64,000 bases of DNA from an uncultured Alphaproteobacteria bacterium (GTDB lineage Bacteria; Pseudomonadota; Alphaproteobacteria; Micavibrionales; Micavibrionaceae), in NCBI GenBank assembly GCA_937923625.1, contig CALDTV010000011.1, forward strand, positions 1-64,000, read 5' to 3'. The position numbers and the translations under genes were made by a program. Numbering within the stretch: the stretch's first letter is position 1; every line of letters begins with the position of its first letter. This document shows, one piece after another, positions 1 through 64,000 of the stretch. The notes under the pieces were generated by a model. It was not told the origin of the DNA, ran no database searches, and saw only the letters and a list, made by a program, of their open reading frames with translations.

Positions 1-627
1 CAACGCGCGGCCATCGCCGTCGGCCATCTCAAGCAGCGCTTCGCGTGCAGGACCATCCAGCGGCAACGCGCGGTCCAATTCCTTTTCCGCACGCTGCGCG
101 AGGCGTTCCATATCCGACAAATCAAGGCGTTCAAGTACCAAAACCTGCGAGCGCGACAGAACCGCTGCGTTCAGTTCAAACGACGGATTTTCGGTTGTCG
201 CGCCAACCAACAAAATGGTCCCGTCTTCCATGTGCGGCAAAAACCCGTCTTGTTGGGCTTTGTTGAAACGGTGGATTTCGTCGACAAACAGCAAAGTGCC
301 TTTGCCGTTCTGACGGCGCATTTTTGCGGCCTCAAAGACCTTGCGCAGATCAGGCACGCCAGTGAAAATTGCGCTAATCTGGACAAAATGCAGGTCCGTC
401 TCATCTGCCAGCAATCGAGCAATCGTCGTTTTACCAACACCCGGCGGGCCCCAAAATATCAGCGAGGACAGCGAGCCCGAGGACAGCATCGTCCCTAGCG
501 GCGCGTCCGGGCCAAGCACTTGTTGCTGACCAATCACATCGGACAATTGCGCCGGGCGCAACCGATCCGCCAGCGGGCGCGGGCCAGCAGGAGTATCAGT
601 TTGGGTGCTGTCAAAAAGATCGGCCAT
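1..627 (-). CDS. rarA: Replication-associated recombination protein A (AAA+ ATPase), 3' end cut off by the window edge
   Basis: RarA/MgsA is a clamp-loader-like AAA+ ATPase that acts at stalled replication forks. The first 209 codons are visible, reading from an ATG at 627 without a stop to the window edge. The Walker A motif GPPGVGKT lies near residue 60 and the Walker B run LLFVDEIHRF near residue 113, followed by sensor-1-like GATTENPSFE; this order is typical of RarA/WRNIP1. RarA downstream of rplQ is a common alphaproteobacterial arrangement (family knowledge). The visible part is about 58% G+C by direct count, against about 42% in the neighbouring rpoA, with many G/C-ending codons. That contrast could mean recombination or an assembly join. 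The family name is secure; the C-terminal domain cannot be seen. Confidence 0.93.
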   Translation of the reverse strand, partial: MADLFDSTQTDTPAGPRPLADRLRPAQLSDVIGQQQVLGPDAPLGTMLSSGSLSSLIFWGPPGVGKTTIARLLADETDLHFVQISAIFTGVPDLRKVFEAAKMRRQNGKGTLLFVDEIHRFNKAQQDGFLPHMEDGTILLVGATTENPSFELNAAVLSRSQVLVLERLDLSDMERLAQRAEKELDRALPLDGPAREALLEMADGDGRAL

Positions 628-650
628 GGAGCACGCATATGCCTTGTGCA

Positions 651-690
651 AAAAAGCGAAAGCCCCGCTGCGTCAGCGAGGCTTTCAAAA
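651..690 (-). terminator. Rho-independent terminator after rplQ
   Basis: A hairpin with 7-bp outer arms (gaaagcc/ggctttc) and a CGCTG/CAGCG inner stem spans 658-686. Read on the minus strand it is followed by a run of six T. It lies 20-60 bases past the rplQ stop and ends the ribosomal operon, so rarA (ATG at 627) probably has its own promoter in the short space left. Confidence 0.85.
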
Positions 691-709
691 TTCAGTCGCG
701 TGGAAGAAC

Positions 710-1129
710 TTAGTCTTCTACGTTCTCATACTCGGCCAAGCGCGCCTTATCAGCAGCACCTTTGGCATCGACATCGCGGTCGACGAATTCGATGATTGCC
801 ATTGGCGCCATATCACCATAACGGAAGCCCGCTTTCATGATACGGATATAACCGCCTTCACGTTCTTTATAGCGCTCTCCTAATTCATCAAATAACTTAC
901 GTACTTGTTCTTGATCACGGATACGTCCCATTGCCAAACGACGATTAGCCAATCCACCTTTTTTACCTAATGTAATAAGCTTTTCAGTAAAAGGGCGAAG
1001 CTCTTTTGCTTTTGGCAAAGTAGTTGTGATTTGCTCATGCTTAACCAAAGCAGCAGCCATATTGGCCAACATAGCTTTACGGTGCTGTGACGTACGATTA
1101 AGTTTTCTTTGTTTTATGCCGTGTTTCAT
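710..1129 (-). CDS. rplQ: 50S ribosomal protein L17
   Basis: L17 is a large-subunit protein near the peptide exit tunnel. The 139-residue product begins [20 protein letters not shown], the highly conserved L17 N-terminus, and the length matches the alphaproteobacterial form with its acidic C-terminal tail. A GAAGGACTACCGTC stretch in front of the ATG supplies the ribosome binding site. It is the last gene of the secY-adk-rpsM-rpsK-rpoA-rplQ run, 31 bases after rpoA, and is followed by a terminator. The last third of the gene (about 710-860) looks more GC-rich than its first two thirds, so the composition change seen in rarA may start inside this gene. Confidence 0.98.
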
Positions 1130-1160
1130 GACGGTAGTCCTTCAAGTTAATTCAGAGCCG

Positions 1161-2183
1161 TTACGCGCTGAAAGGGTCATCTAATTTTTTTGCTAATTCT
1201 TCAATGTTTTCTGGCGGCCAACCTTCTGCCTGCATACCAAGATGCAAGCCCATATTCGTCAATACTTCCTTGATCTCATTCAAAGACTTACGACCGAAGT
1301 TTGGCGTGCGCAACATATCGCCTTCTGTTTTTTGAACCAAGTCGCCAAGATAAACAATATTATCATTTTTCAAGCAGTTCGCAGAACGAACAGAAAGCTC
1401 AAGCTCTTCCACTTTACGCAACAAGTTGCGGTTAAATGGCAACTCATCTGCTTCGTCTTTTTCTTGCGCCGCTTCAGGCTCATCAAAGTTCACAAATACG
1501 TTTAACTGGTCTTGCAAAATACGCGCAGCATAAGCGACAGCATCTTCAGGGGAAACAACACCATTTGTTTCTACTTGGATGGTTAACTTATCATAGTCTG
1601 TGATTTGACCAACACGTGTATCCTCAACATCGTACGACACTTTACGAACAGGTGAGAAAACACTGTCTACAGGAATAAGGCCAACAGGACATTCTTCTGG
1701 ACGGTTTTGCGCCGCAGGACGGTATCCCTTACCAGTATTCACTGTCATTTCCATGTTGAGTGTTGCGGCTTTATCAAGCGTACAGATCACCAAATCTGGG
1801 TTCATAATTTCGATATCTGCACCCGCTTCAATCATACCAGCTGTTACTTCACAAGGGCCTTGCGCGCTTAAACGCATTTTCTTTGGTCCTTCGACATGCA
1901 TACGAACCGCAATGGCTTTTACGTTCAAAACAATATCTGTTACATCTTCGCGTACACCTTCAATTGAAGAGAATTCGTGCAAAACACCATCAATTTGAAT
2001 GGCTGTTACAGCGGCACCTTGTAGAGAGGACAAAAGAATACGGCGCAAGGCATTACCTAGCGTAAGACCAAATCCGCGCTCTAAAGGTTCTGCGATAATT
2101 TTACCGTTCATTTGGTCGTTTTTGCCATGTGCAATATCAACTTTGGACGGTTTAATCAGTTCTTGCCAGTTTTTGTAAATCAA
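1161..2183 (-). CDS. rpoA: DNA-directed RNA polymerase subunit alpha, TTG start
   Basis: The alpha subunit nucleates RNA polymerase assembly and contacts UP elements and activators. The 340-residue product has an N-terminal assembly domain (residues 1-230, including [18 protein letters not shown] near 36-53) and a C-terminal domain after about residue 250 with two helix-hairpin-helix-like stretches ([23 protein letters not shown]). The N-terminus [14 protein letters not shown] matches alphaproteobacterial alpha subunits, and at that point the codon is TTG, preceded at good spacing by AAGGAGATCACC. So this abundant protein appears to use a TTG start. It follows rpsK after a 100-base gap that is long for this operon; I see no clear promoter in it. 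Confidence 0.98.
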
Positions 2184-2283
2184 GGTGATCTCCTTATGTT
2201 TTCTTTAACTTGTGTTTTATTTTATCGCTGTAAAAAATACTCTGTAATTAATTCAACACGTTTATGTTTAAACCAAAATAGGC

Positions 2284-2676
2284 TTACACTCTTCTACGTT
2301 TTCTAGGGCGCGCACCGTTATGTGGTATAGGTGTTACATCCTTGATAGATCTGATCGTAAAACCAATAGAGCTTAAAGCTCTTAGGGCTGATTCACGTCC
2401 TGATCCAGGGCCTTTAACCTTCACATCAAGCTCCTTCATACCGTGCTCTTGCGCTTTGCGGCCTGCATCTTCAGCAGCTATTTGTGCTGCATAAGGGGTT
2501 GATTTACGTGAGCCTTTAAAACCCATCATACCCGCTGATGACCATGAAACAGCGTTTCCTTGGGCGTCAGTAATAGTGACCAATGTATTATTAAAGGTAG
2601 AATTAACAACAACCATACCGGTTGTAATATTCTTTTTAACTTTTTTCTTTGTTGCTTTCGCGGCTGGTTTTGCCAT
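2284..2676 (-). CDS. rpsK: 30S ribosomal protein S11
   Basis: S11 sits on the platform of the small subunit near the E site. The 130-residue protein has a lysine-rich N-terminus, then conserved [33 protein letters not shown] and the ending [13 protein letters not shown], all hallmark S11 stretches. The ATG is preceded by GGAAGAAGGAGC, a strong ribosome binding site. It lies 26 bases after rpsM in the same transcript. Confidence 0.99.
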
Positions 2677-2702
2677 TGTTTTGCTCCTTCTTCCGCTACG
2701 AC

Positions 2703-3083
2703 TTATTTACCGACCGGCTTCTTGCCGGCGATAGGTTTTGCTGGACCTTTACGGGTACGCGCATTTGTTCTTGTGTTTTGACCACGCACAGGAAGGTGTT
2801 TACGGTGGCGAAGACCACGATAACAAGCCATATCCATAAGGCGTTTGATGTTCATCGAAACTTCACGACGAAGATCACCTTCGATTTTATATTTGTCTGT
2901 ATCAATTTCCGCACGAATTTGGTTTAGCTCATCTTCGCTTAACTCGTTCATTCTGCGTGTGACATCAATGCCAACCGCTTTACAAATATCATGTGCGAAT
3001 TTTTCACCAATACCGTGAATATAACGCAATGATTTTGGTACACGTTTATTATCAGGGACGTTTACGCCTGCAATACGGGCCAT
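2703..3083 (-). CDS. rpsM: 30S ribosomal protein S13
   Basis: S13 lies at the head of the small subunit and contacts the large subunit and P-site tRNA. The 126-residue product starts [15 protein letters not shown], has the helix-hairpin-helix-like [10 protein letters not shown], and ends in the basic [18 protein letters not shown] tail. A CGGAGGAGCC ribosome binding site precedes the ATG. It is separated from adk by 198 bases with no gene I can recognise and no rpmJ; in many alphaproteobacteria rpmJ lies elsewhere. Confidence 0.99.
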
Positions 3084-3281
3084 GTGGCTCCTCCGTTGTT
3101 AGTCATTTCAAATAAAACCGTAAAATTTACACTTCAGTAAACGCCGGTTTCTCAACCACTAAAAACCTTTATTTTCTGCGCCTTTGACGCAAACAAAGTA
3201 AATTAACAGGCCTTCAGATTTGCCGCATTATAGGGATAATAAGCTTCAGGTCAATAGCTTATTTATAGAAATAATCAGCGC

Positions 3282-3872
3282 CTAGGCTGCAATATCTTCG
3301 CCCAAGATCGCCTCAATTTGCATTGTCACTTCGTCGATAGGACGCATGCCGTCAATGGCGTAAACATTTCCTTGGATTTGATAGTATGGAAGAACAATCG
3401 CTGAGTATTCACGATATTGATCGAGGCGGGTTTTCATGGCCGCCACAGTGTCATCACTGCGACCTTCTTCCTTGGCCCGTTTTTCAATACGCGCCAATAA
3501 CGCCGTATCATCGACTTGAAGCTCCAACACCATATCAATTTTCTGACCACGCCCCTTTAGCATCATGTCCAAAGATTGCGCCTGTGCGTTGGTACGGGGG
3601 AAGCCATCAAAAATGAAACCCTTAATACGCCTATTGTCTTTTACACGCTCCATGCTGTCAGCAATCATACCAATGACAATCTCATCAGAAACAAGCTTTC
3701 CCGCATCCATGATGACTTTGGCTTGCTTGCCAAGCTCTGTGCCTTCGGCAACCTGAGCGCGCAGCATATCGCCTGTTGAAAGCTGTTTTAGGCCATATTT
3801 TTCTTCAATAATCTTGGCCTGCGTCCCCTTACCTGCGGCAGGAGGGCCAAAAAAAATAACGTTAAAAGACAT
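3282..3872 (-). CDS. adk: Adenylate kinase, short-LID form
   Basis: Adenylate kinase interconverts ATP + AMP and 2 ADP in the cytoplasm. The P-loop GPPAAGKGTQ is at residues 9-18, the AMP-binding TGDMLRAQV near 33-41 and FDGFPRTNAQAQ near 89-100. At 196 residues with no cysteine-rich LID insert it is the short form common in alphaproteobacteria. Its position between secY and rpsM is the conserved operon order. The 68-base gap after secY holds a palindrome related to one found in front of secY. A GGAG motif lies about 11 bases before the ATG. Confidence 0.98.
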   Translation of the reverse strand: MSFNVIFFGPPAAGKGTQAKIIEEKYGLKQLSTGDMLRAQVAEGTELGKQAKVIMDAGKLVSDEIVIGMIADSMERVKDNRRIKGFIFDGFPRTNAQAQSLDMMLKGRGQKIDMVLELQVDDTALLARIEKRAKEEGRSDDTVAAMKTRLDQYREYSAIVLPYYQIQGNVYAIDGMRPIDEVTMQIEAILGEDIAA

Positions 3873-3894
3873 CTTTAAAAAACTCCGTTTTTAA

Positions 3895-3919
3895 GGCGTC
3901 ATGCCCGCAAGCGGGAGAA
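3895..3919. repeat. Palindrome before adk, sister of the one before secY
   Basis: CCCGCAAGCGGG at 3904-3915 is a perfect inverted repeat between secY and adk. In the minus (transcript) sense it reads TCTCCCGCTTGCGGGCATGA followed by CGCCT and an A run. A closely similar arrangement stands before secY at 5325-5355. Both lie in the leader of the next gene, within about 30-50 bases of its start codon. It may be a dispersed intergenic repeat or a leader hairpin. Confidence 0.55.
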
Positions 3920-3940
3920 CGCTTGTAAAAATAAATAACT

Positions 3941-5299
3941 CTACCGCCTTCTTTGACGTCCGCCTGAACCACGCAATTTAGATTTTTTAATCAGGCCTTC
4001 ATATTGATGTGCAATAAGATGAGAGTGCACTTGCGCCACAGTATCCATCGTCACCGTCACAACAATCAATAGGGATGTTCCGCCAAAGTAAAACGGAATG
4101 CGATAACGTGAGATCATAAATTCTGGCAACAAACACACAAACACGAGATACAAAGCCCCAACAGCCGTGATACGTGTTAAAACATGATCTAGATAATCCG
4201 CTGTACTTTTACCTGGGCGCATACCCGCGATAAAACCACCATGTTTTTGTAACATATCGGCATTTTCTTCGGGGTTAAATACAATCGCTGTGTAGAAAAA
4301 CGCGAAAAAGATAATCAGACCACCGTAAAGCAACATGTAAATAGGTTGACCATGTTGCAGATAACGCGCAATAGCCGCCGTAAAATCTCCACCCTCAGCT
4401 CCTGAAAAACCGACAATCGTCAAAGGCAGCAACAACAAAGCCGATGCAAAAATTGGCGGGATCACGCCTGAGGTATTTAGCTTCAACGGAATGTGATTTT
4501 GTTGCTGTTGCGCTGCACCATTAGCCTGCTGACGTTTAGGATATTGAACAGTCACGCGGCGCTGTGCGCGCTCTACGTATACTATCAATGCAATAACCGC
4601 CACGATCATCACTGCCAAGAAAAGCAATTCAATCAAGTTAAACTGGCCTTGTCTGCCAAGCTCCAAAGTCGAACCAATAGCACGCGGCAATTCTGCGACA
4701 ATACCCGCAAAAATAATCAAAGAAATACCGTTACCAATGCCGCGCTGTGTGATTTGCTCCCCAAGCCACATTAAAAAGATTGTGCCGCCGACGATAGTAA
4801 TCACCGTTGAAATGCGGAAGAACATGCCTGGATCAATCACGGCCGCCCCCGCAGAGCTTTGCATTGATTCAAGACCTACGGCCAAACCATAAGCCTGAAC
4901 AGACGCCAATAACACGGTTAAATAACGCGTATATTGGTTAATCTTCATACGACCAGATTCACCCTCTTTTTTCAAGCGCTCCAAATTTGGCGACATCGCC
5001 GCCGCCAATTGCATAATAATCGAGGCCGAAATATAGGGCATAATATTAAGCGCAAAAATAGTCATACGCTGCAACGCCCCGCCAGAGAACATGTTAAACA
5101 TGTCTAAGATACCGCCACCCTTTTGGTCATAGATTTCGTTCCAAATAATAGGGTCGATGCCTGGCACAGGAATATATGTCCCCAAGCGATAAACGAGCAA
5201 CGCCCCTAAAACAAAAAGAATACGCTGCTTAAGCTCGGTCGCCTTTGAAAAAACTCCCCAGCTAGCATTTTTGGCCAATTGTTCAACGGCTGATGACAT
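3941..5299 (-). CDS. secY: Protein translocase subunit SecY
   Basis: SecY is the channel of the SecYEG translocase in the inner membrane. The 452-residue protein shows the usual ten hydrophobic segments, the plug and TM2 region (RLGTYIPVPGID near 42-53, GGALQRMTIFALNIMPYISASI), the TM5 region LGEQITQRGIGNGISLIIFAG, and the C-terminal cytosolic tail. The ATG is preceded by AGAAGAAAGAAATAAG, a purine-rich but imperfect ribosome binding site. In most bacteria rplO lies directly upstream in the same operon; here the 800 bases upstream hold no rplO, so secY must be transcribed from its own promoter (candidate at 5428-5456). Confidence 0.98.
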   Translation of the reverse strand: MSSAVEQLAKNASWGVFSKATELKQRILFVLGALLVYRLGTYIPVPGIDPIIWNEIYDQKGGGILDMFNMFSGGALQRMTIFALNIMPYISASIIMQLAAAMSPNLERLKKEGESGRMKINQYTRYLTVLLASVQAYGLAVGLESMQSSAGAAVIDPGMFFRISTVITIVGGTIFLMWLGEQITQRGIGNGISLIIFAGIVAELPRAIGSTLELGRQGQFNLIELLFLAVMIVAVIALIVYVERAQRRVTVQYPKRQQANGAAQQQQNHIPLKLNTSGVIPPIFASALLLLPLTIVGFSGAEGGDFTAAIARYLQHGQPIYMLLYGGLIIFFAFFYTAIVFNPEENADMLQKHGGFIAGMRPGKSTADYLDHVLTRITAVGALYLVFVCLLPEFMISRYRIPFYFGGTSLLIVVTVTMDTVAQVHSHLIAHQYEGLIKKSKLRGSGGRQRRR

Positions 5300-5324
5300 C
5301 TTATTTCTTTCTTCTACTTATTTT

Positions 5325-5355
5325 TGAGGCCCTCATGCGCGTAAACGCGAGGAGA
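5325..5355. repeat. Palindrome in the secY leader, sister of the one before adk
   Basis: GCGCGTAAACGCG with flanking CCTC/GAGG arms forms an inverted repeat at about 5331-5353. In the minus sense it reads TCTCCTCGCGTTTACGCG then GCATGAGGGCCT and an A run, matching base for base over much of its length the element before adk at 3895-3919. The shared frame is TCTCC, a C/G-rich palindrome, GCATGA, then CCT and A-rich DNA. Confidence 0.5.
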
Positions 5356-5427
5356 CCCACATTATTTAAGGCTAAAACCCGCAAAAACATGACGAGATAG
5401 AGCCATTTTTATAATAATAATTTAGAA

Positions 5428-5456
5428 GATATAGAGAAAATGAGTCTTTAAGACAA
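5428..5456 (-). promoter_or_regulatory. Candidate sigma70-type promoter for secY
   Basis: On the minus strand TTGTCT (5456-5451) and TATATC (5433-5428) are separated by exactly 17 bases. Transcription would start near 5421, giving a leader of about 120 bases that includes the palindrome before secY. It is a match by eye only. It is placed where a promoter is needed because the gene upstream is an SRP RNA with its own terminator. Confidence 0.35.
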
Positions 5457-5512
5457 GACGGCAATAGTAAAAAATACGAGCCATCAATATTTAGGCGTCA
5501 TTGAACAAGTCA

Positions 5513-5549
5513 CAATAAAAGAAAGTGTCGTTGTACAAGCAAGCAACGA
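5513..5549 (-). terminator. Candidate terminator of the SRP RNA gene
   Basis: TCGTTG (5549-5544 on the minus strand) pairs with CAACGA (5533-5528) across a 10-base loop and is followed by CACTTTCTTTTATT. It starts a few bases past the 3' end of the SRP RNA. Confidence 0.5.
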
Positions 5550-5551
5550 GA

Positions 5552-5649
5552 GTGGAAGACCGGACAGCGACCCGGAAAAATTCACCTGCGGCTGCTTCCT
5601 TTCGGACCTGACCGGGTCCGGTAAGATTCCGCCCGCGCCGATCTTCCGA
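5552..5649 (-). ncRNA. ffs: Signal recognition particle RNA (small bacterial type)
   Basis: The SRP RNA binds Ffh and guides ribosomes making membrane proteins to FtsY and SecYEG. On the minus strand the segment contains GGTCAGGTCCGAAAGGAAGC followed by AGCC, the nearly invariant helix 8 region with its GGAA-type tetraloop and asymmetric loop (E. coli 4.5S RNA has GGTCAGGTCCGGAAGGAAGC). The ends pair: GGAAGATC at the 5' end with GGTCTTCC at the 3' end, giving a hairpin of about 95 nt with no Alu domain. A TTGAAC-17-TAGAAC promoter precedes it and a hairpin with a T-rich tail follows. The exact ends are inferred from the closing stem. Confidence 0.95.
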
Positions 5650-5654
5650 CCCAC

Positions 5655-5683
5655 GTTCTAATGCTTTATAAAATATTGTTCAA
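5655..5683 (-). promoter_or_regulatory. Candidate promoter of the SRP RNA gene
   Basis: On the minus strand TTGAAC (5683-5678) and TAGAAC (5660-5655) are 17 bases apart, which would place the transcript start at about 5648, just where the closing stem of the SRP RNA begins. Confidence 0.5.
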
Positions 5684-5754
5684 GGCTATAATTTTATCGC
5701 GCGTTTAAGGCGCGTAAAATTACAGTCTTAGCCATTTAATCTCATTCAAATGAC

Positions 5755-5865
5755 TTAATATCCCGTCCATTGGCTTTTAGACTTATTAAAATGTCTTTTT
5801 TCAATGGACGAGCGTATGGCTGAACTAACAACCAGTAATAATACAGAGCATACAAAATAAACCAT
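5755..5865 (-). CDS. Candidate 36-residue small membrane protein
   Basis: I do not recognise this ORF. It starts with ATG at 5865, five bases after a perfect AGGAGG, and ends with TAA at 5755. The 36-residue product begins MVYFVCSVLLLVVSSAI, a stretch long enough for one membrane span, then has a basic tail with KRHFNKSKSQ and ends WTGY. It lies upstream of the SRP RNA on the same strand, in the place where spc-operon genes would normally be found. The inverted repeat CGTCCATTG/CAATGGACG (5764-5772 and 5802-5810) falls inside the ORF, so the region may instead be a structured RNA or terminator. The ribosome binding site is the main support. Confidence 0.4.
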   Translation of the reverse strand: MVYFVCSVLLLVVSSAIRSSIEKRHFNKSKSQWTGY

Positions 5866-6109
5866 AATGGCCTCCTGATTTGTTTGCTCTATCCCCGCTA
5901 ACAGTCCCAATTTAATGCAATTATTTTATATCAGACATGCTAATTTCGCATATCTAATTCTTTTTTGCAAGCTCTTGCTTGCCCCAACATTAAATCTAAT
6001 AAAGGCAATCTAGAAGAAATGTGTTAATAAAAAGTAAATATTATTCTTTAATTTTTGCGAATTAATTTATATTTCGATTTTTATGTTTTCATAAGGCAAG
6101 AAACCTCTT
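5866..6109. other. Intergenic DNA with no recognised feature
   Basis: About 240 very AT-rich bases separate the divergent small ORF (minus) and the peptidase gene (plus). Apart from the AGGAGG of the small ORF I see no gene, tRNA or clear terminator. Promoters for both directions must lie here, but no single pair of boxes stands out. Confidence 0.5.
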
Positions 6110-7153
6110 ATGCCCTTTGACACCGTTGTTGCCAAAACCATTGAATACCTTGCGATTCCGTCGGTTGTTGGGCATGAAAAATTATTCCTACAATATCTTG
6201 AAAAAGATTTTAAAAACTTAGGTTTGACCGTCGTTCGGCATAATGGCGCACTAGAAATATCGGGAAATGCCCCCCAAAGTACTATTATCTCTGCCCATGT
6301 TGACCGTCATGGCCTGATTAGTATTGGGGAAGGAAAATACGCCTACGCGGCGGAGCAAGTGAAGCGGCAAAAATACAAAGAAGGCCATACATCCTCCCAA
6401 ACAATACTGCACGCTATTAGTGACCGTTTCGAAGACGAGGTGGTTTACGCCTACAACCCCGTCACAGGCGACAGATTGGGCGAAGGCGTGATCCGTGATT
6501 GTGATCCTTGCATCGCTGCTGGGCATGCCATTTTCTTTATTGATGGTATGGATGATATGCCAAAAGACACACCTATCGCTTATGGCCGTACCGCTATATC
6601 CGACGGCAAAGTGCTTAAGGGCCAAATTGATAATGTTGTCTCGTTAGGGGTGATTTACACCTTATTCCAAAATGGCTTTCAAGGAACGGCGCTAGTGACC
6701 TGCGAAGAAGAAATTGGTAAAAGCTGGATTCATATCACGGATTGGTTAGAGAAAAAAAATATTGAAACAAAAGAATTGGTTATTTTGGACACCAGTCCCT
6801 ACCGCGAGACAGCGCCCGTTGATGGCGGCGTGATCGTCTTAAGAAACCGCGATAAAAGTGAAAAGTTCAACCCCATCTTGGTCGAGAAAATAAAACAGCG
6901 TTGCACTGATTTATTAATGCCGTTTCAAATTAAAGACGAATATTTCCTCAGTATGGGATTAGAGATCAAAGATTTAGGCTCAACCGAACTTGGTCGCATT
7001 GTCCAAAACTCAAGCGGACGCTGGTCGGGCGCAACTGTTCAAATTCCCACAACGGAGTATCACACCAGTTATGAAACCACGAGCCGCGAAGCGATTGAAA
7101 ATTTTTACGCCATCTTGCAAAATATTCTGGTGACACATACCATCATCAGGTAG
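6110..7153 (+). CDS. Zinc-dependent peptidase of the M42/M20 type
   Basis: The 347-residue protein looks like a di-zinc aminopeptidase of clan MH. Candidate metal ligands appear in order: AHVDRHGL near residues 63-70 (H-x-D), the bridging aspartate in GQIDNVVSLG near 172, the general-base glutamate in TCEEEIGKSW near 204-213, an aspartate in LDTSPYRE near 230, and a late histidine in TTEYHTSYET near 320. The SAHVD and EEEIG spacing favours M42 over typical M20 enzymes, but I cannot name the substrate. No signal peptide is visible, so it should be cytoplasmic. It ends 10 bases before nhaA and is probably co-transcribed with it. Confidence 0.75.
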   Translation: MPFDTVVAKTIEYLAIPSVVGHEKLFLQYLEKDFKNLGLTVVRHNGALEISGNAPQSTIISAHVDRHGLISIGEGKYAYAAEQVKRQKYKEGHTSSQTILHAISDRFEDEVVYAYNPVTGDRLGEGVIRDCDPCIAAGHAIFFIDGMDDMPKDTPIAYGRTAISDGKVLKGQIDNVVSLGVIYTLFQNGFQGTALVTCEEEIGKSWIHITDWLEKKNIETKELVILDTSPYRETAPVDGGVIVLRNRDKSEKFNPILVEKIKQRCTDLLMPFQIKDEYFLSMGLEIKDLGSTELGRIVQNSSGRWSGATVQIPTTEYHTSYETTSREAIENFYAILQNILVTHTIIR

Positions 7154-7163
7154 ACTACGCATC

Positions 7164-8318
7164 ATGGACTTCTTCAAAAAATTTACCAGCACAGAAAAAT
7201 TAGGTGGCCTCCTCCTAATCATTGCAACCTTCACCGCCTTGGCGATTAATAACTCGCCATTAGCATGGCTTTACGATGCGCTTCTAACCACGCCGGTTGT
7301 CGTGCAAGTCGGCGCACTGGAGCTCAATAAGCCGCTTTTGCTTTGGATCAATGATGGCTTAATGGCGGTTTTCTTCTTTCTTATTGGCTTAGAAATTAAG
7401 CGCGAAGTATTGGGCGGTGAACTGTCCAGCATGAAAAAGGCAACCTTGCCGATCGTTGCCGCGATTGGCGGAATTGTCGTTCCTGCCGCTATTTATACTT
7501 ATATCAATATGGGCGATGATGTTGCCATGCGTGGCTGGGCTGTCCCTGTTGCGACAGACATCGCCTTTGCACTGGGTATTTTGGCTTTGGTGGGTAAAAA
7601 CTTGCCAAAAGAATTAAAAATTCTCCTCCTTTCCCTCGCGATTATTGATGACGTCGCGGCGATTGTAATTATCGCTATTTTCTACACAGCTGATTTATCC
7701 GTTATGGCTCTATCCCTCGGCTCAATCGGGGCAGTAGCTGCCATCATTCTTAACGTGGTGGGCGTGAAAAAGATTGCGCCTTACATCCTCATTGGCTTGT
7801 TTATGTGGGTCTGTGTGCTTAAATCTGGGGTTCATGCGACGCTTGCAGGCGTTGTGCTGGCGATGTGTATCCCCATGACTGGTGAAAAAGATAATTGCCC
7901 TGTAGAAGAATTAGAACACGCCCTATATCCGTGGGTTTATTTCCTGATTGTCCCCATTTTTGCCTTTGCCAATTCAGGGATTAACTTGCAAGGCTTTAAT
8001 GTCGGAATGCTAACGGCTGGCTTGCCGCTTGGGATTATTATGGGCTTACTCGTTGGTAAACAATTAGGGGTTTTCGGGTTCATCTGGCTCGGCTCCGTGC
8101 TTAAAATTTGTCAAAAGCCTGCGACCGTCAGTTGGGCGCAAATATACGGATTATCGCTTCTTACAGGAATTGGCTTCACCATGAGTCTGTTCATCGGCAC
8201 GCTCGCTTATGATGATCCAGAAATGATGGCGCAAATCAGAATGGGGGTCCTAACCGCTTCCTTCTTCGCCGCCATTGGTGGGTTCACCGTCTTGAAAATG
8301 ACCGCAAAAAATAAATAA
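7164..8318 (+). CDS. nhaA: Na+/H+ antiporter NhaA
   Basis: NhaA exports Na+ (or Li+) in exchange for two protons and serves pH and salt homeostasis. The 384-residue protein is close in length to E. coli NhaA (388) and keeps the key residues almost at the same numbers: the aspartate pair in LAIIDDVAAI at about 162-163, and PVATDIAFALGILAL with T131 and D132 of the crossed helices. The N-terminal motif MDFFKKF and the LLLIIATFTALAINNSPLA helix are also typical. It is followed by a hairpin terminator and then by convergent bioB. Confidence 0.97.
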   Translation: MDFFKKFTSTEKLGGLLLIIATFTALAINNSPLAWLYDALLTTPVVVQVGALELNKPLLLWINDGLMAVFFFLIGLEIKREVLGGELSSMKKATLPIVAAIGGIVVPAAIYTYINMGDDVAMRGWAVPVATDIAFALGILALVGKNLPKELKILLLSLAIIDDVAAIVIIAIFYTADLSVMALSLGSIGAVAAIILNVVGVKKIAPYILIGLFMWVCVLKSGVHATLAGVVLAMCIPMTGEKDNCPVEELEHALYPWVYFLIVPIFAFANSGINLQGFNVGMLTAGLPLGIIMGLLVGKQLGVFGFIWLGSVLKICQKPATVSWAQIYGLSLLTGIGFTMSLFIGTLAYDDPEMMAQIRMGVLTASFFAAIGGFTVLKMTAKNK

Positions 8319-8387
8319 AAATATTCGTTTCACCAAAAAACAGCAGAGAGAAGCGAAGAATAAATATAGAAATCGCAAAGGGTCTCT

Positions 8388-8416
8388 AAAGCAACGTCTC
8401 GGTTGCGTTTTCTTTA
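8388..8416 (+). terminator. Rho-independent terminator after nhaA
   Basis: GCAAC (8391-8395) and GTTGC (8402-8406) form a short stem with flanking A residues, followed by GTTTTCTTT. It lies 70 bases past the nhaA stop and 60 bases before the convergent end of bioB. Confidence 0.6.
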
Positions 8417-8473
8417 TGTCCTTAGCGTGAATGAAATTTTTATCTACCGATAAAACACGACGCGACAAAACGT

Positions 8474-9436
8474 TTAAGCGACTTTCAGGCCAGCGTCCTT
8501 AATCATTTCTTGATCTTCGTTGGTGTCATTATTCGCCGTCGTCAATAATTTCTCCCCATAAAAGATCGAATTAGCCCCGCCCATCATGCATAAAATCTGT
8601 GCTTCACGGTTGAGCATTTCACGCCCCGCAGACAAGCGCACACGTGCCTTAGGCATCATAATGCGGGCAGTGGCAACCATGCGCACCAGCTCCAATGGAT
8701 CAACACGCTCGCGCTCGCCCATCGGCGTTCCCTTAACGGGGACAAGCGCATTGATCGGCACGCTCTCTGGATGCACTGCCATGTTAGCCAAGATTTCTAA
8801 CATACGCGCGCGATCCGTGATGGTTTCGCCCATGCCAATAATCCCGCCAGAGCAAACCGTTACGCCAGACTTACGGACACAATCAATTGTATCAAGGCGA
8901 TCTTGGTAGGTGCGCGTTGTAATAATTTCCTTATAAAATTCTGGCGAAGTATCGAGATTATGATTATACGCTTTTAATCCCGCTTTTGCTAAACGATCCG
9001 CTTGTTCTTGGTTTAGCATTCCCAAGGTCACGCAGGCTTCCATATCCATAGCGGTGACGCCTTCAACCATTTCAATGACTTTATCAAAATCTTCGCCTTC
9101 GCGCACTTGCTTCCACGCCGCGCCCATACAAAAGCGCGATGCGCCCGCTTCCTTGGCAATTTTTGCTTTCTCCAACACCGCATCCACATCCATCAAAGAT
9201 TCTTTTTTCAGGCCTGTTTTCTTGGCGTAATGCGCGCTTTGTGGGCAATATTTACAATCTTCGGGGCACGCGCCCGTTTTAATGCTCAGCAAGCTGGCCA
9301 ATTGCACCGTGTTATCTTCGTGATGTTCGCGATGAATCCCTTGCGCCTTGTATAAAAGCTCCATCAGGGGAGATTCCAACATCTCGACCACTTCATCGGT
9401 TTTCCAGTCATGTCGCATTTCGGCTTGCTGTGTCAT
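8474..9436 (-). CDS. bioB: Biotin synthase
   Basis: BioB is a radical SAM enzyme that inserts sulfur into dethiobiotin. The radical-SAM cluster motif [11 protein letters not shown] is near residue 53, and conserved blocks such as [29 protein letters not shown] and [17 protein letters not shown] follow as in E. coli BioB. I prefer the ATG at 9436 (about 320 residues) because a GAGAG motif lies upstream of it; an in-frame ATG at 9451 is possible but has no ribosome binding site. It is transcribed away from bioF across a 50-base control region, so both are probably regulated together. Confidence 0.97.
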
Positions 9437-9486
9437 CTTGTAAACTCTCATTTGATTTTGTTGAATTTGGGCATTATTACAAGATT
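9437..9486. promoter_or_regulatory. Divergent bioB/bioF control region with inverted repeat
   Basis: CTTGTAA at 9437-9443 and TTACAAG at 9477-9483 are a perfect inverted repeat flanking the whole divergent gap. The halves resemble the outer TTGTAA of the E. coli BirA operator, although the spacing is much longer. On the plus strand TTGATT (9452-9457) and TATTAC (9475-9480) are 17 bases apart; that promoter would start bioF mRNA at or within a base or two of its ATG. I see no BioR-type box. The operator reading is inference. Confidence 0.4.
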
Positions 9487-10662
9487 ATGAACAAAATCGA
9501 AAGCCTTTACGCGGATTTTATCCAAGAGCGCGAAAATAATGCCTTAAAGCGTTATTTAACCGACGTCACTACACCCAAAGCGGGGCGCGTGATAACAGGC
9601 GGGCGTGAATATATAAACTTTTCAAGCAATGATTATTTAGGCCTCAGCCAGCACCCGACATTAATTGAACGCACACAAAAATGGGCAGCGCAATATGGCG
9701 CAGGGTCAGCCGCCTCCCGTTTGGTCACAGGTAATGTTGAAATTTTCACAGCGCTAGAGAACAAAATTGCCGCCTTTAAAAACAAACAAGCCGCCCTTGT
9801 GATGGTATCAGGTTTCCAAGCCAATGCTTCTATTTTACCCGCTTTGTTTGATAAAAATACTTTGGGCGAAGCGCCCTTGGTTTTTAGTGACAAATTAAAT
9901 CACGCCAGCATGCATTTAGGATGTCAGGCAGCAAGTATTACGCAAATGCGTTATCGCCATAACGACATGGCGCATTTAGAAGAATTATTAGAAAAGAATA
10001 AACAAAGCGGCACGCCAAAATTCATTCTTACCGAAAGCGTATTTAGCATGGATGGCGACATTGCCCCGATAGATAAAATTGCCGCATTAGCCAAAAAATA
10101 TGACTGTTTCCTCATCGTCGACGAAGCCCACGCGACCGGTGTTTTAGGAATAAACGGCAGTGGCTTGGCACTTAAAGCCGACCTCGTGATTGGCACGTTC
10201 AGCAAAGCTTTTGGAGCGTTTGGCGCATATATCGCTTGTTCAAAAATGCTTAAAGAATATCTGGTAAATAAATGTAGCGGCTTGATATATGCTACCGCGC
10301 TCCCCCCTGCTGTTCTTGGCGCGATTGATGCCGCAATAGACATGGTTCCCACCATGAATACAGAACGTGCGCGATTACAAAACATAGCGCAAAATTTTAG
10401 AAATGAAATGAATGATTTAGGGTTTGATTGCGGAGATTCTGCCACGCAAATTGTCCCTATTATGATAGGACAAAGCGATGACGCCCTGTCCTTTAGCGAA
10501 AATTTAAAATCAAAAAATATCTGGGCGGCAGCGATACGCCCGCCAACCGTACCAAATAACACCGCGCGTATTCGTTTTGCTTTTTCTGCTGCGCACACAG
10601 AAGATGATTTGGATCAATTAATCACAACACTTAAAAGCTACAACATAAAAGCGGCGGCATAA
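9487..10662 (+). CDS. bioF: 8-amino-7-oxononanoate synthase
   Basis: BioF is a PLP enzyme that condenses pimeloyl-ACP with alanine to give 8-amino-7-oxononanoate. The 391-residue product shows INFSSNDYLGLSQHP, GSAASRLVTGN, the EAHATG stretch with the PLP aspartate (VDEAHATGVLG near 217) and the Schiff-base lysine in GTFSKAFGAFGAYIA near 240. The start at 9487 (MNKIESLYADF) fits the family; a further upstream ATG at 9430 would run into bioB. No Shine-Dalgarno is visible before 9487, and the best promoter puts the transcript start almost on the ATG, so the message may be leaderless. bioH begins directly after its stop codon. Confidence 0.95.
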   Translation: MNKIESLYADFIQERENNALKRYLTDVTTPKAGRVITGGREYINFSSNDYLGLSQHPTLIERTQKWAAQYGAGSAASRLVTGNVEIFTALENKIAAFKNKQAALVMVSGFQANASILPALFDKNTLGEAPLVFSDKLNHASMHLGCQAASITQMRYRHNDMAHLEELLEKNKQSGTPKFILTESVFSMDGDIAPIDKIAALAKKYDCFLIVDEAHATGVLGINGSGLALKADLVIGTFSKAFGAFGAYIACSKMLKEYLVNKCSGLIYATALPPAVLGAIDAAIDMVPTMNTERARLQNIAQNFRNEMNDLGFDCGDSATQIVPIMIGQSDDALSFSENLKSKNIWAAAIRPPTVPNNTARIRFAFSAAHTEDDLDQLITTLKSYNIKAAA

Positions 10663-11274
10663 ATGAAATTAGTTTTTGTACATGGTTGGGCATCAGGGCC
10701 ATTTGTATGGGACAGCATGCGCGATGAGCTTAAAGATTATGATTGCACCCATATTAATTTGGGCTTTTTCGACCAAGAATCCATCAGTATTCCAGACGGT
10801 AAATTTATCGGCATTGGTCATTCACTGGGCGGATTATGGCTTTTAAAACATTATCCAGAAAGACTTTCTGGGTTTGTTTCTATCGCAAGTTTTAATTGTT
10901 TTTACCGCTTTGTGCCAAAACAAATTTTAAGCGGCATGCAAAAAAATATTGCTAAAGATATGATGAAAGAGCTATCTGCTTTTTGGAGTCATGCAGGATT
11001 GAAAGATCCCAAGCGTATAAAAGACATTCATTCTTTAAAATTAATTGAAGGATTAAATTGGCTGTCAAAATGGGAAACAGAAATCCCTAAAGACATTCCC
11101 ATTAAAATTTTAGCCGCAAAAGATGATCTTATTGTGACAGACAAAATGACCAACGGGAATTGGGGTAAGCAAGATATAAGATGGATTGATCGTGGCGGAC
11201 ATATGCTCCCCCTTACACAAGCAAAATGGTGTAGCAACCATATAAAAGAATTTTTAAATGAATTTAACACATAA
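10663..11274 (+). CDS. bioH: Alpha/beta hydrolase, probable pimeloyl-ACP methyl ester carboxylesterase
   Basis: The 203-residue protein is a short alpha/beta hydrolase with the oxyanion region FVHGWASGP near residue 4, nucleophile elbow GHSLGG near 54-59, an acid in AAKDDLIV near 150 and the catalytic histidine in GGHMLP near 180. Its ATG abuts the bioF stop and its end overlaps bioC by 17 bases, so it should release pimeloyl-ACP from the methyl ester made by BioC. It is shorter than E. coli BioH (256) and resembles BioG/BioH variants; which named subfamily it belongs to is uncertain. G+C falls to roughly a third here. Confidence 0.8.
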   Translation: MKLVFVHGWASGPFVWDSMRDELKDYDCTHINLGFFDQESISIPDGKFIGIGHSLGGLWLLKHYPERLSGFVSIASFNCFYRFVPKQILSGMQKNIAKDMMKELSAFWSHAGLKDPKRIKDIHSLKLIEGLNWLSKWETEIPKDIPIKILAAKDDLIVTDKMTNGNWGKQDIRWIDRGGHMLPLTQAKWCSNHIKEFLNEFNT

Positions 11275-11977
11275 GAAAAAGATAGAAGCAGCCTTTGACA
11301 AAGGGGCGCATAATTATGATTGGGCGGCACTTATTCAACGTGAAGTGGCCCAAAAATTAATGTGTTTGTTACCCGAAAATCCACCAAATTCGACAACTTA
11401 TAAAATACTTGAAATAGGCTGTGGCACTGGATCTTTAACAAAAATGCTGATTAAAAAATATCCCAATGCACAGATAACTGCATTAGATATATCAGCCAAA
11501 ATGATTGAAAAATGCCATGCTAAATTTCCTTTTATCCGTTTTAAAAAAATAGATGGAGAAAATTTTAACTCTACAGAAAAATATGATCTCATTGTTTCAA
11601 ATATGACTATTCAATGGTTTGAAAAACCAAACGAAGCGATTCAAGATTATAGAAAAAATTTAAAAAAGAATGGCGCTATTTATTTTTCTACATTGGGACA
11701 AAATAACTTTAAAGAATGGAAAAGCGTATTAGAAAATTTAAACTTTTCAAGCGATAAAAACCGTATCGTCACTTATCAAGACATTATCAAAGAAGAAAAT
11801 ATACATACAATGTATCGCACTCCTTTTGATTTCATTCGAAGTTTAAAGGCGATGGGTGCAAACTATTCCGCGCATAAAAAATTATCACCAGCACAATTAA
11901 AACAAGCCTGTGCAAATCTTGAAAAAGATCATTGCTGTTCTATTACTTGGCATATCTTATATGGAGAAATTATATAG
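11258..11977 (+). CDS. bioC: Malonyl-ACP O-methyltransferase
   Basis: BioC methylates malonyl-ACP with SAM to start pimelate synthesis on the fatty acid cycle. The 239-residue protein has the N-terminal FDKGAHNYDWAALIQREVA of BioC, SAM motif I ILEIGCGTGSLTKML near 49-63, motif II region ITALDISAKMIEKC, and the post-II stretch DLIVSNMTIQWFEKP typical of BioC. It overlaps bioH by 17 bases in another frame. The gene is very AT-rich (one 60-base row counted at 23% G+C), clearly below the window average, which may mean relaxed drift or transfer. Confidence 0.92.
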   Translation: MNLTHKKKIEAAFDKGAHNYDWAALIQREVAQKLMCLLPENPPNSTTYKILEIGCGTGSLTKMLIKKYPNAQITALDISAKMIEKCHAKFPFIRFKKIDGENFNSTEKYDLIVSNMTIQWFEKPNEAIQDYRKNLKKNGAIYFSTLGQNNFKEWKSVLENLNFSSDKNRIVTYQDIIKEENIHTMYRTPFDFIRSLKAMGANYSAHKKLSPAQLKQACANLEKDHCCSITWHILYGEII

Positions 11978-11983
11978 CCCCCC

Positions 11984-12025
11984 TCCCCAATAATAGGGGA
12001 TATTGATAATAAGGCACTATCGCCT
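11984..12025. terminator. Two small hairpins between convergent bioC and bioA
   Basis: TCCCC/GGGGA (11984-11988 and 11996-12000, 7-base loop) and AGGC/GCCT (12012-12015 and 12022-12025) lie in the 66-base convergent gap. The second is followed by TATT on the minus strand and AAAAG on the plus strand. Neither has a strong T tract, so terminator function is a guess from position. Confidence 0.35.
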
Positions 12026-12043
12026 AAAAGAATATTTTAGTCC

Positions 12044-13369
12044 TTAAGCCGCAAGATTCATAGGGTTTAACACTTCTGTCATAGCTTTTATAATACCATC
12101 ATAAGCGCGGCTTAACTGCGTATCTGTTATACAAAAAGGCGGCATTAGGTAAACCGCATTACCAAGCGGACGAATATTTAAACCATTTTCAAAAAACCAA
12201 TTACGTAGAGCTTCCCCCGCATTATTTTTATAAGCACCATCGTCGTCTTGGATATTAAAAGCCAATACCGACCCCATAACACGCGGCATAAAAATTCTAT
12301 GATGTTTTTGCAATTCGATAAGAAATTCCCTATGACGTTTTTCGATATGGCTCACCTTATCCATCATTTTATTTTCAATTAACATCTCCAATGATTTTAA
12401 TCCGACTGCGCATGCCAATGGGTTGGCGGTAAAAGTATGACTGTGCAAAAAAGCGCGATCAGGATCATCACTTAAAAAAACATTATACACATCCTCTGTT
12501 GCTACCGTCGCGGCCATTGGAAGATAACCAGATGTCAGCCCTTTAGAGAGGCAAATTAAATCTGGAACAACTCCAATTTTTTCACAGGCAAACAATGCCC
12601 CACAACGGCCAAAACCAACAGCGACTTCATCAAAAATAACAAGAATGTCATTTTCTTGCGCCATATCTGTAACAGCTTTGATAAATTCGGGACGGCTGAA
12701 ACGTAATCCACCTGCGCCTTGCATCAATGGCTCAACAATTAAGGCAGCTGTTTTATCTTTATTTTCTTCGATGACTTTTTTAATTTTTTTCAACGCAGAT
12801 TTTTCTTTGGCGTAAATATCTTCATCGCCATTCCATGTCGGGACATAAGGAATTGCCTCGACGTCAAAAAGCAAACCATCAAAATCATGAAAGAAACCAC
12901 AGCCTTTTCCAACTGACATCGCGCCGACAGTTTCACCGTGATATGCTTTTTCAAATGCAATAAATTTTGTGCGGTGTGACTGCCCTTTATTACGCCAATA
13001 TTGATAGGCAATTTTTAAAGCAATCTCGACTGAAGTTGACCCGTTGTCTGAGTAAAAAACACGATTTAAATCACCCGGTAAAACTTCAGCCAATTTTTGC
13101 GAAAAATTGATTGCGGGCGGATGGGTAAAGCCTGCAAACATCACATGCTCTAATTGATCCACTTGATCTTTCAATGCTTGGTTCAGATCGGGATTGGAAT
13201 GACCGTGAACACATGTCCACCATGAAGAAATCATATCCAAAATCTCATTACCATTTTCATCAAAAAGCGCCGCACCAGAGCCTGAAATAATAACGGGCGG
13301 ATCAGGTTCTGTTTGATGCTGGGTCATGGGATGCCAACAATGAAGGCGGTCGCGTTCTAGATAACTCAT
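12044..13369 (-). CDS. bioA: Adenosylmethionine-8-amino-7-oxononanoate aminotransferase
   Basis: BioA is a PLP aminotransferase that makes 7,8-diaminopelargonate with SAM as amino donor. Features: CWHPMTQHQ at the N-terminus, ISSWWTCVHGHSNP near 48, YSDNGSTSVEIALK near 110, AYHGETVGAMS, the PLP aspartate in VIFDEVAVGFGR, and the Schiff-base lysine in ICLSKGLTSGYLPM near 274. I chose the ATG at 13369, which overlaps the bioD stop as ATGA and sits nine bases after AAAGG; an ATG at 13375 is the alternative. bioD-bioA form a two-gene operon converging on bioC. Confidence 0.96.
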   Translation of the reverse strand: MSYLERDRLHCWHPMTQHQTEPDPPVIISGSGAALFDENGNEILDMISSWWTCVHGHSNPDLNQALKDQVDQLEHVMFAGFTHPPAINFSQKLAEVLPGDLNRVFYSDNGSTSVEIALKIAYQYWRNKGQSHRTKFIAFEKAYHGETVGAMSVGKGCGFFHDFDGLLFDVEAIPYVPTWNGDEDIYAKEKSALKKIKKVIEENKDKTAALIVEPLMQGAGGLRFSRPEFIKAVTDMAQENDILVIFDEVAVGFGRCGALFACEKIGVVPDLICLSKGLTSGYLPMAATVATEDVYNVFLSDDPDRAFLHSHTFTANPLACAVGLKSLEMLIENKMMDKVSHIEKRHREFLIELQKHHRIFMPRVMGSVLAFNIQDDDGAYKNNAGEALRNWFFENGLNIRPLGNAVYLMPPFCITDTQLSRAYDGIIKAMTEVLNPMNLAA

Positions 13370-14007
13370 TCGCATGAACCTTTCAAAGCTAAATCAATTT
13401 CAGGCTTTATCGCCAAAAGAGAATCTTTGTTTATTTGTTGAAGATGGTCAATTTCAGCAATTATTGCAACTTTGCCATATTCTTCGATAGCTTGGCGGTT
13501 ATGCGGTGCTTTAGAGCCATTAATAATCATACCCGCAATTTTAATATCACGCGCCCGCATCGCTTCCAGTGAGAGTAACGTGTGGTTAATTGTCCCAAGG
13601 CCACTTCGCGCAACTAAAATGGCGGGGAGCGCCAATTTCTTTATTAAGTCGATTACAAAATTATTATCATTCAAGGGAACCATCAACCCACCCGCCCCTT
13701 CAACAATAAGTGGGCGCGACGTTTGCGGAAGTCGAAATTGATCTATTTCAATTTGTACATTCTCACGCCGCGCAGCCTCATGCGGAGATAATGGCGCCTT
13801 AAGGCGGTATGTTTCTGGATGAAAATCACTTGTGGGTAATTGCGTATATTCACGCACCTTATCCGTATCAGTGGGCGGTTCCAAACCGCTCTGGGTTGGC
13901 TTCCAATATTCTGCTTTCAAATGCAGCATACACCAAGCCGCCGCCACCGTCTTTCCAACGTCTGTGTCAGTGCCCGTTATGAAGTACCCCTGATGAATAT
14001 CTGTCAT
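13366..14007 (-). CDS. bioD: Dethiobiotin synthetase
   Basis: BioD closes the ureido ring of dethiobiotin using CO2 and ATP. The P-loop GTDTDVGKT appears at residues 11-19, followed by WKPTQSG, the second nucleotide region EGAGGLMVPL near 110 and ARSGLGTINHTLLSLEA, as in the family. The ATG at 14007 gives a 213-residue protein whose N-terminus aligns with E. coli BioD; an in-frame TTG at 14028 exists but would add seven residues without support. The stop overlaps the bioA start (ATGA), indicating coupled translation. Confidence 0.95.
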   Translation of the reverse strand: MTDIHQGYFITGTDTDVGKTVAAAWCMLHLKAEYWKPTQSGLEPPTDTDKVREYTQLPTSDFHPETYRLKAPLSPHEAARRENVQIEIDQFRLPQTSRPLIVEGAGGLMVPLNDNNFVIDLIKKLALPAILVARSGLGTINHTLLSLEAMRARDIKIAGMIINGSKAPHNRQAIEEYGKVAIIAEIDHLQQINKDSLLAIKPEIDLALKGSCE

Positions 14008-14083
14008 AAGGCTACTATAAAGCTCCAAGCTTCAAAATCCATAAAAGATTGAAGTTTTGCGTTAGAAGTTTTAAAAGATTTTG

Positions 14084-15169
14084 ATGAAATTACCCGTTCA
14101 ACTTAAAAGGCTAGGCCAATGGCTCGCAAGCGCCCACATTGTCTTTTGGACAATGCCTTGGCTTATGATTTTGATAGTCTTAGGCACTGTAAGTCAAAAA
14201 GAATTAGGGCTATATGTGGCTGTCGAAAAATATCTTAATTCTGTTATCGCTTGGCTTGGCCCCATCCCGACACCAGGTGGCATTACAGTCATTGCGGTCA
14301 TCTTTGTAACTTTAAGCGTTAAATTCATTTTTTACAGTGGTTGGTCATGGAAAAAAAGTGGCATTCACTTATCACACTTAGGCGTATTGCTATTATTACT
14401 CGGCGGTCTGGTGACGTCCTTTACGACGAAAGAAGGGTTTATGATTATCCCTGAGGGCCAGCGTTTAAATAATTTTGCCGACTACCAAAAGCGTGTCGTC
14501 AATTTTGTAGAAGATGACAAAATTATCAAGCAAATCGATTTTGAAGAAATAGCACGCCAACAAGAATTTCAAACCGAAGGCCTAACCATTAAAATCATCG
14601 ATTTTTGTTACAACTGCGAAGCGCAAGCCCCCAGCGGCAAATATGAAGATTTACAAGGGTTAGCAGCAAACATGGAGCTTTTTAGCGTTCCCAATGAAAA
14701 GAACATCGAGGCTAATTTTTCTGGTCTTATATTTGAAGTAACAGATGCCTCATCGACTGAATTATTAGGCACCTATATTGTCATGGAAGACATTCCTAAA
14801 AACCCCATTATTGACGATGTTGAAATAATTTTAACACGGGCAAAAACACCGCTTCCTTTTTCAATACAATTAAACGATTTTGAAAAAATAAATTATCCAC
14901 GCACCCAAAAAGCCAAAGAATTTCAATCCAGCTTAACAGTATTAGATGGAAATTTATCTTGGCCTGCATTAATTAGCATGAACAAGCCATTGCGTTACAA
15001 AGGATATACATTTTATCAATCCTCCTTTGATGAAATTAACGGCAGAGAAATAACTGTTTTGAACGTTGTTAAAAACCAAGGACGTTATTTTCCTTATATT
15101 TCCACTTTTGTTATTTTTCTTGGGCTGGCGCTCCATTTAGTTATGCGAACACGCGGGAGAAAATCATGA
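14084..15169 (+). CDS. resB: ResB/Ccs1-like cytochrome c biogenesis protein
   Basis: ResB (Ccs1) together with CcsA forms the System II haem exporter and ligase for c-type cytochromes. The 361-residue membrane protein has three N-terminal hydrophobic segments (about 20-40, 65-85 and 95-115, the last containing HLSHLGVLLLLLGGLV with candidate haem histidines), a large periplasmic domain with a CYNC motif near 178, and a C-terminal span before RTRGRKS. It ends with ATGA overlapping the ccsA-like gene. The start at 14084 (second codon after an in-frame TTG) lacks a clear ribosome binding site. System II is unusual in alphaproteobacteria, which mostly use the Ccm (System I) proteins; no ccm gene lies in this window. 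Confidence 0.85.
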   Translation: MKLPVQLKRLGQWLASAHIVFWTMPWLMILIVLGTVSQKELGLYVAVEKYLNSVIAWLGPIPTPGGITVIAVIFVTLSVKFIFYSGWSWKKSGIHLSHLGVLLLLLGGLVTSFTTKEGFMIIPEGQRLNNFADYQKRVVNFVEDDKIIKQIDFEEIARQQEFQTEGLTIKIIDFCYNCEAQAPSGKYEDLQGLAANMELFSVPNEKNIEANFSGLIFEVTDASSTELLGTYIVMEDIPKNPIIDDVEIILTRAKTPLPFSIQLNDFEKINYPRTQKAKEFQSSLTVLDGNLSWPALISMNKPLRYKGYTFYQSSFDEINGREITVLNVVKNQGRYFPYISTFVIFLGLALHLVMRTRGRKS

Positions 15170-16845
15170 ACAAAATATTCCTCCTGTTTTTATGCTTTTT
15201 TCTTTATGCGACACCCGCAAAATCGGCAAAAACTATGGATTTATCTGCTTGGAATAGCCTTCCCGTTCTTCATGAGGGACGCATGAAGCCGTTAGATAGT
15301 TTTGCGCGCCTCTACTTAAAAACATTTTTGGACAAAAATAAGATTGATAATTTAAATGCCCAAGAATGGCTTGCGGAAACAATTTTCACACCAGATATCG
15401 CGGTAAATCGAGCGGTACATTTTTCGCGTTATAAAAATTTAAAAGGTGCGTATTATAACTATCAAGAGCTTGGGGGAATTATTTTTGAAGAGCAAGAAGC
15501 GATCAAAAAACTTATCAAAATACCGATAAATCAACAAACTGCTGAACAACAAGAATTGGTAAGATTACATGAGAATTTTATTTTACACTCCCAGCTTTTA
15601 CGCTCAATGACCGCACTTTTACCTTTAGATTTAAAAGGTGACGGTACGATAAAAAATTACCTATATTATTTGGCAAAAGACAACATAGACGCCATTCAAG
15701 AAAAATTATCAATCATCGAAAAAGGGGGTGCGAACAATGTTCTACTTAGAATTATTCCCACAGCGGAAGGCGCGCCGCCAGAAAATTGGCGCTCCCCGTG
15801 GGAGGCCATCACCGATCAGGCAAACACCCCTTATGTTCAGGCATTAGAACAAATTGCGACCGCTTATGTAGCAGGAAACCAAGAAATTTTTAACCAAAAA
15901 ATAGCCGTGCTTCAAACCCTGTATCACAATCCGAAACTTAAAGTTGAAATCATCTACAACAAACTTTCTTTAATCTTTGTGAGTAGTGTATTTTTTATCC
16001 TTACGCTTTGTTTTGCAAGCTTTAGCAACTTTTTAAAAAATAAAAATAAGAAAGAAATATGGTATAAATTATCGTTTATATTTTTGGGCGCAGGTCTTAT
16101 TTCACTCACCCTTTATATTTGCTTTCGCGTATATCTTTTAGACCGCCCCCCCGTTGGCACATTGTATGAATCAATTATTTTCGTTGCGCTTGTTTGTGTT
16201 GCCGGCTTTTGGTTCATGGCCTTGCGCCAAAAAGAAGATACCAGCTTGCTACTGGGAGGGATTTCAGGGCTATTGCTTTTGGTGACGGCGCAGGCTTTCG
16301 TGGGCGCAGATACAATGAGCACGCTCGTCGCCGTTTTAAATACAAATTTTTGGCTCACAACGCATGTGCTCTGTATTTCGATTGGCTATGGCCTGTGCCT
16401 CATTACATCTTTGATGGCGCATTATGCTCTTATCGTTCGTAAAACCTATGACATGATCCGCCCGATTAAAACAATGGCCATCCTCTCCTTACTTTTCACA
16501 ACTATTGGCACTATTTTAGGCGGTCTGTGGGCAGATCAGTCATGGGGACGCTTTTGGGGATGGGACCCCAAAGAAAATGGTGCCCTGTTGATTGTACTAT
16601 GGCTTATTTGGCTTCTTCACAGCCATATTAGTAAACATTTGGATCGTACCACCTTTGTCATTGGCGCCGCATTTTTATCAATCATTGTCATTTTAGCATG
16701 GTTCGGTGTTAATTTGCTGAATGTAGGGCTTCACTCTTATGGGTTTATCAGCGGTGTGGCATGGGGAATTGCCATATTCTGTATTGCCGAAACAATATTG
16801 ATCGCCCTGCTTAGCTGGCGTTATTATCGCAAAGGGGCAGCATGA
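15166..16845 (+). CDS. ccsA: CcsA/ResC-like cytochrome c biogenesis protein with long N-terminal periplasmic domain
   Basis: CcsA is the haem-handling half of the System II cytochrome c synthetase. The 559-residue product has a signal-like N-terminus (ending near TPAKSA), a periplasmic domain to about residue 265, then multiple membrane spans. The tryptophan-rich haem motif WADQSWGRFWGWDPKE lies near 453-468, followed by WLIWLLHSH, and a further candidate histidine is in FWLTTHVLC. A large N-terminal extension before the CcsA domain is also seen in other System II proteins of Bacteroidetes and some proteobacteria. It overlaps resB and the tlpA-like gene by ATGA, so the three are translationally coupled. 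Confidence 0.88.
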   Translation: MNKIFLLFLCFFLYATPAKSAKTMDLSAWNSLPVLHEGRMKPLDSFARLYLKTFLDKNKIDNLNAQEWLAETIFTPDIAVNRAVHFSRYKNLKGAYYNYQELGGIIFEEQEAIKKLIKIPINQQTAEQQELVRLHENFILHSQLLRSMTALLPLDLKGDGTIKNYLYYLAKDNIDAIQEKLSIIEKGGANNVLLRIIPTAEGAPPENWRSPWEAITDQANTPYVQALEQIATAYVAGNQEIFNQKIAVLQTLYHNPKLKVEIIYNKLSLIFVSSVFFILTLCFASFSNFLKNKNKKEIWYKLSFIFLGAGLISLTLYICFRVYLLDRPPVGTLYESIIFVALVCVAGFWFMALRQKEDTSLLLGGISGLLLLVTAQAFVGADTMSTLVAVLNTNFWLTTHVLCISIGYGLCLITSLMAHYALIVRKTYDMIRPIKTMAILSLLFTTIGTILGGLWADQSWGRFWGWDPKENGALLIVLWLIWLLHSHISKHLDRTTFVIGAAFLSIIVILAWFGVNLLNVGLHSYGFISGVAWGIAIFCIAETILIALLSWRYYRKGAA

Positions 16846-17384
16846 GAATAAATATTATCATTTTATGCGCTCTAATGGTCATAACAGGTTTGTGGACTTA
16901 TCTGGCAAATAGAACGAGCGCCCCTAACAACATTGTATCCCCAAAGTTTATTTCTGATTTTGATTACACCACATTAGACGGTCAAAAAGGAAAACTTCAC
17001 AATCATAAAGGCAGCGTTATTCTTCTTCATTTTTGGGCCACATGGTGCGCGCCATGCTTGGTTGAGCTACCAACCCTTATTGATTTGGCCAAATCACAGG
17101 ATAACCTCATTATTCTTGGAATTGCGGTGAATGATAAGACAGAGAACATTAATAGATTTTTAAAAAAAATTGATCGTAAAATACCACCAAATTTCATTGT
17201 TGCCCTTGATACAGAAAAAGATATTTCCGCAAAAATATTTGAAACAAAAAAATTACCAGAGAGCTTTCTAATCAATACTGACCTTACACTTGAACGTAAA
17301 ATAATTGGCGCGCAGGATGATTGGAATAGTGATGAATGGCGGCAAGAAATTGATCGCTTATCTCATAAACACGAAGATAAATAA
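16842..17384 (+). CDS. TlpA/ResA-like membrane-anchored thiol-disulfide oxidoreductase
   Basis: The protein should keep apocytochrome c haem-binding cysteines reduced on the periplasmic side. It is 180 residues with one N-terminal hydrophobic anchor (residues 3-20) and a thioredoxin fold carrying FWATWCAPCLVELP at about 65-78, and the cis-proline stretch KLPESFLINTD near 142. It is the third gene of the System II operon, joined by an ATGA overlap. ResA, TlpA and CcmG/DsbE share this architecture; context favours a ResA role. No terminator is obvious after it. Confidence 0.88.
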   Translation: MRINIIILCALMVITGLWTYLANRTSAPNNIVSPKFISDFDYTTLDGQKGKLHNHKGSVILLHFWATWCAPCLVELPTLIDLAKSQDNLIILGIAVNDKTENINRFLKKIDRKIPPNFIVALDTEKDISAKIFETKKLPESFLINTDLTLERKIIGAQDDWNSDEWRQEIDRLSHKHEDK

Positions 17385-17503
17385 CGACGCTGTTACACCG
17401 AATAAGTGCATAACCCTGTGGATAAAATAAAAACAAGCTGTTGAAAACTCTTACTCTTTTCATACGACGTGTAGACGCCATACTAATAAAGTCTTAATTT
17501 TTT

Positions 17504-17521
17504 AAATAGATATATCTATTT
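17504..17521. repeat. 18-bp perfect palindrome upstream of the AMIN lipoprotein gene
   Basis: AAATAGATATATCTATTT at 17504-17521 is fully self-complementary, with T-rich and A-rich flanks that extend the symmetry to about 17498-17527. It ends 13 bases before the first ATG of the next gene, in the position of an operator or a hairpin that could cover the ribosome binding site. I do not recognise the binding family. Confidence 0.5.
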
Positions 17522-17533
17522 TTAAAAAAGTTC

Positions 17534-18793
17534 ATGATGCCATTATCCGCGCTTAGGCTCAAAATCAGCCCAAAACTGTCTCAGCATTGCTTTATTGCAA
17601 TGGTGTTGCTTTGCGCTTTTACGCTTATAAGTGGCTGTGACACACGTTTTGTGCCTGTCTTTGGTGCGGGTGATGACATCAAATCTGTCAAAGACCTCAA
17701 ACCCCCAAAATCACACATGGAAGGTAAAATCCTCTTAGAGGATAAGAAATCAGCTGCCGCAAAGAAGGCTATGGAAGCCGAATTGATGCTACCAAAAGAT
17801 TTACAAAAAGTGCCTGTCATTGATCTCCCTGTTGAAAGCGCTCCGACTACGGACGGTATTTTAGACAATCAGCCGATGGTTATGGCAGATAAGCCTCCGA
17901 CTGTTCAAAATCCAATAGCTGATGTTATGGTTGCGCAACCTAAGACTATCCAGCCCAAAAATATTAATCGCACCGTGATAGCGCAACAAGCGCCAACAAA
18001 TATACAACCGCAAATCTTAAAAACTCCAGAAGTGCAAGCACCAGCAGTTATTCAACAGCAGGTCATACAACCCAAAGACGTCCTGCTACCTTTGCCGACA
18101 GATTACAACCCAAAGAATATTTTTGCCCAAAGCTTGAGATCAGACAAAGAGCGCCTCGATCGCCTAGAGCGTTCCATGCAAGATCTGCGCAATGAATTCG
18201 ATAGTGTACGACCATCCATACGCCGCCTGATGGGCGTTGAAAACGATATCCAGCGGTTGGTGAATGAATTAAGAAGCCTCACAAAAGATCCTGCGTTTAA
18301 GCAAACTCGCCGAGAGCCGACACCGATACCAGCCCCAATAATGGTGACGCCGCAAATTGTCACAAAAACGCAGACACCAGCCGTTTCACAAACAACAATG
18401 CCAAAAGCTATCACGTCACCAAAAACTAATTTCCAGAGCAAAAATCCTCCTCCCATGACAAGTGGTAAACCCACAGTTTACGATGTAAGGATCGGTGAAC
18501 ACCCAGGTAAGACACGTATTGTTTTAGACACAAATGCGAAAGCAGACTTTAACGTGGATATCGATAATAATGAAAATATTATGGTTGTTGATATACCAAG
18601 CGCCAATTGGACTGCGCCAGTAACAAGAAATTTTGCCAAAGCACCATATATATCCTCTTATAAAGCCGAGCCAAATGGAGATGGTTATCTTTTAGTTTTC
18701 CAACTAAAACGCGATGTCTCACTTGCTTCAAAAACTGACATTGGCGGCACTAATGGTGGAAGACGCATTGTCTTAGATATTACAGCGCAATAA
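17534..18793 (+). CDS. Lipoprotein with C-terminal AMIN-like domain
   Basis: The 419-residue protein has a lipoprotein signal with lipobox LISGC at about residues 31-35, so it should be tethered to a membrane facing the periplasm. A long, low-complexity proline/glutamine/valine-rich linker follows (roughly 60-190), then a predicted coiled coil (SLRSDKERLDRLERSMQDLR and on, about 197-255), a second Pro/Thr-rich linker, and a C-terminal beta-rich domain (VRIGEHPGKTRIVLDTNAKA from about 320, IMVVDIPSANW) that resembles AMIN domains, which bind peptidoglycan in AmiC and secretins. No catalytic domain is attached. The exact function is unknown; a role in envelope anchoring or polar localisation is inferred. 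Confidence 0.7.
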   Translation: MMPLSALRLKISPKLSQHCFIAMVLLCAFTLISGCDTRFVPVFGAGDDIKSVKDLKPPKSHMEGKILLEDKKSAAAKKAMEAELMLPKDLQKVPVIDLPVESAPTTDGILDNQPMVMADKPPTVQNPIADVMVAQPKTIQPKNINRTVIAQQAPTNIQPQILKTPEVQAPAVIQQQVIQPKDVLLPLPTDYNPKNIFAQSLRSDKERLDRLERSMQDLRNEFDSVRPSIRRLMGVENDIQRLVNELRSLTKDPAFKQTRREPTPIPAPIMVTPQIVTKTQTPAVSQTTMPKAITSPKTNFQSKNPPPMTSGKPTVYDVRIGEHPGKTRIVLDTNAKADFNVDIDNNENIMVVDIPSANWTAPVTRNFAKAPYISSYKAEPNGDGYLLVFQLKRDVSLASKTDIGGTNGGRRIVLDITAQ

Positions 18794-18989
18794 AATTATT
18801 AACGAAGCACCACCAAAGCAGATATATATCCCCTTTCCTTAAGCCCGTTCTATCATGGAGTCACAAACTTAAATAATTTTTGATATCCCCTTGGTTTAAA
18901 GCGAAATGATGTGGCTGCCCTCTTGCCCGTGCAACATATTAAGTTTAAAGTGGCGGCAATAAATACAACCACATTAAGCAGTGAATTCC

Positions 18990-21900
18990 ATGCCCAAAAA
19001 ACTTATAAAGCAAGCTCAAGAACGCCAGCCCACAAAAGCAAATACAAAATCTAAGAATAGTAAAATTAACTATAAAGAATTTGTGCAAACCTTCTTTGTC
19101 AATGTCCCCAAAGAGGATGTGCGGATGATGGCGCCAGAGAACATTGCACATACGGCCAACACACATATAGAGCTGAGCCAAAGCCGTAAAGTGGGGCATA
19201 AACCTGCTATTCGCATTAGCGCCCCCAATGTAAAAAAAGATGGCTGGGATGCAGGGCGCACGATCATTGATATCGTTAATGACGATATGGCTTTTCTTGT
19301 TGACTCGGTTGTTGCGGAAATTATTCGCCACAACTATCAAATCTCTGTTTTCGTGCATCCTATTTTACACGCAGAACGTAACAAAAAAGGCGAAATACAA
19401 AATATTTATGCCGCGCCCAAAAGCGAGACAACTTTTTCTCAATCACATATTCATATCGAACTTACACGTATTATCAGTAAAGAAGAATGCAAAGAATTAG
19501 CCGCAAATTTGCAGAGAGTTTTGCTTGATGTGAAGATGTCTAATCGTGATTGGCCAAAAATGCTGGCAAAAATTGACGTTGCGAAAAAAGCCCTTGAAAG
19601 CGCCGCTAAACATTCTTCAGCAACACAGATCGCAGAACATAAAGAATTTATCAATTACATTGAGAATAATAATTTTACGTTCCTTGGCTATCGTGAATAT
19701 ATTTTCACTTATAAGAATGGACAGATAAAAAGTAACATCGTCAAAAACTCTAGCCTTGGTCTTTTATCTGACGAAATACAGCCCGTCTATTATAACGAAG
19801 CACAAACAAGCTTAACCGAAGCGCAACAAAAATTGCGCGTTGATCAAAAACCTTTAACAATCGCAAAAGTGAATAAGCGTTCAACAGTTCATCGCCGCGT
19901 GCCTTTAGATGCGATCACCATTAAAAAATATGATGCCAAAGGAAAAATTATTGGAGAAATTTTATTCATTGGTCTTTTCACATCGGTAACATATTCCCGC
20001 AGTGTTTCTGACATTCCATTTTTACGCACAAAAGTTGCTGCGGTTATTAAAAAATCTGGCTTTGCGAAGGCCAGTCATAATTATAAATCTTTAGGCCATA
20101 TCTTAGAAAAATATCCGCGTGATGAAATTCTTCAAATGCCAGAGAATCTTTTATATAAACACGCCATTAGCATCTTGCGTTTGCATGAACGCCCGCACAT
20201 TGCACTCTATACTAGGATTGATCCTTTTGGGCGTTATATTTCTTGTCTTGTTTACATTCCACGGGAAAAATATGACACCAAATTACGATTAAAACTGCAA
20301 ACAATATTAGAAGATGAATTAGGCGGAAAATGTAAGAATTTTAAAGTTTCACAAGATGACTCCCCGCTTTCGCGTGTCTTATTCCAAATTGATACAAATA
20401 ATTTGGATCACGCGCCAAAATTCGACAATGATAAGTTAGAAGATATTCTTATTGAAGCCGGTCAAAACTGGTCAGATCGTCTAAAAATTCAAATTGAAGA
20501 TGATGTTCCTAATGACGAAGAAGCCGCGGAGATGATTAAAAACTTCGGCAATGCCTTTCCAACATCTTATCACGAAACTTATGCGACAAAACAAGCAGTT
20601 TTGGATATTGAAAAAATCACAACAATTATTGATGGAAACCAAATTAATCTAGAGCTTTATGAACAGAGCGTCATCAACAAGACGGGTGAAGAAGAAAAAG
20701 AATTTCGTTTAAAATTATACCACGCCAAAACGCCTTTGGTTTTATCCGATGTCCTACCCATCATGGAAAATATGGGCTTGCGTGTTATTACAGAATTACC
20801 ATTTAAAATTAAGCCCGCACAATATGATGGAAAAGTGTGGATTCATGACTTTGAAATTGAACCCAGAAGCGCGGTTAATTTTACTGACATCACAGAATCC
20901 AAAGAATCCTTTGAAGATGTTTTCAAAAAGACTTGGAACAAAGAAATGGAAAGCGACAGCCTGAATATGCTCGCGTTCTATGCACAAATGCCGTGGCATG
21001 ATATTGCTATCTTGCGCGCTTACACCCACTATCTGCGCCAGACAGGCGTTGCCTATAGTTTGCCTTACATGGAAAGTGCGATCACCACCTATCCGACCAT
21101 TGCGGCAAAAATTGTGACGTTGTTTAAGGATATGTTTAACCCCAAAGGCAAAAAATTATCGGCAGGCGATATCAAAGCGCAAGTTAAATCTATTCATAAA
21201 AAGTTAGATAAAGTTGAAGCCTTAGACCATGACCGTATTCTTCGCAGCCTCACTAATCTTGTGTGCGCAACATTACGTACGAACTTTTTCCAAACAAATG
21301 AGCAAGGCGATCATAAGAGTTATTTATCGTTCAAACTCGATAGTTCACTGATCCCTGAATTGCCAGAGCCAAAACCTTATCGTGAGATTTTTGTTTATGC
21401 CGCCCGTGTTGAAGGGGTGCATTTACGCGGTGATAAAATTGCCCGTGGTGGACTGCGTTGGTCTGATCGCCACGAAGATTTTCGTACCGAAGTCTTGGGC
21501 TTAATGAAAGCACAGCAAGTGAAGAACGCCGTTATCGTACCGATGGGGGCAAAAGGTGGGTTTGTCATGAAAAATTCACCAAACGAAGGCGGTCGACCTG
21601 CCTTTATGGCTGAGGGCATTGAGTGTTATAAAACATTTATACGCGGCCTATTGGATATCACCGATAACCGCAAAGGCAGCAAAATCATCATACCGCAAAA
21701 TATTGTTCGTTATGATGAAGATGATCCCTATTTGGTTGTTGCGGCCGATAAAGGAACAGCCAGTTTCTCCGATATCGCCAATGGTATTTCTGCGGAATAT
21801 GATTTTTGGATGGCGGATGCGTTTGCGTCTGGTGGTTCCGCAGGATATGACCATAAAAAAATGGGTATTACCGCACGTGGAACATGGGAATCCGTCAAAC

Positions 21901-23855
21901 GTCACTTCCGTGAATTAAATCATGACACACAAACCCAAGATTTTGATGTTGTCGGTGTGGGTGACATGGGCGGCGATGTTTTTGGTAACGGCATGTTGTT
22001 GTCAAAACATATTCGTTTGATTGGGGCGTTTAATCACCTCCATATCTTCTGTGATCCCGATCCAGATACCGCCAAATCATTTAAAGAGCGTCAGCGCCTG
22101 TTTGATAATGTTAAAGGCTGGGATGCATATAATGAAAAATTACTTTCTAAAGGTGGGCGCATTTTCTCACGCAGTGAAAAACGCCTAAAACTCACGCCAG
22201 AAATTCGTAAACGTTTTGATATTGCAGAAGATTCTGCTTCACCGAATGAGCTAATCCGCGCCATGCTAAAAGCACGTACAGACCTTTTATGGTTTGGCGG
22301 CATTGGTACATACATTAAAGCTACAGAAGAAAGCCACGCAGAAGTTGGTGATAAGGGGAATGATCACTTACGCATCAACGCCCCAGAGCTTCGCTGTAAA
22401 GTTATTGGAGAGGGCGCAAATTTGGCAATAACCCAAGCTGCGCGTATTGAATACGCCCAGAATGGCGGGCATTTAAATGCTGATTATATTGATAATGCTG
22501 GCGGCGTTGCCTCAAGCGATGATGAAGTCAATATTAAGATTTTACTTGTCGATGTTATGCGTAAAGCAAAATACAACATGGACATTAAAAAGCGCAACAA
22601 GCTTTTAGGATCAATGACAGATGATGTCGCCACCCATGTATTACGTGGCAATTACCAGCAAGCGCAAGGCATTAGCGTAATGGAATTACAAGCACCAGAA
22701 CAGCTTCAAAACCATGATCGTTTAATGCGTTATTTAAAACAAACGGTCAATTTAAGCCGCACATTAGAAGTCCTTCCGAATAAAGAAGAAATTGATGCGC
22801 GCAAGCGCATCGGTCAAGGCCTGACCCGACCAGAATTAAGCGTCTTACAATCCTATGCAAAAATCGCCTACACAGCAGATTTATTAGATGGTGAAATCCC
22901 TGATAGTAAAGCAATGGAGGAGCGTTTATACCGTTACTTCCCAGCTGTTTTGGGCAAAAAATATCCAAAAGAAATGCTGGATCATCGCCTGAAACGTGAA
23001 ATCATTGCGACCACTTTAGCCAATGGTATTGTTAACCGCATGGGCCCCGATTTTATTCGTGACCGTATGGATAAATGCGGCGTAAGTTGTGAAGAAGTTG
23101 CCAAAGCCTACATTATTGTCCGTGAAGGATTTGGCTTGCGCGATATTTGGGAAAAGATTGAAATGCTAGATGGCAAAGTTCCTGCTGCGGTACAATTAAA
23201 CGCCCTGCGTGAAACCGCCCGGATGATTGAACGGGCTGTGACGTGGTTCTTGACCCGATTTGGTCGTAAACTTGATATTAATCGCGACATCGCTTTGTTT
23301 GAAGATGGCATTAAGGCTGTGACCAAAAATTTAGATCACGTTGTCTCCCCTAATCTGCTCGAAAAAATTAAACAAATTACCAATAGCGGTGTACAAAATG
23401 GCCTGCCGAAAAAGCTGGCGCATGATATTTCCCTTATGCCCATTCTTGGGTCGGCTTGTGATATTATTCGTATTTCAATGGACGAAAAATTTGATATTGC
23501 AACAACGGCAAAAATTTATTTCCAATTGGGCGATCATTTCCATCTTGATTGGATGCGCCAAAAAGCCCGCCACCTTCCCACCGAAGGCCGTTGGTCAGCG
23601 CAGGCTTTGGAAGGGTTGATTGATCAGCTTTATACCTGTCAGGCGGGATTAACGGTACAAATATTAAAAGATATTGGCAAAAATTTACCCGCCAAAGGAT
23701 CAAAAATAACAATTGTTGATCAATGGATTAACAATCGTGGTGCGCAGGCAAAATTGATGGAGCCACTTTTTGATGAACTTCGCCGTAGCGCCAATCTTGA
23801 TATATCCATCCTAACAATCGCCGAACAGCGTCTTAGAAACCTATATGGGGGATAG
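18990..23855 (+). CDS. gdhB: NAD-specific glutamate dehydrogenase, large (180 kDa) type
   Basis: This enzyme oxidatively deaminates glutamate to 2-oxoglutarate with NAD. The 1621-residue length from the ATG at 18990 matches the GDH-180 class. The N-terminal 700 residues hold ACT-like regulatory segments (IVNDDMAFLVDSVVAEIIRH, FTFLGYREY). The catalytic core starts near 813 with IARGGLRWSDRHEDFRTEV, then the substrate lysine in GAKGGFV near 853, and a Rossmann region with VGVGDMGGDVFGNGM near 990. A GTG at 18981 is an alternative start. The end overlaps convergent ubiA by 23 bases. With PutA elsewhere in the window it completes proline-to-2-oxoglutarate catabolism. Confidence 0.95.
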   Translation: MPKKLIKQAQERQPTKANTKSKNSKINYKEFVQTFFVNVPKEDVRMMAPENIAHTANTHIELSQSRKVGHKPAIRISAPNVKKDGWDAGRTIIDIVNDDMAFLVDSVVAEIIRHNYQISVFVHPILHAERNKKGEIQNIYAAPKSETTFSQSHIHIELTRIISKEECKELAANLQRVLLDVKMSNRDWPKMLAKIDVAKKALESAAKHSSATQIAEHKEFINYIENNNFTFLGYREYIFTYKNGQIKSNIVKNSSLGLLSDEIQPVYYNEAQTSLTEAQQKLRVDQKPLTIAKVNKRSTVHRRVPLDAITIKKYDAKGKIIGEILFIGLFTSVTYSRSVSDIPFLRTKVAAVIKKSGFAKASHNYKSLGHILEKYPRDEILQMPENLLYKHAISILRLHERPHIALYTRIDPFGRYISCLVYIPREKYDTKLRLKLQTILEDELGGKCKNFKVSQDDSPLSRVLFQIDTNNLDHAPKFDNDKLEDILIEAGQNWSDRLKIQIEDDVPNDEEAAEMIKNFGNAFPTSYHETYATKQAVLDIEKITTIIDGNQINLELYEQSVINKTGEEEKEFRLKLYHAKTPLVLSDVLPIMENMGLRVITELPFKIKPAQYDGKVWIHDFEIEPRSAVNFTDITESKESFEDVFKKTWNKEMESDSLNMLAFYAQMPWHDIAILRAYTHYLRQTGVAYSLPYMESAITTYPTIAAKIVTLFKDMFNPKGKKLSAGDIKAQVKSIHKKLDKVEALDHDRILRSLTNLVCATLRTNFFQTNEQGDHKSYLSFKLDSSLIPELPEPKPYREIFVYAARVEGVHLRGDKIARGGLRWSDRHEDFRTEVLGLMKAQQVKNAVIVPMGAKGGFVMKNSPNEGGRPAFMAEGIECYKTFIRGLLDITDNRKGSKIIIPQNIVRYDEDDPYLVVAADKGTASFSDIANGISAEYDFWMADAFASGGSAGYDHKKMGITARGTWESVKRHFRELNHDTQTQDFDVVGVGDMGGDVFGNGMLLSKHIRLIGAFNHLHIFCDPDPDTAKSFKERQRLFDNVKGWDAYNEKLLSKGGRIFSRSEKRLKLTPEIRKRFDIAEDSASPNELIRAMLKARTDLLWFGGIGTYIKATEESHAEVGDKGNDHLRINAPELRCKVIGEGANLAITQAARIEYAQNGGHLNADYIDNAGGVASSDDEVNIKILLVDVMRKAKYNMDIKKRNKLLGSMTDDVATHVLRGNYQQAQGISVMELQAPEQLQNHDRLMRYLKQTVNLSRTLEVLPNKEEIDARKRIGQGLTRPELSVLQSYAKIAYTADLLDGEIPDSKAMEERLYRYFPAVLGKKYPKEMLDHRLKREIIATTLANGIVNRMGPDFIRDRMDKCGVSCEEVAKAYIIVREGFGLRDIWEKIEMLDGKVPAAVQLNALRETARMIERAVTWFLTRFGRKLDINRDIALFEDGIKAVTKNLDHVVSPNLLEKIKQITNSGVQNGLPKKLAHDISLMPILGSACDIIRISMDEKFDIATTAKIYFQLGDHFHLDWMRQKARHLPTEGRWSAQALEGLIDQLYTCQAGLTVQILKDIGKNLPAKGSKITIVDQWINNRGAQAKLMEPLFDELRRSANLDISILTIAEQRLRNLYGG

Positions 23856-24795
23856 TAAAGCCTGTTATTTTTTCGATGGTGGGTGATATATTTATAAACG
23901 CCAAGCCAACTAAAACCATTAAGCCAAAATTATGATTTGATTTGAAAATAAATAACGAATTAGCAGGATCATCAGGCTCCCAATCATTGATTTGGCGGAC
24001 AAGATGAAAAGATGATAAGGCAAGCAACGTAAGGCCAATGACGCCCGCACCAGCGAGGTAAGCCGCAAACGCAATCAAAAGCAAAGCGAGCGCGTAAAAA
24101 ATACTCACCCAAAATTTACTACGGCGGCCGAATAATAAAGCCGTTGATTTAATCCCAACCATCTCATCATCAACCTTATCCTGATGGGCGTAAATTGTAT
24201 CGTATCCCAACGTCCAGAAAAATCCCGCGAGGTATAAAATAAATGGCTCGAAACTATTAAGATGGTGCGTCGCGGCACTAAAGCCCATCAGCGCACCAAA
24301 ATTAAAAGTAAGCCCCAAGAACGCTTGCGGCCACCATGTGATGCGCTTCATCAGAGGGTAAAAAGCAACAAAAACCAACGCTAAAAACCCCAGCCCGACC
24401 GTTAGATAAGACATTTGAAGGGCAATCATAAAGGCGGTGAAAATTAAAAAGAATAGTAAGATGCAAGCCGCAACAATAGAGACCTCACCACTCGCCAATG
24501 GTCGGTTTTTTGTGCGCTCAACCTGTTTATCCAAATCACGATCCCACAAATCATTAATGATGCAACCCGCCCCGCGCATGATAACGGCACCGAAAAAAAA
24601 TAAAATTATCAGAAAAACATCATATCCCACCATGCCCGTGGCACCATTAGCGCCTGTGACAATGCCCCACAAACAAGGCAATAATAAAAGCCACCAACCG
24701 ATGGGACGATCCAGCCGCATAAGGATGGCAAAAGGTTGCCAAGCTTCAGGGAGTTTAGAAATCCAACCTTGTGTCTTGATGTCTGTATGGCTCAT
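23833..24795 (-). CDS. ubiA: 4-hydroxybenzoate polyprenyltransferase
   Basis: UbiA prenylates 4-hydroxybenzoate in ubiquinone synthesis at the inner membrane. The two aspartate-rich motifs are present: NDLWDRDLDKQVERTKNRPL near residue 80 and YDTIYAHQDKVDD near 203, with LMRLDRPIGWWLLLLPCLWG at the start of helix 1. I place the start at 24795 (MSHTDIKTQ, 320 residues) because earlier in-frame codons would overlap rsmE. It diverges from rsmE over only 16 bases. Its 3' end overlaps the end of the GDH gene by 23 bases, so opposing transcripts must interfere or read through. Confidence 0.96.
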   Translation of the reverse strand: MSHTDIKTQGWISKLPEAWQPFAILMRLDRPIGWWLLLLPCLWGIVTGANGATGMVGYDVFLIILFFFGAVIMRGAGCIINDLWDRDLDKQVERTKNRPLASGEVSIVAACILLFFLIFTAFMIALQMSYLTVGLGFLALVFVAFYPLMKRITWWPQAFLGLTFNFGALMGFSAATHHLNSFEPFILYLAGFFWTLGYDTIYAHQDKVDDEMVGIKSTALLFGRRSKFWVSIFYALALLLIAFAAYLAGAGVIGLTLLALSSFHLVRQINDWEPDDPANSLFIFKSNHNFGLMVLVGLAFINISPTIEKITGFTIPHIGF

Positions 24796-24811
24796 ATGCT
24801 TTGCTGATCTC

Positions 24812-25531
24812 ATGAATAAAGATGAAACATTTAAATTGCCGCGGCTTTTCACCGCAAATAAATTACAAAAACAGGGTGTCATAGCCTTAGAATCAGTTCA
24901 AGCGCATTATTTGTTTAACGTCATGCGCCGCAAAGAAGGTGATTGGGTTCGGCTTTTTGATGGAAAAAATGGCGAATGGCTGGGACAATTAAGCAGCCTT
25001 AATAAAAAAACTGGCGATGTTATTTTAACCGAACAGCTGGTGAAGCAGCCAGAAACCGCTAGGCAAATTCATTTCATCTTCGCCCCGATCAAGAAAAACC
25101 GTCAAGATTGGATGATTGAAAAAGCCGTTGAATTAGGCGTTAGTCATTTTCACCCCGTCTTGACCCAAAACACCGAAATACGCAAAATTAATCACGATCG
25201 AATCACTCATCAAATTTTTGAAGCGGCAGAACAATGTGAGCGTTTTGATATTCCTTTATTAGAGCCTGCATTAAAATTACAACAATTTTTAGCTGATTGG
25301 CCATCAAATATACCACTTCTTGCCTGTTTAGAGCGGTTTGATACTACCCCCCTCAAAGAGATTGCGTTGAACGAGAATAAAGATATTGCTTTTTTAATAG
25401 GTCCCGAAGGCGGCTTTACGGCAGAAGAAAAACAACTTATTGCCAAACACGCCATTGCCGTGGGTTTGGGAGAGACAATTTTAAGATGTGAAACCGCGGC
25501 GTTGAAGGCGTTGGTGTTGCTTAATAATTAA
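24812..25531 (+). CDS. rsmE: 16S rRNA (uracil1498-N3)-methyltransferase
   Basis: RsmE methylates U1498 of 16S rRNA with SAM. The 239-residue product has the N-terminal PUA-like domain (LPRLFTANK, QAHYLFNVMRRKEGDWVRLFDG) and the SPOUT knot: IFAPIKKNRQDWMIEKAVELG near 88, then IGPEGGFTAEE near 194 and LGETILRCETAALKAL at the C-terminus. The reading frame is open much further upstream, but the family N-terminus begins at this ATG, which lies in the short divergent gap with ubiA. Confidence 0.95.
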   Translation: MNKDETFKLPRLFTANKLQKQGVIALESVQAHYLFNVMRRKEGDWVRLFDGKNGEWLGQLSSLNKKTGDVILTEQLVKQPETARQIHFIFAPIKKNRQDWMIEKAVELGVSHFHPVLTQNTEIRKINHDRITHQIFEAAEQCERFDIPLLEPALKLQQFLADWPSNIPLLACLERFDTTPLKEIALNENKDIAFLIGPEGGFTAEEKQLIAKHAIAVGLGETILRCETAALKALVLLNN

Positions 25532-25534
25532 AGT

Positions 25535-25924
25535 CTAAATTCCGTAATTAAAATATGACCGAATACAAATGATTGAGGCCGTGATTATGACACCAAAAGT
25601 GATAATCATCCCACCAGAGCGACATAAAGAGGGGCCTTTTTTACGCATCAACCCTATCGGATGTATCAACCGCGCAAACACCAACGCACCGCCCAGTCCG
25701 TGAAGCATATCTTCAGACGCCCCCTCAAATTCAGCCAACATCATTAAAATCAGTGCCAGCGGCACATATTCGATAAAATTTCCATGAACACGCACGCGTT
25801 TCGCCATTGATTCGTGACCGCCATCACCGATATTTTGGTTATATTTAAAACGTCCTGCAATGGTGTATACGCTAAGGGCGATGTATATTAAGCCTAATAT
25901 TCCTGCATATAGAATTGTTACCAT
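25535..25924 (-). CDS. MAPEG family membrane protein
   Basis: MAPEG proteins are four-helix inner-membrane proteins related to microsomal glutathione transferases. The 129-residue product has four hydrophobic segments and the conserved RVRVHGNFIEYVPLALILM block near 43-61, with ARLIHPIGL near 85; this resembles the YecN-like bacterial group. It converges on rsmE with a 3-base gap. Its substrate is unknown. About 210 AT-rich bases separate it from the divergent coxB gene. Confidence 0.85.
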   Translation of the reverse strand: MVTILYAGILGLIYIALSVYTIAGRFKYNQNIGDGGHESMAKRVRVHGNFIEYVPLALILMMLAEFEGASEDMLHGLGGALVFARLIHPIGLMRKKGPSLCRSGGMIITFGVIITASIICIRSYFNYGI

Positions 25925-26133
25925 GATATGTTCCTAATATTTTATGAAGTTTATTGTTAAAGCATAAATTGAATCGCGAAAAGAAATACTGCAATAAATC
26001 TTCGGACTAAATTCTGGTATTTTTCTCTTTTAAAGTCAAAATTTTCCCTGTAAGTAAAGGCTGGTTAGGCGTATAGTTTATTTGCTTAATTACTAATTTA
26101 TCCTAAAGAATATTTACGAGAATAATAGTCATA

Positions 26134-28649
<2,516 letters not shown>

Positions 28650-28670
28650 CCAAGTAAATTATAAATTTTT

Positions 28671-28698
28671 AAAAAGCCCCGCATTAGCGGGGTTTTTT
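28671..28698 (+). terminator. Rho-independent terminator after coxA
   Basis: CCCCGC/GCGGGG around ATTA (28677-28692), preceded by an A run and followed by six T. It separates coxBA from ilvA-ctaB and is symmetric enough to act in both directions. Confidence 0.9.
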
Positions 28699-28735
28699 CT
28701 TGCCGTCTAAGGCTAAACCTGTTTTTCTTGTCACC

Positions 28736-30265
28736 ATGACGAATGAGTTACTTCAAAAATTTTATGACGAAGTCCCAAAAGCGCGTGACGAAATCTACGC
28801 AATAGGTGACCCGACGCCTTTGCAACAAATTGATATTGGCGCGGATTTTAATTTATTCATCAAACGCGAAGATTTAGGCCCGATTAATGCTTATAAGTGG
28901 CGCGGTGGATATAACGCCGTTTTAAACCATCACCGCAATGGTGGTAGCGATACGATTGTCGCCGCCAGCGCAGGCAACCACGCACAAGGGGTTGCGCTTG
29001 CCGCGCGCAAACTCGGCCTTAAAGCCAAAATATTTATGCCCTTAGCCGCCCCCATCATGAAGCAACGTGCTGTTCAAAAACATGGCGGTGATCATGTGGA
29101 GCTTATATTAGAAGGTGATAACTATAATGCCGCTGGCGATGCCGCCAAAGCATATGTTAAGGAAACGGGTTTTACCTATATTCACCCTTTTGACGATATT
29201 TACACCATGGCAGGACAAGCCATGATTGCTGATGAAATTATAAAGGAAAGTGATACGCCGTTTGATTATGCCTTCCTTCAAATTGGCGGTGGCGGCATGG
29301 CGGGCGCGGTGGCAGCATGGCTTAAAAAACATTGGCCTGAGATTAAAATTATTGGCGTCGAAGGCGACGATCAAGCCTCGATGAAGACCTCCGTTGAAGC
29401 AGGAGAACCTGTCACGCTTGGAAATATTGATACATTTTGTGATGGTACGGCAGTGACCCGCCCTGGTGATCTTACTTTTCAAATTTGCCGCCAGAGCATT
29501 GATGCGTTTGTCACTGTGTCCAACGGCGAAGTTTCTGCCGCTATCCAGCAACTTTGGAATGCCGCGCGGATAATTCCAGAACCGTCAGGCGCGATGGGGC
29601 TTGCGGGGTTAAATAAATATGCCGAGAGTCACACAAGCGATCTTAAAGGCAAAAAAATCCTGAGCATTATTTGCGGCGCGAATATGGATTTTAGCAAATT
29701 GTCCCTTATTGCGGGTAAATCTGCCGTTGGCGCGAATAAACGCCGTTATTACCGTATCAAATTAGCCGAAGAAAAAGGCGCACTCTTAAAATTATTGAAT
29801 AGTTGTTTTAAAACCGTCAATGTTGCCGAATTCATGTATGGAAAAACTCATGACACCCAAGCGTGGCAGACAATCGCCATTGATGGAACGGCAGATGATT
29901 TTGATCGCTTGGGCAGTTGTCTAAAATTAAATAACCATGAATTTTCAGATGTTTCCTTAGATCAGGATATTCAATATAAGATTATCAATTACAATCCCGC
30001 ATTGTTTCAAGACCCCGTTTTCATGAATATCCAATTTCCTGAGCGTAAAGGCGCGTTACGAGATTTCCTGAGGGATATTTCAACCGTCGCAAGTATTTGT
30101 TATTTTAATTATGCCTATTCGGGCGAAGTCATTGGGCGCGCGTTGATGGGATTTGAATTTGCCAATAACGACAATAAAGCCAAGTTTTTAGACATTATCC
30201 AAAATTCAGTCGTGCGGGGCGATCAAGTCGATGATAGAACCGTCAGCCGTATCTTACAGCATTAA
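28736..30265 (+). CDS. ilvA: Threonine ammonia-lyase (threonine dehydratase), with regulatory domain
   Basis: The enzyme deaminates threonine to 2-oxobutyrate, the entry to isoleucine synthesis. The 509-residue protein has a PLP domain (residues 1-320) with the lysine in PINAYKWRGGYNAV near 54, ASAGNHAQGVALAA near 80 and the glycine loop QIGGGGMAGAV near 183, followed by a C-terminal region (about 330-505) with two ACT-like segments, as in biosynthetic IlvA. I start at the ATG at 28736; an in-frame TTG at 28700 lies on the T tail of the coxA terminator. Its place between coxA and ctaB is unusual and splits the oxidase cluster. Confidence 0.92.
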   Translation: MTNELLQKFYDEVPKARDEIYAIGDPTPLQQIDIGADFNLFIKREDLGPINAYKWRGGYNAVLNHHRNGGSDTIVAASAGNHAQGVALAARKLGLKAKIFMPLAAPIMKQRAVQKHGGDHVELILEGDNYNAAGDAAKAYVKETGFTYIHPFDDIYTMAGQAMIADEIIKESDTPFDYAFLQIGGGGMAGAVAAWLKKHWPEIKIIGVEGDDQASMKTSVEAGEPVTLGNIDTFCDGTAVTRPGDLTFQICRQSIDAFVTVSNGEVSAAIQQLWNAARIIPEPSGAMGLAGLNKYAESHTSDLKGKKILSIICGANMDFSKLSLIAGKSAVGANKRRYYRIKLAEEKGALLKLLNSCFKTVNVAEFMYGKTHDTQAWQTIAIDGTADDFDRLGSCLKLNNHEFSDVSLDQDIQYKIINYNPALFQDPVFMNIQFPERKGALRDFLRDISTVASICYFNYAYSGEVIGRALMGFEFANNDNKAKFLDIIQNSVVRGDQVDDRTVSRILQH

Positions 30266-30327
30266 ACGCTTGTCATTTATCGCATGTTTTATCTTTTCAT
30301 TTTACCCAATCAGCGCTATGAAAGGGA

Positions 30328-31242
30328 ATGAGCACAACGTCATCAACCACGCCGACAAATACATCTAAAAATCCTGATGCCATTAATGCGAGCATAGGTG
30401 ATTATTTCTCGTTGCTAAAGCCCAAGGTCATGAGCCTGGTGGTTTTTACGGGCTTTGCTGGATTATGGGTCGCCCCAAACGCGGCAGACTTACATCCCTT
30501 TTTGGCGGCTACCGCTATTCTTTGCTTGGCCGTCAATGCGGGCGCGGCGGGTGCCATCAATATGTGGTTTGACCGTGATATTGATGCCGTGATGAAACGT
30601 ACTAAAAATCGTGCATTACCCCTTGGAAAAATTGATCCTGATGAGGCATTAAGTTTTGGCCTCGTGCTAACCGTTCTATCTATATTAACCATGAGCTTGG
30701 CGCTTAATTGGGTTGCAGCAGGCTTACTCGCGTTTGCTAATTTTTTCTATGTCGTGATTTACACCATCTGGTTGAAACGAAGCACACCACAAAATATTGT
30801 AATTGGCGGCGCATCGGGGGCCTTCCCGCCCATGATTGGGTGGGCGGCAGTCACAGGGGATATCACTTTGGCTTCGCTTTCGCTTTTTGCTCTTATTTTC
30901 TTTTGGACGCCGCCGCATTTCTGGGCGCTCGCGCTTTATATGAATGATGATTACAAAAAAGCGGGCGTGCCAATGTTACCTGCCACCCACGGCGAAAAGC
31001 ACACTAAAATTCATATGATGATATATTCAATTATTATGATGCCAATTGCGCTTAGTCCCTATTTTCTGGGCATTGCGGGAACGGCTTATCTTATCAGTGC
31101 TGGTCTTTTAACAGCCTTTTTTATCTATACTAATATTCGGGTTTTATTTGATAAAACCCATAAGTCTGCCAAGTTAATGTTTGGCTATTCAGTCTTTTAT
31201 CTCTTCGCGATTTTTCTTGCGCTGATGATTGATAAAGTCTGA
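30328..31242 (+). CDS. ctaB: Protohaem IX farnesyltransferase (haem O synthase)
   Basis: CtaB adds a farnesyl chain to haem b, giving haem O for the oxidase. The 304-residue membrane protein has the UbiA-superfamily motifs NMWFDRDIDAVMKRTKNRAL near 84 and YMNDDYKKAGVPMLP near 207, plus FFWTPPHFWALAL typical of haem O synthases. The ATG at 30328 sits immediately after AAAGGGA, which is close for a ribosome binding site. It continues into the CoxF-like small gene and on to ctaG, with two foreign genes in between. Confidence 0.97.
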   Translation: MSTTSSTTPTNTSKNPDAINASIGDYFSLLKPKVMSLVVFTGFAGLWVAPNAADLHPFLAATAILCLAVNAGAAGAINMWFDRDIDAVMKRTKNRALPLGKIDPDEALSFGLVLTVLSILTMSLALNWVAAGLLAFANFFYVVIYTIWLKRSTPQNIVIGGASGAFPPMIGWAAVTGDITLASLSLFALIFFWTPPHFWALALYMNDDYKKAGVPMLPATHGEKHTKIHMMIYSIIMMPIALSPYFLGIAGTAYLISAGLLTAFFIYTNIRVLFDKTHKSAKLMFGYSVFYLFAIFLALMIDKV

Positions 31243-31267
31243 TTGATGAAATTTTAAATAGGAGAAA

Positions 31268-31396
31268 ATGACCATGCCTCATGAAGAATTACACAAAACC
31301 AAAAAGAAAAAGAACTTCACCACGTTGGCATTGATCTTCGCTTGGATTGCTTTGATCTGGATTGTCACCATGATTAAAGTGAACCATGCAGGATAA
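31268..31396 (+). CDS. CoxF-like small membrane protein of the oxidase cluster
   Basis: A 42-residue ORF starts with ATG at 31268, four bases after AGGAG, and ends TAA at 31394-31396. The product has a basic N-terminal part (HKTKKKKNF) and one membrane span, LALIFAWIALIWIVTMI at about 20-36. Alphaproteobacterial ctaB-ctaG clusters often carry a small single-span protein (CoxF) in exactly this place; the position and shape fit, but the family is too short to prove by eye. Its end overlaps or abuts the following SDR gene. It is easily missed by gene callers. Confidence 0.7.
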   Translation: MTMPHEELHKTKKKKNFTTLALIFAWIALIWIVTMIKVNHAG

Positions 31397-31403
31397 AGAT
31401 AAA

Positions 31404-32174
31404 ATGAACTACCCGACTTACACGCCCAAAATTGTTATGATTACTGGCGCAACAGGTGGCTTTGGCACGGCCTTCGCGCAACGTTTTGCGGCGGCAGGAT
31501 GCAGCCTTATTCTCCATGGGCGTGATGAAACTAGGCTGGATGCCTTATGTAAGAAAATTGACGCCCCCATCCATAAGCTTATTTTTGATCTGCGCGACAA
31601 AGACGCGACATTGAAAGCTTTGGGGGATATACCTACTGATTTTCAAGATATTGATTTACTGATTAACAATGCTGGGGGCGCGCTTGGTCTTGATAAATTC
31701 CAAGAAGCGAACTTAGATGATCTGGAAGCTATGATTGAAATGAATGACACATCGCTTGTGCGTATTACACGCCAAATTATTGGCGGCATGACAGGGCGCA
31801 AGCGTGGTCACGTTATCAATATTGGATCAATGGCGGGGAATTGGCCGTATCCGGGCGGGCATGTTTATTGCGCCGTAAAGGCCTTTGTGCGCCAGCTTTC
31901 CTTGGCAATCCGCAGCGATTTAGCGGGCACAAACGTACGCGTCACCAACATCGAACCGGGTATCGCCGAAACCACCTTTTCGCTGCAACGCTTTAAAGGC
32001 GACCAAGCCAAAGCCGATGCCGTTTATGCCGGTACAACCGCATTAACAGCCGAAGATATTGCCGAAAACGTTTTTTGGGCCGCAACATTACCAGAGCATG
32101 TTAATATCAACACATTAGAAGTCATGCCCACACAGCAAAGCTTCGCCGCCCTAAATATTGAGCGTGAGGCATAG
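31404..32174 (+). CDS. Short-chain dehydrogenase/reductase, YdfG-like
   Basis: The 256-residue product is a classical SDR: NAD(P) motif TGATGGFG near residues 14-21, NNAGGALGL near 84, catalytic serine in INIGSMAGNWPYPGGHVYCAVKAF with Y and K of the YxxxK motif at about 152-156. The downstream EPGIAETTFSLQRFKG resembles E. coli YdfG, an NADP-dependent 3-hydroxy acid/L-allo-threonine dehydrogenase. I start at 31404, ten bases after AGGA; the ATG at 31386 inside the preceding gene is possible. It sits in the middle of the oxidase cluster with no clear link to it, though ilvA and an allo-threonine dehydrogenase both touch threonine metabolism. Confidence 0.85.
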   Translation: MNYPTYTPKIVMITGATGGFGTAFAQRFAAAGCSLILHGRDETRLDALCKKIDAPIHKLIFDLRDKDATLKALGDIPTDFQDIDLLINNAGGALGLDKFQEANLDDLEAMIEMNDTSLVRITRQIIGGMTGRKRGHVINIGSMAGNWPYPGGHVYCAVKAFVRQLSLAIRSDLAGTNVRVTNIEPGIAETTFSLQRFKGDQAKADAVYAGTTALTAEDIAENVFWAATLPEHVNINTLEVMPTQQSFAALNIEREA

Positions 32175-32182
32175 GTCAATAT

Positions 32183-32794
32183 TTACATTAAAGGCTTAAA
32201 TTGATTTGGGTAATCAGCACCATCTAAAAAATGATATGGCTTTTTCCATTGTTCTTTTTGTGCCTCAAGCCACGCGCCCGTTTCCCACGTCGTCACCTTT
32301 GCGTCAACCAAACCACCAGCGGTTATTGTTGGCTCTAATGTTGTGACACGTGAGAATTTTCGTTGAATGACAGGTAATTCAATACGGATAAAGAAATCAT
32401 CTTCTTCCATATCATTTGCCGCAATAAAAGTATGATCGCCCGCGGCAGCTTCAGAAAAAGCTTTAGAGAATATATCCCATGCGGCATCATATTGCTCTCG
32501 CGCAAAATGTCCCGATTCAAATTCAGCTTGGTATTTAGCGAAAAAATTATCAATAGAGATTATTGCCCTTGAACTATCCACTTTGTAACAGCGAGGGTTT
32601 TGATGTTGGATAAAATAGCCACACAACAAATTATTAATCCCGATAGCATCATCAACATCCCGATTAGACGGATTTTGATACGGTAATCTATGCGCCCAAA
32701 ATATCGCTTTATTTTCAGGGCCAGTAAAATTTCGGCGGGCGATATCTCTTGCGTTTTTATTAAATAAGGCTAATTTCTGTTGCACGGAAGTCAT
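32183..32794 (-). CDS. Hypothetical protein in the oxidase cluster (minus strand)
   Basis: I do not recognise this 203-residue protein. It is soluble by appearance, with no signal peptide or membrane span. It is rich in aromatic residues (several W, F, Y) and has a mixed helix-like N-terminal half and a C-terminal half with TTWETGAWLEAQKEQW. It is encoded opposite to the flanking SDR and ctaG genes and so breaks the ctaB-coxF-ctaG order. No Shine-Dalgarno is visible: AGG directly touches the ATG. Codon use looks like that of its neighbours. It may be a lineage-specific insertion. Confidence 0.7.
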   Translation of the reverse strand: MTSVQQKLALFNKNARDIARRNFTGPENKAIFWAHRLPYQNPSNRDVDDAIGINNLLCGYFIQHQNPRCYKVDSSRAIISIDNFFAKYQAEFESGHFAREQYDAAWDIFSKAFSEAAAGDHTFIAANDMEEDDFFIRIELPVIQRKFSRVTTLEPTITAGGLVDAKVTTWETGAWLEAQKEQWKKPYHFLDGADYPNQFKPLM

Positions 32795-32834
32795 CCTGTA
32801 AAATACAAAAACACATTAATTATGTCAATAAATT

Positions 32835-33404
32835 ATGGATAAAAATAACAAAACACTTTTGGCCGTTTTATTGCTTGTGGCGGGGATGATTGGGCTGGCC
32901 TTTGCGTCTGTGCCTTTATATGATCTATTTTGCCGCGTCACGGGCTTTGGCGGGACCACCCAAGTCTCACAATCTGCCCCTGCACCAGATGAAATTTTAG
33001 ACCGTGAGATCTCTATCCATTTTAGCGGCAACACCCACCGCGACTTAAATTGGTCCTTTAAGCCAGAAATGACGAAAACGACTCTTCAAATTGGGCAACA
33101 AGGACTTATTACTTTTAACGCCGAAAATAAAAGTGATCTGCCCATTGCTGGCACAGCAGTTTACAATGTGACACCACTCAAAGCAGGCAAATATTTTCAT
33201 AAAACACAATGTTTTTGTTTTGATGCGCAAACCCTTAATCCCAATCAAAAAATGGATATGCCTGTTGTTTTCTATGTTGACCCATCGATAGCAGATGATC
33301 GCAACTTGGATGATGTCAAAACAATCACACTTTCTTATAGTTTTTTCAAAGCAGACTCATCGGCGCTTGATACTGCCCTCGAAGCCTTTTACAATACTCA
33401 ATAA
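32835..33404 (+). CDS. ctaG: Cytochrome c oxidase assembly protein CtaG/Cox11
   Basis: CtaG delivers copper to the CuB site of subunit I. The 189-residue protein has one N-terminal span (about 7-27, LLAVLLLVAGMIGLAFASVP) followed by YDLFCRVTGFGGTTQ and a periplasmic immunoglobulin-like domain with the copper motif KTQCFCFDAQ near 123-132 and MDMPVVFYVDP. This matches Cox11 at usual length. It is 51 bases upstream of coxC and reads with it. Confidence 0.97.
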   Translation: MDKNNKTLLAVLLLVAGMIGLAFASVPLYDLFCRVTGFGGTTQVSQSAPAPDEILDREISIHFSGNTHRDLNWSFKPEMTKTTLQIGQQGLITFNAENKSDLPIAGTAVYNVTPLKAGKYFHKTQCFCFDAQTLNPNQKMDMPVVFYVDPSIADDRNLDDVKTITLSYSFFKADSSALDTALEAFYNTQ

Positions 33405-33455
33405 TTTGCTAGGAAAAGCAGCGTTTTAAGATAATACCGTCCAAAGGAATCCATT

Positions 33456-34322
33456 ATGGCTGAAAAAATTGAATACGGCACGACCGGAAAACCCCACCCT
33501 TATCATATTGTCCGTCCAAGTATTTGGCCGTTGGCCGCGTCATTGGCTGCGGGACTTCTTGCTGTGGGAACTGTTCTTTTTTTACACGACGTTAAAATCG
33601 GCGCCTTCCCTATCGGCTTTAAAGGGATGATTTTAGGGTTCATGGCAGTTTTAGCCGTCATGTTTTTTTGGTGGAAAGATGTCGTATATGAAGCCGTTAC
33701 TGAAAAAGTTCATAGCCCCATTGCCAAAATAGGCATGCGATACGGAATGGCACTCTTTATTGCTTCTGAAGTCATGTTTTTTGTGGCCTTCTTTTGGGCG
33801 TTTTTTGATGCCAGCTTATATGCCGATGATGCAAAAATGTTTCAACGCTTGGAATATACAGGCGGTATGTGGCCACCAGCCCACATTGAAACAATTCCTG
33901 CCTTTGATCTCCCGTTAATGATGACTTTGATCTTGTTGCTATCAGGTTGCACCGTCACATGGGCGCATCACGCGATTTTGGAAGGCAACCAAAAAGATTT
34001 TGTCCAAGCATTAGGTTTAAGCGTGGGTTTAGGCGCATTTTTCATGTGCTTCCAAATCTATGAATATGGGCATGCGGCCTTTGGCTTTAAAGATGGCATC
34101 TATGCCTCGACATTTTATATGGCGACTGGTTTTCACGGTTTTCACGTTTTTGTCGGAACAGTGTTCTTGGCTGTTTGTTGGTTAAGGGCGAAGAAAAAAC
34201 ATTTTACAAAGGAAGACCATTTTGGATTTGAAGCTGCGGCATGGTATTGGCATTTTGTTGACGTTGTTTGGCTATTTTTGTTCGTTGCAATCTACTGGTG
34301 GGGAAGCCTCGGTGCGTCATAA
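33456..34322 (+). CDS. coxC: Cytochrome c oxidase subunit III
   Basis: Subunit III stabilises the oxidase and binds lipid. The 288-residue protein has seven hydrophobic segments, with the family stretches FFVAFFWAFFDASLYADD, MWPPAHIETIPAFDLPLMMT, CTVTWAHHAILEGNQ and TGFHGFHVFVGTVFL, and the C-terminal AAAWYWHFVDVVWLFLFVAIYW. An AAAGGA motif lies before the ATG. It is followed closely by the DUF983 and surf1 genes. Confidence 0.97.
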   Translation: MAEKIEYGTTGKPHPYHIVRPSIWPLAASLAAGLLAVGTVLFLHDVKIGAFPIGFKGMILGFMAVLAVMFFWWKDVVYEAVTEKVHSPIAKIGMRYGMALFIASEVMFFVAFFWAFFDASLYADDAKMFQRLEYTGGMWPPAHIETIPAFDLPLMMTLILLLSGCTVTWAHHAILEGNQKDFVQALGLSVGLGAFFMCFQIYEYGHAAFGFKDGIYASTFYMATGFHGFHVFVGTVFLAVCWLRAKKKHFTKEDHFGFEAAAWYWHFVDVVWLFLFVAIYWWGSLGAS

Positions 34323-34350
34323 AATAAGCATCAGAAATTGCCATTAGACA

Positions 34351-34716
34351 TTGAATGAATTTCTTCAAACTTTAAAAAAAGCTATGTCCTGTCGCTGTCC
34401 TAAATGCAGTGCAGGGGATATTTACCGCTCTTTTGCTAATCTCAACTTGCGTGATAATTGCGCCGTATGCGGCTTTGATCTAGCCAAAAATGATAGTGCT
34501 GATGGCCCTGCTGTTTTTCTTATTTTTGTTCTTGGGCTCTTACTCGTCCCTCTTGCATTGATTGTTGATCACATTTTTTCTCCGCATTTATGGCTACATG
34601 CTATTATTTGGAGCTTTGTGACCATTGGCCTCACGCTTGGTGCGTTAAAGCCACTTAAATCTTACGTTATCGCGCTTCAATATAAATATAGAAAAAGTGA
34701 TTGGGATGACTCATGA
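34351..34716 (+). CDS. DUF983 family protein, oxidase-linked
   Basis: DUF983 proteins accompany aa3 oxidase genes in alphaproteobacteria and are thought to act in assembly. The 121-residue product has a zinc-ribbon-like CRCPKCSAGDIYRSF near 13-28 and CAVCGFDL near 37-44, then two membrane spans (about 52-72 and 80-98). The start is uncertain: TTG at 34351 gives the usual residues before the first CxxC but no clear ribosome binding site, and ATG at 34384 would begin at MSCRCPKC. The stop overlaps surf1 by ATGA. Confidence 0.85.
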   Translation: MNEFLQTLKKAMSCRCPKCSAGDIYRSFANLNLRDNCAVCGFDLAKNDSADGPAVFLIFVLGLLLVPLALIVDHIFSPHLWLHAIIWSFVTIGLTLGALKPLKSYVIALQYKYRKSDWDDS

Positions 34717-35405
34717 AAAAAATCTTCGCGAGCATTTTATTTATCACAGCTTTTATAACATTAATTTTTTTAGGAACATGGCAACTAGATAGATTGGCAT
34801 GGAAAACACAAATTATTAAAAAACTTGACCGTGAGTATCAGCAGGCCAAAAAAATTACATTTCAAGAATTAGAAGTTTTAGACGATGACGCCATTCGCTA
34901 TGGCACCTTAAAAGGCAATTTTTTATATGACCGTGAAATTCTTGTAGGCCCAAAGCCATTGGATGGAGAGATCGGCTATCAAGTCATAACCCCGCTTCAG
35001 CTTTCTGATAACAATCATATCCTTGTTAATCGCGGCTGGATCGGCTTGAATAAAATTGATGATTTGCCACGCACACATAGTAATAATTTAGCCACCATTA
35101 CAGGGCTGCTTCGTATACCTGATTGGAATAAATTTACTCCCGATAATAGTCCTGCAAACAATATTTGGACCAAGTTAGATATTAAACAAATAGCTAACGT
35201 CAAAAATATTCAGCCTGTTTCAAAATTTATGCTGTACGCCACAGAAGTCATGCCAGATACACCTACCTTAAAACTTCAAAATAAACGTTGGTATCCACGC
35301 AATAAGCATCAGCAATATGCCTTCTTTTGGTTCACGATGGCTGGGGTTCTTGTCGTTTTACTTGGATTATTTGTTAGACAATCAAAAAGCAAAAATCCTA
35401 ATTGA
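34713..35405 (+). CDS. surf1: SURF1 family oxidase assembly protein
   Basis: SURF1 helps insert haem a into subunit I. The 230-residue protein has two spans, at residues 5-22 and 203-222, enclosing a periplasmic domain, with family motifs LGTWQLDRLAWK near 20, GNFLYDREILVGP near 70, YQVITPLQL and ILVNRGWIG near 105, and the C-terminal NKHQQYAFFWFTMA. It overlaps the DUF983 gene (ATGA) and, at its 3' end, the convergent M23 peptidase gene by eight bases. Confidence 0.93.
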   Translation: MKKIFASILFITAFITLIFLGTWQLDRLAWKTQIIKKLDREYQQAKKITFQELEVLDDDAIRYGTLKGNFLYDREILVGPKPLDGEIGYQVITPLQLSDNNHILVNRGWIGLNKIDDLPRTHSNNLATITGLLRIPDWNKFTPDNSPANNIWTKLDIKQIANVKNIQPVSKFMLYATEVMPDTPTLKLQNKRWYPRNKHQQYAFFWFTMAGVLVVLLGLFVRQSKSKNPN

Positions 35406-36945
35406 GTTGACTATTTGTTTTCTGATCGCTCTTGGCCTTTGCCACGCGTGTTCCCGCAAGCGCCGTTGCAAATGTTCCGCGCATCTCATTCATAACCGCT
35501 TTAAACTTCTGCTTTTCACTGCCTGCGAGTTCTTCACCAGTGGGTAAGTTCACTGAACGTGGATTAACCTGACGACCACCAGAAAGCACTTCATAATGAA
35601 GATGTGGCCCCGTGGAACGTCCAGTCGTTCCGACATAACCAATAACTTGGCCTTGCTTCACACGAGAGCCAATTTTAACAGCAGGTTTAATTTTGCTCAT
35701 ATGGGCGTAAGCTGTTTTTAATTTTGAGTTATGGCGGATACGCACATATTTACCGTAAGAGCTAAACCAGCCTGCCTTTTCAATGACACCATCACCAGCG
35801 GCGAAAATTGGCGTTCCTGTGCGCGCGGCGAAATCAACACCGCGATGCATTTTATTATATCCCAAAACAGGGTGGCGGCGCATGCCAAAGCCAGATGACA
35901 TACGCGCCCCTTTGATGGGGGTTTTCATTAATGTGCGCTTTACGCTACGCCCATCTGGTTGAAAATAATCAATACGACCATCAGCCATTTTAAAACGATA
36001 AAGCGGTATTTCGCGATCATTCAACGTCAATTTTGCGTAAAGAATATTTCCGTTTTTAGCCACATAGCCTGAGTCAGTTTCAAAACTTTCATACATAACT
36101 TCTAATTTATTGTTCGGGCGTATATCCCTTTGGAAATCAACATTCCAAGAAAAAATACGTATCGCTTCGGCGACAATGGCCTGCGGTATGCCTGATTTTA
36201 CAGCTGAGCCAGAAAGCGACACATCCACCTGCGTTTTCTTCGCACGAATAACTTTTTTCACTTCTTTTTCATCAATGTCCGCTTTAAAACCATCACCAGA
36301 ACGCGCGACAACCAAAGTTTTAATAGGGCTCATTTGCATTTTCATCTCACGAAAAGCCTGCGTATCATTTTCAGCTTCATCAAAAGACATAGCAATTTTT
36401 TGTCCCGCACGGATATTACGCGGATCAAAATGTGGTTTCATTACCTTGATAATTTCAGAGGCTTCGGTATTGCCAACACCTTGCTCAGCCATAACAACCC
36501 CCAAAGCATCACCAGGTTTGATTTCTATTTCGCGATCAAGTGGCAATTCCGTTGGCGCATCAATTAAATCATCAAGAGTTTCAATAGATGCAACAGCTAA
36601 GCCACCAATTTCCTCCCCTTCTAAAATATCAGAATTCTGAACCTCTGTCGGAATTTGATAAGCGGCAACATGTAATGCTTTATTTGAATTTTGGGATAGC
36701 AAAGTCATCGCAGACATACCCAAAACAGCGAGCATCATAACAACCGTCACATAGCGTAGGCGCAAATTATTGCGACGGGTTAAAAAGTAACGGGCTTTAA
36801 GGTTGAGTTTTACCGAAATAAAAGCAAAAAGTTGAGTCAAGGAATGAGTCATTTTTTTCAAAAATTTATGACTTCGCAAAAAAGCAACGATCTTCTGCTT
36901 TTCTGTCTTTTGCTTATCTTGTTTTGTACTTTTATTTTTCATCAT
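35398..36945 (-). CDS. M23 family murein endopeptidase (MepM-like)
   Basis: The enzyme should cleave peptidoglycan cross-bridges in the periplasm. After a long basic cytoplasmic N-terminus there is one membrane anchor (VTVVMMLAVLGMSAMTLL), a LysM/OapA-like segment (REIEIKPGDALGVVMAEQGV), a linker domain, and the LytM/M23 domain with GFGMRRHPVLG, the zinc ligands of HRGVDF (H-x3-D) and HLHYEV (H-x-H), plus AYAHMSK. All zinc ligands are present, so it is probably active rather than an EnvC-type regulator. The start is chosen at MMKNKS (36945); an in-frame ATG at 36969 adds eight residues. It converges on surf1 with eight shared bases. Confidence 0.9.
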   Translation of the reverse strand: MMKNKSTKQDKQKTEKQKIVAFLRSHKFLKKMTHSLTQLFAFISVKLNLKARYFLTRRNNLRLRYVTVVMMLAVLGMSAMTLLSQNSNKALHVAAYQIPTEVQNSDILEGEEIGGLAVASIETLDDLIDAPTELPLDREIEIKPGDALGVVMAEQGVGNTEASEIIKVMKPHFDPRNIRAGQKIAMSFDEAENDTQAFREMKMQMSPIKTLVVARSGDGFKADIDEKEVKKVIRAKKTQVDVSLSGSAVKSGIPQAIVAEAIRIFSWNVDFQRDIRPNNKLEVMYESFETDSGYVAKNGNILYAKLTLNDREIPLYRFKMADGRIDYFQPDGRSVKRTLMKTPIKGARMSSGFGMRRHPVLGYNKMHRGVDFAARTGTPIFAAGDGVIEKAGWFSSYGKYVRIRHNSKLKTAYAHMSKIKPAVKIGSRVKQGQVIGYVGTTGRSTGPHLHYEVLSGGRQVNPRSVNLPTGEELAGSEKQKFKAVMNEMRGTFATALAGTRVAKAKSDQKTNSQLN

Positions 36946-37123
36946 AAATTTTCTTAATAATACAATCATATGATCTTATCTGTTTTTAAGATTATGGCGT
37001 AATTATTAACATTCTCTTTAAGAAAGCCGTGAATAGCATAGCAAAGACAATATTCCAAGTATTACATGACCACCTTAATAACAGTTTTATTTTTCATAAA
37101 ATTTAATATTTCCAATAAATCTT

Positions 37124-37654
37124 TTAAACATCGCACGCCGAAGAAATAGCCTGATAGGCTTTACTAGAGCCAGACAAACCAAATGTGTCTGTGGTGAGCG
37201 TTCCACGTTTTGACGTCCCCTTAACAATCATTGTCGTGCCAGCGCGTATGCCTTGAGATAACGCCCTATCACCTGCGGCATCAGCCGCCCATGCTGTATC
37301 ATCTTGGGTGAAAAGCTTATGCGTGCGACCATTGACAGTGATTGTCACATCACTGCCGGGCTTATACGGATAACCTGTAATATAGCTAAAAACGTCTTTT
37401 GTTTTTTCAGCTGGGCGATGCGCGATGAGCGCAAAAACATCCCCACGTGACGTGTAATTCCCAACAGCCGTTTTAGGTTGTGAGGCCATATAGCAAACCT
37501 TATTTCCATTTTCCGTAAAGCTATATGCTGTCCAATCGCCAAATGTCCCAAGCAATTTTGGTTCAGATGCTTTTGCCGTGGCGGAAAAAATTAACATAAC
37601 ACTGAAAAAGACAATCGTGCAGAGCCATCTTTTCGGCACTTTATTATCCATCAT
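37124..37654 (-). CDS. Invasion-associated locus B (IalB) family protein
   Basis: IalB-family proteins are exported alphaproteobacterial proteins, first linked to erythrocyte invasion in Bartonella but widespread in free-living species. The 176-residue product has a signal peptide (cleavage probably after AKA near 28) and the family pattern GDWTAYSFTENGNKVCYMAS, LIAHRPAEKTKDVFSYITGYP, LFTQDDTAWAADA and KGTSKRGTLTTDTFGLSG, with C-terminal cysteine SACDV that could pair with the one in VCYM. Its role here is unknown. Confidence 0.85.
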   Translation of the reverse strand: MMDNKVPKRWLCTIVFFSVMLIFSATAKASEPKLLGTFGDWTAYSFTENGNKVCYMASQPKTAVGNYTSRGDVFALIAHRPAEKTKDVFSYITGYPYKPGSDVTITVNGRTHKLFTQDDTAWAADAAGDRALSQGIRAGTTMIVKGTSKRGTLTTDTFGLSGSSKAYQAISSACDV

Positions 37655-37713
37655 CTCAATCCCTCAATTACTAATTTATATTCTCAACAATTTTAATGAT
37701 TTAAAGGCCTAAA

Positions 37714-37794
37714 ATGGCAAATTTAAGGAGAAAATATATGACTTTCAAAATAATACATGAAAGCAAAAAGAATAGAAAATCTCTTCGTTTATAA
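37714..37794 (+). CDS. Candidate micro-ORF (18 or 26 residues, basic)
   Basis: An ATG at 37738 lies eight bases after AAGGAG and opens an 18-codon frame ending TAA at 37792-37794, with product MTFKIIHESKKNRKSLRL. An in-frame ATG at 37714 would give 26 residues. The stop lies in a TCTCTT/AAGAGA hairpin (about 37780-37798). It is on the opposite strand from its neighbours, in a 160-base gap. The ribosome binding site is the only real support; it may be chance. Confidence 0.25.
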   Translation: MANLRRKYMTFKIIHESKKNRKSLRL

Positions 37795-37816
37795 GAGAAA
37801 GAATATTGTGCATAAA

Positions 37817-38353
37817 CTACTTCTTCGGCGTCCGTAATTTTATGCGATGACCATCTTGCACTGTGTTCAGCAGCTCTGTTGGTCCGCCTGCCTTCACAGG
37901 ACGATCTGCAAATTTTCCCATAGAAAGCAGGCGGTCATACATCGTTAAAGCCCCCGCCACACCCACATTAATACAAAACTTCATTGGAATTTTGATGACG
38001 TGATCTGTTTTTGCCAAAATCTCGGGCGATAAATCTCCCATTTCCGGCCCCAAAATATAGGCCGCGCGGGTTGGATGGCGAAAACTCGGAAGCTCTATGG
38101 AGTCTTCCATTAATTCAACCCCCACCAGCTGACACCCATGCGGCAGCTCCATTTCCTCAACACTATCCCAAATATGAAAAGGCACATGATCAAACGCACC
38201 AGAAGTGTCAGAAGCACGTATCGCCCGAACATCAATTACAGGACGTATCACAAAGAAAAAGCTCGCCCCAAAAGCATGGGCGGAGCGCACAAGATTACCC
38301 AAATTTTGCTCCTTCGTAATCCCCTCAACGCCGATGCCAAAATAACCGCGCAT
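37817..38353 (-). CDS. TrmH-family (SpoU) RNA methyltransferase
   Basis: SPOUT enzymes of this family 2'-O-methylate tRNA or rRNA. The 178-residue protein has motif 1 QNLGNLVRSAHAFGASFFF near 15-33, motif 2 YILGPEMGDLSPEIL near 103 and motif 3 IPMKFCINVGVAGALTMYDRLL near 128, with N of NVGVAGAL in place of the usual serine/asparagine loop. The frame stays open upstream, but the start at 38353 (MRGYFGIGVEG) overlaps the aminotransferase stop as TAATG and gives the natural family length. It is co-transcribed with the aminotransferase. Confidence 0.85.
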   Translation of the reverse strand: MRGYFGIGVEGITKEQNLGNLVRSAHAFGASFFFVIRPVIDVRAIRASDTSGAFDHVPFHIWDSVEEMELPHGCQLVGVELMEDSIELPSFRHPTRAAYILGPEMGDLSPEILAKTDHVIKIPMKFCINVGVAGALTMYDRLLSMGKFADRPVKAGGPTELLNTVQDGHRIKLRTPKK

Positions 38354-39513
38354 TAGCCAATCACCTTTTCTAAACGGTTTAAAGCTTCCGTCAGCTTCTC
38401 TTGCGAAACGGCAAAACATAGGCGCATCCAATTGTCACAATTCTTACCAAAGGCACAACCAGGTGCAAGGCTAAGCCCCGCCTCATCAATCAATTTCATC
38501 GCAAACCCAAGCGAATCTTCTTCCCCATCAACTTTAAAAAACCCATAAAACGTTGATTGCGGACGGCTGATATACGTGTTTGGTTTTTGGGCAAACCAGT
38601 CCATCAAAAGGTCAATATTCCCCTCCCATAAGGTCATTTGTTCCGCGATAAATTCTTCGCCATTTTTTAAGGCTTCAATCGCGCCAAATTGGGTAAAAGT
38701 AGGCGCGCCCATATTATCGTAAAGGGCGATATCACGAATAAAATTCTCCGCAAATTCTGGCCCTGTGAGCCAACCCAACCGCCAGCCCGTCATCGCCCAG
38801 CTTTTTGAAAAGCTATTCACTGTCATCAAAAGATCATCTGGCGCGGCAACCTCCAAGAAACTTGGAGCGTGGGAAACTCCGTAAGCAGAGCGATTGTAAA
38901 CCTCGTCCGATACAATCCAAATATCCCGTGCGCGGGCATAATCCAAAACTATCTGCATTTCCTTGGCGCTCATGCACCAGCCCGTTGGGTTAGAAGGAGT
39001 GACGACCAGAATTGCCTTGGTTTTTTCTGTCACCGCACCCAACAGCCGATCCATATCTAATGACCAGCCTTTAGTTTGGTCATAATCTAAAGGGACTTGG
39101 ATGGTTTTAGCCTGCGCCAATTCTGTCGCGCCTAACAAATTTTTCCAAATGGGCGTGATGGCGACAACTTCATCGTCCGTTTCCAAAATACCCGTCAACG
39201 CCAAATGCATCGCTGTCGTGCCTGAGCCTGTTACAAAGGCACGGTTTGGGGGTAAATCAACGTTAAAAATACGCTTATAATAAGTAGATATTTCTTCGCG
39301 CAATAAAGGTTGCCCCAAGACAGGGCCATAATGGGTTTTTCCTTCGCACATGGCTTTATTTGCCGCCTGAATAATAAAGTCAGGCGTTGGAGCACAACCT
39401 TCGCCTTGCGCCAGCGAAATCACATTTTCTTTTTCCCATCCATAACGCAAAACATCCGCCCCCGGATTAGGGGGTAAATTTTGAACATTGCGCCTGAAAT
39501 GACGTTGCGGCAT
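38353..39513 (-). CDS. Class I/II PLP-dependent aminotransferase
   Basis: The 386-residue protein is a fold-type I aminotransferase with LAQGEGCAPTP near 35, GSGTTAMHLAL near 97, the PLP-contacting NPTGWCMS near 175 and SDEVYNRSAYG near 203, the Schiff-base lysine in SFSKSWAMTGWRLGW near 238, and the C-terminal arginine in NWMRLCFA. This suits aspartate or aromatic amino-acid aminotransferases of the AspC/AAT-I type; the substrate cannot be read from sequence. It overlaps the TrmH-family gene by one base (TAATG). Confidence 0.88.
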   Translation of the reverse strand: MPQRHFRRNVQNLPPNPGADVLRYGWEKENVISLAQGEGCAPTPDFIIQAANKAMCEGKTHYGPVLGQPLLREEISTYYKRIFNVDLPPNRAFVTGSGTTAMHLALTGILETDDEVVAITPIWKNLLGATELAQAKTIQVPLDYDQTKGWSLDMDRLLGAVTEKTKAILVVTPSNPTGWCMSAKEMQIVLDYARARDIWIVSDEVYNRSAYGVSHAPSFLEVAAPDDLLMTVNSFSKSWAMTGWRLGWLTGPEFAENFIRDIALYDNMGAPTFTQFGAIEALKNGEEFIAEQMTLWEGNIDLLMDWFAQKPNTYISRPQSTFYGFFKVDGEEDSLGFAMKLIDEAGLSLAPGCAFGKNCDNWMRLCFAVSQEKLTEALNRLEKVIG

Positions 39514-39546
39514 AGCAATCCTTTAACTCTTATTTTTGATATTGGC

Positions 39547-39628
39547 TTTAGGGTGAAACGCTCAATATTAACCTTTTTTCTCGCTTAAATGCCTTTATAC
39601 TGCGCAAGCGAGCAATTTTCACCCTAAA
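39547..39628. repeat. Large inverted repeat between divergent genes
   Basis: TTTAGGGTGAAA (39547-39558) and TTTCACCCTAAA (39617-39628) are a perfect 12-bp inverted repeat, extended inward by GCTC/GAGC. Nested inside, CTCGCTT (39579-39585) and AAGCGAG (39606-39612) form a second perfect 7-bp pair that competes for the same bases. A TATACT box (39596-39601) lies in the inner loop. The element stands between the divergent aminotransferase and thioredoxin-like genes. Confidence 0.65.
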
Positions 39629-39718
39629 AATACATATAAATTTTGTAACAAGACCGTCCTTAAGCACGAAAACACACTAGACAATAAAGTCTCACTCAAG
39701 AATTTATGGAGAAAATTT

Positions 39719-40159
39719 ATGAAATTATCAATTTTAACACTCGCCTTTGCTTTCTTGGCGACCTTGCCATCCTTATCAAACGCGATGGACAAACACGCGA
39801 TGAAAGACAAGATGATGATGGAAACGCCAGCGGTCAAAGCTGTTGCTTTTCATTCTGATAATTGCGGATCATGCAAAATCTTAGCCCCTAAAATGGCTGC
39901 CGCCCTTGAAGCGATTAATAAAGACAAACTTGATATCGTTCAGCTTGATTACACAAATGCTGAAACAAAAGCAGCCTCCATGAGCCTTGCGACGAAGAAA
40001 AGCTTAACCAACGTCATGGAACAATATGGCCCTAAAACAGGATTTGTTTTATTGCTAGATGGCCAAGGTCAAGTTGTCGATAAAATCACAAAAGAGAGTA
40101 CAGCGGGTGAAATTGCCGCTAAGATTGCAAAAGCAATTGGCGATGCAGCAACATCATAA
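39719..40159 (+). CDS. Exported thioredoxin-like protein (CGSC)
   Basis: The 146-residue protein has a signal peptide (MKLSILTLAFAFLATLPSLS, cleavage near SNA) and a thioredoxin-like domain with CGSC at residues 49-52. A methionine- and histidine-rich stretch, MDKHAMKDKMMM, sits between the two and could bind copper. A GGAG motif precedes the ATG. It is the first gene of an operon with the DsbD-like and redoxin genes, so it is a likely partner of the DsbD-like reductase. Confidence 0.8.
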   Translation: MKLSILTLAFAFLATLPSLSNAMDKHAMKDKMMMETPAVKAVAFHSDNCGSCKILAPKMAAALEAINKDKLDIVQLDYTNAETKAASMSLATKKSLTNVMEQYGPKTGFVLLLDGQGQVVDKITKESTAGEIAAKIAKAIGDAATS

Positions 40160-40194
40160 TTGCCTAAAATAACAACGATAAGGAAAGCGGTCTC

Positions 40195-42342
40195 ATGCAA
40201 AAAAGTAAATTTTATCTATCTAAGATAGTTTTTCTTTTCCTGATAATGATCGGCTTTTCTTTTCCTGCTTTTGCTTTTACTCAGGGGGAGCAAAAAGAGC
40301 CAGACCATTACGTCATCCCTCGCTTACTCGCAGATGAAACACAAGTCAGCGGCGGGGAGACAATCCGTATTGGCTTAGAGGAAACTATTCACCCAAAATG
40401 GCATGTCTATTGGAAAAATCCAGGGGACTCCGGCACACCCACAGAAATCAATTGGGAATTGCCAAAAGGTTTTAGTGTAAGTGAATTGGAATTCCCCGCG
40501 CCCTTAAAAATCGCTTATCCACCCTTGACCAATTATGGGCATGAGGAGCAACCAATTTTCTTGCAAAATTTAACCCTGCCCAAAACACTACCTGCGGGGG
40601 AAATAACCCTTAACGCCACCGTCAATTTATTGGTCTGTCACGATATATGCATCCCTGAAACGCATAAGGTTTCGCTTATATTAAATGGTGATCAAGACGC
40701 CGAACCTGCCAAAATTAAAGATGCAGAATTAAAACTACCCATTCATCAAGATTGGAAAACAAATTTCCACAAAGACGGTGAAAATTTTGTTTTAAAATCT
40801 ATACTGGAAGATACATCAGAACTTGCAAAAGCGCAGAATGTTAGATTATTCCCCGAAGATTGGGGCGCAGTTGATAATAATGCTGAGGCCACTTTAGAAA
40901 TATTAGACACAGGTTTCCGCCTTACCCAAAAAGCGGGAGAGCGCGATTTTACTGAACTTAAAAACTTACCTGTTGTTGTCACCTATGATCTAGATGGTGA
41001 AAAAAAATCATTTCGTATCATCGCAAAATTAGAAGCAGACGCAGGTCAGCTATTAGGGTCTATTGTGCCCAACATAGAGCCAGCAGAAAATGGCACAACA
41101 CAAAAAACAGGCTTTCTTAAAGCGGTTTTTCTCGCGTTATTAGGTGGTTTGGTTTTGAATTTAATGCCTTGCGTCTTTCCTGTTTTATCGATGAAAGCAC
41201 TCAGCCTTGTAAACTTAAATGACAAAGAAGAAAAGAAGGCTCGCGCCTATGGTCTTTTTTACACCTTGGGAATTCTCATAAGTTTTGCGATTATTGCAGG
41301 CACTTTAATCGCTTTAAAAGCAGGTGGCGCAGAAATTGGTTGGGGCTTTCAATTACAAAATCCAATTATGATTATTGTTTTAATCTACCTCATCTTCACC
41401 CTTGGTTTAAATCTATCAGGATTTTTTGAATTTAGCGGCAGGCTGGCGGGAGCAGGCCAGAACCTCTCCCAGAAATCTGGTAACAAGGGCGCGTTTTTTA
41501 CGGGTGTATTGGCGACCTTGGTCGCCACGCCTTGCACCGCTCCATTCATGGGTGTGGCGATGGGCTATGCTCTCACGCAGCCCGCCGCAATTTCGATGAT
41601 TGTTTTCTTGGCTTTGGGTTTTGGTTTGGCTTTACCGCTGCTCGCCCTCTGCTATTTTCCTATTTTACGCTCTAAACTCCCTAAACCGGGTGCATGGATG
41701 GAAACGTTCCGCCAGTTTTTGGCTTTTCCTATGTTTATCACGGCGGCTTGGCTGGTTTGGGTTCTAACCCAACAAGTCGGCAGCACCGCCATACTCTCTA
41801 TTTTATTAGGACTCATTGCGATTGCGTTAATTATTTGGATTGTGAAGCATCTTCCACGAAACATGGTCGCAAAAGTAATAAGCATGGTTTTACTCATTGC
41901 CGCGATCTTTTTTATGATTGTGCCATTTTTTATCTCACAATCATTTAATGCGCCCACACAAAGCGCAGCGCAGAATAAAAATTGGGAGGCATTCTCCACG
42001 TCAAAATTAGAAGAATTATTGAAAGGGAATGATCCCGTTTTCACAAATATGACAGCAGATTGGTGTATTACATGTAAGGTGAATGAGCGCACATCTTTAA
42101 ACATCAAAAAAACAAAGGATTTATTCGCAAAAAATAACGTACAGTACCTTAAAGGTGATTGGACAAATCAAAATCCTGATATTACGAAATATCTTGATTC
42201 ATTCGAGCGCCAAGGCGTGCCAATGTATGTTTATTATGGACCAAGAAATAATGTAACCAATCAGCGTCCCGCTCCGAAGTTACTGCCACAGATACTAACG
42301 CCTAAAAAGATAGAAAAAGCGTTAGAGACGATAAACAAATGA
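40195..42342 (+). CDS. dsbD: DsbD/ScsB-like thiol-disulfide interchange protein
   Basis: The protein should pass electrons from cytoplasmic thioredoxin across the inner membrane to periplasmic thiols. Order of parts in 715 residues: signal peptide (to about 28); periplasmic DsbD-alpha-like domain with HVYWKNPGDSGTPTEI near 77 and a cysteine pair in VCHDICIP near 147-152; a membrane core of about eight spans with the redox cysteines in LNLMPCVFPVLS near 325 and ATPCTAPFMG near 446; and a C-terminal thioredoxin domain with ADWCITCKVNE near 620-630. The N-terminal domain is of the ScsB kind, often linked to copper stress. It lies between a thioredoxin-like gene and a redoxin gene. Confidence 0.92.
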   Translation: MQKSKFYLSKIVFLFLIMIGFSFPAFAFTQGEQKEPDHYVIPRLLADETQVSGGETIRIGLEETIHPKWHVYWKNPGDSGTPTEINWELPKGFSVSELEFPAPLKIAYPPLTNYGHEEQPIFLQNLTLPKTLPAGEITLNATVNLLVCHDICIPETHKVSLILNGDQDAEPAKIKDAELKLPIHQDWKTNFHKDGENFVLKSILEDTSELAKAQNVRLFPEDWGAVDNNAEATLEILDTGFRLTQKAGERDFTELKNLPVVVTYDLDGEKKSFRIIAKLEADAGQLLGSIVPNIEPAENGTTQKTGFLKAVFLALLGGLVLNLMPCVFPVLSMKALSLVNLNDKEEKKARAYGLFYTLGILISFAIIAGTLIALKAGGAEIGWGFQLQNPIMIIVLIYLIFTLGLNLSGFFEFSGRLAGAGQNLSQKSGNKGAFFTGVLATLVATPCTAPFMGVAMGYALTQPAAISMIVFLALGFGLALPLLALCYFPILRSKLPKPGAWMETFRQFLAFPMFITAAWLVWVLTQQVGSTAILSILLGLIAIALIIWIVKHLPRNMVAKVISMVLLIAAIFFMIVPFFISQSFNAPTQSAAQNKNWEAFSTSKLEELLKGNDPVFTNMTADWCITCKVNERTSLNIKKTKDLFAKNNVQYLKGDWTNQNPDITKYLDSFERQGVPMYVYYGPRNNVTNQRPAPKLLPQILTPKKIEKALETINK

Positions 42343-42391
42343 TATTTAACGTAAAACAGAAACCAAAACGAGAAAATAAGGAGAGTAAATA

Positions 42392-43000
42392 ATGCCTTTT
42401 AAATTTTTAACCGTAATGGCGGCCATGGCCGTGATGACTTTTGCCCCAAATGTAAACGCCGCCCCTGTCGTGGGTGAGCCCGCCCCTAATTTCACGGCTA
42501 TTGATACCAATGGCGTTGAACACAGCCTGAGTGACTTTAAAGGTAAAAATGTTGTGCTTGAATGGTCAAACCACGAATGCCCGTTTGTTGTGAAGCATTA
42601 TGAGCCAGGCAATATGCAAAAATTGCAGAAAGAAGCCACAGAAAATGGTACCGTTTGGATCACAATTGTTTCTTCTGCCAAAGGTAAACAAGGCGCCGTC
42701 AATGCCGCAGAAGCCAATAAAATTATGGAAGAAGTCGGCGCAATGTCCACAGCGCGTATTCTTGACCCATCAGGTGAAATTGGCAAATTATACAAAGCCA
42801 AAACAACACCGCATATGTTCGTGATAAACAAAGAAGGTATCTTGGCCTACGCAGGTGCGATTGATAGCGACTCAAGCATGAGCCAAGAATCAATTAAAGG
42901 TGCAACAAATTATGTGATGGATGCCCTTGCCGCTTTAGATGCAGGCGAAGAAGTCAAAGTTGCTAGTACGAAGCCATATGGTTGTTCCGTCAAATATTAA
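42392..43000 (+). CDS. Exported redoxin (AhpC/TSA-like) protein
   Basis: The 202-residue protein has a signal peptide (cleavage near VNA at 23) and a redoxin fold with APNFTAIDTNGVEHSLSDFK near 31, the cysteine motif NHECPFVVKHY near 60-70, and TPHMFVINKEGILAYAG near 140-156 with the cis-proline. The pattern belongs to the peroxiredoxin-like thioredoxin family with one peroxidatic-like cysteine, plus a C-terminal YGCSVKY cysteine. AAGGAGAG precedes the ATG. It is the last gene of the thiol-redox operon and is followed by a strong terminator. Confidence 0.85.
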   Translation: MPFKFLTVMAAMAVMTFAPNVNAAPVVGEPAPNFTAIDTNGVEHSLSDFKGKNVVLEWSNHECPFVVKHYEPGNMQKLQKEATENGTVWITIVSSAKGKQGAVNAAEANKIMEEVGAMSTARILDPSGEIGKLYKAKTTPHMFVINKEGILAYAGAIDSDSSMSQESIKGATNYVMDALAALDAGEEVKVASTKPYGCSVKY

Positions 43001-43021
43001 GACGGATTTTTAAGAATAAAA

Positions 43022-43053
43022 AGAGAGCCGCCCTTGTGGGTGGCTTTTTTTTT
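43022..43053 (+). terminator. Rho-independent terminator of the thiol-redox operon
   Basis: AGCCGCCC (43026-43033) pairs with GGGTGGCT (43038-43045) around TTGT, with one G-T pair, followed by a nine-T tract. Confidence 0.92.
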
Positions 43054-43109
43054 AGGTATTTCGGCGAATATAGATTATTATAATTTATAAACATTCGTTT
43101 GATTCTTAC

Positions 43110-44987
43110 ATGACCTTTCAAATTTTGACCCGCGAGCACGAATTACTTAAGCTGGATGATATAGCCAAAAATAATTTTGGTGTTGATCCGCAGGATAATA
43201 CTGCGCGGCTTATTGCCTCTGTTACGGGGAAAGTATTATTTGCTAACCCTGCTTTCCTGGCACTTTGCGGCGAAACAGATTCTATAGATGGTCTTATTTT
43301 ATCTGATTTAATTGATGTTACTGCAGGTATCCCTGAAGAAGGGCAGCACCGCATTATGTTGATTAAAAATCACAATATATTACCGCTGCAATTTGATTGG
43401 ATTGAAACCCAAGGCGGCCAACGTGTTTTGGTTATTTCTGCCAATAACATGACAGCACGTGAGAAATTACTGCAATTCGTGAGTGAAAAGGTCAAAGAAA
43501 AAAACGAAAATATCATCGATAAAACACCGTTTATTGATTTGTCGTTTGATGCATGCTGTATTTCTGATGAGCGTGGAAACTTTATTAAGATCAATGAAAA
43601 TTTCACAGAGCTATTTGGTTATGACGAAGAAAATTTATATGATTTAACCCTTATAGATTTAGTTCATCCTAATTATAAAAATGAATTTCGCAGTGTTTTT
43701 CATGGCTTGCGTGATAATTCGATTGAACAATCTATCTCCATAGACACTTACGTCATTGGTAAAGATAAAGAAGTTTTATGGATTGAATGGAATCACAAAT
43801 CAATTGGTAATAAAATTTACAGTGTGGGGCGTAATTTAACCCCCTTAAAATGCGCGAAAGAATCTTTGGAGCGCCAACAACGTAAATTAGTTGAAGCAGA
43901 AGCCATCGGCGATATTGGACAATGGGAATGGAAAATTGGTGGCGATAATATTGAATTTTCAGACCAACTTTATAAAATTTTTGATGTTCAAAAATTTAAC
44001 TTTGAACCTACCTTAGAAAGCGTTAACGCCATGCTGCACAAGCATGACTCAGACCGTATGATGCAGGTTTTTCAACGCGCCATTATACAAAAAAATGACT
44101 ATGAAATAGATTTTCGTATTTTACGCAACAGTGGTGAAACGCGCCATATACGCTGTGAAGGTCGTTGCGAACTTGATGAAGATGAGGATGTCATTGCGCT
44201 ATACGGTATTATGCAAGACGTCACCGACACCACCAATCGTGAGATGGATTTACGAAAAGCAAAAGAGAGCGTTGAACGCGCTTATGCCGCCAAAACGCAG
44301 TTCCTCGCCAATATGAGCCACGAACTCCGCACCCCCTTAAACGCGGTTATTGGCTTTTCGGAAATGATGGAACAACAATTACTTGGCCCGCTTGGCAATC
44401 AAAAATACCTTGATTACATTAAAGGTATTCGCGAAAGCGGCGAACACCTACTTGACCTCATTAGTGATATTTTAGACATGTCAAAAATAGAGGCAGGCAA
44501 GTATGAGTTATATCTTGAGGAGTTTAATGCCGCCAAAGTCATCCGTATGGCTGTTCACATGATGGAAGGACGCGCCCTTAATGATAATATCTCAATTGAT
44601 GTTGATTGCACAAATGAGGATAGAAAAATTACGGCAGATCGTCGTGCCTTCATGCAGATTATCTTAAATTTGCTCTCAAATGCGGTTAAATTCTCGCATA
44701 AAAATGGCAAAGTTAATATATCCCTATCGGAGAGTGAAAAGGCAATTAAAGTCAAAGTATCAGATCACGGAATTGGCATACCAGCAAATAAATTAGCCAA
44801 TATCACCATGCCCTTTGAACAAGCAGAATCACATTATACCCGCAGCCACGAAGGATCTGGCTTAGGCTTGGCCATCACGAAAGAACTTGCAGAGCTTCAT
44901 GGTGGAAGCCTTAAGATTGATTCAACCGAAGGTATCGGCACGACAGTGTTTATCAATATACCCTTTGAGTCAGAAAAACCTCGGTAA
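43110..44987 (+). CDS. Soluble PAS-domain sensor histidine kinase
   Basis: The 625-residue protein carries three PAS-like regions (about 25-120, 145-250, and 265-375, the last with WEWKIGGDNIEFSDQLYKIF), then a HisKA domain with the phosphorylated histidine in MSHELRTPLNAVIGFSEMM near 404, and a HATPase domain with NLLSNAVKFS (N box), SDHGIGIPANK (G1) and GSGLGLAITKELAELHGG (G2). No membrane span or receiver domain is visible, so it senses an internal signal and must use a separate response regulator, which is not encoded nearby. It starts 57 bases after the terminator of the thiol operon; a TATAAT at 43079-43084 may be part of its promoter. Confidence 0.9.
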   Translation: MTFQILTREHELLKLDDIAKNNFGVDPQDNTARLIASVTGKVLFANPAFLALCGETDSIDGLILSDLIDVTAGIPEEGQHRIMLIKNHNILPLQFDWIETQGGQRVLVISANNMTAREKLLQFVSEKVKEKNENIIDKTPFIDLSFDACCISDERGNFIKINENFTELFGYDEENLYDLTLIDLVHPNYKNEFRSVFHGLRDNSIEQSISIDTYVIGKDKEVLWIEWNHKSIGNKIYSVGRNLTPLKCAKESLERQQRKLVEAEAIGDIGQWEWKIGGDNIEFSDQLYKIFDVQKFNFEPTLESVNAMLHKHDSDRMMQVFQRAIIQKNDYEIDFRILRNSGETRHIRCEGRCELDEDEDVIALYGIMQDVTDTTNREMDLRKAKESVERAYAAKTQFLANMSHELRTPLNAVIGFSEMMEQQLLGPLGNQKYLDYIKGIRESGEHLLDLISDILDMSKIEAGKYELYLEEFNAAKVIRMAVHMMEGRALNDNISIDVDCTNEDRKITADRRAFMQIILNLLSNAVKFSHKNGKVNISLSESEKAIKVKVSDHGIGIPANKLANITMPFEQAESHYTRSHEGSGLGLAITKELAELHGGSLKIDSTEGIGTTVFINIPFESEKPR

Positions 44988-45040
44988 TATTATAGAATAA
45001 AAAATAAACGATTAGTGTCAGCATAAGAACGCACAATGAG

Positions 45041-45970
45041 TTAAACAAAAATTTCTGGCGCTTCATTCTCATTTTCTTGTGCACGCTCTTCCGCGCGTAA
45101 ACATCCCTCTAAACCTGCACGAAAATCGGGATAACGTAACGTGACACCTAATGCCTCTTTTATTTTATTATTCAAGATATGCTTATTATCTTTATAAAAA
45201 CTTTGTGTGATCGGCGCTAGATCAGCCTCTTCAATAGGAATAAGCGGAGAAACTGGTAAACCCAAAAGCTCGCAAGCATAAGCAATAACTTCATGGCTCG
45301 GTGATGGCTTATCATCTGCTAAATTATAAATTGATCCAGGGCTAGGGTTAGCAAAAGATGCCAATAAAACCTGAATAATATCCTCAACATGAATGCGGTT
45401 AAAAACGTGCCCTGGTTTAATGATACGTAAGGCAACACCCGCCCTCACAGAATCAAGCGCACTTCGGCCTGGCCCATACACACCAGAAAGCCTAAAGATA
45501 TGAACAGGCACTCCATAGCGCTCATAAAGTGATAGCCACTGTTTTTCTGCGTATGCACGGCGTGATCCACGGCGCGATGTCGGTACCATTTCTGCCGTTT
45601 CATCCACGGCGCCGCCATTACGATTGCCGTAAACGCCCGTACTAGAGAGATATCCCACCCATTTTAAATTTGGCAGATTTGCAAAATCTTCTGCATGCAT
45701 ATTGAATACGGGATCACCATTATCATCAGGAGGAGTCGAAATTAAAATATGCGAAAAACGATTAAAAAGTGTTTTAGGGTCATAGATAGGATGTTCAGCA
45801 TCGAAAATACGCGCCCGTACGCGGCGCGTTAATAATGCGCGACGCCGATCATCATCACGCGTTGTACCGCCAATTGTCCAACCTTCGTCATTATTTTGTA
45901 AATCATACCCCAAGTAATCAGCTGTATAACCATAGCCAAAACAAAAAAGTCTTTTACGTATTTGAGTCAT
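45041..45970 (-). CDS. Extended SDR / NAD-dependent epimerase-like protein
   Basis: The 309-residue protein resembles the atypical extended SDRs around E. coli YeeZ. It has a glycine-rich N-terminal motif FCFGYGYTADYLG near 9-21, a STPPDD stretch, YLSSTGVYGNRNGG near 104-117, a YxxxK motif in RRAYAEKQW near 135, and RLSGVYGPGRSALD near 159, followed by HVEDIIQVLLA and NLADDKPSPS. The substrate is not known. It is separated by 18 bases from the GST gene upstream and the two are probably co-transcribed. Confidence 0.82.
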   Translation of the reverse strand: MTQIRKRLFCFGYGYTADYLGYDLQNNDEGWTIGGTTRDDDRRRALLTRRVRARIFDAEHPIYDPKTLFNRFSHILISTPPDDNGDPVFNMHAEDFANLPNLKWVGYLSSTGVYGNRNGGAVDETAEMVPTSRRGSRRAYAEKQWLSLYERYGVPVHIFRLSGVYGPGRSALDSVRAGVALRIIKPGHVFNRIHVEDIIQVLLASFANPSPGSIYNLADDKPSPSHEVIAYACELLGLPVSPLIPIEEADLAPITQSFYKDNKHILNNKIKEALGVTLRYPDFRAGLEGCLRAEERAQENENEAPEIFV

Positions 45971-45988
45971 GCGCCGATGCTTTATAGA

Positions 45989-46657
45989 TTAAAAATCAAC
46001 GTTTTCGTAGTGCTCAACTGGCTTAAAGCCAGGGACTTTATCTTCCAAAAGTGTTTTAAAACTTGGACGGGATTTCACCCGCGCATACCATTGTTGCGCG
46101 CTTTGGTGCTCTTCCCACGGCACATCCCCAATATAGTCGATTGCAGATAGGTGCGACGCAGCGGCAATATCCGCAAGCGTAAATTCATCCCCTGCCAGCC
46201 AATTACGTTTTTCGGTCAAAAATCCAATATAGTCTAAATGATAATGAATATTCGCATTACCTGCACGAATGGACGGACCATGCGGCTCGCCTAATTTCAG
46301 CATAGGCTTCATTAATTTTTCACCCAGCAAATTATCAGAGACTTCGCGGTTAAATTTCACATCAAACCAGCCAACTAAACGGCGTGTTTCTGCACGTTGC
46401 AGCGGATCTTGGCCTAATAAATTTTGTTGTGGGTAGACTTCTTCCAAATATTCGCAAATCACTTGAGAGTTTGAAAGAACTGTTCCATCTTGTTCAACCA
46501 ATACAGGAACATCACCCGCAGGGTTCATCGCAAGGAATTCTGTGCGACGCTCCCATATTTTTTCGATTTTCTCATCAAAATCCAGATTTTTTTCAGCCAG
46601 AACAAGCCGAACTTTGCGGGAAAAAGGATGCAGCCATAAATGGTAAAGCGTTCTCAT
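45989..46657 (-). CDS. Glutathione S-transferase family protein
   Basis: The 222-residue cytoplasmic protein has an N-terminal thioredoxin-like GST domain (LYHLWLHPFSRKVRLVLAEK, MNPAGDVPVLVEQDGTVLSN with the cis-proline and the Ser of the ESxAI-like site as SNSQVICEYLEEVYP) and a C-terminal helical domain with LAGDEFTLADIAAASHLSA near 165. Length and order are standard. The substrate is unknown. Confidence 0.9.
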   Translation of the reverse strand: MRTLYHLWLHPFSRKVRLVLAEKNLDFDEKIEKIWERRTEFLAMNPAGDVPVLVEQDGTVLSNSQVICEYLEEVYPQQNLLGQDPLQRAETRRLVGWFDVKFNREVSDNLLGEKLMKPMLKLGEPHGPSIRAGNANIHYHLDYIGFLTEKRNWLAGDEFTLADIAAASHLSAIDYIGDVPWEEHQSAQQWYARVKSRPSFKTLLEDKVPGFKPVEHYENVDF

Positions 46658-46733
46658 TATGCAAGAGTGTAACTCAATTTATGATGGTCGACTAGCCCCC
46701 AGAAGGAACTAAAATCATCTAAATATTTCAAAG

Positions 46734-47354
46734 TTAAAAAACAGCCAATGCGGCAAAAATCATCAAGAAAAACACTAAAACGAACACCAAAATAGGCGGC
46801 GCAATATTCCTTAAGGGAAAGGCTACCATACGTTTCAGCGTTGAGTCCCGATCCATATAATGATGCTTAAGCGCGCCAATGACATGAAGCGCAATGGCTC
46901 CTGTTAAAATATAGGGCAAAATTCCATGAATCTGGTTCATGCGCTTTCCTATTTCTGGATTTTTGCCTATTAAAGATGGCATTTCCAAACCAAAAAGCGA
47001 TACGGGGTAACCGCCAGCGGAAGACATTAACCACCCTGATAGCGGCATGCCGATCATCGCAACATATAAAAAGATATGGGTGACCTTGGCCAATAGGCGT
47101 TCCCATTTTTGATGATTTTCATGGGGTTCTGGTTGTTGGCTATATAAACGCCAAAGAATACGAAGCCCTACCAACCACAAAACCAGTACACCAAAAGATT
47201 TATGATAAGAATATAAATCGCCGCGCAATGGGCTGCGTTCTAAGCCAACCATGTAAAAACCGACTAAAATCAATCCCAAAATTAAAGCAGCAATCGTCCA
47301 ATGAAAAAATTTGGCCAAACTGCCGTACGTGTCTTTATCATTATTTATCATCAT
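46734..47354 (-). CDS. Cytochrome b561 family protein
   Basis: Bacterial b561 proteins are four-helix dihaem membrane proteins, probably quinol or superoxide oxidoreductases. The 206-residue product has histidines in the expected helices: AKFFHWTIAAL near 18, YHKSFGVLVLWLVGLRILWR near 50, IHGILPYILTGAIALHVIGALKHHY near 140-165. The C-terminal extra span (APPILVFVLVFFLMIFAAL) is an addition to the four-helix core. It lies between GST and a small membrane protein on the same strand. Confidence 0.9.
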   Translation of the reverse strand: MMINNDKDTYGSLAKFFHWTIAALILGLILVGFYMVGLERSPLRGDLYSYHKSFGVLVLWLVGLRILWRLYSQQPEPHENHQKWERLLAKVTHIFLYVAMIGMPLSGWLMSSAGGYPVSLFGLEMPSLIGKNPEIGKRMNQIHGILPYILTGAIALHVIGALKHHYMDRDSTLKRMVAFPLRNIAPPILVFVLVFFLMIFAALAVF

Positions 47355-47377
47355 CTCAAAAAGCCTCTTTTTTTGCG

Positions 47378-47578
47378 TTAAAAATAATTATTACAAGCCC
47401 AAACACCTAACCAACCGCCTAAAATGGCAAAAAGCCAAACCATCAAACCATAACTCCAGCGGAGTGATTTATCGCTTTGAATATCTTTTTTACTGCGGTG
47501 CCGAAGCAAAACATTGATTGTCCCTAACCCGACGCCAAACCCCATAAAAAAACCTATGACTGCAAAAATATAGACCAT
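47378..47578 (-). CDS. Small two-span membrane protein
   Basis: I do not recognise the family; it looks like a short DUF1294- or DUF3310-like hydrophobic protein but I cannot assign it. The 66-residue product from the ATG at 47578 has two spans (MVYIFAVIGFFMGFGVGLG and YGLMVWLFAILGGWLGVWA) separated by a basic loop HRSKKDIQSDK. A longer frame up to 47638 exists but would collide with the divergent uppP start. It precedes the b561 gene by 23 bases on the same strand and may be expressed with it. Confidence 0.6.
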   Translation of the reverse strand: MVYIFAVIGFFMGFGVGLGTINVLLRHRSKKDIQSDKSLRWSYGLMVWLFAILGGWLGVWACNNYF

Positions 47579-47636
47579 TGTCACTTTAACTCTTATTATA
47601 TCAACGTAATTTCCAATTATAATAATAATCGAAAAC

Positions 47637-48446
47637 ATGCCTTTCTACCATATTCTAATTTTAGCCATCGTGCAGGGAGTAAGTGAATTTCTCCCCATCA
47701 GCTCCAGCGGTCATCTGGTGTTAACGCATGCTGCGCTAGGTAATGGTAGTACAGATCTATGTTGGACACAAAACAGGTTGCTTGATGTTGCAGTGCATAT
47801 TGGCACGCTATTATCTGTTATGATTTATTTCAGAAAAGACATCTTTTCTATTCTCTTTAATATCACAAAGCCAAAATCTGATTCCTTTGGTTTAGGGGTA
47901 AAAATAATTCTTGCTTCGCTCCCCGTTATAATCGCTGGGTTTATCCTACAATTTTTCAAGCCATCATTTTTATGTATGATTGAAATCATGGCATGGATGA
48001 CCGTTATTTTTGCTGTCGTGCTTCATTTTGCTGATAAATTTGATGCGGGTAAAAAAATAGAAAATATGACGCATGGCAATGCTTTCGTGATCGGCCTATC
48101 ACAAGCGCTGGCTTTAATCCCCGGCGTTAGCCGTTCTGGAATCACCATGACCAGCGCGCGTTTTCTCGGCTTCTCCCGCGTTGCATCAGCGAAATTTTCG
48201 CTCTTGCTATCTATTGTTGCCATCGGGGGAGCAGGTTTTTTAAGTAGTTTAGATTTAATAAAATCAGGTGATTTTAATTTAGGAACAGATATAATCTTAG
48301 CCATCACATTATCTTTTATCTCTGGCCTTATTGCCATTCACCTGATGATGAAATGGTTGTCGAAAGCCACCTTTATGCCTTTTGTTATTTACCGTTTAAT
48401 ATTAGGAATAGCGCTATTAATATTTATATATAGCGGAATTTTTTAA
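47637..48446 (+). CDS. uppP: Undecaprenyl-diphosphate phosphatase
   Basis: UppP (BacA) recycles the undecaprenyl carrier for peptidoglycan synthesis. The 269-residue membrane protein has the two signatures AIVQGVSEFLPISSSGHLVL near residues 11-30 and IPGVSRSGITMTSARFLGFSR near 160, the catalytic glutamate and arginine lying in these motifs. About eight hydrophobic segments are visible. The stop overlaps the end of convergent rsmD by four bases. Confidence 0.97.
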   Translation: MPFYHILILAIVQGVSEFLPISSSGHLVLTHAALGNGSTDLCWTQNRLLDVAVHIGTLLSVMIYFRKDIFSILFNITKPKSDSFGLGVKIILASLPVIIAGFILQFFKPSFLCMIEIMAWMTVIFAVVLHFADKFDAGKKIENMTHGNAFVIGLSQALALIPGVSRSGITMTSARFLGFSRVASAKFSLLLSIVAIGGAGFLSSLDLIKSGDFNLGTDIILAITLSFISGLIAIHLMMKWLSKATFMPFVIYRLILGIALLIFIYSGIF

Positions 48447-48994
48447 CCCTTTTTCGAGGCCAATATAATCTTGGTATCACCATAGATTTTTTCATTTAAA
48501 ATTATAATATCTGTACCCGTAAAATTTTCATCTTTGGCCATTTCCAAAACAAATACGCATTCACCTGACAGCCAATCACCCTGATATAATGATTTAATCG
48601 CTTTCGGAATAAGCTCTTGATGATATGGCGGATCAAGAAAAACCAAATCTGCTTTCGGGGTTTCTTTGGAACGTTCTTTTAATTTCGTTGTGTCCATCAA
48701 GGTAATCTTTGCGCGTGTTTCCTCACTTAATTTCTTAAGATTAGAACGGCATAAATCAACGGAGCTTTTATTCTTATCAAAGAAATGACAATAAGCCGCG
48801 CCTTGTGATAAAGCCTCCAAACCCAATGCCCCCGTGCCACAAAATGCATCAATTACAACAGCATCAATCACCACGCCTCGGGCATTCAGCATATTAAAAA
48901 CAGCCTGACGCACTTTGTCCGATGTTGGGCGCACAAGATCATTTTTTGGTGTCTCTATCTTACGGCTTCTATGTATGCCCCCAACAATACGCAT
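48443..48994 (-). CDS. rsmD: 16S rRNA (guanine966-N2)-methyltransferase
   Basis: RsmD methylates G966 of 16S rRNA. The 183-residue product starts MRIVGGIHRSRKIETP, followed by VRPTSDKVRQAVFNML, SAM motif DAFCGTGALGLEALSQGA near 55 and the N6/N2-methylase motif FLDPPYH near 123. The start at 48994 has AGGA nine bases upstream; a longer frame to 49027 would overlap the pseudouridine synthase. The rluB-type gene precedes it by 16 bases, so the two rRNA modification genes form an operon. Confidence 0.95.
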   Translation of the reverse strand: MRIVGGIHRSRKIETPKNDLVRPTSDKVRQAVFNMLNARGVVIDAVVIDAFCGTGALGLEALSQGAAYCHFFDKNKSSVDLCRSNLKKLSEETRAKITLMDTTKLKERSKETPKADLVFLDPPYHQELIPKAIKSLYQGDWLSGECVFVLEMAKDENFTGTDIIILNEKIYGDTKIILASKKG

Positions 48995-49010
48995 TTCAAA
49001 AAATCCTACT

Positions 49011-49784
49011 CTATTGAGACTTATCAAAAAATTCGGGCATATGATCGAGCATCATCTTATATTTAACCTCCGTAACAGAGCTTTTGGGCAACTTCCCTAA
49101 ATGAAACGGGCCATAAGATGTACGTATTAGGCGATTTACCTCCAAACCGATGGCTTTCATAATGTTTCGCACTTCGCGGTTTTTTCCCTCCCGCAAAGAT
49201 ATATTGATCCAGCAGTTATCCCCTTGCTTCGTCTCAAGGCTCGCCTCAATCCCTTTATAGCGAATACCATCAACAACCAGTCCTTTTTTTAGCTTTTCAA
49301 GCTGATCTTCAGAGGTATGGCCGTACGCACGTACGCGATATTGGCGTTTCCATCCCGTGGCAGGCAATTCAAGATAGCGCGCCAATTCACCATCATTGGT
49401 CAATAGCAACAATCCTTCGGTGTTAATATCCAGCCGCCCCACTGTCATAACCCGCGGTAATTCTTTAGGCATTTTATCAAAAACTGTATCGCGCCCTTGC
49501 TCATCCTTATTGCTTGTCACCAAGCCAGCAGGCTTGTGATAAAGAAATAATCGACTTTTTTCTTTACCAGGCAAAGCTTTACCATCAACAATGATATTAT
49601 CAGCATCGCTTACCACACAGGCAGGCGTCGTGAGAATATTGCCATTCACGCTCACCCGTCCCTCATTGATCCAACGCTCTGCATCACGGCGCGAGCATAA
49701 ACCCGCCCGTGCCATCACTTTTGCGATTCGTTCGCCTTTTTTACCCTCTTTATTATCATGTGGGCTTGTCTGTGTGGGTGTCAT
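49011..49784 (-). CDS. rRNA pseudouridine synthase, RluB/RsuA family
   Basis: The enzyme isomerises uridine in rRNA. The 257-residue protein has an N-terminal S4 RNA-binding domain (ERIAKVMARAGLCSRRDAER near 18-37) and the synthase domain with the catalytic aspartate in VGRLDINTEGLLLLTNDGEL near 116-135, then GKNREVRNIMKAIGLEVNRL near 200. RluB (U2605 of 23S rRNA) is the most likely assignment, but RluE/RluF/RsuA are related. Directly upstream of rsmD, as is common in alphaproteobacteria. Confidence 0.9.
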   Translation of the reverse strand: MTPTQTSPHDNKEGKKGERIAKVMARAGLCSRRDAERWINEGRVSVNGNILTTPACVVSDADNIIVDGKALPGKEKSRLFLYHKPAGLVTSNKDEQGRDTVFDKMPKELPRVMTVGRLDINTEGLLLLTNDGELARYLELPATGWKRQYRVRAYGHTSEDQLEKLKKGLVVDGIRYKGIEASLETKQGDNCWINISLREGKNREVRNIMKAIGLEVNRLIRTSYGPFHLGKLPKSSVTEVKYKMMLDHMPEFFDKSQ

Positions 49785-49801
49785 TATCTATCCTTTATAA
49801 T

Positions 49802-50260
49802 ATGTCAGATGATCATATATTCATGCAGGCCGCAATGGAAGAGGCACATGCCGCCGCCAAACGCGATGAAGTGCCTATTGGTGCTGTGATCGTAAACCCG
49901 CAAAATAATGAAATTATCGCCCGTAACGGGAATCGTACAATTGCCTTAAGCGATCCAACGGCACATGCCGAAATTTTAGTGCTTCGTGAAAGCTGTCATA
50001 AAATGGCCTCTCAACGTATTCCTGACTTTGATCTTTATGTAACCTTAGAACCCTGCACTATGTGCGCAGCGGCAATTTCTTTTGCCCGTATAAGACGTTT
50101 AATTTTTGCCGCGCCCGACCAAAAAGGCGGCGGCGTTTTACACGGCGCCAAATTTTTCGACCAACCAACATGTCATCACAAAATTACAATTGATCATGGT
50201 ATTTTGGCAGATAAATCATCAATTCTTTTGAAAAATTACTTTAAGCAAAAAAGGAAATAA
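49802..50260 (+). CDS. tadA: tRNA-specific adenosine deaminase (A34 to inosine)
   Basis: TadA deaminates adenosine 34 of tRNA-Arg(ACG). From the ATG at 49802 the 152-residue protein shows DEVPIGAVIV near 22, the zinc/catalytic motif TAHAEI with H55 and E57, and PCTMCAAAI with C85 and C88. The frame stays open upstream of 49802, but that part overlaps the divergent pseudouridine synthase start and has no family match. tadA next to rluB-rsmD is a frequent alphaproteobacterial arrangement. Confidence 0.95.
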   Translation: MSDDHIFMQAAMEEAHAAAKRDEVPIGAVIVNPQNNEIIARNGNRTIALSDPTAHAEILVLRESCHKMASQRIPDFDLYVTLEPCTMCAAAISFARIRRLIFAAPDQKGGGVLHGAKFFDQPTCHHKITIDHGILADKSSILLKNYFKQKRK

Positions 50261-50264
50261 AAGC

Positions 50265-51563
50265 TTAAGCAGCCTTGTCTTTTTGTGCCGCTACTGCGCG
50301 CCATCCGATATCCGAGCGATAAAAGCCTTCTGGCCAATCAACTGCCTTAACAGCATGATATGCTCTATTTTGCGCTTGTTGAATTGTAGCGCCCAAGCCC
50401 GTGACACCTAAAACACGACCACCACTACCAACCAGCGCACCACTATTATCGCGCATAGTTCCTGCATGAAATAAATACACATCTTCCATGACATCTAGCT
50501 CGGACGTATTTTTAATTTCAGTGCCTTTTTCATACGCCCCCGGGTAACCATCTGCTGCCATCACAACACATAGGGCGGCATCATCAGACCATTCAACTTT
50601 GTCTTGATATTCAGCCAAATTACCTTTGTCAGTTGCCAACAATATATCGACTAAATCACTTTTTAAACGCATCATAATTGGCTGACATTCTGGGTCACCA
50701 AAACGAATGTTATATTCAATCAATTTCGGCTCACCCTTCACAATCATTAGTCCCGCGAACAAAATTCCTTTGAAGGGCGCACCATCTTTTTTCATGCCCT
50801 CAACTGTTGGTTTGATAATACGATCAAGAATTTTTTGCTCAAGCTCATCGGTCATAAAATGCGCAGGACTATAGGCGCCCATGCCCCCCGTATTTAGGCC
50901 TGTATCACCATCACCGACACGCTTATGATCCTGTGCGGAAGTCAACGGTAAGAAAGTATCGCCATCGGCTAAAGCAAAGTAGCTAATTTCTTCGCCTTCC
51001 ATGAATTCTTCAATTACAAGCTCCATGCCTGCCTCACCAAAAGAATTGCCCGATAGCATATCCATCACAATCGCTTCTGCTTCCTCGGCTGTTTCAGGCA
51101 GTAAAACGCCTTTTCCCGCCGCCAAACCATCTGTCTTGATCACAACACGGGTATTTTGCGCTTGAATGTACGTTTTTGCATCATCTATTGACTTAAAACG
51201 CGCGTACGCTGCCGTGGGAATATCATAGCGCGCACAAAAATCTTTCATGTAGCCTTTTGACCCTTCAAGCTGTGCCGCTTCTTCTGATGGGCCAAAAACA
51301 GCTATGCCTGCCTCACGTAATCGATCACCCAGACCGTCAACTAATGGTTGTTCTGGTCCAACGACAACAAAATCGATTTTGTTATTTGTCGAAAATTCAA
51401 CTATGGCTTTCACATCTTCTGCGCCAATTTCAATACATTCAGCAACATTCGCTATACCCGCATTTCCTGGCGCACAATATAGTTTTTCACACTTCGGAGA
51501 TTGAACTAATTTCCATGCCAGCGCATGTTCACGACCGCCAGAGCCCACAAGAAGAATCTTCAT
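50265..51563 (-). CDS. purD: Phosphoribosylamine-glycine ligase
   Basis: PurD makes glycinamide ribonucleotide in purine synthesis. The 432-residue ATP-grasp enzyme starts MKILLVGSGGREHALAWKL, has VGPEQPLVDGL, FCARYDIPTAAY, the ATP lysine region VVIKTDGLAAGKGVLLP near 135, HKRVGDGDTGLNTGGMGAYSP near 210 and FGDPECQPIMMRL near 285. It converges on tadA with four bases between stops. The 126 bases between its start and the putA end contain a stem of possible leader function. Confidence 0.98.
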   Translation of the reverse strand: MKILLVGSGGREHALAWKLVQSPKCEKLYCAPGNAGIANVAECIEIGAEDVKAIVEFSTNNKIDFVVVGPEQPLVDGLGDRLREAGIAVFGPSEEAAQLEGSKGYMKDFCARYDIPTAAYARFKSIDDAKTYIQAQNTRVVIKTDGLAAGKGVLLPETAEEAEAIVMDMLSGNSFGEAGMELVIEEFMEGEEISYFALADGDTFLPLTSAQDHKRVGDGDTGLNTGGMGAYSPAHFMTDELEQKILDRIIKPTVEGMKKDGAPFKGILFAGLMIVKGEPKLIEYNIRFGDPECQPIMMRLKSDLVDILLATDKGNLAEYQDKVEWSDDAALCVVMAADGYPGAYEKGTEIKNTSELDVMEDVYLFHAGTMRDNSGALVGSGGRVLGVTGLGATIQQAQNRAYHAVKAVDWPEGFYRSDIGWRAVAAQKDKAA

Positions 51564-51620
51564 TTTTTAACCTCTTTAAAATTATACAGTCTTTTTATTT
51601 TGTTTTTACGGCAGACACAA

Positions 51621-51652
51621 GTGACGATGTGGGTGTTTTGTCCCTAAGTCAC
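51621..51652 (-). other. Possible leader hairpin upstream of purD
   Basis: GTGAC/GTCAC (51621-51625 and 51648-51652) with inner GGG/CCC (51631-51633 and 51642-51644) form a weak hairpin with internal loops between putA and purD. It could be the putA transcript end or a purD leader; there is no T tract. Confidence 0.25.
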
Positions 51653-51689
51653 GCCATAACGCAGCCCGAAAGCAAAAGAAAACAGCATT

Positions 51690-54600
51690 TTATTCTTCTA
51701 TCATGACAAGAGATGCATTTCCGCCCGCCGCTGTTGTGTCTGTACTAATGACTTGTTCGGTTGCAAAAGCGTGTAAATAATAAGGCCCGCCTGCTTTGGG
51801 TCCTGTACCTGATAGACCGCGCCCGCCAAAAGGCTGCACACCCACCACCGCGCCAATTGTGCCGCGATTAACATACACATTCCCCACTTGTATGCGTGAT
51901 GAAACTTTTTCAATAAAGCTGTCAATACGGCTGTGAATACCAAATGTTAGGCCATATCCAGTCTCATTAATATCATCAATAACCGCCTCAATCTCTGCTG
52001 CTTTATAACGTACAACATGCAAAATAGGGCCAAAAATTTCGCGTTCTAAAGCGTTTAAACTGTCAATTTCATAGATACAAGGCGCAAAGAAATGACCTGC
52101 GGCTTTTAACTGATTATCTAACGGCGCTTCGGCCAATTTATGGCCAAAACCACCCAAAGCGGATTTATGTTTTTGTACAATCATCAACGCTTCTTCGTTG
52201 ATCAAAGGGCCCACATCGGACGATAATCTGGCGGGATTTCCTACCCGTAATTCCGCAAGCGCCCCTTGCAACATTAGAATTGTTTTATCGGCAATCTCCT
52301 CTTGAAGGTATAAAATACGACAAGCAGAACAACGCTGGCCTGCGGCGCCAAAAGCACTGAGCATTACATCATCGACCACTTGTTCTGTCAGCGCAGAAGA
52401 ATCAACGATCATGGCATTCTGTCCGCCTGTTTCAGCAATAAATTTTGGGATCGCCCCATCTTTAGCCGCAAGGGTTTGGTTGATAATTTTTGCCACTTCC
52501 GTTGATCCCGTAAAGGCAACCCCTGCCACATCATCATGCACCACAAGGGCGGCACCCACTTCACCATCGCCCGGCGCAAAGCTTAAAACTTCGGGCGGTA
52601 CGCCAGCCTCATGCATCAAGCGCGTTACAAAATATCCCGTTAAATTGGTTTGCTCCGCAGGTTTAGCAATCACCGCATTACCCGCCATTAAGGCCGCAAC
52701 AATTTGCCCCGTATAAATTGCAATAGGGAAATTCCACGGACTGATACAAACAAAAATGCCCCTTGGGCGAAATTTGAAAATATTACTTTCCCCTGTAGGT
52801 GACACCAGTGAACGACCCGCAGGATCAAAGTCAAGCATACCGCGCATGGCGTAATATCGGCAAAAATCAACGGCTTCACGAATCTCTGCTTGCGCGTCTT
52901 TTAACGTACGCCCACCTTCGCGTACGCAAAGTGATATAAGTTCTGTTTGGTTCTCTTCCAGTTTATCTGCAATTTTATCAAGCGTTTTCGCCCGAATTTG
53001 TGGTGCTGTAGCAGACCAAATTTTCTGCCCTGTTTGTGCCATTTTAAAAATATCATCAACACTCGATACGGACGTGCTTGAAACTGTACCAACAACATCT
53101 TGTTTATTGGCAGGATTAAGCACCTCAAGCTTCGCGCCATTTTTAGGCTTCTTGCCCCCAAAAATAGGCATCGCTTTATATGATTTTTTTGCGTATTGAC
53201 CATCCAAAGTTTTTGATAATTCAGCCACCGCTTCAGGATCATCAAAATCAAATCCTTTGGAATTTAAACGACGTGCACCATAAATATGGGCTGGCAAAGG
53301 AATATTGGGATGATGTTTAGAGGCATTATTGCGTGATTTTACGACAGGATCATCAGCGATATCGGTGGGCGCGTACGCTTTATCATATATTTGATTTACA
53401 AAAGAGGAGTTCGCACCATTTTCTAACATGCGGCGAACGAGATAAGGTAGCAAATCCTCGTAAGGGCCTACGGGCGCGTACACACACACCGTTATTTCTT
53501 CGTCTGCCGTGACAATATTATAAAGTGCATCCCCCATACCAAAAAGCTTTTGAAATTCAAAACCAGTTTTATCAAACTCTTTATTATCTTTCGCCATTTC
53601 TAAAATAGCTGCAACTGTATGGGCATTATGCGTACCAAACATTGGATAAAGAACATCACGGTTTTTAAGTAATTTTTGTGCACACCTTAAATAGGATAGA
53701 TCAGTATTAGATTTACGTGTAAAGACAGGGTAATTCTCAAACCCCTCTACCTGTGCGTGTTTGATTTCCGTATCCCAATACGCCCCTTTTACCAAGCGCA
53801 CCTGTAAGTGACGATCATACGTACGCGCCATACCAATCACACGATCCAATATGGCTACAGCAGATTTTTGATAGGCCTGCACCGCCAAGCCAAAACCACG
53901 CCATGTGGAAAATTGAGGTTGTAGGCAAATATTCTCGATAATTTTTAATGACGGATCAAGACGCGCGACTTCCTCAGCATCAACTGTTAAACCAATATTT
54001 GCCTTTGCGGCAATTTCGCATAATTCGATTAATTTATGAGTTAAAGCAGGAATACAATCAGCCGATTGCGCAAATTCATAACGCGGATAAAGCGCCGATA
54101 ATTTAATTGAAATGCCCGAACGCGCTTTGACATCATGATTTTTTTTGCCCCCATCATCGGCGATTACCATCGCTTCCAATGCTTCTTTATAGCCATCGAA
54201 ATAACGGGCCGCATCACTTGCTGTACGTGCGCCTTCGCCCAACATATCATAAGAAAAACGATAATTTTTTTCTTCAAAAGATCTTGCGACTTTCATTGCA
54301 GCGGGTAAATCTTCGCCAATTACGAATTGCTTGCCCAGCATCTTCATTGCGCGACTCATGGCTTGACGGATTACGGGCTCACCTAATTTAGAAAACAGGC
54401 TGTTCATGGTACTGCCTGTAAGCTTCAACCCAAGTCCTGCCGCCTTGGTCATCCAATCTTTATCTTGCCCTGATGCGCTTTTTAGCCAATTTGTGCCTGC
54501 CACTTTGTCGCGAATTAACGTGCTAGCAGTTTTTGGATCAGGAATGCGCAGTAAGGCTTCAGCCATACTCATTAACGCAAGCCCCTCTTTGGTGTTCAAG

Positions 54601-54788
54601 CCATATTGCTCAAAAAAAGACTCCAAACTTGCTGTCTTACGGCGGGTTTTGCGAATGCGTTTGATAAAATCAACAGCATGATGTTGTGTACGTGTCGCAA
54701 GGTCATTATCCCACAACAAAGCAGACAGTAAATCACTTACCGCTTCTTCTTCGCTTTGGGTCAAATAATAAGAAAGAGATTTGTGCAT
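51690..54788 (-). CDS. putA: Bifunctional proline dehydrogenase / L-glutamate gamma-semialdehyde dehydrogenase
   Basis: PutA oxidises proline to glutamate in two steps, passing electrons to quinone via FAD and to NAD. In 1032 residues: a helical arm (1-160), the PRODH barrel with YSDMLGEG-like FSYDMLGEGART near 180, KARSGISIKLSALYPRYE near 215, VRLVKGAYWDTEIKHAQ near 335; then the ALDH domain with ISPWNFPIAIYTG near 670, glutamate in ETGGQNAMI near 785 and the catalytic cysteine in GQRCSACR at about 820. There is no N-terminal ribbon-helix-helix domain, so it is not the autoregulatory form of E. coli. A C-terminal QPFGGRGLSGTGPKAGGP closes the ALDH domain. Confidence 0.97.
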   Translation of the reverse strand: MHKSLSYYLTQSEEEAVSDLLSALLWDNDLATRTQHHAVDFIKRIRKTRRKTASLESFFEQYGLNTKEGLALMSMAEALLRIPDPKTASTLIRDKVAGTNWLKSASGQDKDWMTKAAGLGLKLTGSTMNSLFSKLGEPVIRQAMSRAMKMLGKQFVIGEDLPAAMKVARSFEEKNYRFSYDMLGEGARTASDAARYFDGYKEALEAMVIADDGGKKNHDVKARSGISIKLSALYPRYEFAQSADCIPALTHKLIELCEIAAKANIGLTVDAEEVARLDPSLKIIENICLQPQFSTWRGFGLAVQAYQKSAVAILDRVIGMARTYDRHLQVRLVKGAYWDTEIKHAQVEGFENYPVFTRKSNTDLSYLRCAQKLLKNRDVLYPMFGTHNAHTVAAILEMAKDNKEFDKTGFEFQKLFGMGDALYNIVTADEEITVCVYAPVGPYEDLLPYLVRRMLENGANSSFVNQIYDKAYAPTDIADDPVVKSRNNASKHHPNIPLPAHIYGARRLNSKGFDFDDPEAVAELSKTLDGQYAKKSYKAMPIFGGKKPKNGAKLEVLNPANKQDVVGTVSSTSVSSVDDIFKMAQTGQKIWSATAPQIRAKTLDKIADKLEENQTELISLCVREGGRTLKDAQAEIREAVDFCRYYAMRGMLDFDPAGRSLVSPTGESNIFKFRPRGIFVCISPWNFPIAIYTGQIVAALMAGNAVIAKPAEQTNLTGYFVTRLMHEAGVPPEVLSFAPGDGEVGAALVVHDDVAGVAFTGSTEVAKIINQTLAAKDGAIPKFIAETGGQNAMIVDSSALTEQVVDDVMLSAFGAAGQRCSACRILYLQEEIADKTILMLQGALAELRVGNPARLSSDVGPLINEEALMIVQKHKSALGGFGHKLAEAPLDNQLKAAGHFFAPCIYEIDSLNALEREIFGPILHVVRYKAAEIEAVIDDINETGYGLTFGIHSRIDSFIEKVSSRIQVGNVYVNRGTIGAVVGVQPFGGRGLSGTGPKAGGPYYLHAFATEQVISTDTTAAGGNASLVMIEE

Positions 54789-54844
54789 ATAATCCTTTTT
54801 AAAATGATTGTGCTTTATAATGCCAGAGGATAGGATTTTTGACC

Positions 54845-56272
54845 ATGACCTCTGACGATTTATTCACCGTAGCCAAAAAACAAGAAGCCGCACCAAAAGC
54901 TGCGCCAGTAAAAGCGAAGGCGCACTCCAATGTGCCAGAAATGAGTGTTTCTGATTTGGCGCAATCGCTAAAGCGCACTCTTGAGGATACTTATGGCCGC
55001 GTGCGTATTCGTGGGGAATTGCAAGGGATAAAAGTCGTGGGATCGGGGCATATGTATGGTGACATTAAAGACGTCGATGCCAATATCAATATTGTATGTT
55101 GGCGCGGTAATTTATCCAAACTGTCCGTAAAGCCAGCAGACGGCATGGATGTTGTTATTACAGGGCGCGTTTCTAGCTATCCCAAAAGTTCGCGCTATCA
55201 AATTATTATCGATGCCATGGAATTAGCCGGCGAAGGCGCATTGTTGAAAATGCTCGAAGAGCGGCGCAAGGCGCTAGCGGCTGAAGGCTTATTTGCACAA
55301 GAGCGTAAAAAACCATTGCCATTTTTGCCCGAAATAATCGGCGTTGTGACTTCCCCCACAGGCGCAGTTATTCGTGATATAATGCATCGTTTACGTGACC
55401 GCTTCCCGCGTCATGTTTATCTGTGGCCTGTTAATGTGCAAGGGGATGGTGCGGCGGAACAAATTGCCAAAGCGATTAATGCATTTAATCAGCTAGATGG
55501 TACAAATATAAAACGCCCCGATCTTCTTATTGTTGCACGAGGGGGCGGATCGCTGGAAGATTTAATGGCGTTTAACGAAGAAAATGTTGCCCGCGCCGCG
55601 GCCAATTCTTCCATCCCTATTATCTCTGCGGTGGGGCACGAAACCGATACAACCTTGATTGATTATGCCGCAGATTTACGCGCCCCAACGCCAACAGGGG
55701 CGGCCGAAATGGCTGTGCCGCGGCGCCTTGATCTTATGGCGCGGCTTCAAGAAAATAATGAACGCATGATCAGCGCTACCAGTCGTCTGCTTCAAGACCG
55801 TCAGAATATTTTAGCAACACAAAGTGCCAAGCTGGGTGATCCTAAGCATTTATTAGAGTCCAAATCTCAAACGATTGATTATCTTGCAGAGAAGTTATCC
55901 AGCGCGTTAAAATCTGGCATATATGCCCGCCGCACAGAATTACAAAATGCCAGCGCAAAACTCACCAGCCCAAAATATTTGATTGATCGAAAAAAGCAGA
56001 CCGTAAATAATTTATCACAACAATTATTCCGCATTTTACCGCGTCATTTAAGTGAACAAAAATCTCGTCTTGAAAATGCTGTACGTATGTTAGAAAGCCT
56101 TTCTCCCAAAAGTGTCTTGGCGCGGGGTTATGCGCTGGTTTATGATAATAACGGCCATTTAATGCGCGATCCAAAAACCGTTCAAGAAGGTGAAACTTTA
56201 GTAATTGAGTTCGCCAATGAACAAAAAATAGCGACAAAGGCCGAAAAACAGCTTAAAAAGCAAGAGAATTAA
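54845..56272 (+). CDS. xseA: Exodeoxyribonuclease VII large subunit
   Basis: XseA is the catalytic subunit of exonuclease VII, which degrades single-stranded DNA. The 475-residue protein has an N-terminal OB fold ([21 protein letters not shown] near 55), and the core with [22 protein letters not shown] near 165, [16 protein letters not shown] near 238 and [24 protein letters not shown] near 268. The C-terminal coiled coil contains two similar copies of a 24-residue unit ([18 protein letters not shown] and [18 protein letters not shown]) spaced about 48 residues apart. The start at 54845 has AGGA nine bases before it. xseB is not adjacent. Confidence 0.95.
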
Positions 56273-56278
56273 CAATTT

Positions 56279-56310
56279 TTGACGAAATACCGTTATTTTT
56301 GGCGTATAAT
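56279..56310 (+). promoter_or_regulatory. Candidate promoter of the gene at 56319
   Basis: A perfect TATAAT (56305-56310) follows TTGACG (56279-56284) at 20 bases, longer than ideal. A start six or seven bases after the TATAAT would fall at 56316-56317, just before the ATG at 56319, so the message would have almost no leader. Confidence 0.45.
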
Positions 56311-56318
56311 AGGACCCA

Positions 56319-56819
56319 ATGAGAATTACATTAAAAGAATTACTGGATAATTTAGGCGTCGGCTATGTCATGTCTGCCTATGAGACTTGTCCGTGGGCGG
56401 CTTACGACGATGAGCAGGGCCTGACCTGTAGTGCCGAAGTTCGCATGAATAATGATGGCGATGAATTAGAAGCCGAAATGCAATTTATGCGCGAATTCCC
56501 TAAAGAGGGCGAAAAACCAATTGAGCAAGTTTTCTGGCTCTTGGGGCAACCTGCAACCGCTGATAAATGGGATGTTCGCGGTGTTAAAATTCGTGGTGAG
56601 GGCAATACAGAAAATAAATACGCCTTTGAAGAAAAAGCTGTTAGTTTTTTTTGCGCCTGCGTACAGGAATTGAAGATGGGAAAAATTCCCGACATTGACG
56701 AAATCTTAGCCCGCGAAATGAAAGATAAAGAAAAATTTAGCGGTAACTCTCAAGGTGGCGGTAGCAAAGCGCCAAAAATAAAACCGCAAGCGCTGATGGG
56801 AATGAAATCAGGGCGATAA
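56319..56819 (+). CDS. Hypothetical protein downstream of xseA
   Basis: I do not recognise this 166-residue soluble protein. It is acidic in the middle (MNNDGDELEAEMQFMREFPK), contains four cysteines including an FFCACVQ run near 110, and ends in a Gly/Ser/Lys-rich, probably disordered tail (SQGGGSKAPKIKP). AGGA lies four bases before the ATG and a TATAAT eight bases before it. It is not the small subunit XseB, which is about 80 residues and coiled. It is convergent with the TerD-domain gene. Confidence 0.75.
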   Translation: MRITLKELLDNLGVGYVMSAYETCPWAAYDDEQGLTCSAEVRMNNDGDELEAEMQFMREFPKEGEKPIEQVFWLLGQPATADKWDVRGVKIRGEGNTENKYAFEEKAVSFFCACVQELKMGKIPDIDEILAREMKDKEKFSGNSQGGGSKAPKIKPQALMGMKSGR

Positions 56820-56839
56820 TTTTTGACGTCACTTTGAAA

Positions 56840-57502
56840 TTATCCCGTTACATTTTCTGCAACGATAATGCCGTAATTTTCAGCAAGGGCATTTAAACCA
56901 CCTTCAACTGTTTCGCCAATGGCGCGGAAAATCCAATCCGTGCCAATGCGTTCCAAATCACCAATAATCAAACCTTCTTTACCCGTTAATTCTTCATCTA
57001 ATTCATAGCGAAAGATTTCGTGATCCGTATTTTGATTCACAATACGAAAATAAACATTTTTCACCATAGAAAAATCATGGTCATCTTTTTCATTGTCGTA
57101 AATAGAAAGGACAAAACAAATTTTTGTCACGTCAAATGGCAAACCTATTAGGTCAATCGTCATGATTTCATCATCACCATCCCCTGCGCCCGTACGGCTG
57201 TCACCCATATGTTTAACTGCCCCGTCGCACCCTTGAAGATTGTTATAGAATATAAAATCTTCATCAACACGTGTTTTTTCCTGTAGGTTCAATAAGAAAA
57301 TACTGGCATCCAAATCTAATGGATCTTGTTCAAATGCTTTTAAATCCCAACCAACACCAATGGTAATATTTTTCAAGGTTGGGTCTTTGCGTAACAAATT
57401 GATTTCTTCGCCGCGTTTGATCTTATTTTTCGGCGCGTCTGCGTGCATCATTTCTGGCATATCATTTATATCATCATCAAATTCAGTATCATGCTCTGAC
57501 AT
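56840..57502 (-). CDS. TerD-family calcium-binding stress protein
   Basis: TerD-domain proteins bind Ca2+ and occur in tellurite, phage and general stress systems. The 220-residue protein has an acidic N-terminal extension (about 1-30) and then the TerD fold: INLLRKDPTLKNITIGVGWD near 34-53, LDLDASIFLLN near 62, the calcium site HMGDSRTGAGDGDDE at 98-112, and FVLSIYDNEKDDHDFSMV near 132, ending GLNALAENYGI. It lies 40 bases downstream of the Na+/Ca2+ exchanger gene on the same strand, a linkage that suits Ca2+ control. Confidence 0.9.
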   Translation of the reverse strand: MSEHDTEFDDDINDMPEMMHADAPKNKIKRGEEINLLRKDPTLKNITIGVGWDLKAFEQDPLDLDASIFLLNLQEKTRVDEDFIFYNNLQGCDGAVKHMGDSRTGAGDGDDEIMTIDLIGLPFDVTKICFVLSIYDNEKDDHDFSMVKNVYFRIVNQNTDHEIFRYELDEELTGKEGLIIGDLERIGTDWIFRAIGETVEGGLNALAENYGIIVAENVTG

Positions 57503-57542
57503 TTTATTTTCCTTCTCTATCTCATAAGAATTTTAAATGATA

Positions 57543-58556
57543 TTAACCGACCGCTTGTTCAACCGCTTGCGCGACATCTTTACTTAAATAGAGCGCATAA
57601 ATAAGGCCTATATAAAAAACATAGCCTGTTACAAAAACAACGCCAATCGCTTTATTTATTTTCTTATAGGTCAATAGTAAAACTGAAAATAAAACCGTAA
57701 CACCCAGCATAATCCAAATATCCAGACTAACAACTTGCGGCGCGATAGCTTCATTCGCAATTGGTTTTACCAGCGCCGTTGCGCCAATAATCATCAATAT
57801 ATTAAAAACGTTTGAGCCTAAAATATTACCAATGATAATATCTGATTGTTTTTTACGTGCCGCAATTAAACAAGTCGAAAGCTCTGGGAGAGACGTACCA
57901 ATCGCAATCACACTCAGCCCAATGACATCTTCTGGCACGCCAATAATGCTTGCACTAACTTTTGCGCCACGCACCAAAAATTCTGCGCCACCTGCAATCG
58001 CCGCAAGGCCAAGAATTAAAAAGAAAACGCCTTGCGCCATGTTTTTGTATTTAGGGACGTCCACATCATCGACATCAATTTTACCAGATGCCGCCATTCG
58101 ATATTGCCAAAGCACGTAGCTGAGCAAAACCAAAATCATAACCCCACCGCCTAGCTGGCTAATGTGGCCTTGCAACATTAAAAAAGTCATCAAGAAACTA
58201 GCCAAAAGCATCATGACAATATCACGCATAATTTCGCGTGGAATCGCCACAAGAGTCGTAAAAAATGCCGTTACACCCACGACAAACAAAATATTCGCGA
58301 TATTGGAGCCAATTACATTTCCAATCGCGATCCCTGGTAGACCGGCCAGATTCGCATTTAAAGAAACCAAAAGTTCTGGCAAAGATGTTCCAAAAGCGAT
58401 AATTGTAAAACCAATCACCAGTGGAGAAATGCCCAATTTCCTTGCGATATAAACTGCGGCTTCAATTGTCCAATCCCCCCCTTTAAAAAGAAGATACATC
58501 CCAAGGCCAAGCGCCCCCATGGAGAGTATAAATAATTCCGTATTTGTTGTGATCAT
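57543..58556 (-). CDS. Calcium/sodium antiporter (CaCA family, YrbG-like)
   Basis: The 337-residue inner-membrane protein has ten hydrophobic segments in two inverted halves, each with the alpha repeat: FGTSLPELLVSLNANLAG then IAIGNVIGSNIANILFV near 55-93, and IGTSLPELSTCLIAARKKQSDII then IGNILGSNVFNILMI near 218-260. This is the YrbG subfamily that exchanges Na+ (or H+) for Ca2+. It shares strand and a short gap with the TerD gene, so the two are probably an operon. Confidence 0.92.
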   Translation of the reverse strand: MITTNTELFILSMGALGLGMYLLFKGGDWTIEAAVYIARKLGISPLVIGFTIIAFGTSLPELLVSLNANLAGLPGIAIGNVIGSNIANILFVVGVTAFFTTLVAIPREIMRDIVMMLLASFLMTFLMLQGHISQLGGGVMILVLLSYVLWQYRMAASGKIDVDDVDVPKYKNMAQGVFFLILGLAAIAGGAEFLVRGAKVSASIIGVPEDVIGLSVIAIGTSLPELSTCLIAARKKQSDIIIGNILGSNVFNILMIIGATALVKPIANEAIAPQVVSLDIWIMLGVTVLFSVLLLTYKKINKAIGVVFVTGYVFYIGLIYALYLSKDVAQAVEQAVG

Positions 58557-58666
58557 GTAATAACACCTTCATATTTTCTTCTATACTATCGAAATACGAC
58601 AAAAATAATAGCTTTTAAAACAATGACATTACTATACAGCTTCCGCTAATTTTGCTAAAGAAAGGA

Positions 58667-59344
58667 ATGATTAATATAGTTGATCTCCTTCCCCTTTTTT
58701 TTGCTGCTCTCGTTTTAACCTTAAAACCTGGTCCTTATATGCTTGCAATATCAAGCCTTGCCGCCAGTGGTAATATTCGAGCTCTCCTATCTTTTTGGCT
58801 GGGATCTACAATCAGTCTTTTTGTTATGTACATTTTAATCCTAACGGGCTTAAGCGCGATTCCTGAAGGACTTGGATTCATTTTCATTTTTTTAAAAGCA
58901 ATAGCGGCTGTCATTTTTATTTTTATGGGTGCAAAAACCATACAACAAGCTGCCGAATTTTCGTTCGAAGAGGCTGAAAAAAAAGCTAATAAGATTTCAA
59001 CACGAAACTTATTCTCCAATTTTGCCGCAGGTAGTGCTCTCAGCCTAAGCAATCCTTATGATATTATCTTTATTTTTACAGCGGTCCCCGCACTTGTTGG
59101 CGTCACAAAATTTTCAATATTGGATGCATTGCTTATCCGCGGCACAATTACTATTGTTGATATAATTGTTATATCATCATACTGCATTCCCATTTTACTC
59201 ATCCGTAAAAAACTATCTTTTACACTTTTGGAAAAAATTCGCTTTGGCTGTGGGGTAGCAATGATTGGAATTGGTATCTTTTTGATTGCCAATATTCTGA
59301 TGCGGAGTGATTTACTAAAAAGTGACCTGCTGAATATTTTATAG
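58667..59344 (+). CDS. LysE family transporter
   Basis: LysE/RhtB proteins export amino acids. The 225-residue protein has six hydrophobic segments and the family start LFFAALVLTLKPGPYMLAIS, then FWLGSTISLFVMYILILTGL, AVIFIFMGAKTIQQ and a later ALSLSNPYDIIFIF. The start at 58667 follows AAAGGA directly; an in-frame TTG at 58652 is the alternative. The exported compound is unknown. It is convergent with the second TerD-domain gene, with three bases between stops. Confidence 0.82.
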   Translation: MINIVDLLPLFFAALVLTLKPGPYMLAISSLAASGNIRALLSFWLGSTISLFVMYILILTGLSAIPEGLGFIFIFLKAIAAVIFIFMGAKTIQQAAEFSFEEAEKKANKISTRNLFSNFAAGSALSLSNPYDIIFIFTAVPALVGVTKFSILDALLIRGTITIVDIIVISSYCIPILLIRKKLSFTLLEKIRFGCGVAMIGIGIFLIANILMRSDLLKSDLLNIL

Positions 59345-59346
59345 GC

Positions 59347-60033
59347 CTATTTATGCCCCTCATCCCATTTAAGACCAAATCCAAAGGCACGGTCTAGCTC
59401 TGCATGGCCGGGGAAATATTCAAGGTAATTTGTCATCTTAATACCGCCGCGTACATTTTCTAGGCCTGCGACCGCACAAAGTGCTAATTCTTGACGGCGC
59501 GCTTTTAAGGTCACAATCATCGGTTTTTCCTCTGGCACGCGCACTTGAATTTGTGGCTTCACTGTTTCCCAATTCTCCGCGCCTTCGTAGATGTAAATGT
59601 AAATCACAATGCGCTTAAACTCATTCCACATTCTGCCGTTTACTTTTATAAGCTCATCCTCACCTTCGGCATCCCCTGTGCGTTCATCCCCTGATAGGGA
59701 AATATAGGGCTCTTCTTCCAATGATCCGTAACGATCCCCAAAAGCTTGAATAGCGCCGCGCTTACCATTTTTCAATTCGTACAAACAACCAACATCTAAA
59801 TCCACGCCTTTTATTGCTTGCGCTTCTTTAGGGGCTGATTTGCCTAATATCTTATCAAGAAATCCTACTTTTTTAACTGGTTTCGTAGGTACAACATTAT
59901 CCCATGCAACCCCAATCTCAAAATCTTTGATACCTTCTTTGCTGGGGTTCACAACCGCTGTTTGTCCAGGAGAGGATAAAAACTCGGCCTCTTGTGAGTC
60001 ATCATGAGGGCTCACAAATCCTGCCGCCCCCAA
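59347..60033 (-). CDS. Second TerD-domain protein, start uncertain
   Basis: The TerD-like fold is seen in FEIGVAWDNVV near 38, GVDLDVGCLYEL near 75, the calcium-site-like SGDERTGDAEGEDE near 113-126, and IYIYIYEGAENWETVKPQIQ near 146, ending GLKWDEGHK. The first candidate start is a TTG at 60033, but the same frame is open upstream to a TAG at 60145-60147 and there encodes a plausible continuation (PITDKNSRHAIFEATRGRAK) with no ATG, GTG or in-frame TTG. Either a rare start such as CTG (60126-60124) is used, or the 5' end has been altered. The insert GFLDKILGKSAPKE between fold strands is unusual. Confidence 0.8.
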   Translation of the reverse strand: MGAAGFVSPHDDSQEAEFLSSPGQTAVVNPSKEGIKDFEIGVAWDNVVPTKPVKKVGFLDKILGKSAPKEAQAIKGVDLDVGCLYELKNGKRGAIQAFGDRYGSLEEEPYISLSGDERTGDAEGEDELIKVNGRMWNEFKRIVIYIYIYEGAENWETVKPQIQVRVPEEKPMIVTLKARRQELALCAVAGLENVRGGIKMTNYLEYFPGHAELDRAFGFGLKWDEGHK

Positions 60034-60262
60034 AGAAGTGGCGTGGTCCGAAAATTTTGCCCTGCCGCGGGTCGCTTCAAAAATAGCGTGTCTGGAATTT
60101 TTATCTGTGATAGGTCGCGCTTTCAGTGATTTGCTTTTGCAATACTATATGCTAAATCACTCTGGTCTGCAAAATAGCTTTTAATACAGCCTTCATACGC
60201 ACATGCTTAATTAATAATAAGAAAAGCGCTATGATTGAAAGAAACTAAAAAAGGAAATCGAA

Positions 60263-61939
60263 ATGTCATATCAATATAGTTACGTGATGAAAGGCCTTAG
60301 TAAGACTTGGCCCGGCGGTAAAACCATTTTGAATGATATTACGTTGAGTTTCCTCCCTGGTGCGAAGATTGGGGTTTTGGGGCCAAACGGTGCGGGTAAG
60401 TCTACTTTGCTTAAAATTATCGCCGGCGTTGATACAGAATTCCAAGGCGAAGCATGGGCGGCAGATGGTGTACGTATCGGATATTTACAACAAGAACCTG
60501 AATTAGACGAAACAAAGACCGTTTTTGAGAATATCGTCGATGCAATGGGCGAAGTGAAGGCGAATATCGACCGTTTTAATGCTATTGGTGGTGAAATGGG
60601 TGATCCAGATGCCGATATGGATGCTTTAATGGCCGAAATGGGTGATTTACAAGCCAAAATTGATGCCGCAGACGGTTGGGGCATGGAACGCACCATTGAA
60701 ATGGCGATGGATGCCCTGCGGTGCCCACCCAAAGATTCTGGTGTGACGAAATTATCAGGCGGAGAAAAGCGCCGCGTAGCATTGTGCCGTTTACTACTTG
60801 AAAAGCCAGATATGCTCCTGCTCGACGAGCCAACAAACCATTTAGATGCTGAAAGCGTGGCATGGTTGCAACGTTATTTGGCGGATTATGCAGGTACAGT
60901 CATCATGGTGACTCACGATAGATATTTCCTTGATAATGTCACAGGCTGGATTTTAGAAGTTGATCGCAGCCAAGGCATTCCATATGAGGGCAATTACTCT
61001 GCTTATTTGGAAGCCAAAGCCAGCCGTATGGATATGGAAGACAAAAAAGAAGCCGCCCGTCAAAAAACACTTACCAGAGAATTAGATTGGATTCGCCAAG
61101 GCGCAAAAGCCCGCCAATCCAAATCCAAAGCCCGTATTGCTGCCTATGATCAAATGCTTGCAGAGTCAGAAAGACAAGAAGTACGTACAGCACAAATTGT
61201 TATTCCGACGCCGCCACGCCTTGGAGATTTGGTTATTCAGGCTGAAAATATTAAGAAATCTTTCGGGGACAGGTTACTTATTGAAGACCTTTCTTTTAAA
61301 CTCCCTCCCGGCGGTATTGTCGGTATTATCGGCGCGAATGGCGCCGGTAAAACCACCCTTTTCAAAATGATCACAGGGCTAGAAACCCCAGATAAAGGTA
61401 ACTTCAACGTGGGGGACACTGTTAAGTTAGGCTATGTTGATCAAAGCCGCGACGACCTTGATCCTAACAAAAATGTTTGGGAAGAAATTTCTGAAGGCAA
61501 TGATATTTTGAAATTAGGCAAAATTGAAATGCAATCACGGGCGTACGTGTCTGCGTTTAATTTCCGCGGCCCTAATCAACAAAAAAAACTCAGTCAGCTT
61601 TCGGGGGGGGAACGTAACCGTGTTCATTTGGCCAAAATGTTAAAAAGCGGCGCGAATGTCCTCTTGCTCGATGAGCCGACGAATGATTTGGATACGGAAA
61701 CATTATCTGCTTTGGAAGAAGCTTTAGAGCGTTTTCCCGGTTGTGCAGTTATTATCTCGCACGATCGTGCATTTTTGGATCGTTTGGCGACACACATCAT
61801 CGCTTTTGAAGGCAATTCAGAAGTGGTGTGGTTTGAAGGTAACTACGAAGATTATGAAAATGATCGTAAGCGCCGTATGGGACAAGACTCTGATACGCCG
61901 CAGCGTATCAAATACAAGCCACTGCAAAAAACAGGCTAA
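60263..61939 (+). CDS. ettA: Energy-dependent translational throttle protein EttA (ABC-F)
   Basis: EttA is a cytoplasmic ABC-F ATPase that binds the ribosomal E site and gates translation by ATP level. The 558-residue protein has two ATPase domains: Walker A GPNGAGKST near 40 with signature KLSGGEKRRVALCR near 164 and LLLDEPTNHLDAESV, then Walker A GANGAGKTT near 357 with LSQLSGGERNRVHLAKM and LLLDEPTNDLDTETL. The arm subdomain insert lies in domain 1 and the linker has the basic KARQSKSKARIAAYD. The ending RRMGQDSDTPQRIKYKPL is typical of EttA. An AAAAGGAAATCG site precedes the ATG. A weak CGGCAA/TTGCCG stem lies downstream at 61969-61988. Confidence 0.97.
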   Translation: MSYQYSYVMKGLSKTWPGGKTILNDITLSFLPGAKIGVLGPNGAGKSTLLKIIAGVDTEFQGEAWAADGVRIGYLQQEPELDETKTVFENIVDAMGEVKANIDRFNAIGGEMGDPDADMDALMAEMGDLQAKIDAADGWGMERTIEMAMDALRCPPKDSGVTKLSGGEKRRVALCRLLLEKPDMLLLDEPTNHLDAESVAWLQRYLADYAGTVIMVTHDRYFLDNVTGWILEVDRSQGIPYEGNYSAYLEAKASRMDMEDKKEAARQKTLTRELDWIRQGAKARQSKSKARIAAYDQMLAESERQEVRTAQIVIPTPPRLGDLVIQAENIKKSFGDRLLIEDLSFKLPPGGIVGIIGANGAGKTTLFKMITGLETPDKGNFNVGDTVKLGYVDQSRDDLDPNKNVWEEISEGNDILKLGKIEMQSRAYVSAFNFRGPNQQKKLSQLSGGERNRVHLAKMLKSGANVLLLDEPTNDLDTETLSALEEALERFPGCAVIISHDRAFLDRLATHIIAFEGNSEVVWFEGNYEDYENDRKRRMGQDSDTPQRIKYKPLQKTG

Positions 61940-62206
61940 AACTGTTTGATTTCTGGTTATATTTTGTACGGCAAGAACCCATTTGCCGCTCTAAGCCTAT
62001 CCATACCAACAGAAACCCGCTCTGATTGGCAAGAAAGACGTTTCACAAGAGAGAATCAAGGTTGGCGTATGAAATAAGAACGAAAATGCTGCTATTTATC
62101 TATTTTAAGCCGTCATATCAAAACTCTTCCCAATATTAATAATTCATTTATAATCAATATGTTATCCTAACCTTACAGTCGTGAGGTTGTATTTTATTTC
62201 GTCAAA

Positions 62207-62237
62207 TTGGCAACAGCTTTAAGCGCTGTGATATAAT
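62207..62237 (+). promoter_or_regulatory. Extended -10 promoter for the DotA/TraY gene
   Basis: A perfect TATAAT (62232-62237) preceded by TGA gives an extended -10 (TGnTATAAT), with TTGGCA (62207-62212) 19 bases upstream. Transcription would begin near 62244, leaving a leader of about 90 bases before the ATG at 62335. Confidence 0.65.
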
Positions 62238-62257
62238 CTAATATAGAGAGAAAATTT

Positions 62258-62325
62258 GTCTCGTGATTTTTGGCGGGACACTAACTGGGGCAAAACGCTT
62301 TAACGGATGAGAGCCGTCATAAAGC
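62258..62325 (+). promoter_or_regulatory. Two stem-loops in the DotA/TraY leader
   Basis: TGTCTCG/CGGGACA (about 62258-62281, one G-U pair) and GCTTTAACGG/CCGTCATAAAGC (62297-62306 and 62314-62325) form two stems in the leader. The second ends nine bases before the start codon. No Shine-Dalgarno is visible between it and the ATG, so the structure could control translation. Confidence 0.4.
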
Positions 62326-62334
62326 AAAAAATAT

Positions 62335-64000
62335 ATGACAACGAAAATAGAGAATGTGAATACGCTTGAGGAAGAAAGCCGCGATAAACGTCGCGGCAAG
62401 AAATCGCGTATTATTTCTTACTTTTTATTGCCCGGTATTATCCCCCAAGCAAAAGAATTATCGCGCGGTGGATTTGGTTATCTCGCACTATTAATTGCTG
62501 CCGTATATCAAGCGGTTCGTATTCTTCCGAAAAACCATCCTTATACTTTATACGATAATATGGGATCGTTCGGCATTCGTCAGGTTATTGCGGAGGCCGC
62601 TAATCACGTTAAACTTGATCGTAAAAATTTTGATCAAGCCATTGTTTTCTTCGCTGTTTTGGCAGGAATTGTGATTTTATGCCTTCAATTTATTGGCTTT
62701 ATGCTTTTACTCATCAGTGGCGAAGCCTTCGCGCAAGTCGTGCCAGCAACAGGGCTATTCGGTACAGCATACCCCGAAACAGATATTGCATTTAACATGC
62801 TGCGCGAGGTATTTGGACTACCCACCATGTTCGGAACATTAGCAGGCGGGCCAACGCCATTCCACATTGCACTTCAGGCTATGTTTCAATTTTATAACTT
62901 TGCCATTCTTATCGTCGCACTGGTTGTTTTTGTTTATTATATTATTGTCGTCGTTGCGGAAACTGCACAGACAGGCACACCATTTGGCCAACGTTTTAGC
63001 CATATATATGCCCCCCTAAGATTGGTGATTGCCATCGGCTTGCTTGTACCGCTTAGCTATGGGTATAACGGCGCACAATATATCACTTTTTATGCGGCGA
63101 AATTAGGCTCTGGTTTTGCTTCAACTGGCTGGATTGCATTTAACGATCAACTACAAGCATCAAATCCCCTCGGCGCAGATAACGTAACACTCATCGCAGA
63201 AACAAATTCCCCCGATCCGCAAGCCTTAATAGAATTCATGGCCACCGTGGTAACGTGTCGTGAAGCTTATAAGTTGAAGGAAAAAAAAGAAATAAAACGA
63301 TTTTATCAGGTCGTTGATCCTGCAAATAGAAACAGTCAAATCAATTTTGAGGGCAGCCCTTACCAAGTTTTAAACACCTTAACTGCCTCTAAAAACACCA
63401 ATGATATTCGCGTTGTTTTTGGGATAAAAGAAACATCATATTTAGACTCTTCCGGTAATATTACTGCTTCTAAATCGGCAACAGGGGATTTAATACCTTA
63501 TTGTGGAAGCGTTATCATCCCGATAACTGTTCCCATGGCTCAAGGTGCTAGTGGTAGTTTTGGCATGAGTGAAGATGCAGTTAGCCAGAACGGTGATCCG
63601 GGATATATTCAACGAATCTACACATTATTTGTTGAATCTTTATGGAACAGTGGCGGTTTAAAAACTTTAGGCCAAAAAATTGTAAACACCTATAAATCAT
63701 GCGAAAAAGACACAGAATGTGATTACACTCACGAAGACAAAACTAAAATTATTGATATATTTAAGGGTGATATTGATTTGCTAACAAAAGAGCATTTTAC
63801 AGCAGCTCGCGAAAAATCAGATTTTAGCCTCAATCAGGACACAAAAGAGCGTGGATGGGGCGGCGCAGGTATTTGGTATAATCGAATTGCACAAATAAAT
63901 GGTGCTTATGTTGTTGCTTCGATGAATATACCCACGGGTCAACAATACCCATTGGTTATGGCCAATATTTTGGAACAAAAGCGCGCGAGCGATAGTGACT
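62335..64000 (+). CDS. dotA: DotA/TraY-family type IVB secretion protein, 3' end beyond the window
   Basis: DotA/TraY are polytopic inner-membrane proteins of Dot/Icm-type secretion and IncI conjugation systems. The frame from ATG at 62335 is open for 555 codons to the window edge. A basic N-terminus (KRRGKKSR) is followed by hydrophobic segments near 43-62, 103-131, 184-209 and 229-241, then a large soluble periplasmic-like domain (from about 270) with cysteines near 247-, 370- and 455-. The stretch GWGGAGIWYNRIAQINGAYV at about 507-526 matches the conserved WG-AGIWYNKIAE-NG block of the family (from memory). More spans should follow outside. No other dot/icm gene lies in this window, so further genes should be sought downstream. 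Confidence 0.85.
   Translation, partial: MTTKIENVNTLEEESRDKRRGKKSRIISYFLLPGIIPQAKELSRGGFGYLALLIAAVYQAVRILPKNHPYTLYDNMGSFGIRQVIAEAANHVKLDRKNFDQAIVFFAVLAGIVILCLQFIGFMLLLISGEAFAQVVPATGLFGTAYPETDIAFNMLREVFGLPTMFGTLAGGPTPFHIALQAMFQFYNFAILIVALVVFVYYIIVVVAETAQTGTPFGQRFSHIYAPLRLVIAIGLLVPLSYGYNGAQYITFYAAKLGSGFASTGWIAFNDQLQASNPLGADNVTLIAETNSPDPQALIEFMATVVTCREAYKLKEKKEIKRFYQVVDPANRNSQINFEGSPYQVLNTLTASKNTNDIRVVFGIKETSYLDSSGNITASKSATGDLIPYCGSVIIPITVPMAQGASGSFGMSEDAVSQNGDPGYIQRIYTLFVESLWNSGGLKTLGQKIVNTYKSCEKDTECDYTHEDKTKIIDIFKGDIDLLTKEHFTAAREKSDFSLNQDTKERGWGGAGIWYNRIAQINGAYVVASMNIPTGQQYPLVMANILEQKRASDSD

Follow-up and report, generated by a model that had tools for sequence, protein, structure and literature searches.

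According to the available part of one report, DotA and IcmX of Legionella form one pentameric protochannel (PMC12981334), and the available text of a second source equates VirB5 with TraW and IcmX, and VirB6 with TraY and DotA (PMC12624023). A system of the pT4SSi class was detected in seven marine Micavibrionales, as stated in the accessible part of that study (PMC9418006). A sequence-only reading of the present locus had called such systems poorly described outside gammaproteobacteria and IncI plasmids, which understated what was already reported for this order. In the present study, we analysed a window (the whole stretch of 64,000 nucleotides) from the 2.05 Mb genome of a Micavibrio-like alphaproteobacterium. 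The window ends within the first of three tandem dotA genes, and the features of the locus are as follows:

60263 to 61939, + strand: ettA-like ABC-F gene that neighbours dotA on its upstream side, in relatives as well
62168 to 62189, + strand: terminator-like hairpin with a T-rich tail, downstream of ettA and ahead of the dotA promoter
62204 to 62237, + strand: predicted dotA promoter, AAATTGGCA, 19 bases, TATAAT preceded by TGTGA (extended -10)
62238 to 62334, + strand: leader, the 97 bases that separate the -10 from the dotA1 ATG, two stems predicted
62335 to 64000 in the window, end at C11:65100, + strand: dotA1, first tandem dotA/traY gene, from its open reading frame and profile matches
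C11:65100-67799, beyond the window, directly after dotA1: dotA2
C11:67799-70516, beyond the window, directly after dotA2: dotA3

The three products contain 921, 899 and 905 aa, and neighbouring genes overlap by 1 base. The part of dotA1 inside the window scored 123.7 bits against NCBIfam TIGR04346 (DotA_TraY; cut-off 100), and the whole DotA1, DotA2 and DotA3 proteins reached 272.6, 276.3 and 235.2 bits, all above this curated cut-off. No other polytopic family was indicated for the full protein, and a Pfam search of the DotA proteins at E 0.001 gave no match. Against the DotA equivalog NF033886 (cut-off 500), the scores were 190.4, 168.7 and 159.4 bits; thus the three copies were not filed as Legionella-type DotA equivalogs. 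A DotA profile found Legionella DotA (9ngy) as the sole confident match in the PDB (E 6.6e-27; next E 0.36), where this protein is represented by 10 chains in two entries. AlphaFold models were made for one relative of each of the two DotA types described below, A and B, both from locus L034; their alignments contained 57 and 54 further rows, and the pLDDT was 79.9 and 80.0. The A-type model matched 9ngy over 579 residues with Z 21.3 and rmsd 5.6, and the B-type model over 579 residues with Z 21.7 and rmsd 6.3. The runner-up was VirB6 of R388 (Z 8.8 and 10.1), and the first other rows reached 5.3 and 6.0. The Foldseek TM-scores to 9ngy were just 0.42-0.45, with rmsd 13-15. Judged from these models of relatives, both DotA types have the predicted fold of Legionella DotA. 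These results indicated that the window-edge gene is almost certainly DotA of a type IVB secretion system (T4BSS), by sequence for the gene itself and by fold for its relatives. The earlier description of the gene as isolated after ettA was mistaken, since two more dotA genes follow it directly; no further copies were found elsewhere in this genome.

The sequence-only reading had also placed the other parts of a chromosomal system beyond the window, and two further contigs were found to carry dotC, dotD, dotH, dotI, dotL, dotM, dotN and icmT, together with dotB and dotG candidates and a gene resembling IcmB/DotO, so that dot/icm genes occupy at least three places in the genome. DotC, DotD and DotH passed their Pfam cut-offs (PF16932, 260.7 bits; PF16816, 113 bits; PF12293, 251.3 bits), and DotD scored 103.6 bits against its NCBIfam equivalog (cut-off 140). 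DotI (NF038072, 200.4 bits, cut-off 175), IcmT (NF038220, 91 bits, cut-off 40) and IcmJ/DotN (NF038221, 104.1 bits, cut-off 100) were also above threshold. DotL matched PDB entry 6sz9 with 482.8 bits (E 1.5e-143), and DotM matched the DotM in the PDB (E 9e-25), with an NCBIfam score of 163.6 bits, below 230. DotG, a protein of 460 aa, aligned mainly with the C-terminal region of the IcmE/DotG model (1008 positions); it was clearly similar and under all cut-offs (NF033900, 159.4 against 750; NF033884 TraO, 78.8 against 225; PF03743, 24.1 against 35). DotB scored 384.5 bits, its top match among all models and below the cut-off of 463.3; the next pilus ATPase of the genome gave 161.6 bits with the DotB model. 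The IcmB/DotO-like gene was named from a weak VirB4 match (17.3 bits), its size and its place, and a PDB sequence search with its protein gave no match. The expectation was right in that, judged from these profile matches, the genome appears to encode a chromosomal Dot/Icm-type T4BSS with its parts spread over the genome.

The predicted promoter carries its extended -10, TGTGATATAAT, at 62227-62237. Among 60 distinct regions upstream of the first dotA, 10, the window's included, contain the motif AAATT[GC]G[TC]A, 19 bases, TA[TC]A[ACT]T, and 0 of the 60 contain the reversed pattern used as a control. Eight of the ten carriers belong to the window's genus, and the remaining two are L042 and L060. 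A tighter form of the motif had two matches genome-wide, one of them at the dotA promoter, which was also recognised in an alignment with 10 relatives. A simple sigma-70 scan did not list the site at 62204-62237 and gave another at 62127-62154 (1 found, 1.7 expected). Sequence comparison thus confirmed the proposed extended -10 promoter as a real candidate, above chance and conserved among close relatives. Terminator-like sites on both strands of 61900-62500 numbered 4, with 0.6 expected. Judging from the gene spacing, we infer that the three dotA genes are co-transcribed behind this one promoter. The sequence-only reading had further described about 90 bases of leader with two stems; the 97 bases and the predicted stems stood, whereas a structured regulatory leader was rejected because 12 of 200 shuffles folded equally well (z -1.76), the leader sequence was not conserved in the alignment of relatives, and an Rfam search at E up to 1 gave no match. 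As had been noted, no Shine-Dalgarno sequence is visible before dotA1, and the ATG at 62335 is the putative start codon.

We then counted dotA genes in relatives. The loci were the best 80 of 130 candidates, and a query built from three copies may favour multi-copy contigs; after 15 of 68 loci had been left out because they were cut at a contig end, the 53 complete clusters, the window's included, carried three tandem copies in 50 cases and four in 3, all on one strand. Among the 109 junctions of these clusters, 24 overlapped or touched, 63 lay at 1-50 bases and 22 at 51-250. A profile search without this locus-selection bias over 37 genomes of the family gave 3 to 6 DotA pieces in 36; the remaining genome, G033 (f1), had no DotA among the matches listed, yet it had DotH and five TraW-like matches. 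Since DotA and TraW-like profile matches are pieces of a profile and not genes, gene counts were taken from open reading frames. Across the order, DotA was found in at least 56 of 58 relatives searched, among the matches listed. Multiplication extends beyond a single family: G050 (f3) has four DotA-like genes, and G051, G054 and G057 (f5) have two DotA each among the matches listed. DotH was present in 53 of 58 genomes, in exactly one copy in all 53. Only matches above 200 bits were counted as DotB, since the model also matches pilus ATPases, and 55 of 58 genomes then had one copy each. In summary, channel parts are multiplied in this bacterial family and the other counted parts are not, DotH being single.

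Beside dotGHI on contig C7, we observed a tandem array of a secreted family, commonly with five copies. Among the 22 clusters read (this genome, G031 and 20 others hand-picked from the 37 family genomes), 18 had five copies, 3 had three and 1 had two. Among the matches listed for the 37 genomes, TraW-like pieces numbered five in 18, four in 7, three in 7, six in 2, two in 1 and eight in 1, and G036 had a single weak piece. Such differences in number between genomes are compatible both with variable tips and with a fixed mixed stalk. The last copy formed one clade in 22 of 22 clusters (SH 98), and several copies are long, up to 1063 aa. Neither NCBIfam (five members; at E up to 10, one chance match) nor Pfam (three members) gave a match for the family, and PDB sequence searches returned chance matches only. 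Because single TraW or neighbouring proteins gave no convincing match to the family profile, alignments of TraW were made. Against 12 TraW and TraW-like proteins, the profile reached probabilities of 66.8 and 65.6 with a score of 45, whereas 100 column shuffles stayed at or below 23.9; against five gamma-proteobacterial TraW alone, the probability was 0.3-0.5. As single proteins, two of the 12 (L159, 30.5; L161, 34.1) clearly exceeded the 13 control proteins, which reached no more than 22.8. These results suggested that the tandem family is probably a distant relative of TraW, IcmX and VirB5. The two counts are not coupled everywhere, since in G050 four DotA accompany a single TraW-like match among those listed. 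An assignment of the five TraW-like genes to the five places of a pentamer was considered and rejected as unproven.

Because in Legionella DotA and IcmX make one pentameric channel, the genes amplified here would correspond to a channel module. In our proposal, DotA1 would be one of three DotA/TraY (VirB6-type) inner-membrane stalk or channel proteins, and the amplified dotA and TraW-like genes would make the stalk and tip of the machine. The stalk may be heteromeric, with DotA1 and the last TraW-like copy holding fixed positions and the other copies filling the rest. On contact, the machine would inject proteins, probably into prey or rival bacteria. We put a rough probability of 0.55 on this overall reading, in which the injector depends on contact, its stalk is specialised and may be mixed, and its targets are perhaps prey bacteria. 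For the mixed stalk, as opposed to alternative stalks, we see even odds. In the alternative arrangement, every DotA copy would assemble into a separate homopentamer that pairs with different TraW/IcmX-like tips, and one cage and one ATPase set would serve interchangeable stalks for different prey, phases or substrates. The Legionella pentamer, as given in the available part of its report (PMC12981334) and represented by the ten DotA chains mentioned above, would fit such stalks, and copies that vary in number and are in several cases long would be expected of variable tips. However, the dotA genes are closely spaced (24 of 109 junctions overlap or touch, and 63 lie at 1-50 bases) and their number is nearly fixed at three; joint use suits this better, and separate channels appear unlikely. 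With regard to the target, bacteria are somewhat favoured by analogy. A Legionella- or Coxiella-like injector aimed at eukaryotes such as protists seems rather unlikely: T4BSSs were until recently believed to act on eukaryotic cells only (PMC9519443, available text), and the coupling proteins here match those of Legionella, but the cultured relative is described in the accessible part of its report as an epibiotic predator of bacteria (PMC3189940), and the T4BSS of Pseudomonas putida kills bacteria (PMC9519443, same text), neither of which bears directly on this genome. The prey role, which perhaps applies, would rest on the lifestyle of that one cultured relative. Only tentatively do we suggest the fullest version, in which three types of DotA and as many as five TraW/IcmX-like tips take fixed places in one stalk on a single-copy cage and motor, and the whole evolved in situ, in an at least partly predatory family, as a prey-injection machine.

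Trees were built from the DotA copies. A FastTree of 205 rows contained two clades: clade A (SH 97) unites first copies, in 56 rows from 55 loci, one row being the second copy of a four-copy cluster; clade B (SH 99) unites 121 rows of later copies. IQ-TREE on 71 rows hand-picked from the 205, with three long-branched outgroup rows, gave support values of 98 for A, 94 for B and 96 for the outgroup. The order A-B-B was read in 45 of 69 loci, and in a deeper lineage of nine loci the first and second copies (17 rows) fell outside both clades. In G031, two loci have a G+C content of 57-58%. Retention of redundant copies through dosage or drift, without any division of labour, is improbable: all three copies do keep the family score and share many invariant residues, but within this genome the identity to DotA1 is as low as 41% for DotA2 and 38% for DotA3, yet these two group with their counterparts from other genera, which indicates that the copies have been maintained as distinct genes for a long time. 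It is very probable that the copies are specialised and not redundant. In tblastn, ettA matched in 55 of 70 loci, every time upstream of dotA and on the same strand, and the distance was below 1 kb in 46 of these 55, the single-dotA loci L141 and L142 among them; ettA is directly upstream of dotA in both, and mlaC directly downstream in L142. Since this placement is shared with other families of the order, vertical descent is favoured, and the comparison speaks for vertical inheritance of the putative T4BSS in the Micavibrionaceae. A degenerate or active IncI-like conjugation system of an integrated element, with DotA/TraY serving DNA transfer, is very improbable, for although the second dot locus resembles the gene order of an IncI-like plasmid (L152) and the relaxase family PF03432 had matches in 20 of 58 genomes, including a weak one here (G000:C16, 27.6 bits, cut-off 24.6), the other 38 had none, the match here lies on a contig apart from the dot genes, the coupling proteins here are DotL, DotM and DotN, and the shared position of dotA behind ettA points to vertical descent.

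The injector itself is of a known kind, with a T4BSS already published for Micavibrionales in the available part of that study (PMC9418006), and the amplified channel module is the new point. We found no published report of an amplified DotA/TraW-like module in Micavibrio relatives among the papers listed from the open-licence PMC literature. The module makes it testable whether a pentameric VirB6/VirB5-type stalk can be a mixed assembly, and it raises the question of what extra stalk types buy. A T4BSS that occurs in almost every relative examined across the order is a concrete candidate for the route by which Micavibrio feeds through the prey envelope.

Compared with known systems, the locus agrees with the marine Micavibrionales pT4SSi in taxonomic order and probably in system class, whereas DotA copy number and channel amplification are not given in the available part of that report (PMC9418006). 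It resembles the Dot/Icm T4BSS of Legionella and Coxiella (pT4SSi class) in its DotA, C, D, H, I, L, M, N and IcmT genes and its candidate DotB, DotG and IcmB/DotO-like genes, chromosomal here, in the predicted Legionella DotA fold and in a DotL close to that of Legionella. It differs in three DotA, in a tandem TraW/IcmX-like family for which the libraries gave no match, in a 460-aa DotG matching mainly the C-terminus of the model, and in genes lying in at least three places. With the IncI (R64-like) Tra system, the dot locus shares a gene order parallel to traM, N, O, x, DUF6750, HNH and traU, a weakly TraQ-like gene placed elsewhere in the dot locus, IcmT/TraK and a DsbG-like protein; in contrast, a single TraY is the norm on IncI plasmids (1217 places in 1207 records), and in 0 of 1207 records did a TraY cover 80% of DotA2. 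The Kib system of Pseudomonas putida IsoF is likewise a T4BSS, whose action on bacteria was demonstrated, but it is a recently acquired island according to the available text (PMC9519443), whereas the system here is spread through the order. By analogy, the closest counterpart in logic would be the rvh T4ASS of Rickettsiales, an alphaproteobacterial T4SS with three to five VirB6 copies; the accessible part of its description gives it no VirB5 equivalent (PMC10732058), whereas here a probable VirB5-like partner is multiplied too.

The reading frame at the window edge was followed past it on contig C11 (113,787 bases, of which the window is the first 64,000) of the genome under study, a 2.05-Mb assembly of 28 contigs with a completeness of 99.8%, and it was found to open a run of three tandem dotA genes:
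dotA1, window 62335 to C11:65100, plus strand, 921 aa, reading frame continued past the window
dotA2 (899 aa) and dotA3 (905 aa), directly after dotA1, same strand, with 1-base overlaps (TAATG)
The full-length DotA1 scored 272.6 bits against TIGR04346 (cut-off 100), which confirmed the identification of the edge gene as DotA/TraY made in the sequence-only reading. DotA2 (276.3 bits) and DotA3 (235.2 bits) also exceeded this cut-off, and all three proteins scored below that of the Legionella-type DotA equivalog. DotA2 and DotA3 were 41% and 38% identical to DotA1, respectively, and no dotA copy beyond the three was found in the genome. On the 3' side of dotA3, mlaC- and mlaA-like genes lay on the opposite strand. 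Near the upstream ABC-F gene ettA, two TerD-like genes (stress/tellurite family; window 56840-57502 and 59347-60033, minus strand) were seen from translation only.

When the window was aligned with 10 relatives, an extended -10 and a AAATTGGTA-like element were seen to precede dotA1 at constant spacing. Of 60 distinct upstream regions, 10 carried the pattern, namely eight from the window's genus and the loci L042 and L060; the reversed pattern, used as a control, occurred in none of the 60. The proposed promoter was thus well supported in close relatives and not as a family-wide feature, and the leader, which had been described as structured, proved ordinary as far as tested.

To count copies, we collected 68 loci (the window's genome, the relative G031 and 66 named contigs), from which 15 cut at a contig end were left out. 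The 53 complete clusters, all on a single strand, contained three copies in 50 cases and four in 3; among 109 junctions, 24 overlapped or touched, 63 measured 1-50 bases and 22 measured 51-250 bases. A FastTree phylogeny of 205 proteins placed first copies, for most loci, in one clade, A (SH 97; 56 rows from 55 loci, including the second copy of a four-copy locus), and later copies in a separate clade, B (SH 99; 121 rows); second and third copies were again mostly sorted by position inside lineages. An IQ-TREE analysis of 71 chosen rows was concordant (A 98, B 94, outgroup 96). The order A-B-B was found in 45 of 69 loci, the others being cut short, four-copy or of a deeper lineage, whose history is less clear because 17 rows from nine loci fell outside both clades. 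Of 70 loci, 55 had ettA, in every case upstream of dotA and in the same orientation, at a distance below 1 kb in 46 of the 55; mlaC, present in 47 of the 70, invariably came directly downstream of dotA in the reverse orientation. In two single-copy loci from two other families, ettA stood 184 bases (L141) and 323 bases (L142) upstream, and mlaC was also present in L142. This shared neighbourhood indicated that the multiplication most likely occurred in place, at the ancestral site.

AlphaFold models were built for the first and second copies of one relative's locus (L034) from alignments of 58 and 55 rows, with mean pLDDT values of 79.9 and 80.0. Foldseek matched both to Legionella DotA in the DotA-IcmX protochannel 9ngy (E 4e-14 and 1e-14), although the TM-scores were no higher than 0.42-0.45; VIA-align did so as well (Z 21.3 and 21.7, 579 residues), and its next-best match was R388 VirB6 (TrwI; Z 8.8 and 10.1). 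The stalk fold thus seems to be retained in both A- and B-type DotA.

The other parts of the Dot/Icm-type system (T4BSS), which had been expected to lie beyond the window, were located, with neighbouring genes, on two contigs:
C7: DotH, located by a search of the genome
C7, around dotH: DotI (NF038072, 200 bits, above cut-off)
C7, around dotH: DotG-like protein, similar chiefly to the model's C-terminal part
C7, around dotH: 447-aa gene
C7, around dotH: DUF6750 protein, score just below cut-off
C7, around dotH: IcmJ/DotN, above cut-off
C7, around dotH: IcmB/DotO-like ATPase, 999 aa, weak VirB4 match only
C7, around dotH: TraQ-like protein, weak likeness
C7, further along: DotB, DotC and DotD
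C7, further along: IcmT/TraK, above cut-off
C7, further along: transglycosylase and DsbG-like protein
C7:40096-47472 (L013:97-7473), beside dotI on the other strand: TraW/IcmX-like array, five tandem genes (387-591 aa)
C23: DotL, matching solved Legionella DotL (652 residues, E 1.5e-143)
C23: DotM, matching a solved Legionella structure (E 9e-25)
The coupling protein family had one member in the window's genome. A PF03432 relaxase gave one weak match, on C16, and matches in 20 of 58 genomes. Within the dot region, flgK- and flgL-like flagellar genes (L013:7588-11217) adjoined the array, likewise in L144 (translations only). Beside the dotB-side genes, L013:11446-12252 encoded a protein resembling the secretin/TonB short N-terminal domain (PF07660, 21.8 bits, below cut-off), and a similar-looking gene occupied the equivalent place at L144:14070-15497.

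The array lies between the dotI-dotH-dotG genes and flgK/flgL, outside the window. Its members have signal-peptide-like N-termini by eye, and the libraries tried returned no name for the family, which was present in 51 of 58 relatives. Gene-by-gene reading of 22 clusters showed five copies in 18, three copies in 3 and two copies in 1. The last copy formed one clade in 22 of 22 clusters (SH 98), third and fourth copies were mostly sorted by position, and members were often long (maximum 1063 aa). The family profile scored 45 when compared with 12 plasmid-borne TraW and TraW-like proteins (probability 66-67, about 240 colinear columns); the maximum in 100 column shuffles was 23.9. Single proteins scored 13.6-19.8 for five gammaproteobacterial TraW and 17.8-34.1 for seven alphaproteobacterial TraW-like proteins, only two of the seven being well above 13 same-region controls (maximum 22.8); the two groups matched each other with a probability of 98.2. 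These profile comparisons suggested that the family is probably related to TraW. In the table of one review, TraW is listed as the counterpart of IcmX and VirB5 and TraY as that of DotA and VirB6, both being pentamers (PMC12624023), and a DotA-IcmX pentameric protochannel is reported in another review (PMC12981334).

Among 58 relatives of the order, 56 had TIGR04346 matches. In the window's family these were 36 of 37 genomes, each with 3 to 6 matching pieces (pieces, not genes); of the genomes from other families, 20 of 21 matched. In the latter, at least 12 of 21 genomes had one DotA frame among the matches listed, where G051, G054 and G057 had two each and G050 four. The four tandem DotA-like genes of G050 (L143, C4:108000-126500; 976-1396 aa) perhaps represent an independent multiplication. 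The family's remaining genome, G033 (single contig, 89% complete), lacked any DotA match, reflecting either an assembly gap or real loss, although DotH was there along with one DotB match and five TraW-like ones. Across the class, 17 of 385 genomes matched, four of them from the window's family. DotH was found exactly once in each of 53 of 58 relatives, and DotB (above 200 bits) once per genome in 55 of 58. Searching named genomes with the three copies as query yielded 66 loci among the best 80 of 130 candidates, the records all being titled Alphaproteobacteria, Proteobacteria/Pseudomonadota or Micavibrio, so that the host can fairly be called Micavibrio-like.

The central channel of a T4BSS consists of DotA and IcmX, its cage of DotG/DotH and its motor of DotB/DotO, and DotL/DotM/DotN recruit substrates. 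The gene set, gene order, paralogue pattern and fold of relatives are observations. Provided that the relation to TraW is real, the multiplied genes would be those of the channel pair, alongside single DotH and DotB; from this we infer that one cage and motor may bear a channel of several subunit types, mixed or exchangeable. Variable tips are favoured by the TraW-like genes other than the last, which vary in number and length. A mixed stalk is slightly favoured by the fixed number, the tight spacing and one steady member per array, namely the first DotA and the last TraW-like copy. The target of such a mixed or exchangeable channel may be bacteria, judging from an epibiotic predator relative and T4BSS precedent. 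That predator is the cultured M. aeruginosavorus, in whose genome paper no type III or IV system was seen (PMC3189940). G031 carried three dotA genes, DotB, DotH and two TraW-like genes, and its translations yielded DotC, DotD, DotG, DotI and IcmJ-like genes. Bacteria can be targets of a T4BSS (PMC9519443).

The Micavibrionales T4BSS as such is not new, since the protein-secreting class (pT4SSi) was published for seven marine members (PMC9418006). In Rickettsiales, VirB6 is multiplied as three to five rvhB6 without a VirB5 equivalent (PMC10732058). In the open-licence literature searched, no report was found of a T4BSS with both channel partners amplified and family-wide retention; the system is known, and its channel amplification is apparently unreported there. 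A Stutzerimonas plasmid has the annotated order traM, traN, traO, x, traQ, DUF6750, HNH, traU, traW, x, dotA/traY. This order was mostly kept in the window's genome, but the TraQ-like gene sits elsewhere, traY (dotA) is far off and tripled, and the putative, probably related traW counterparts form an array of their own.
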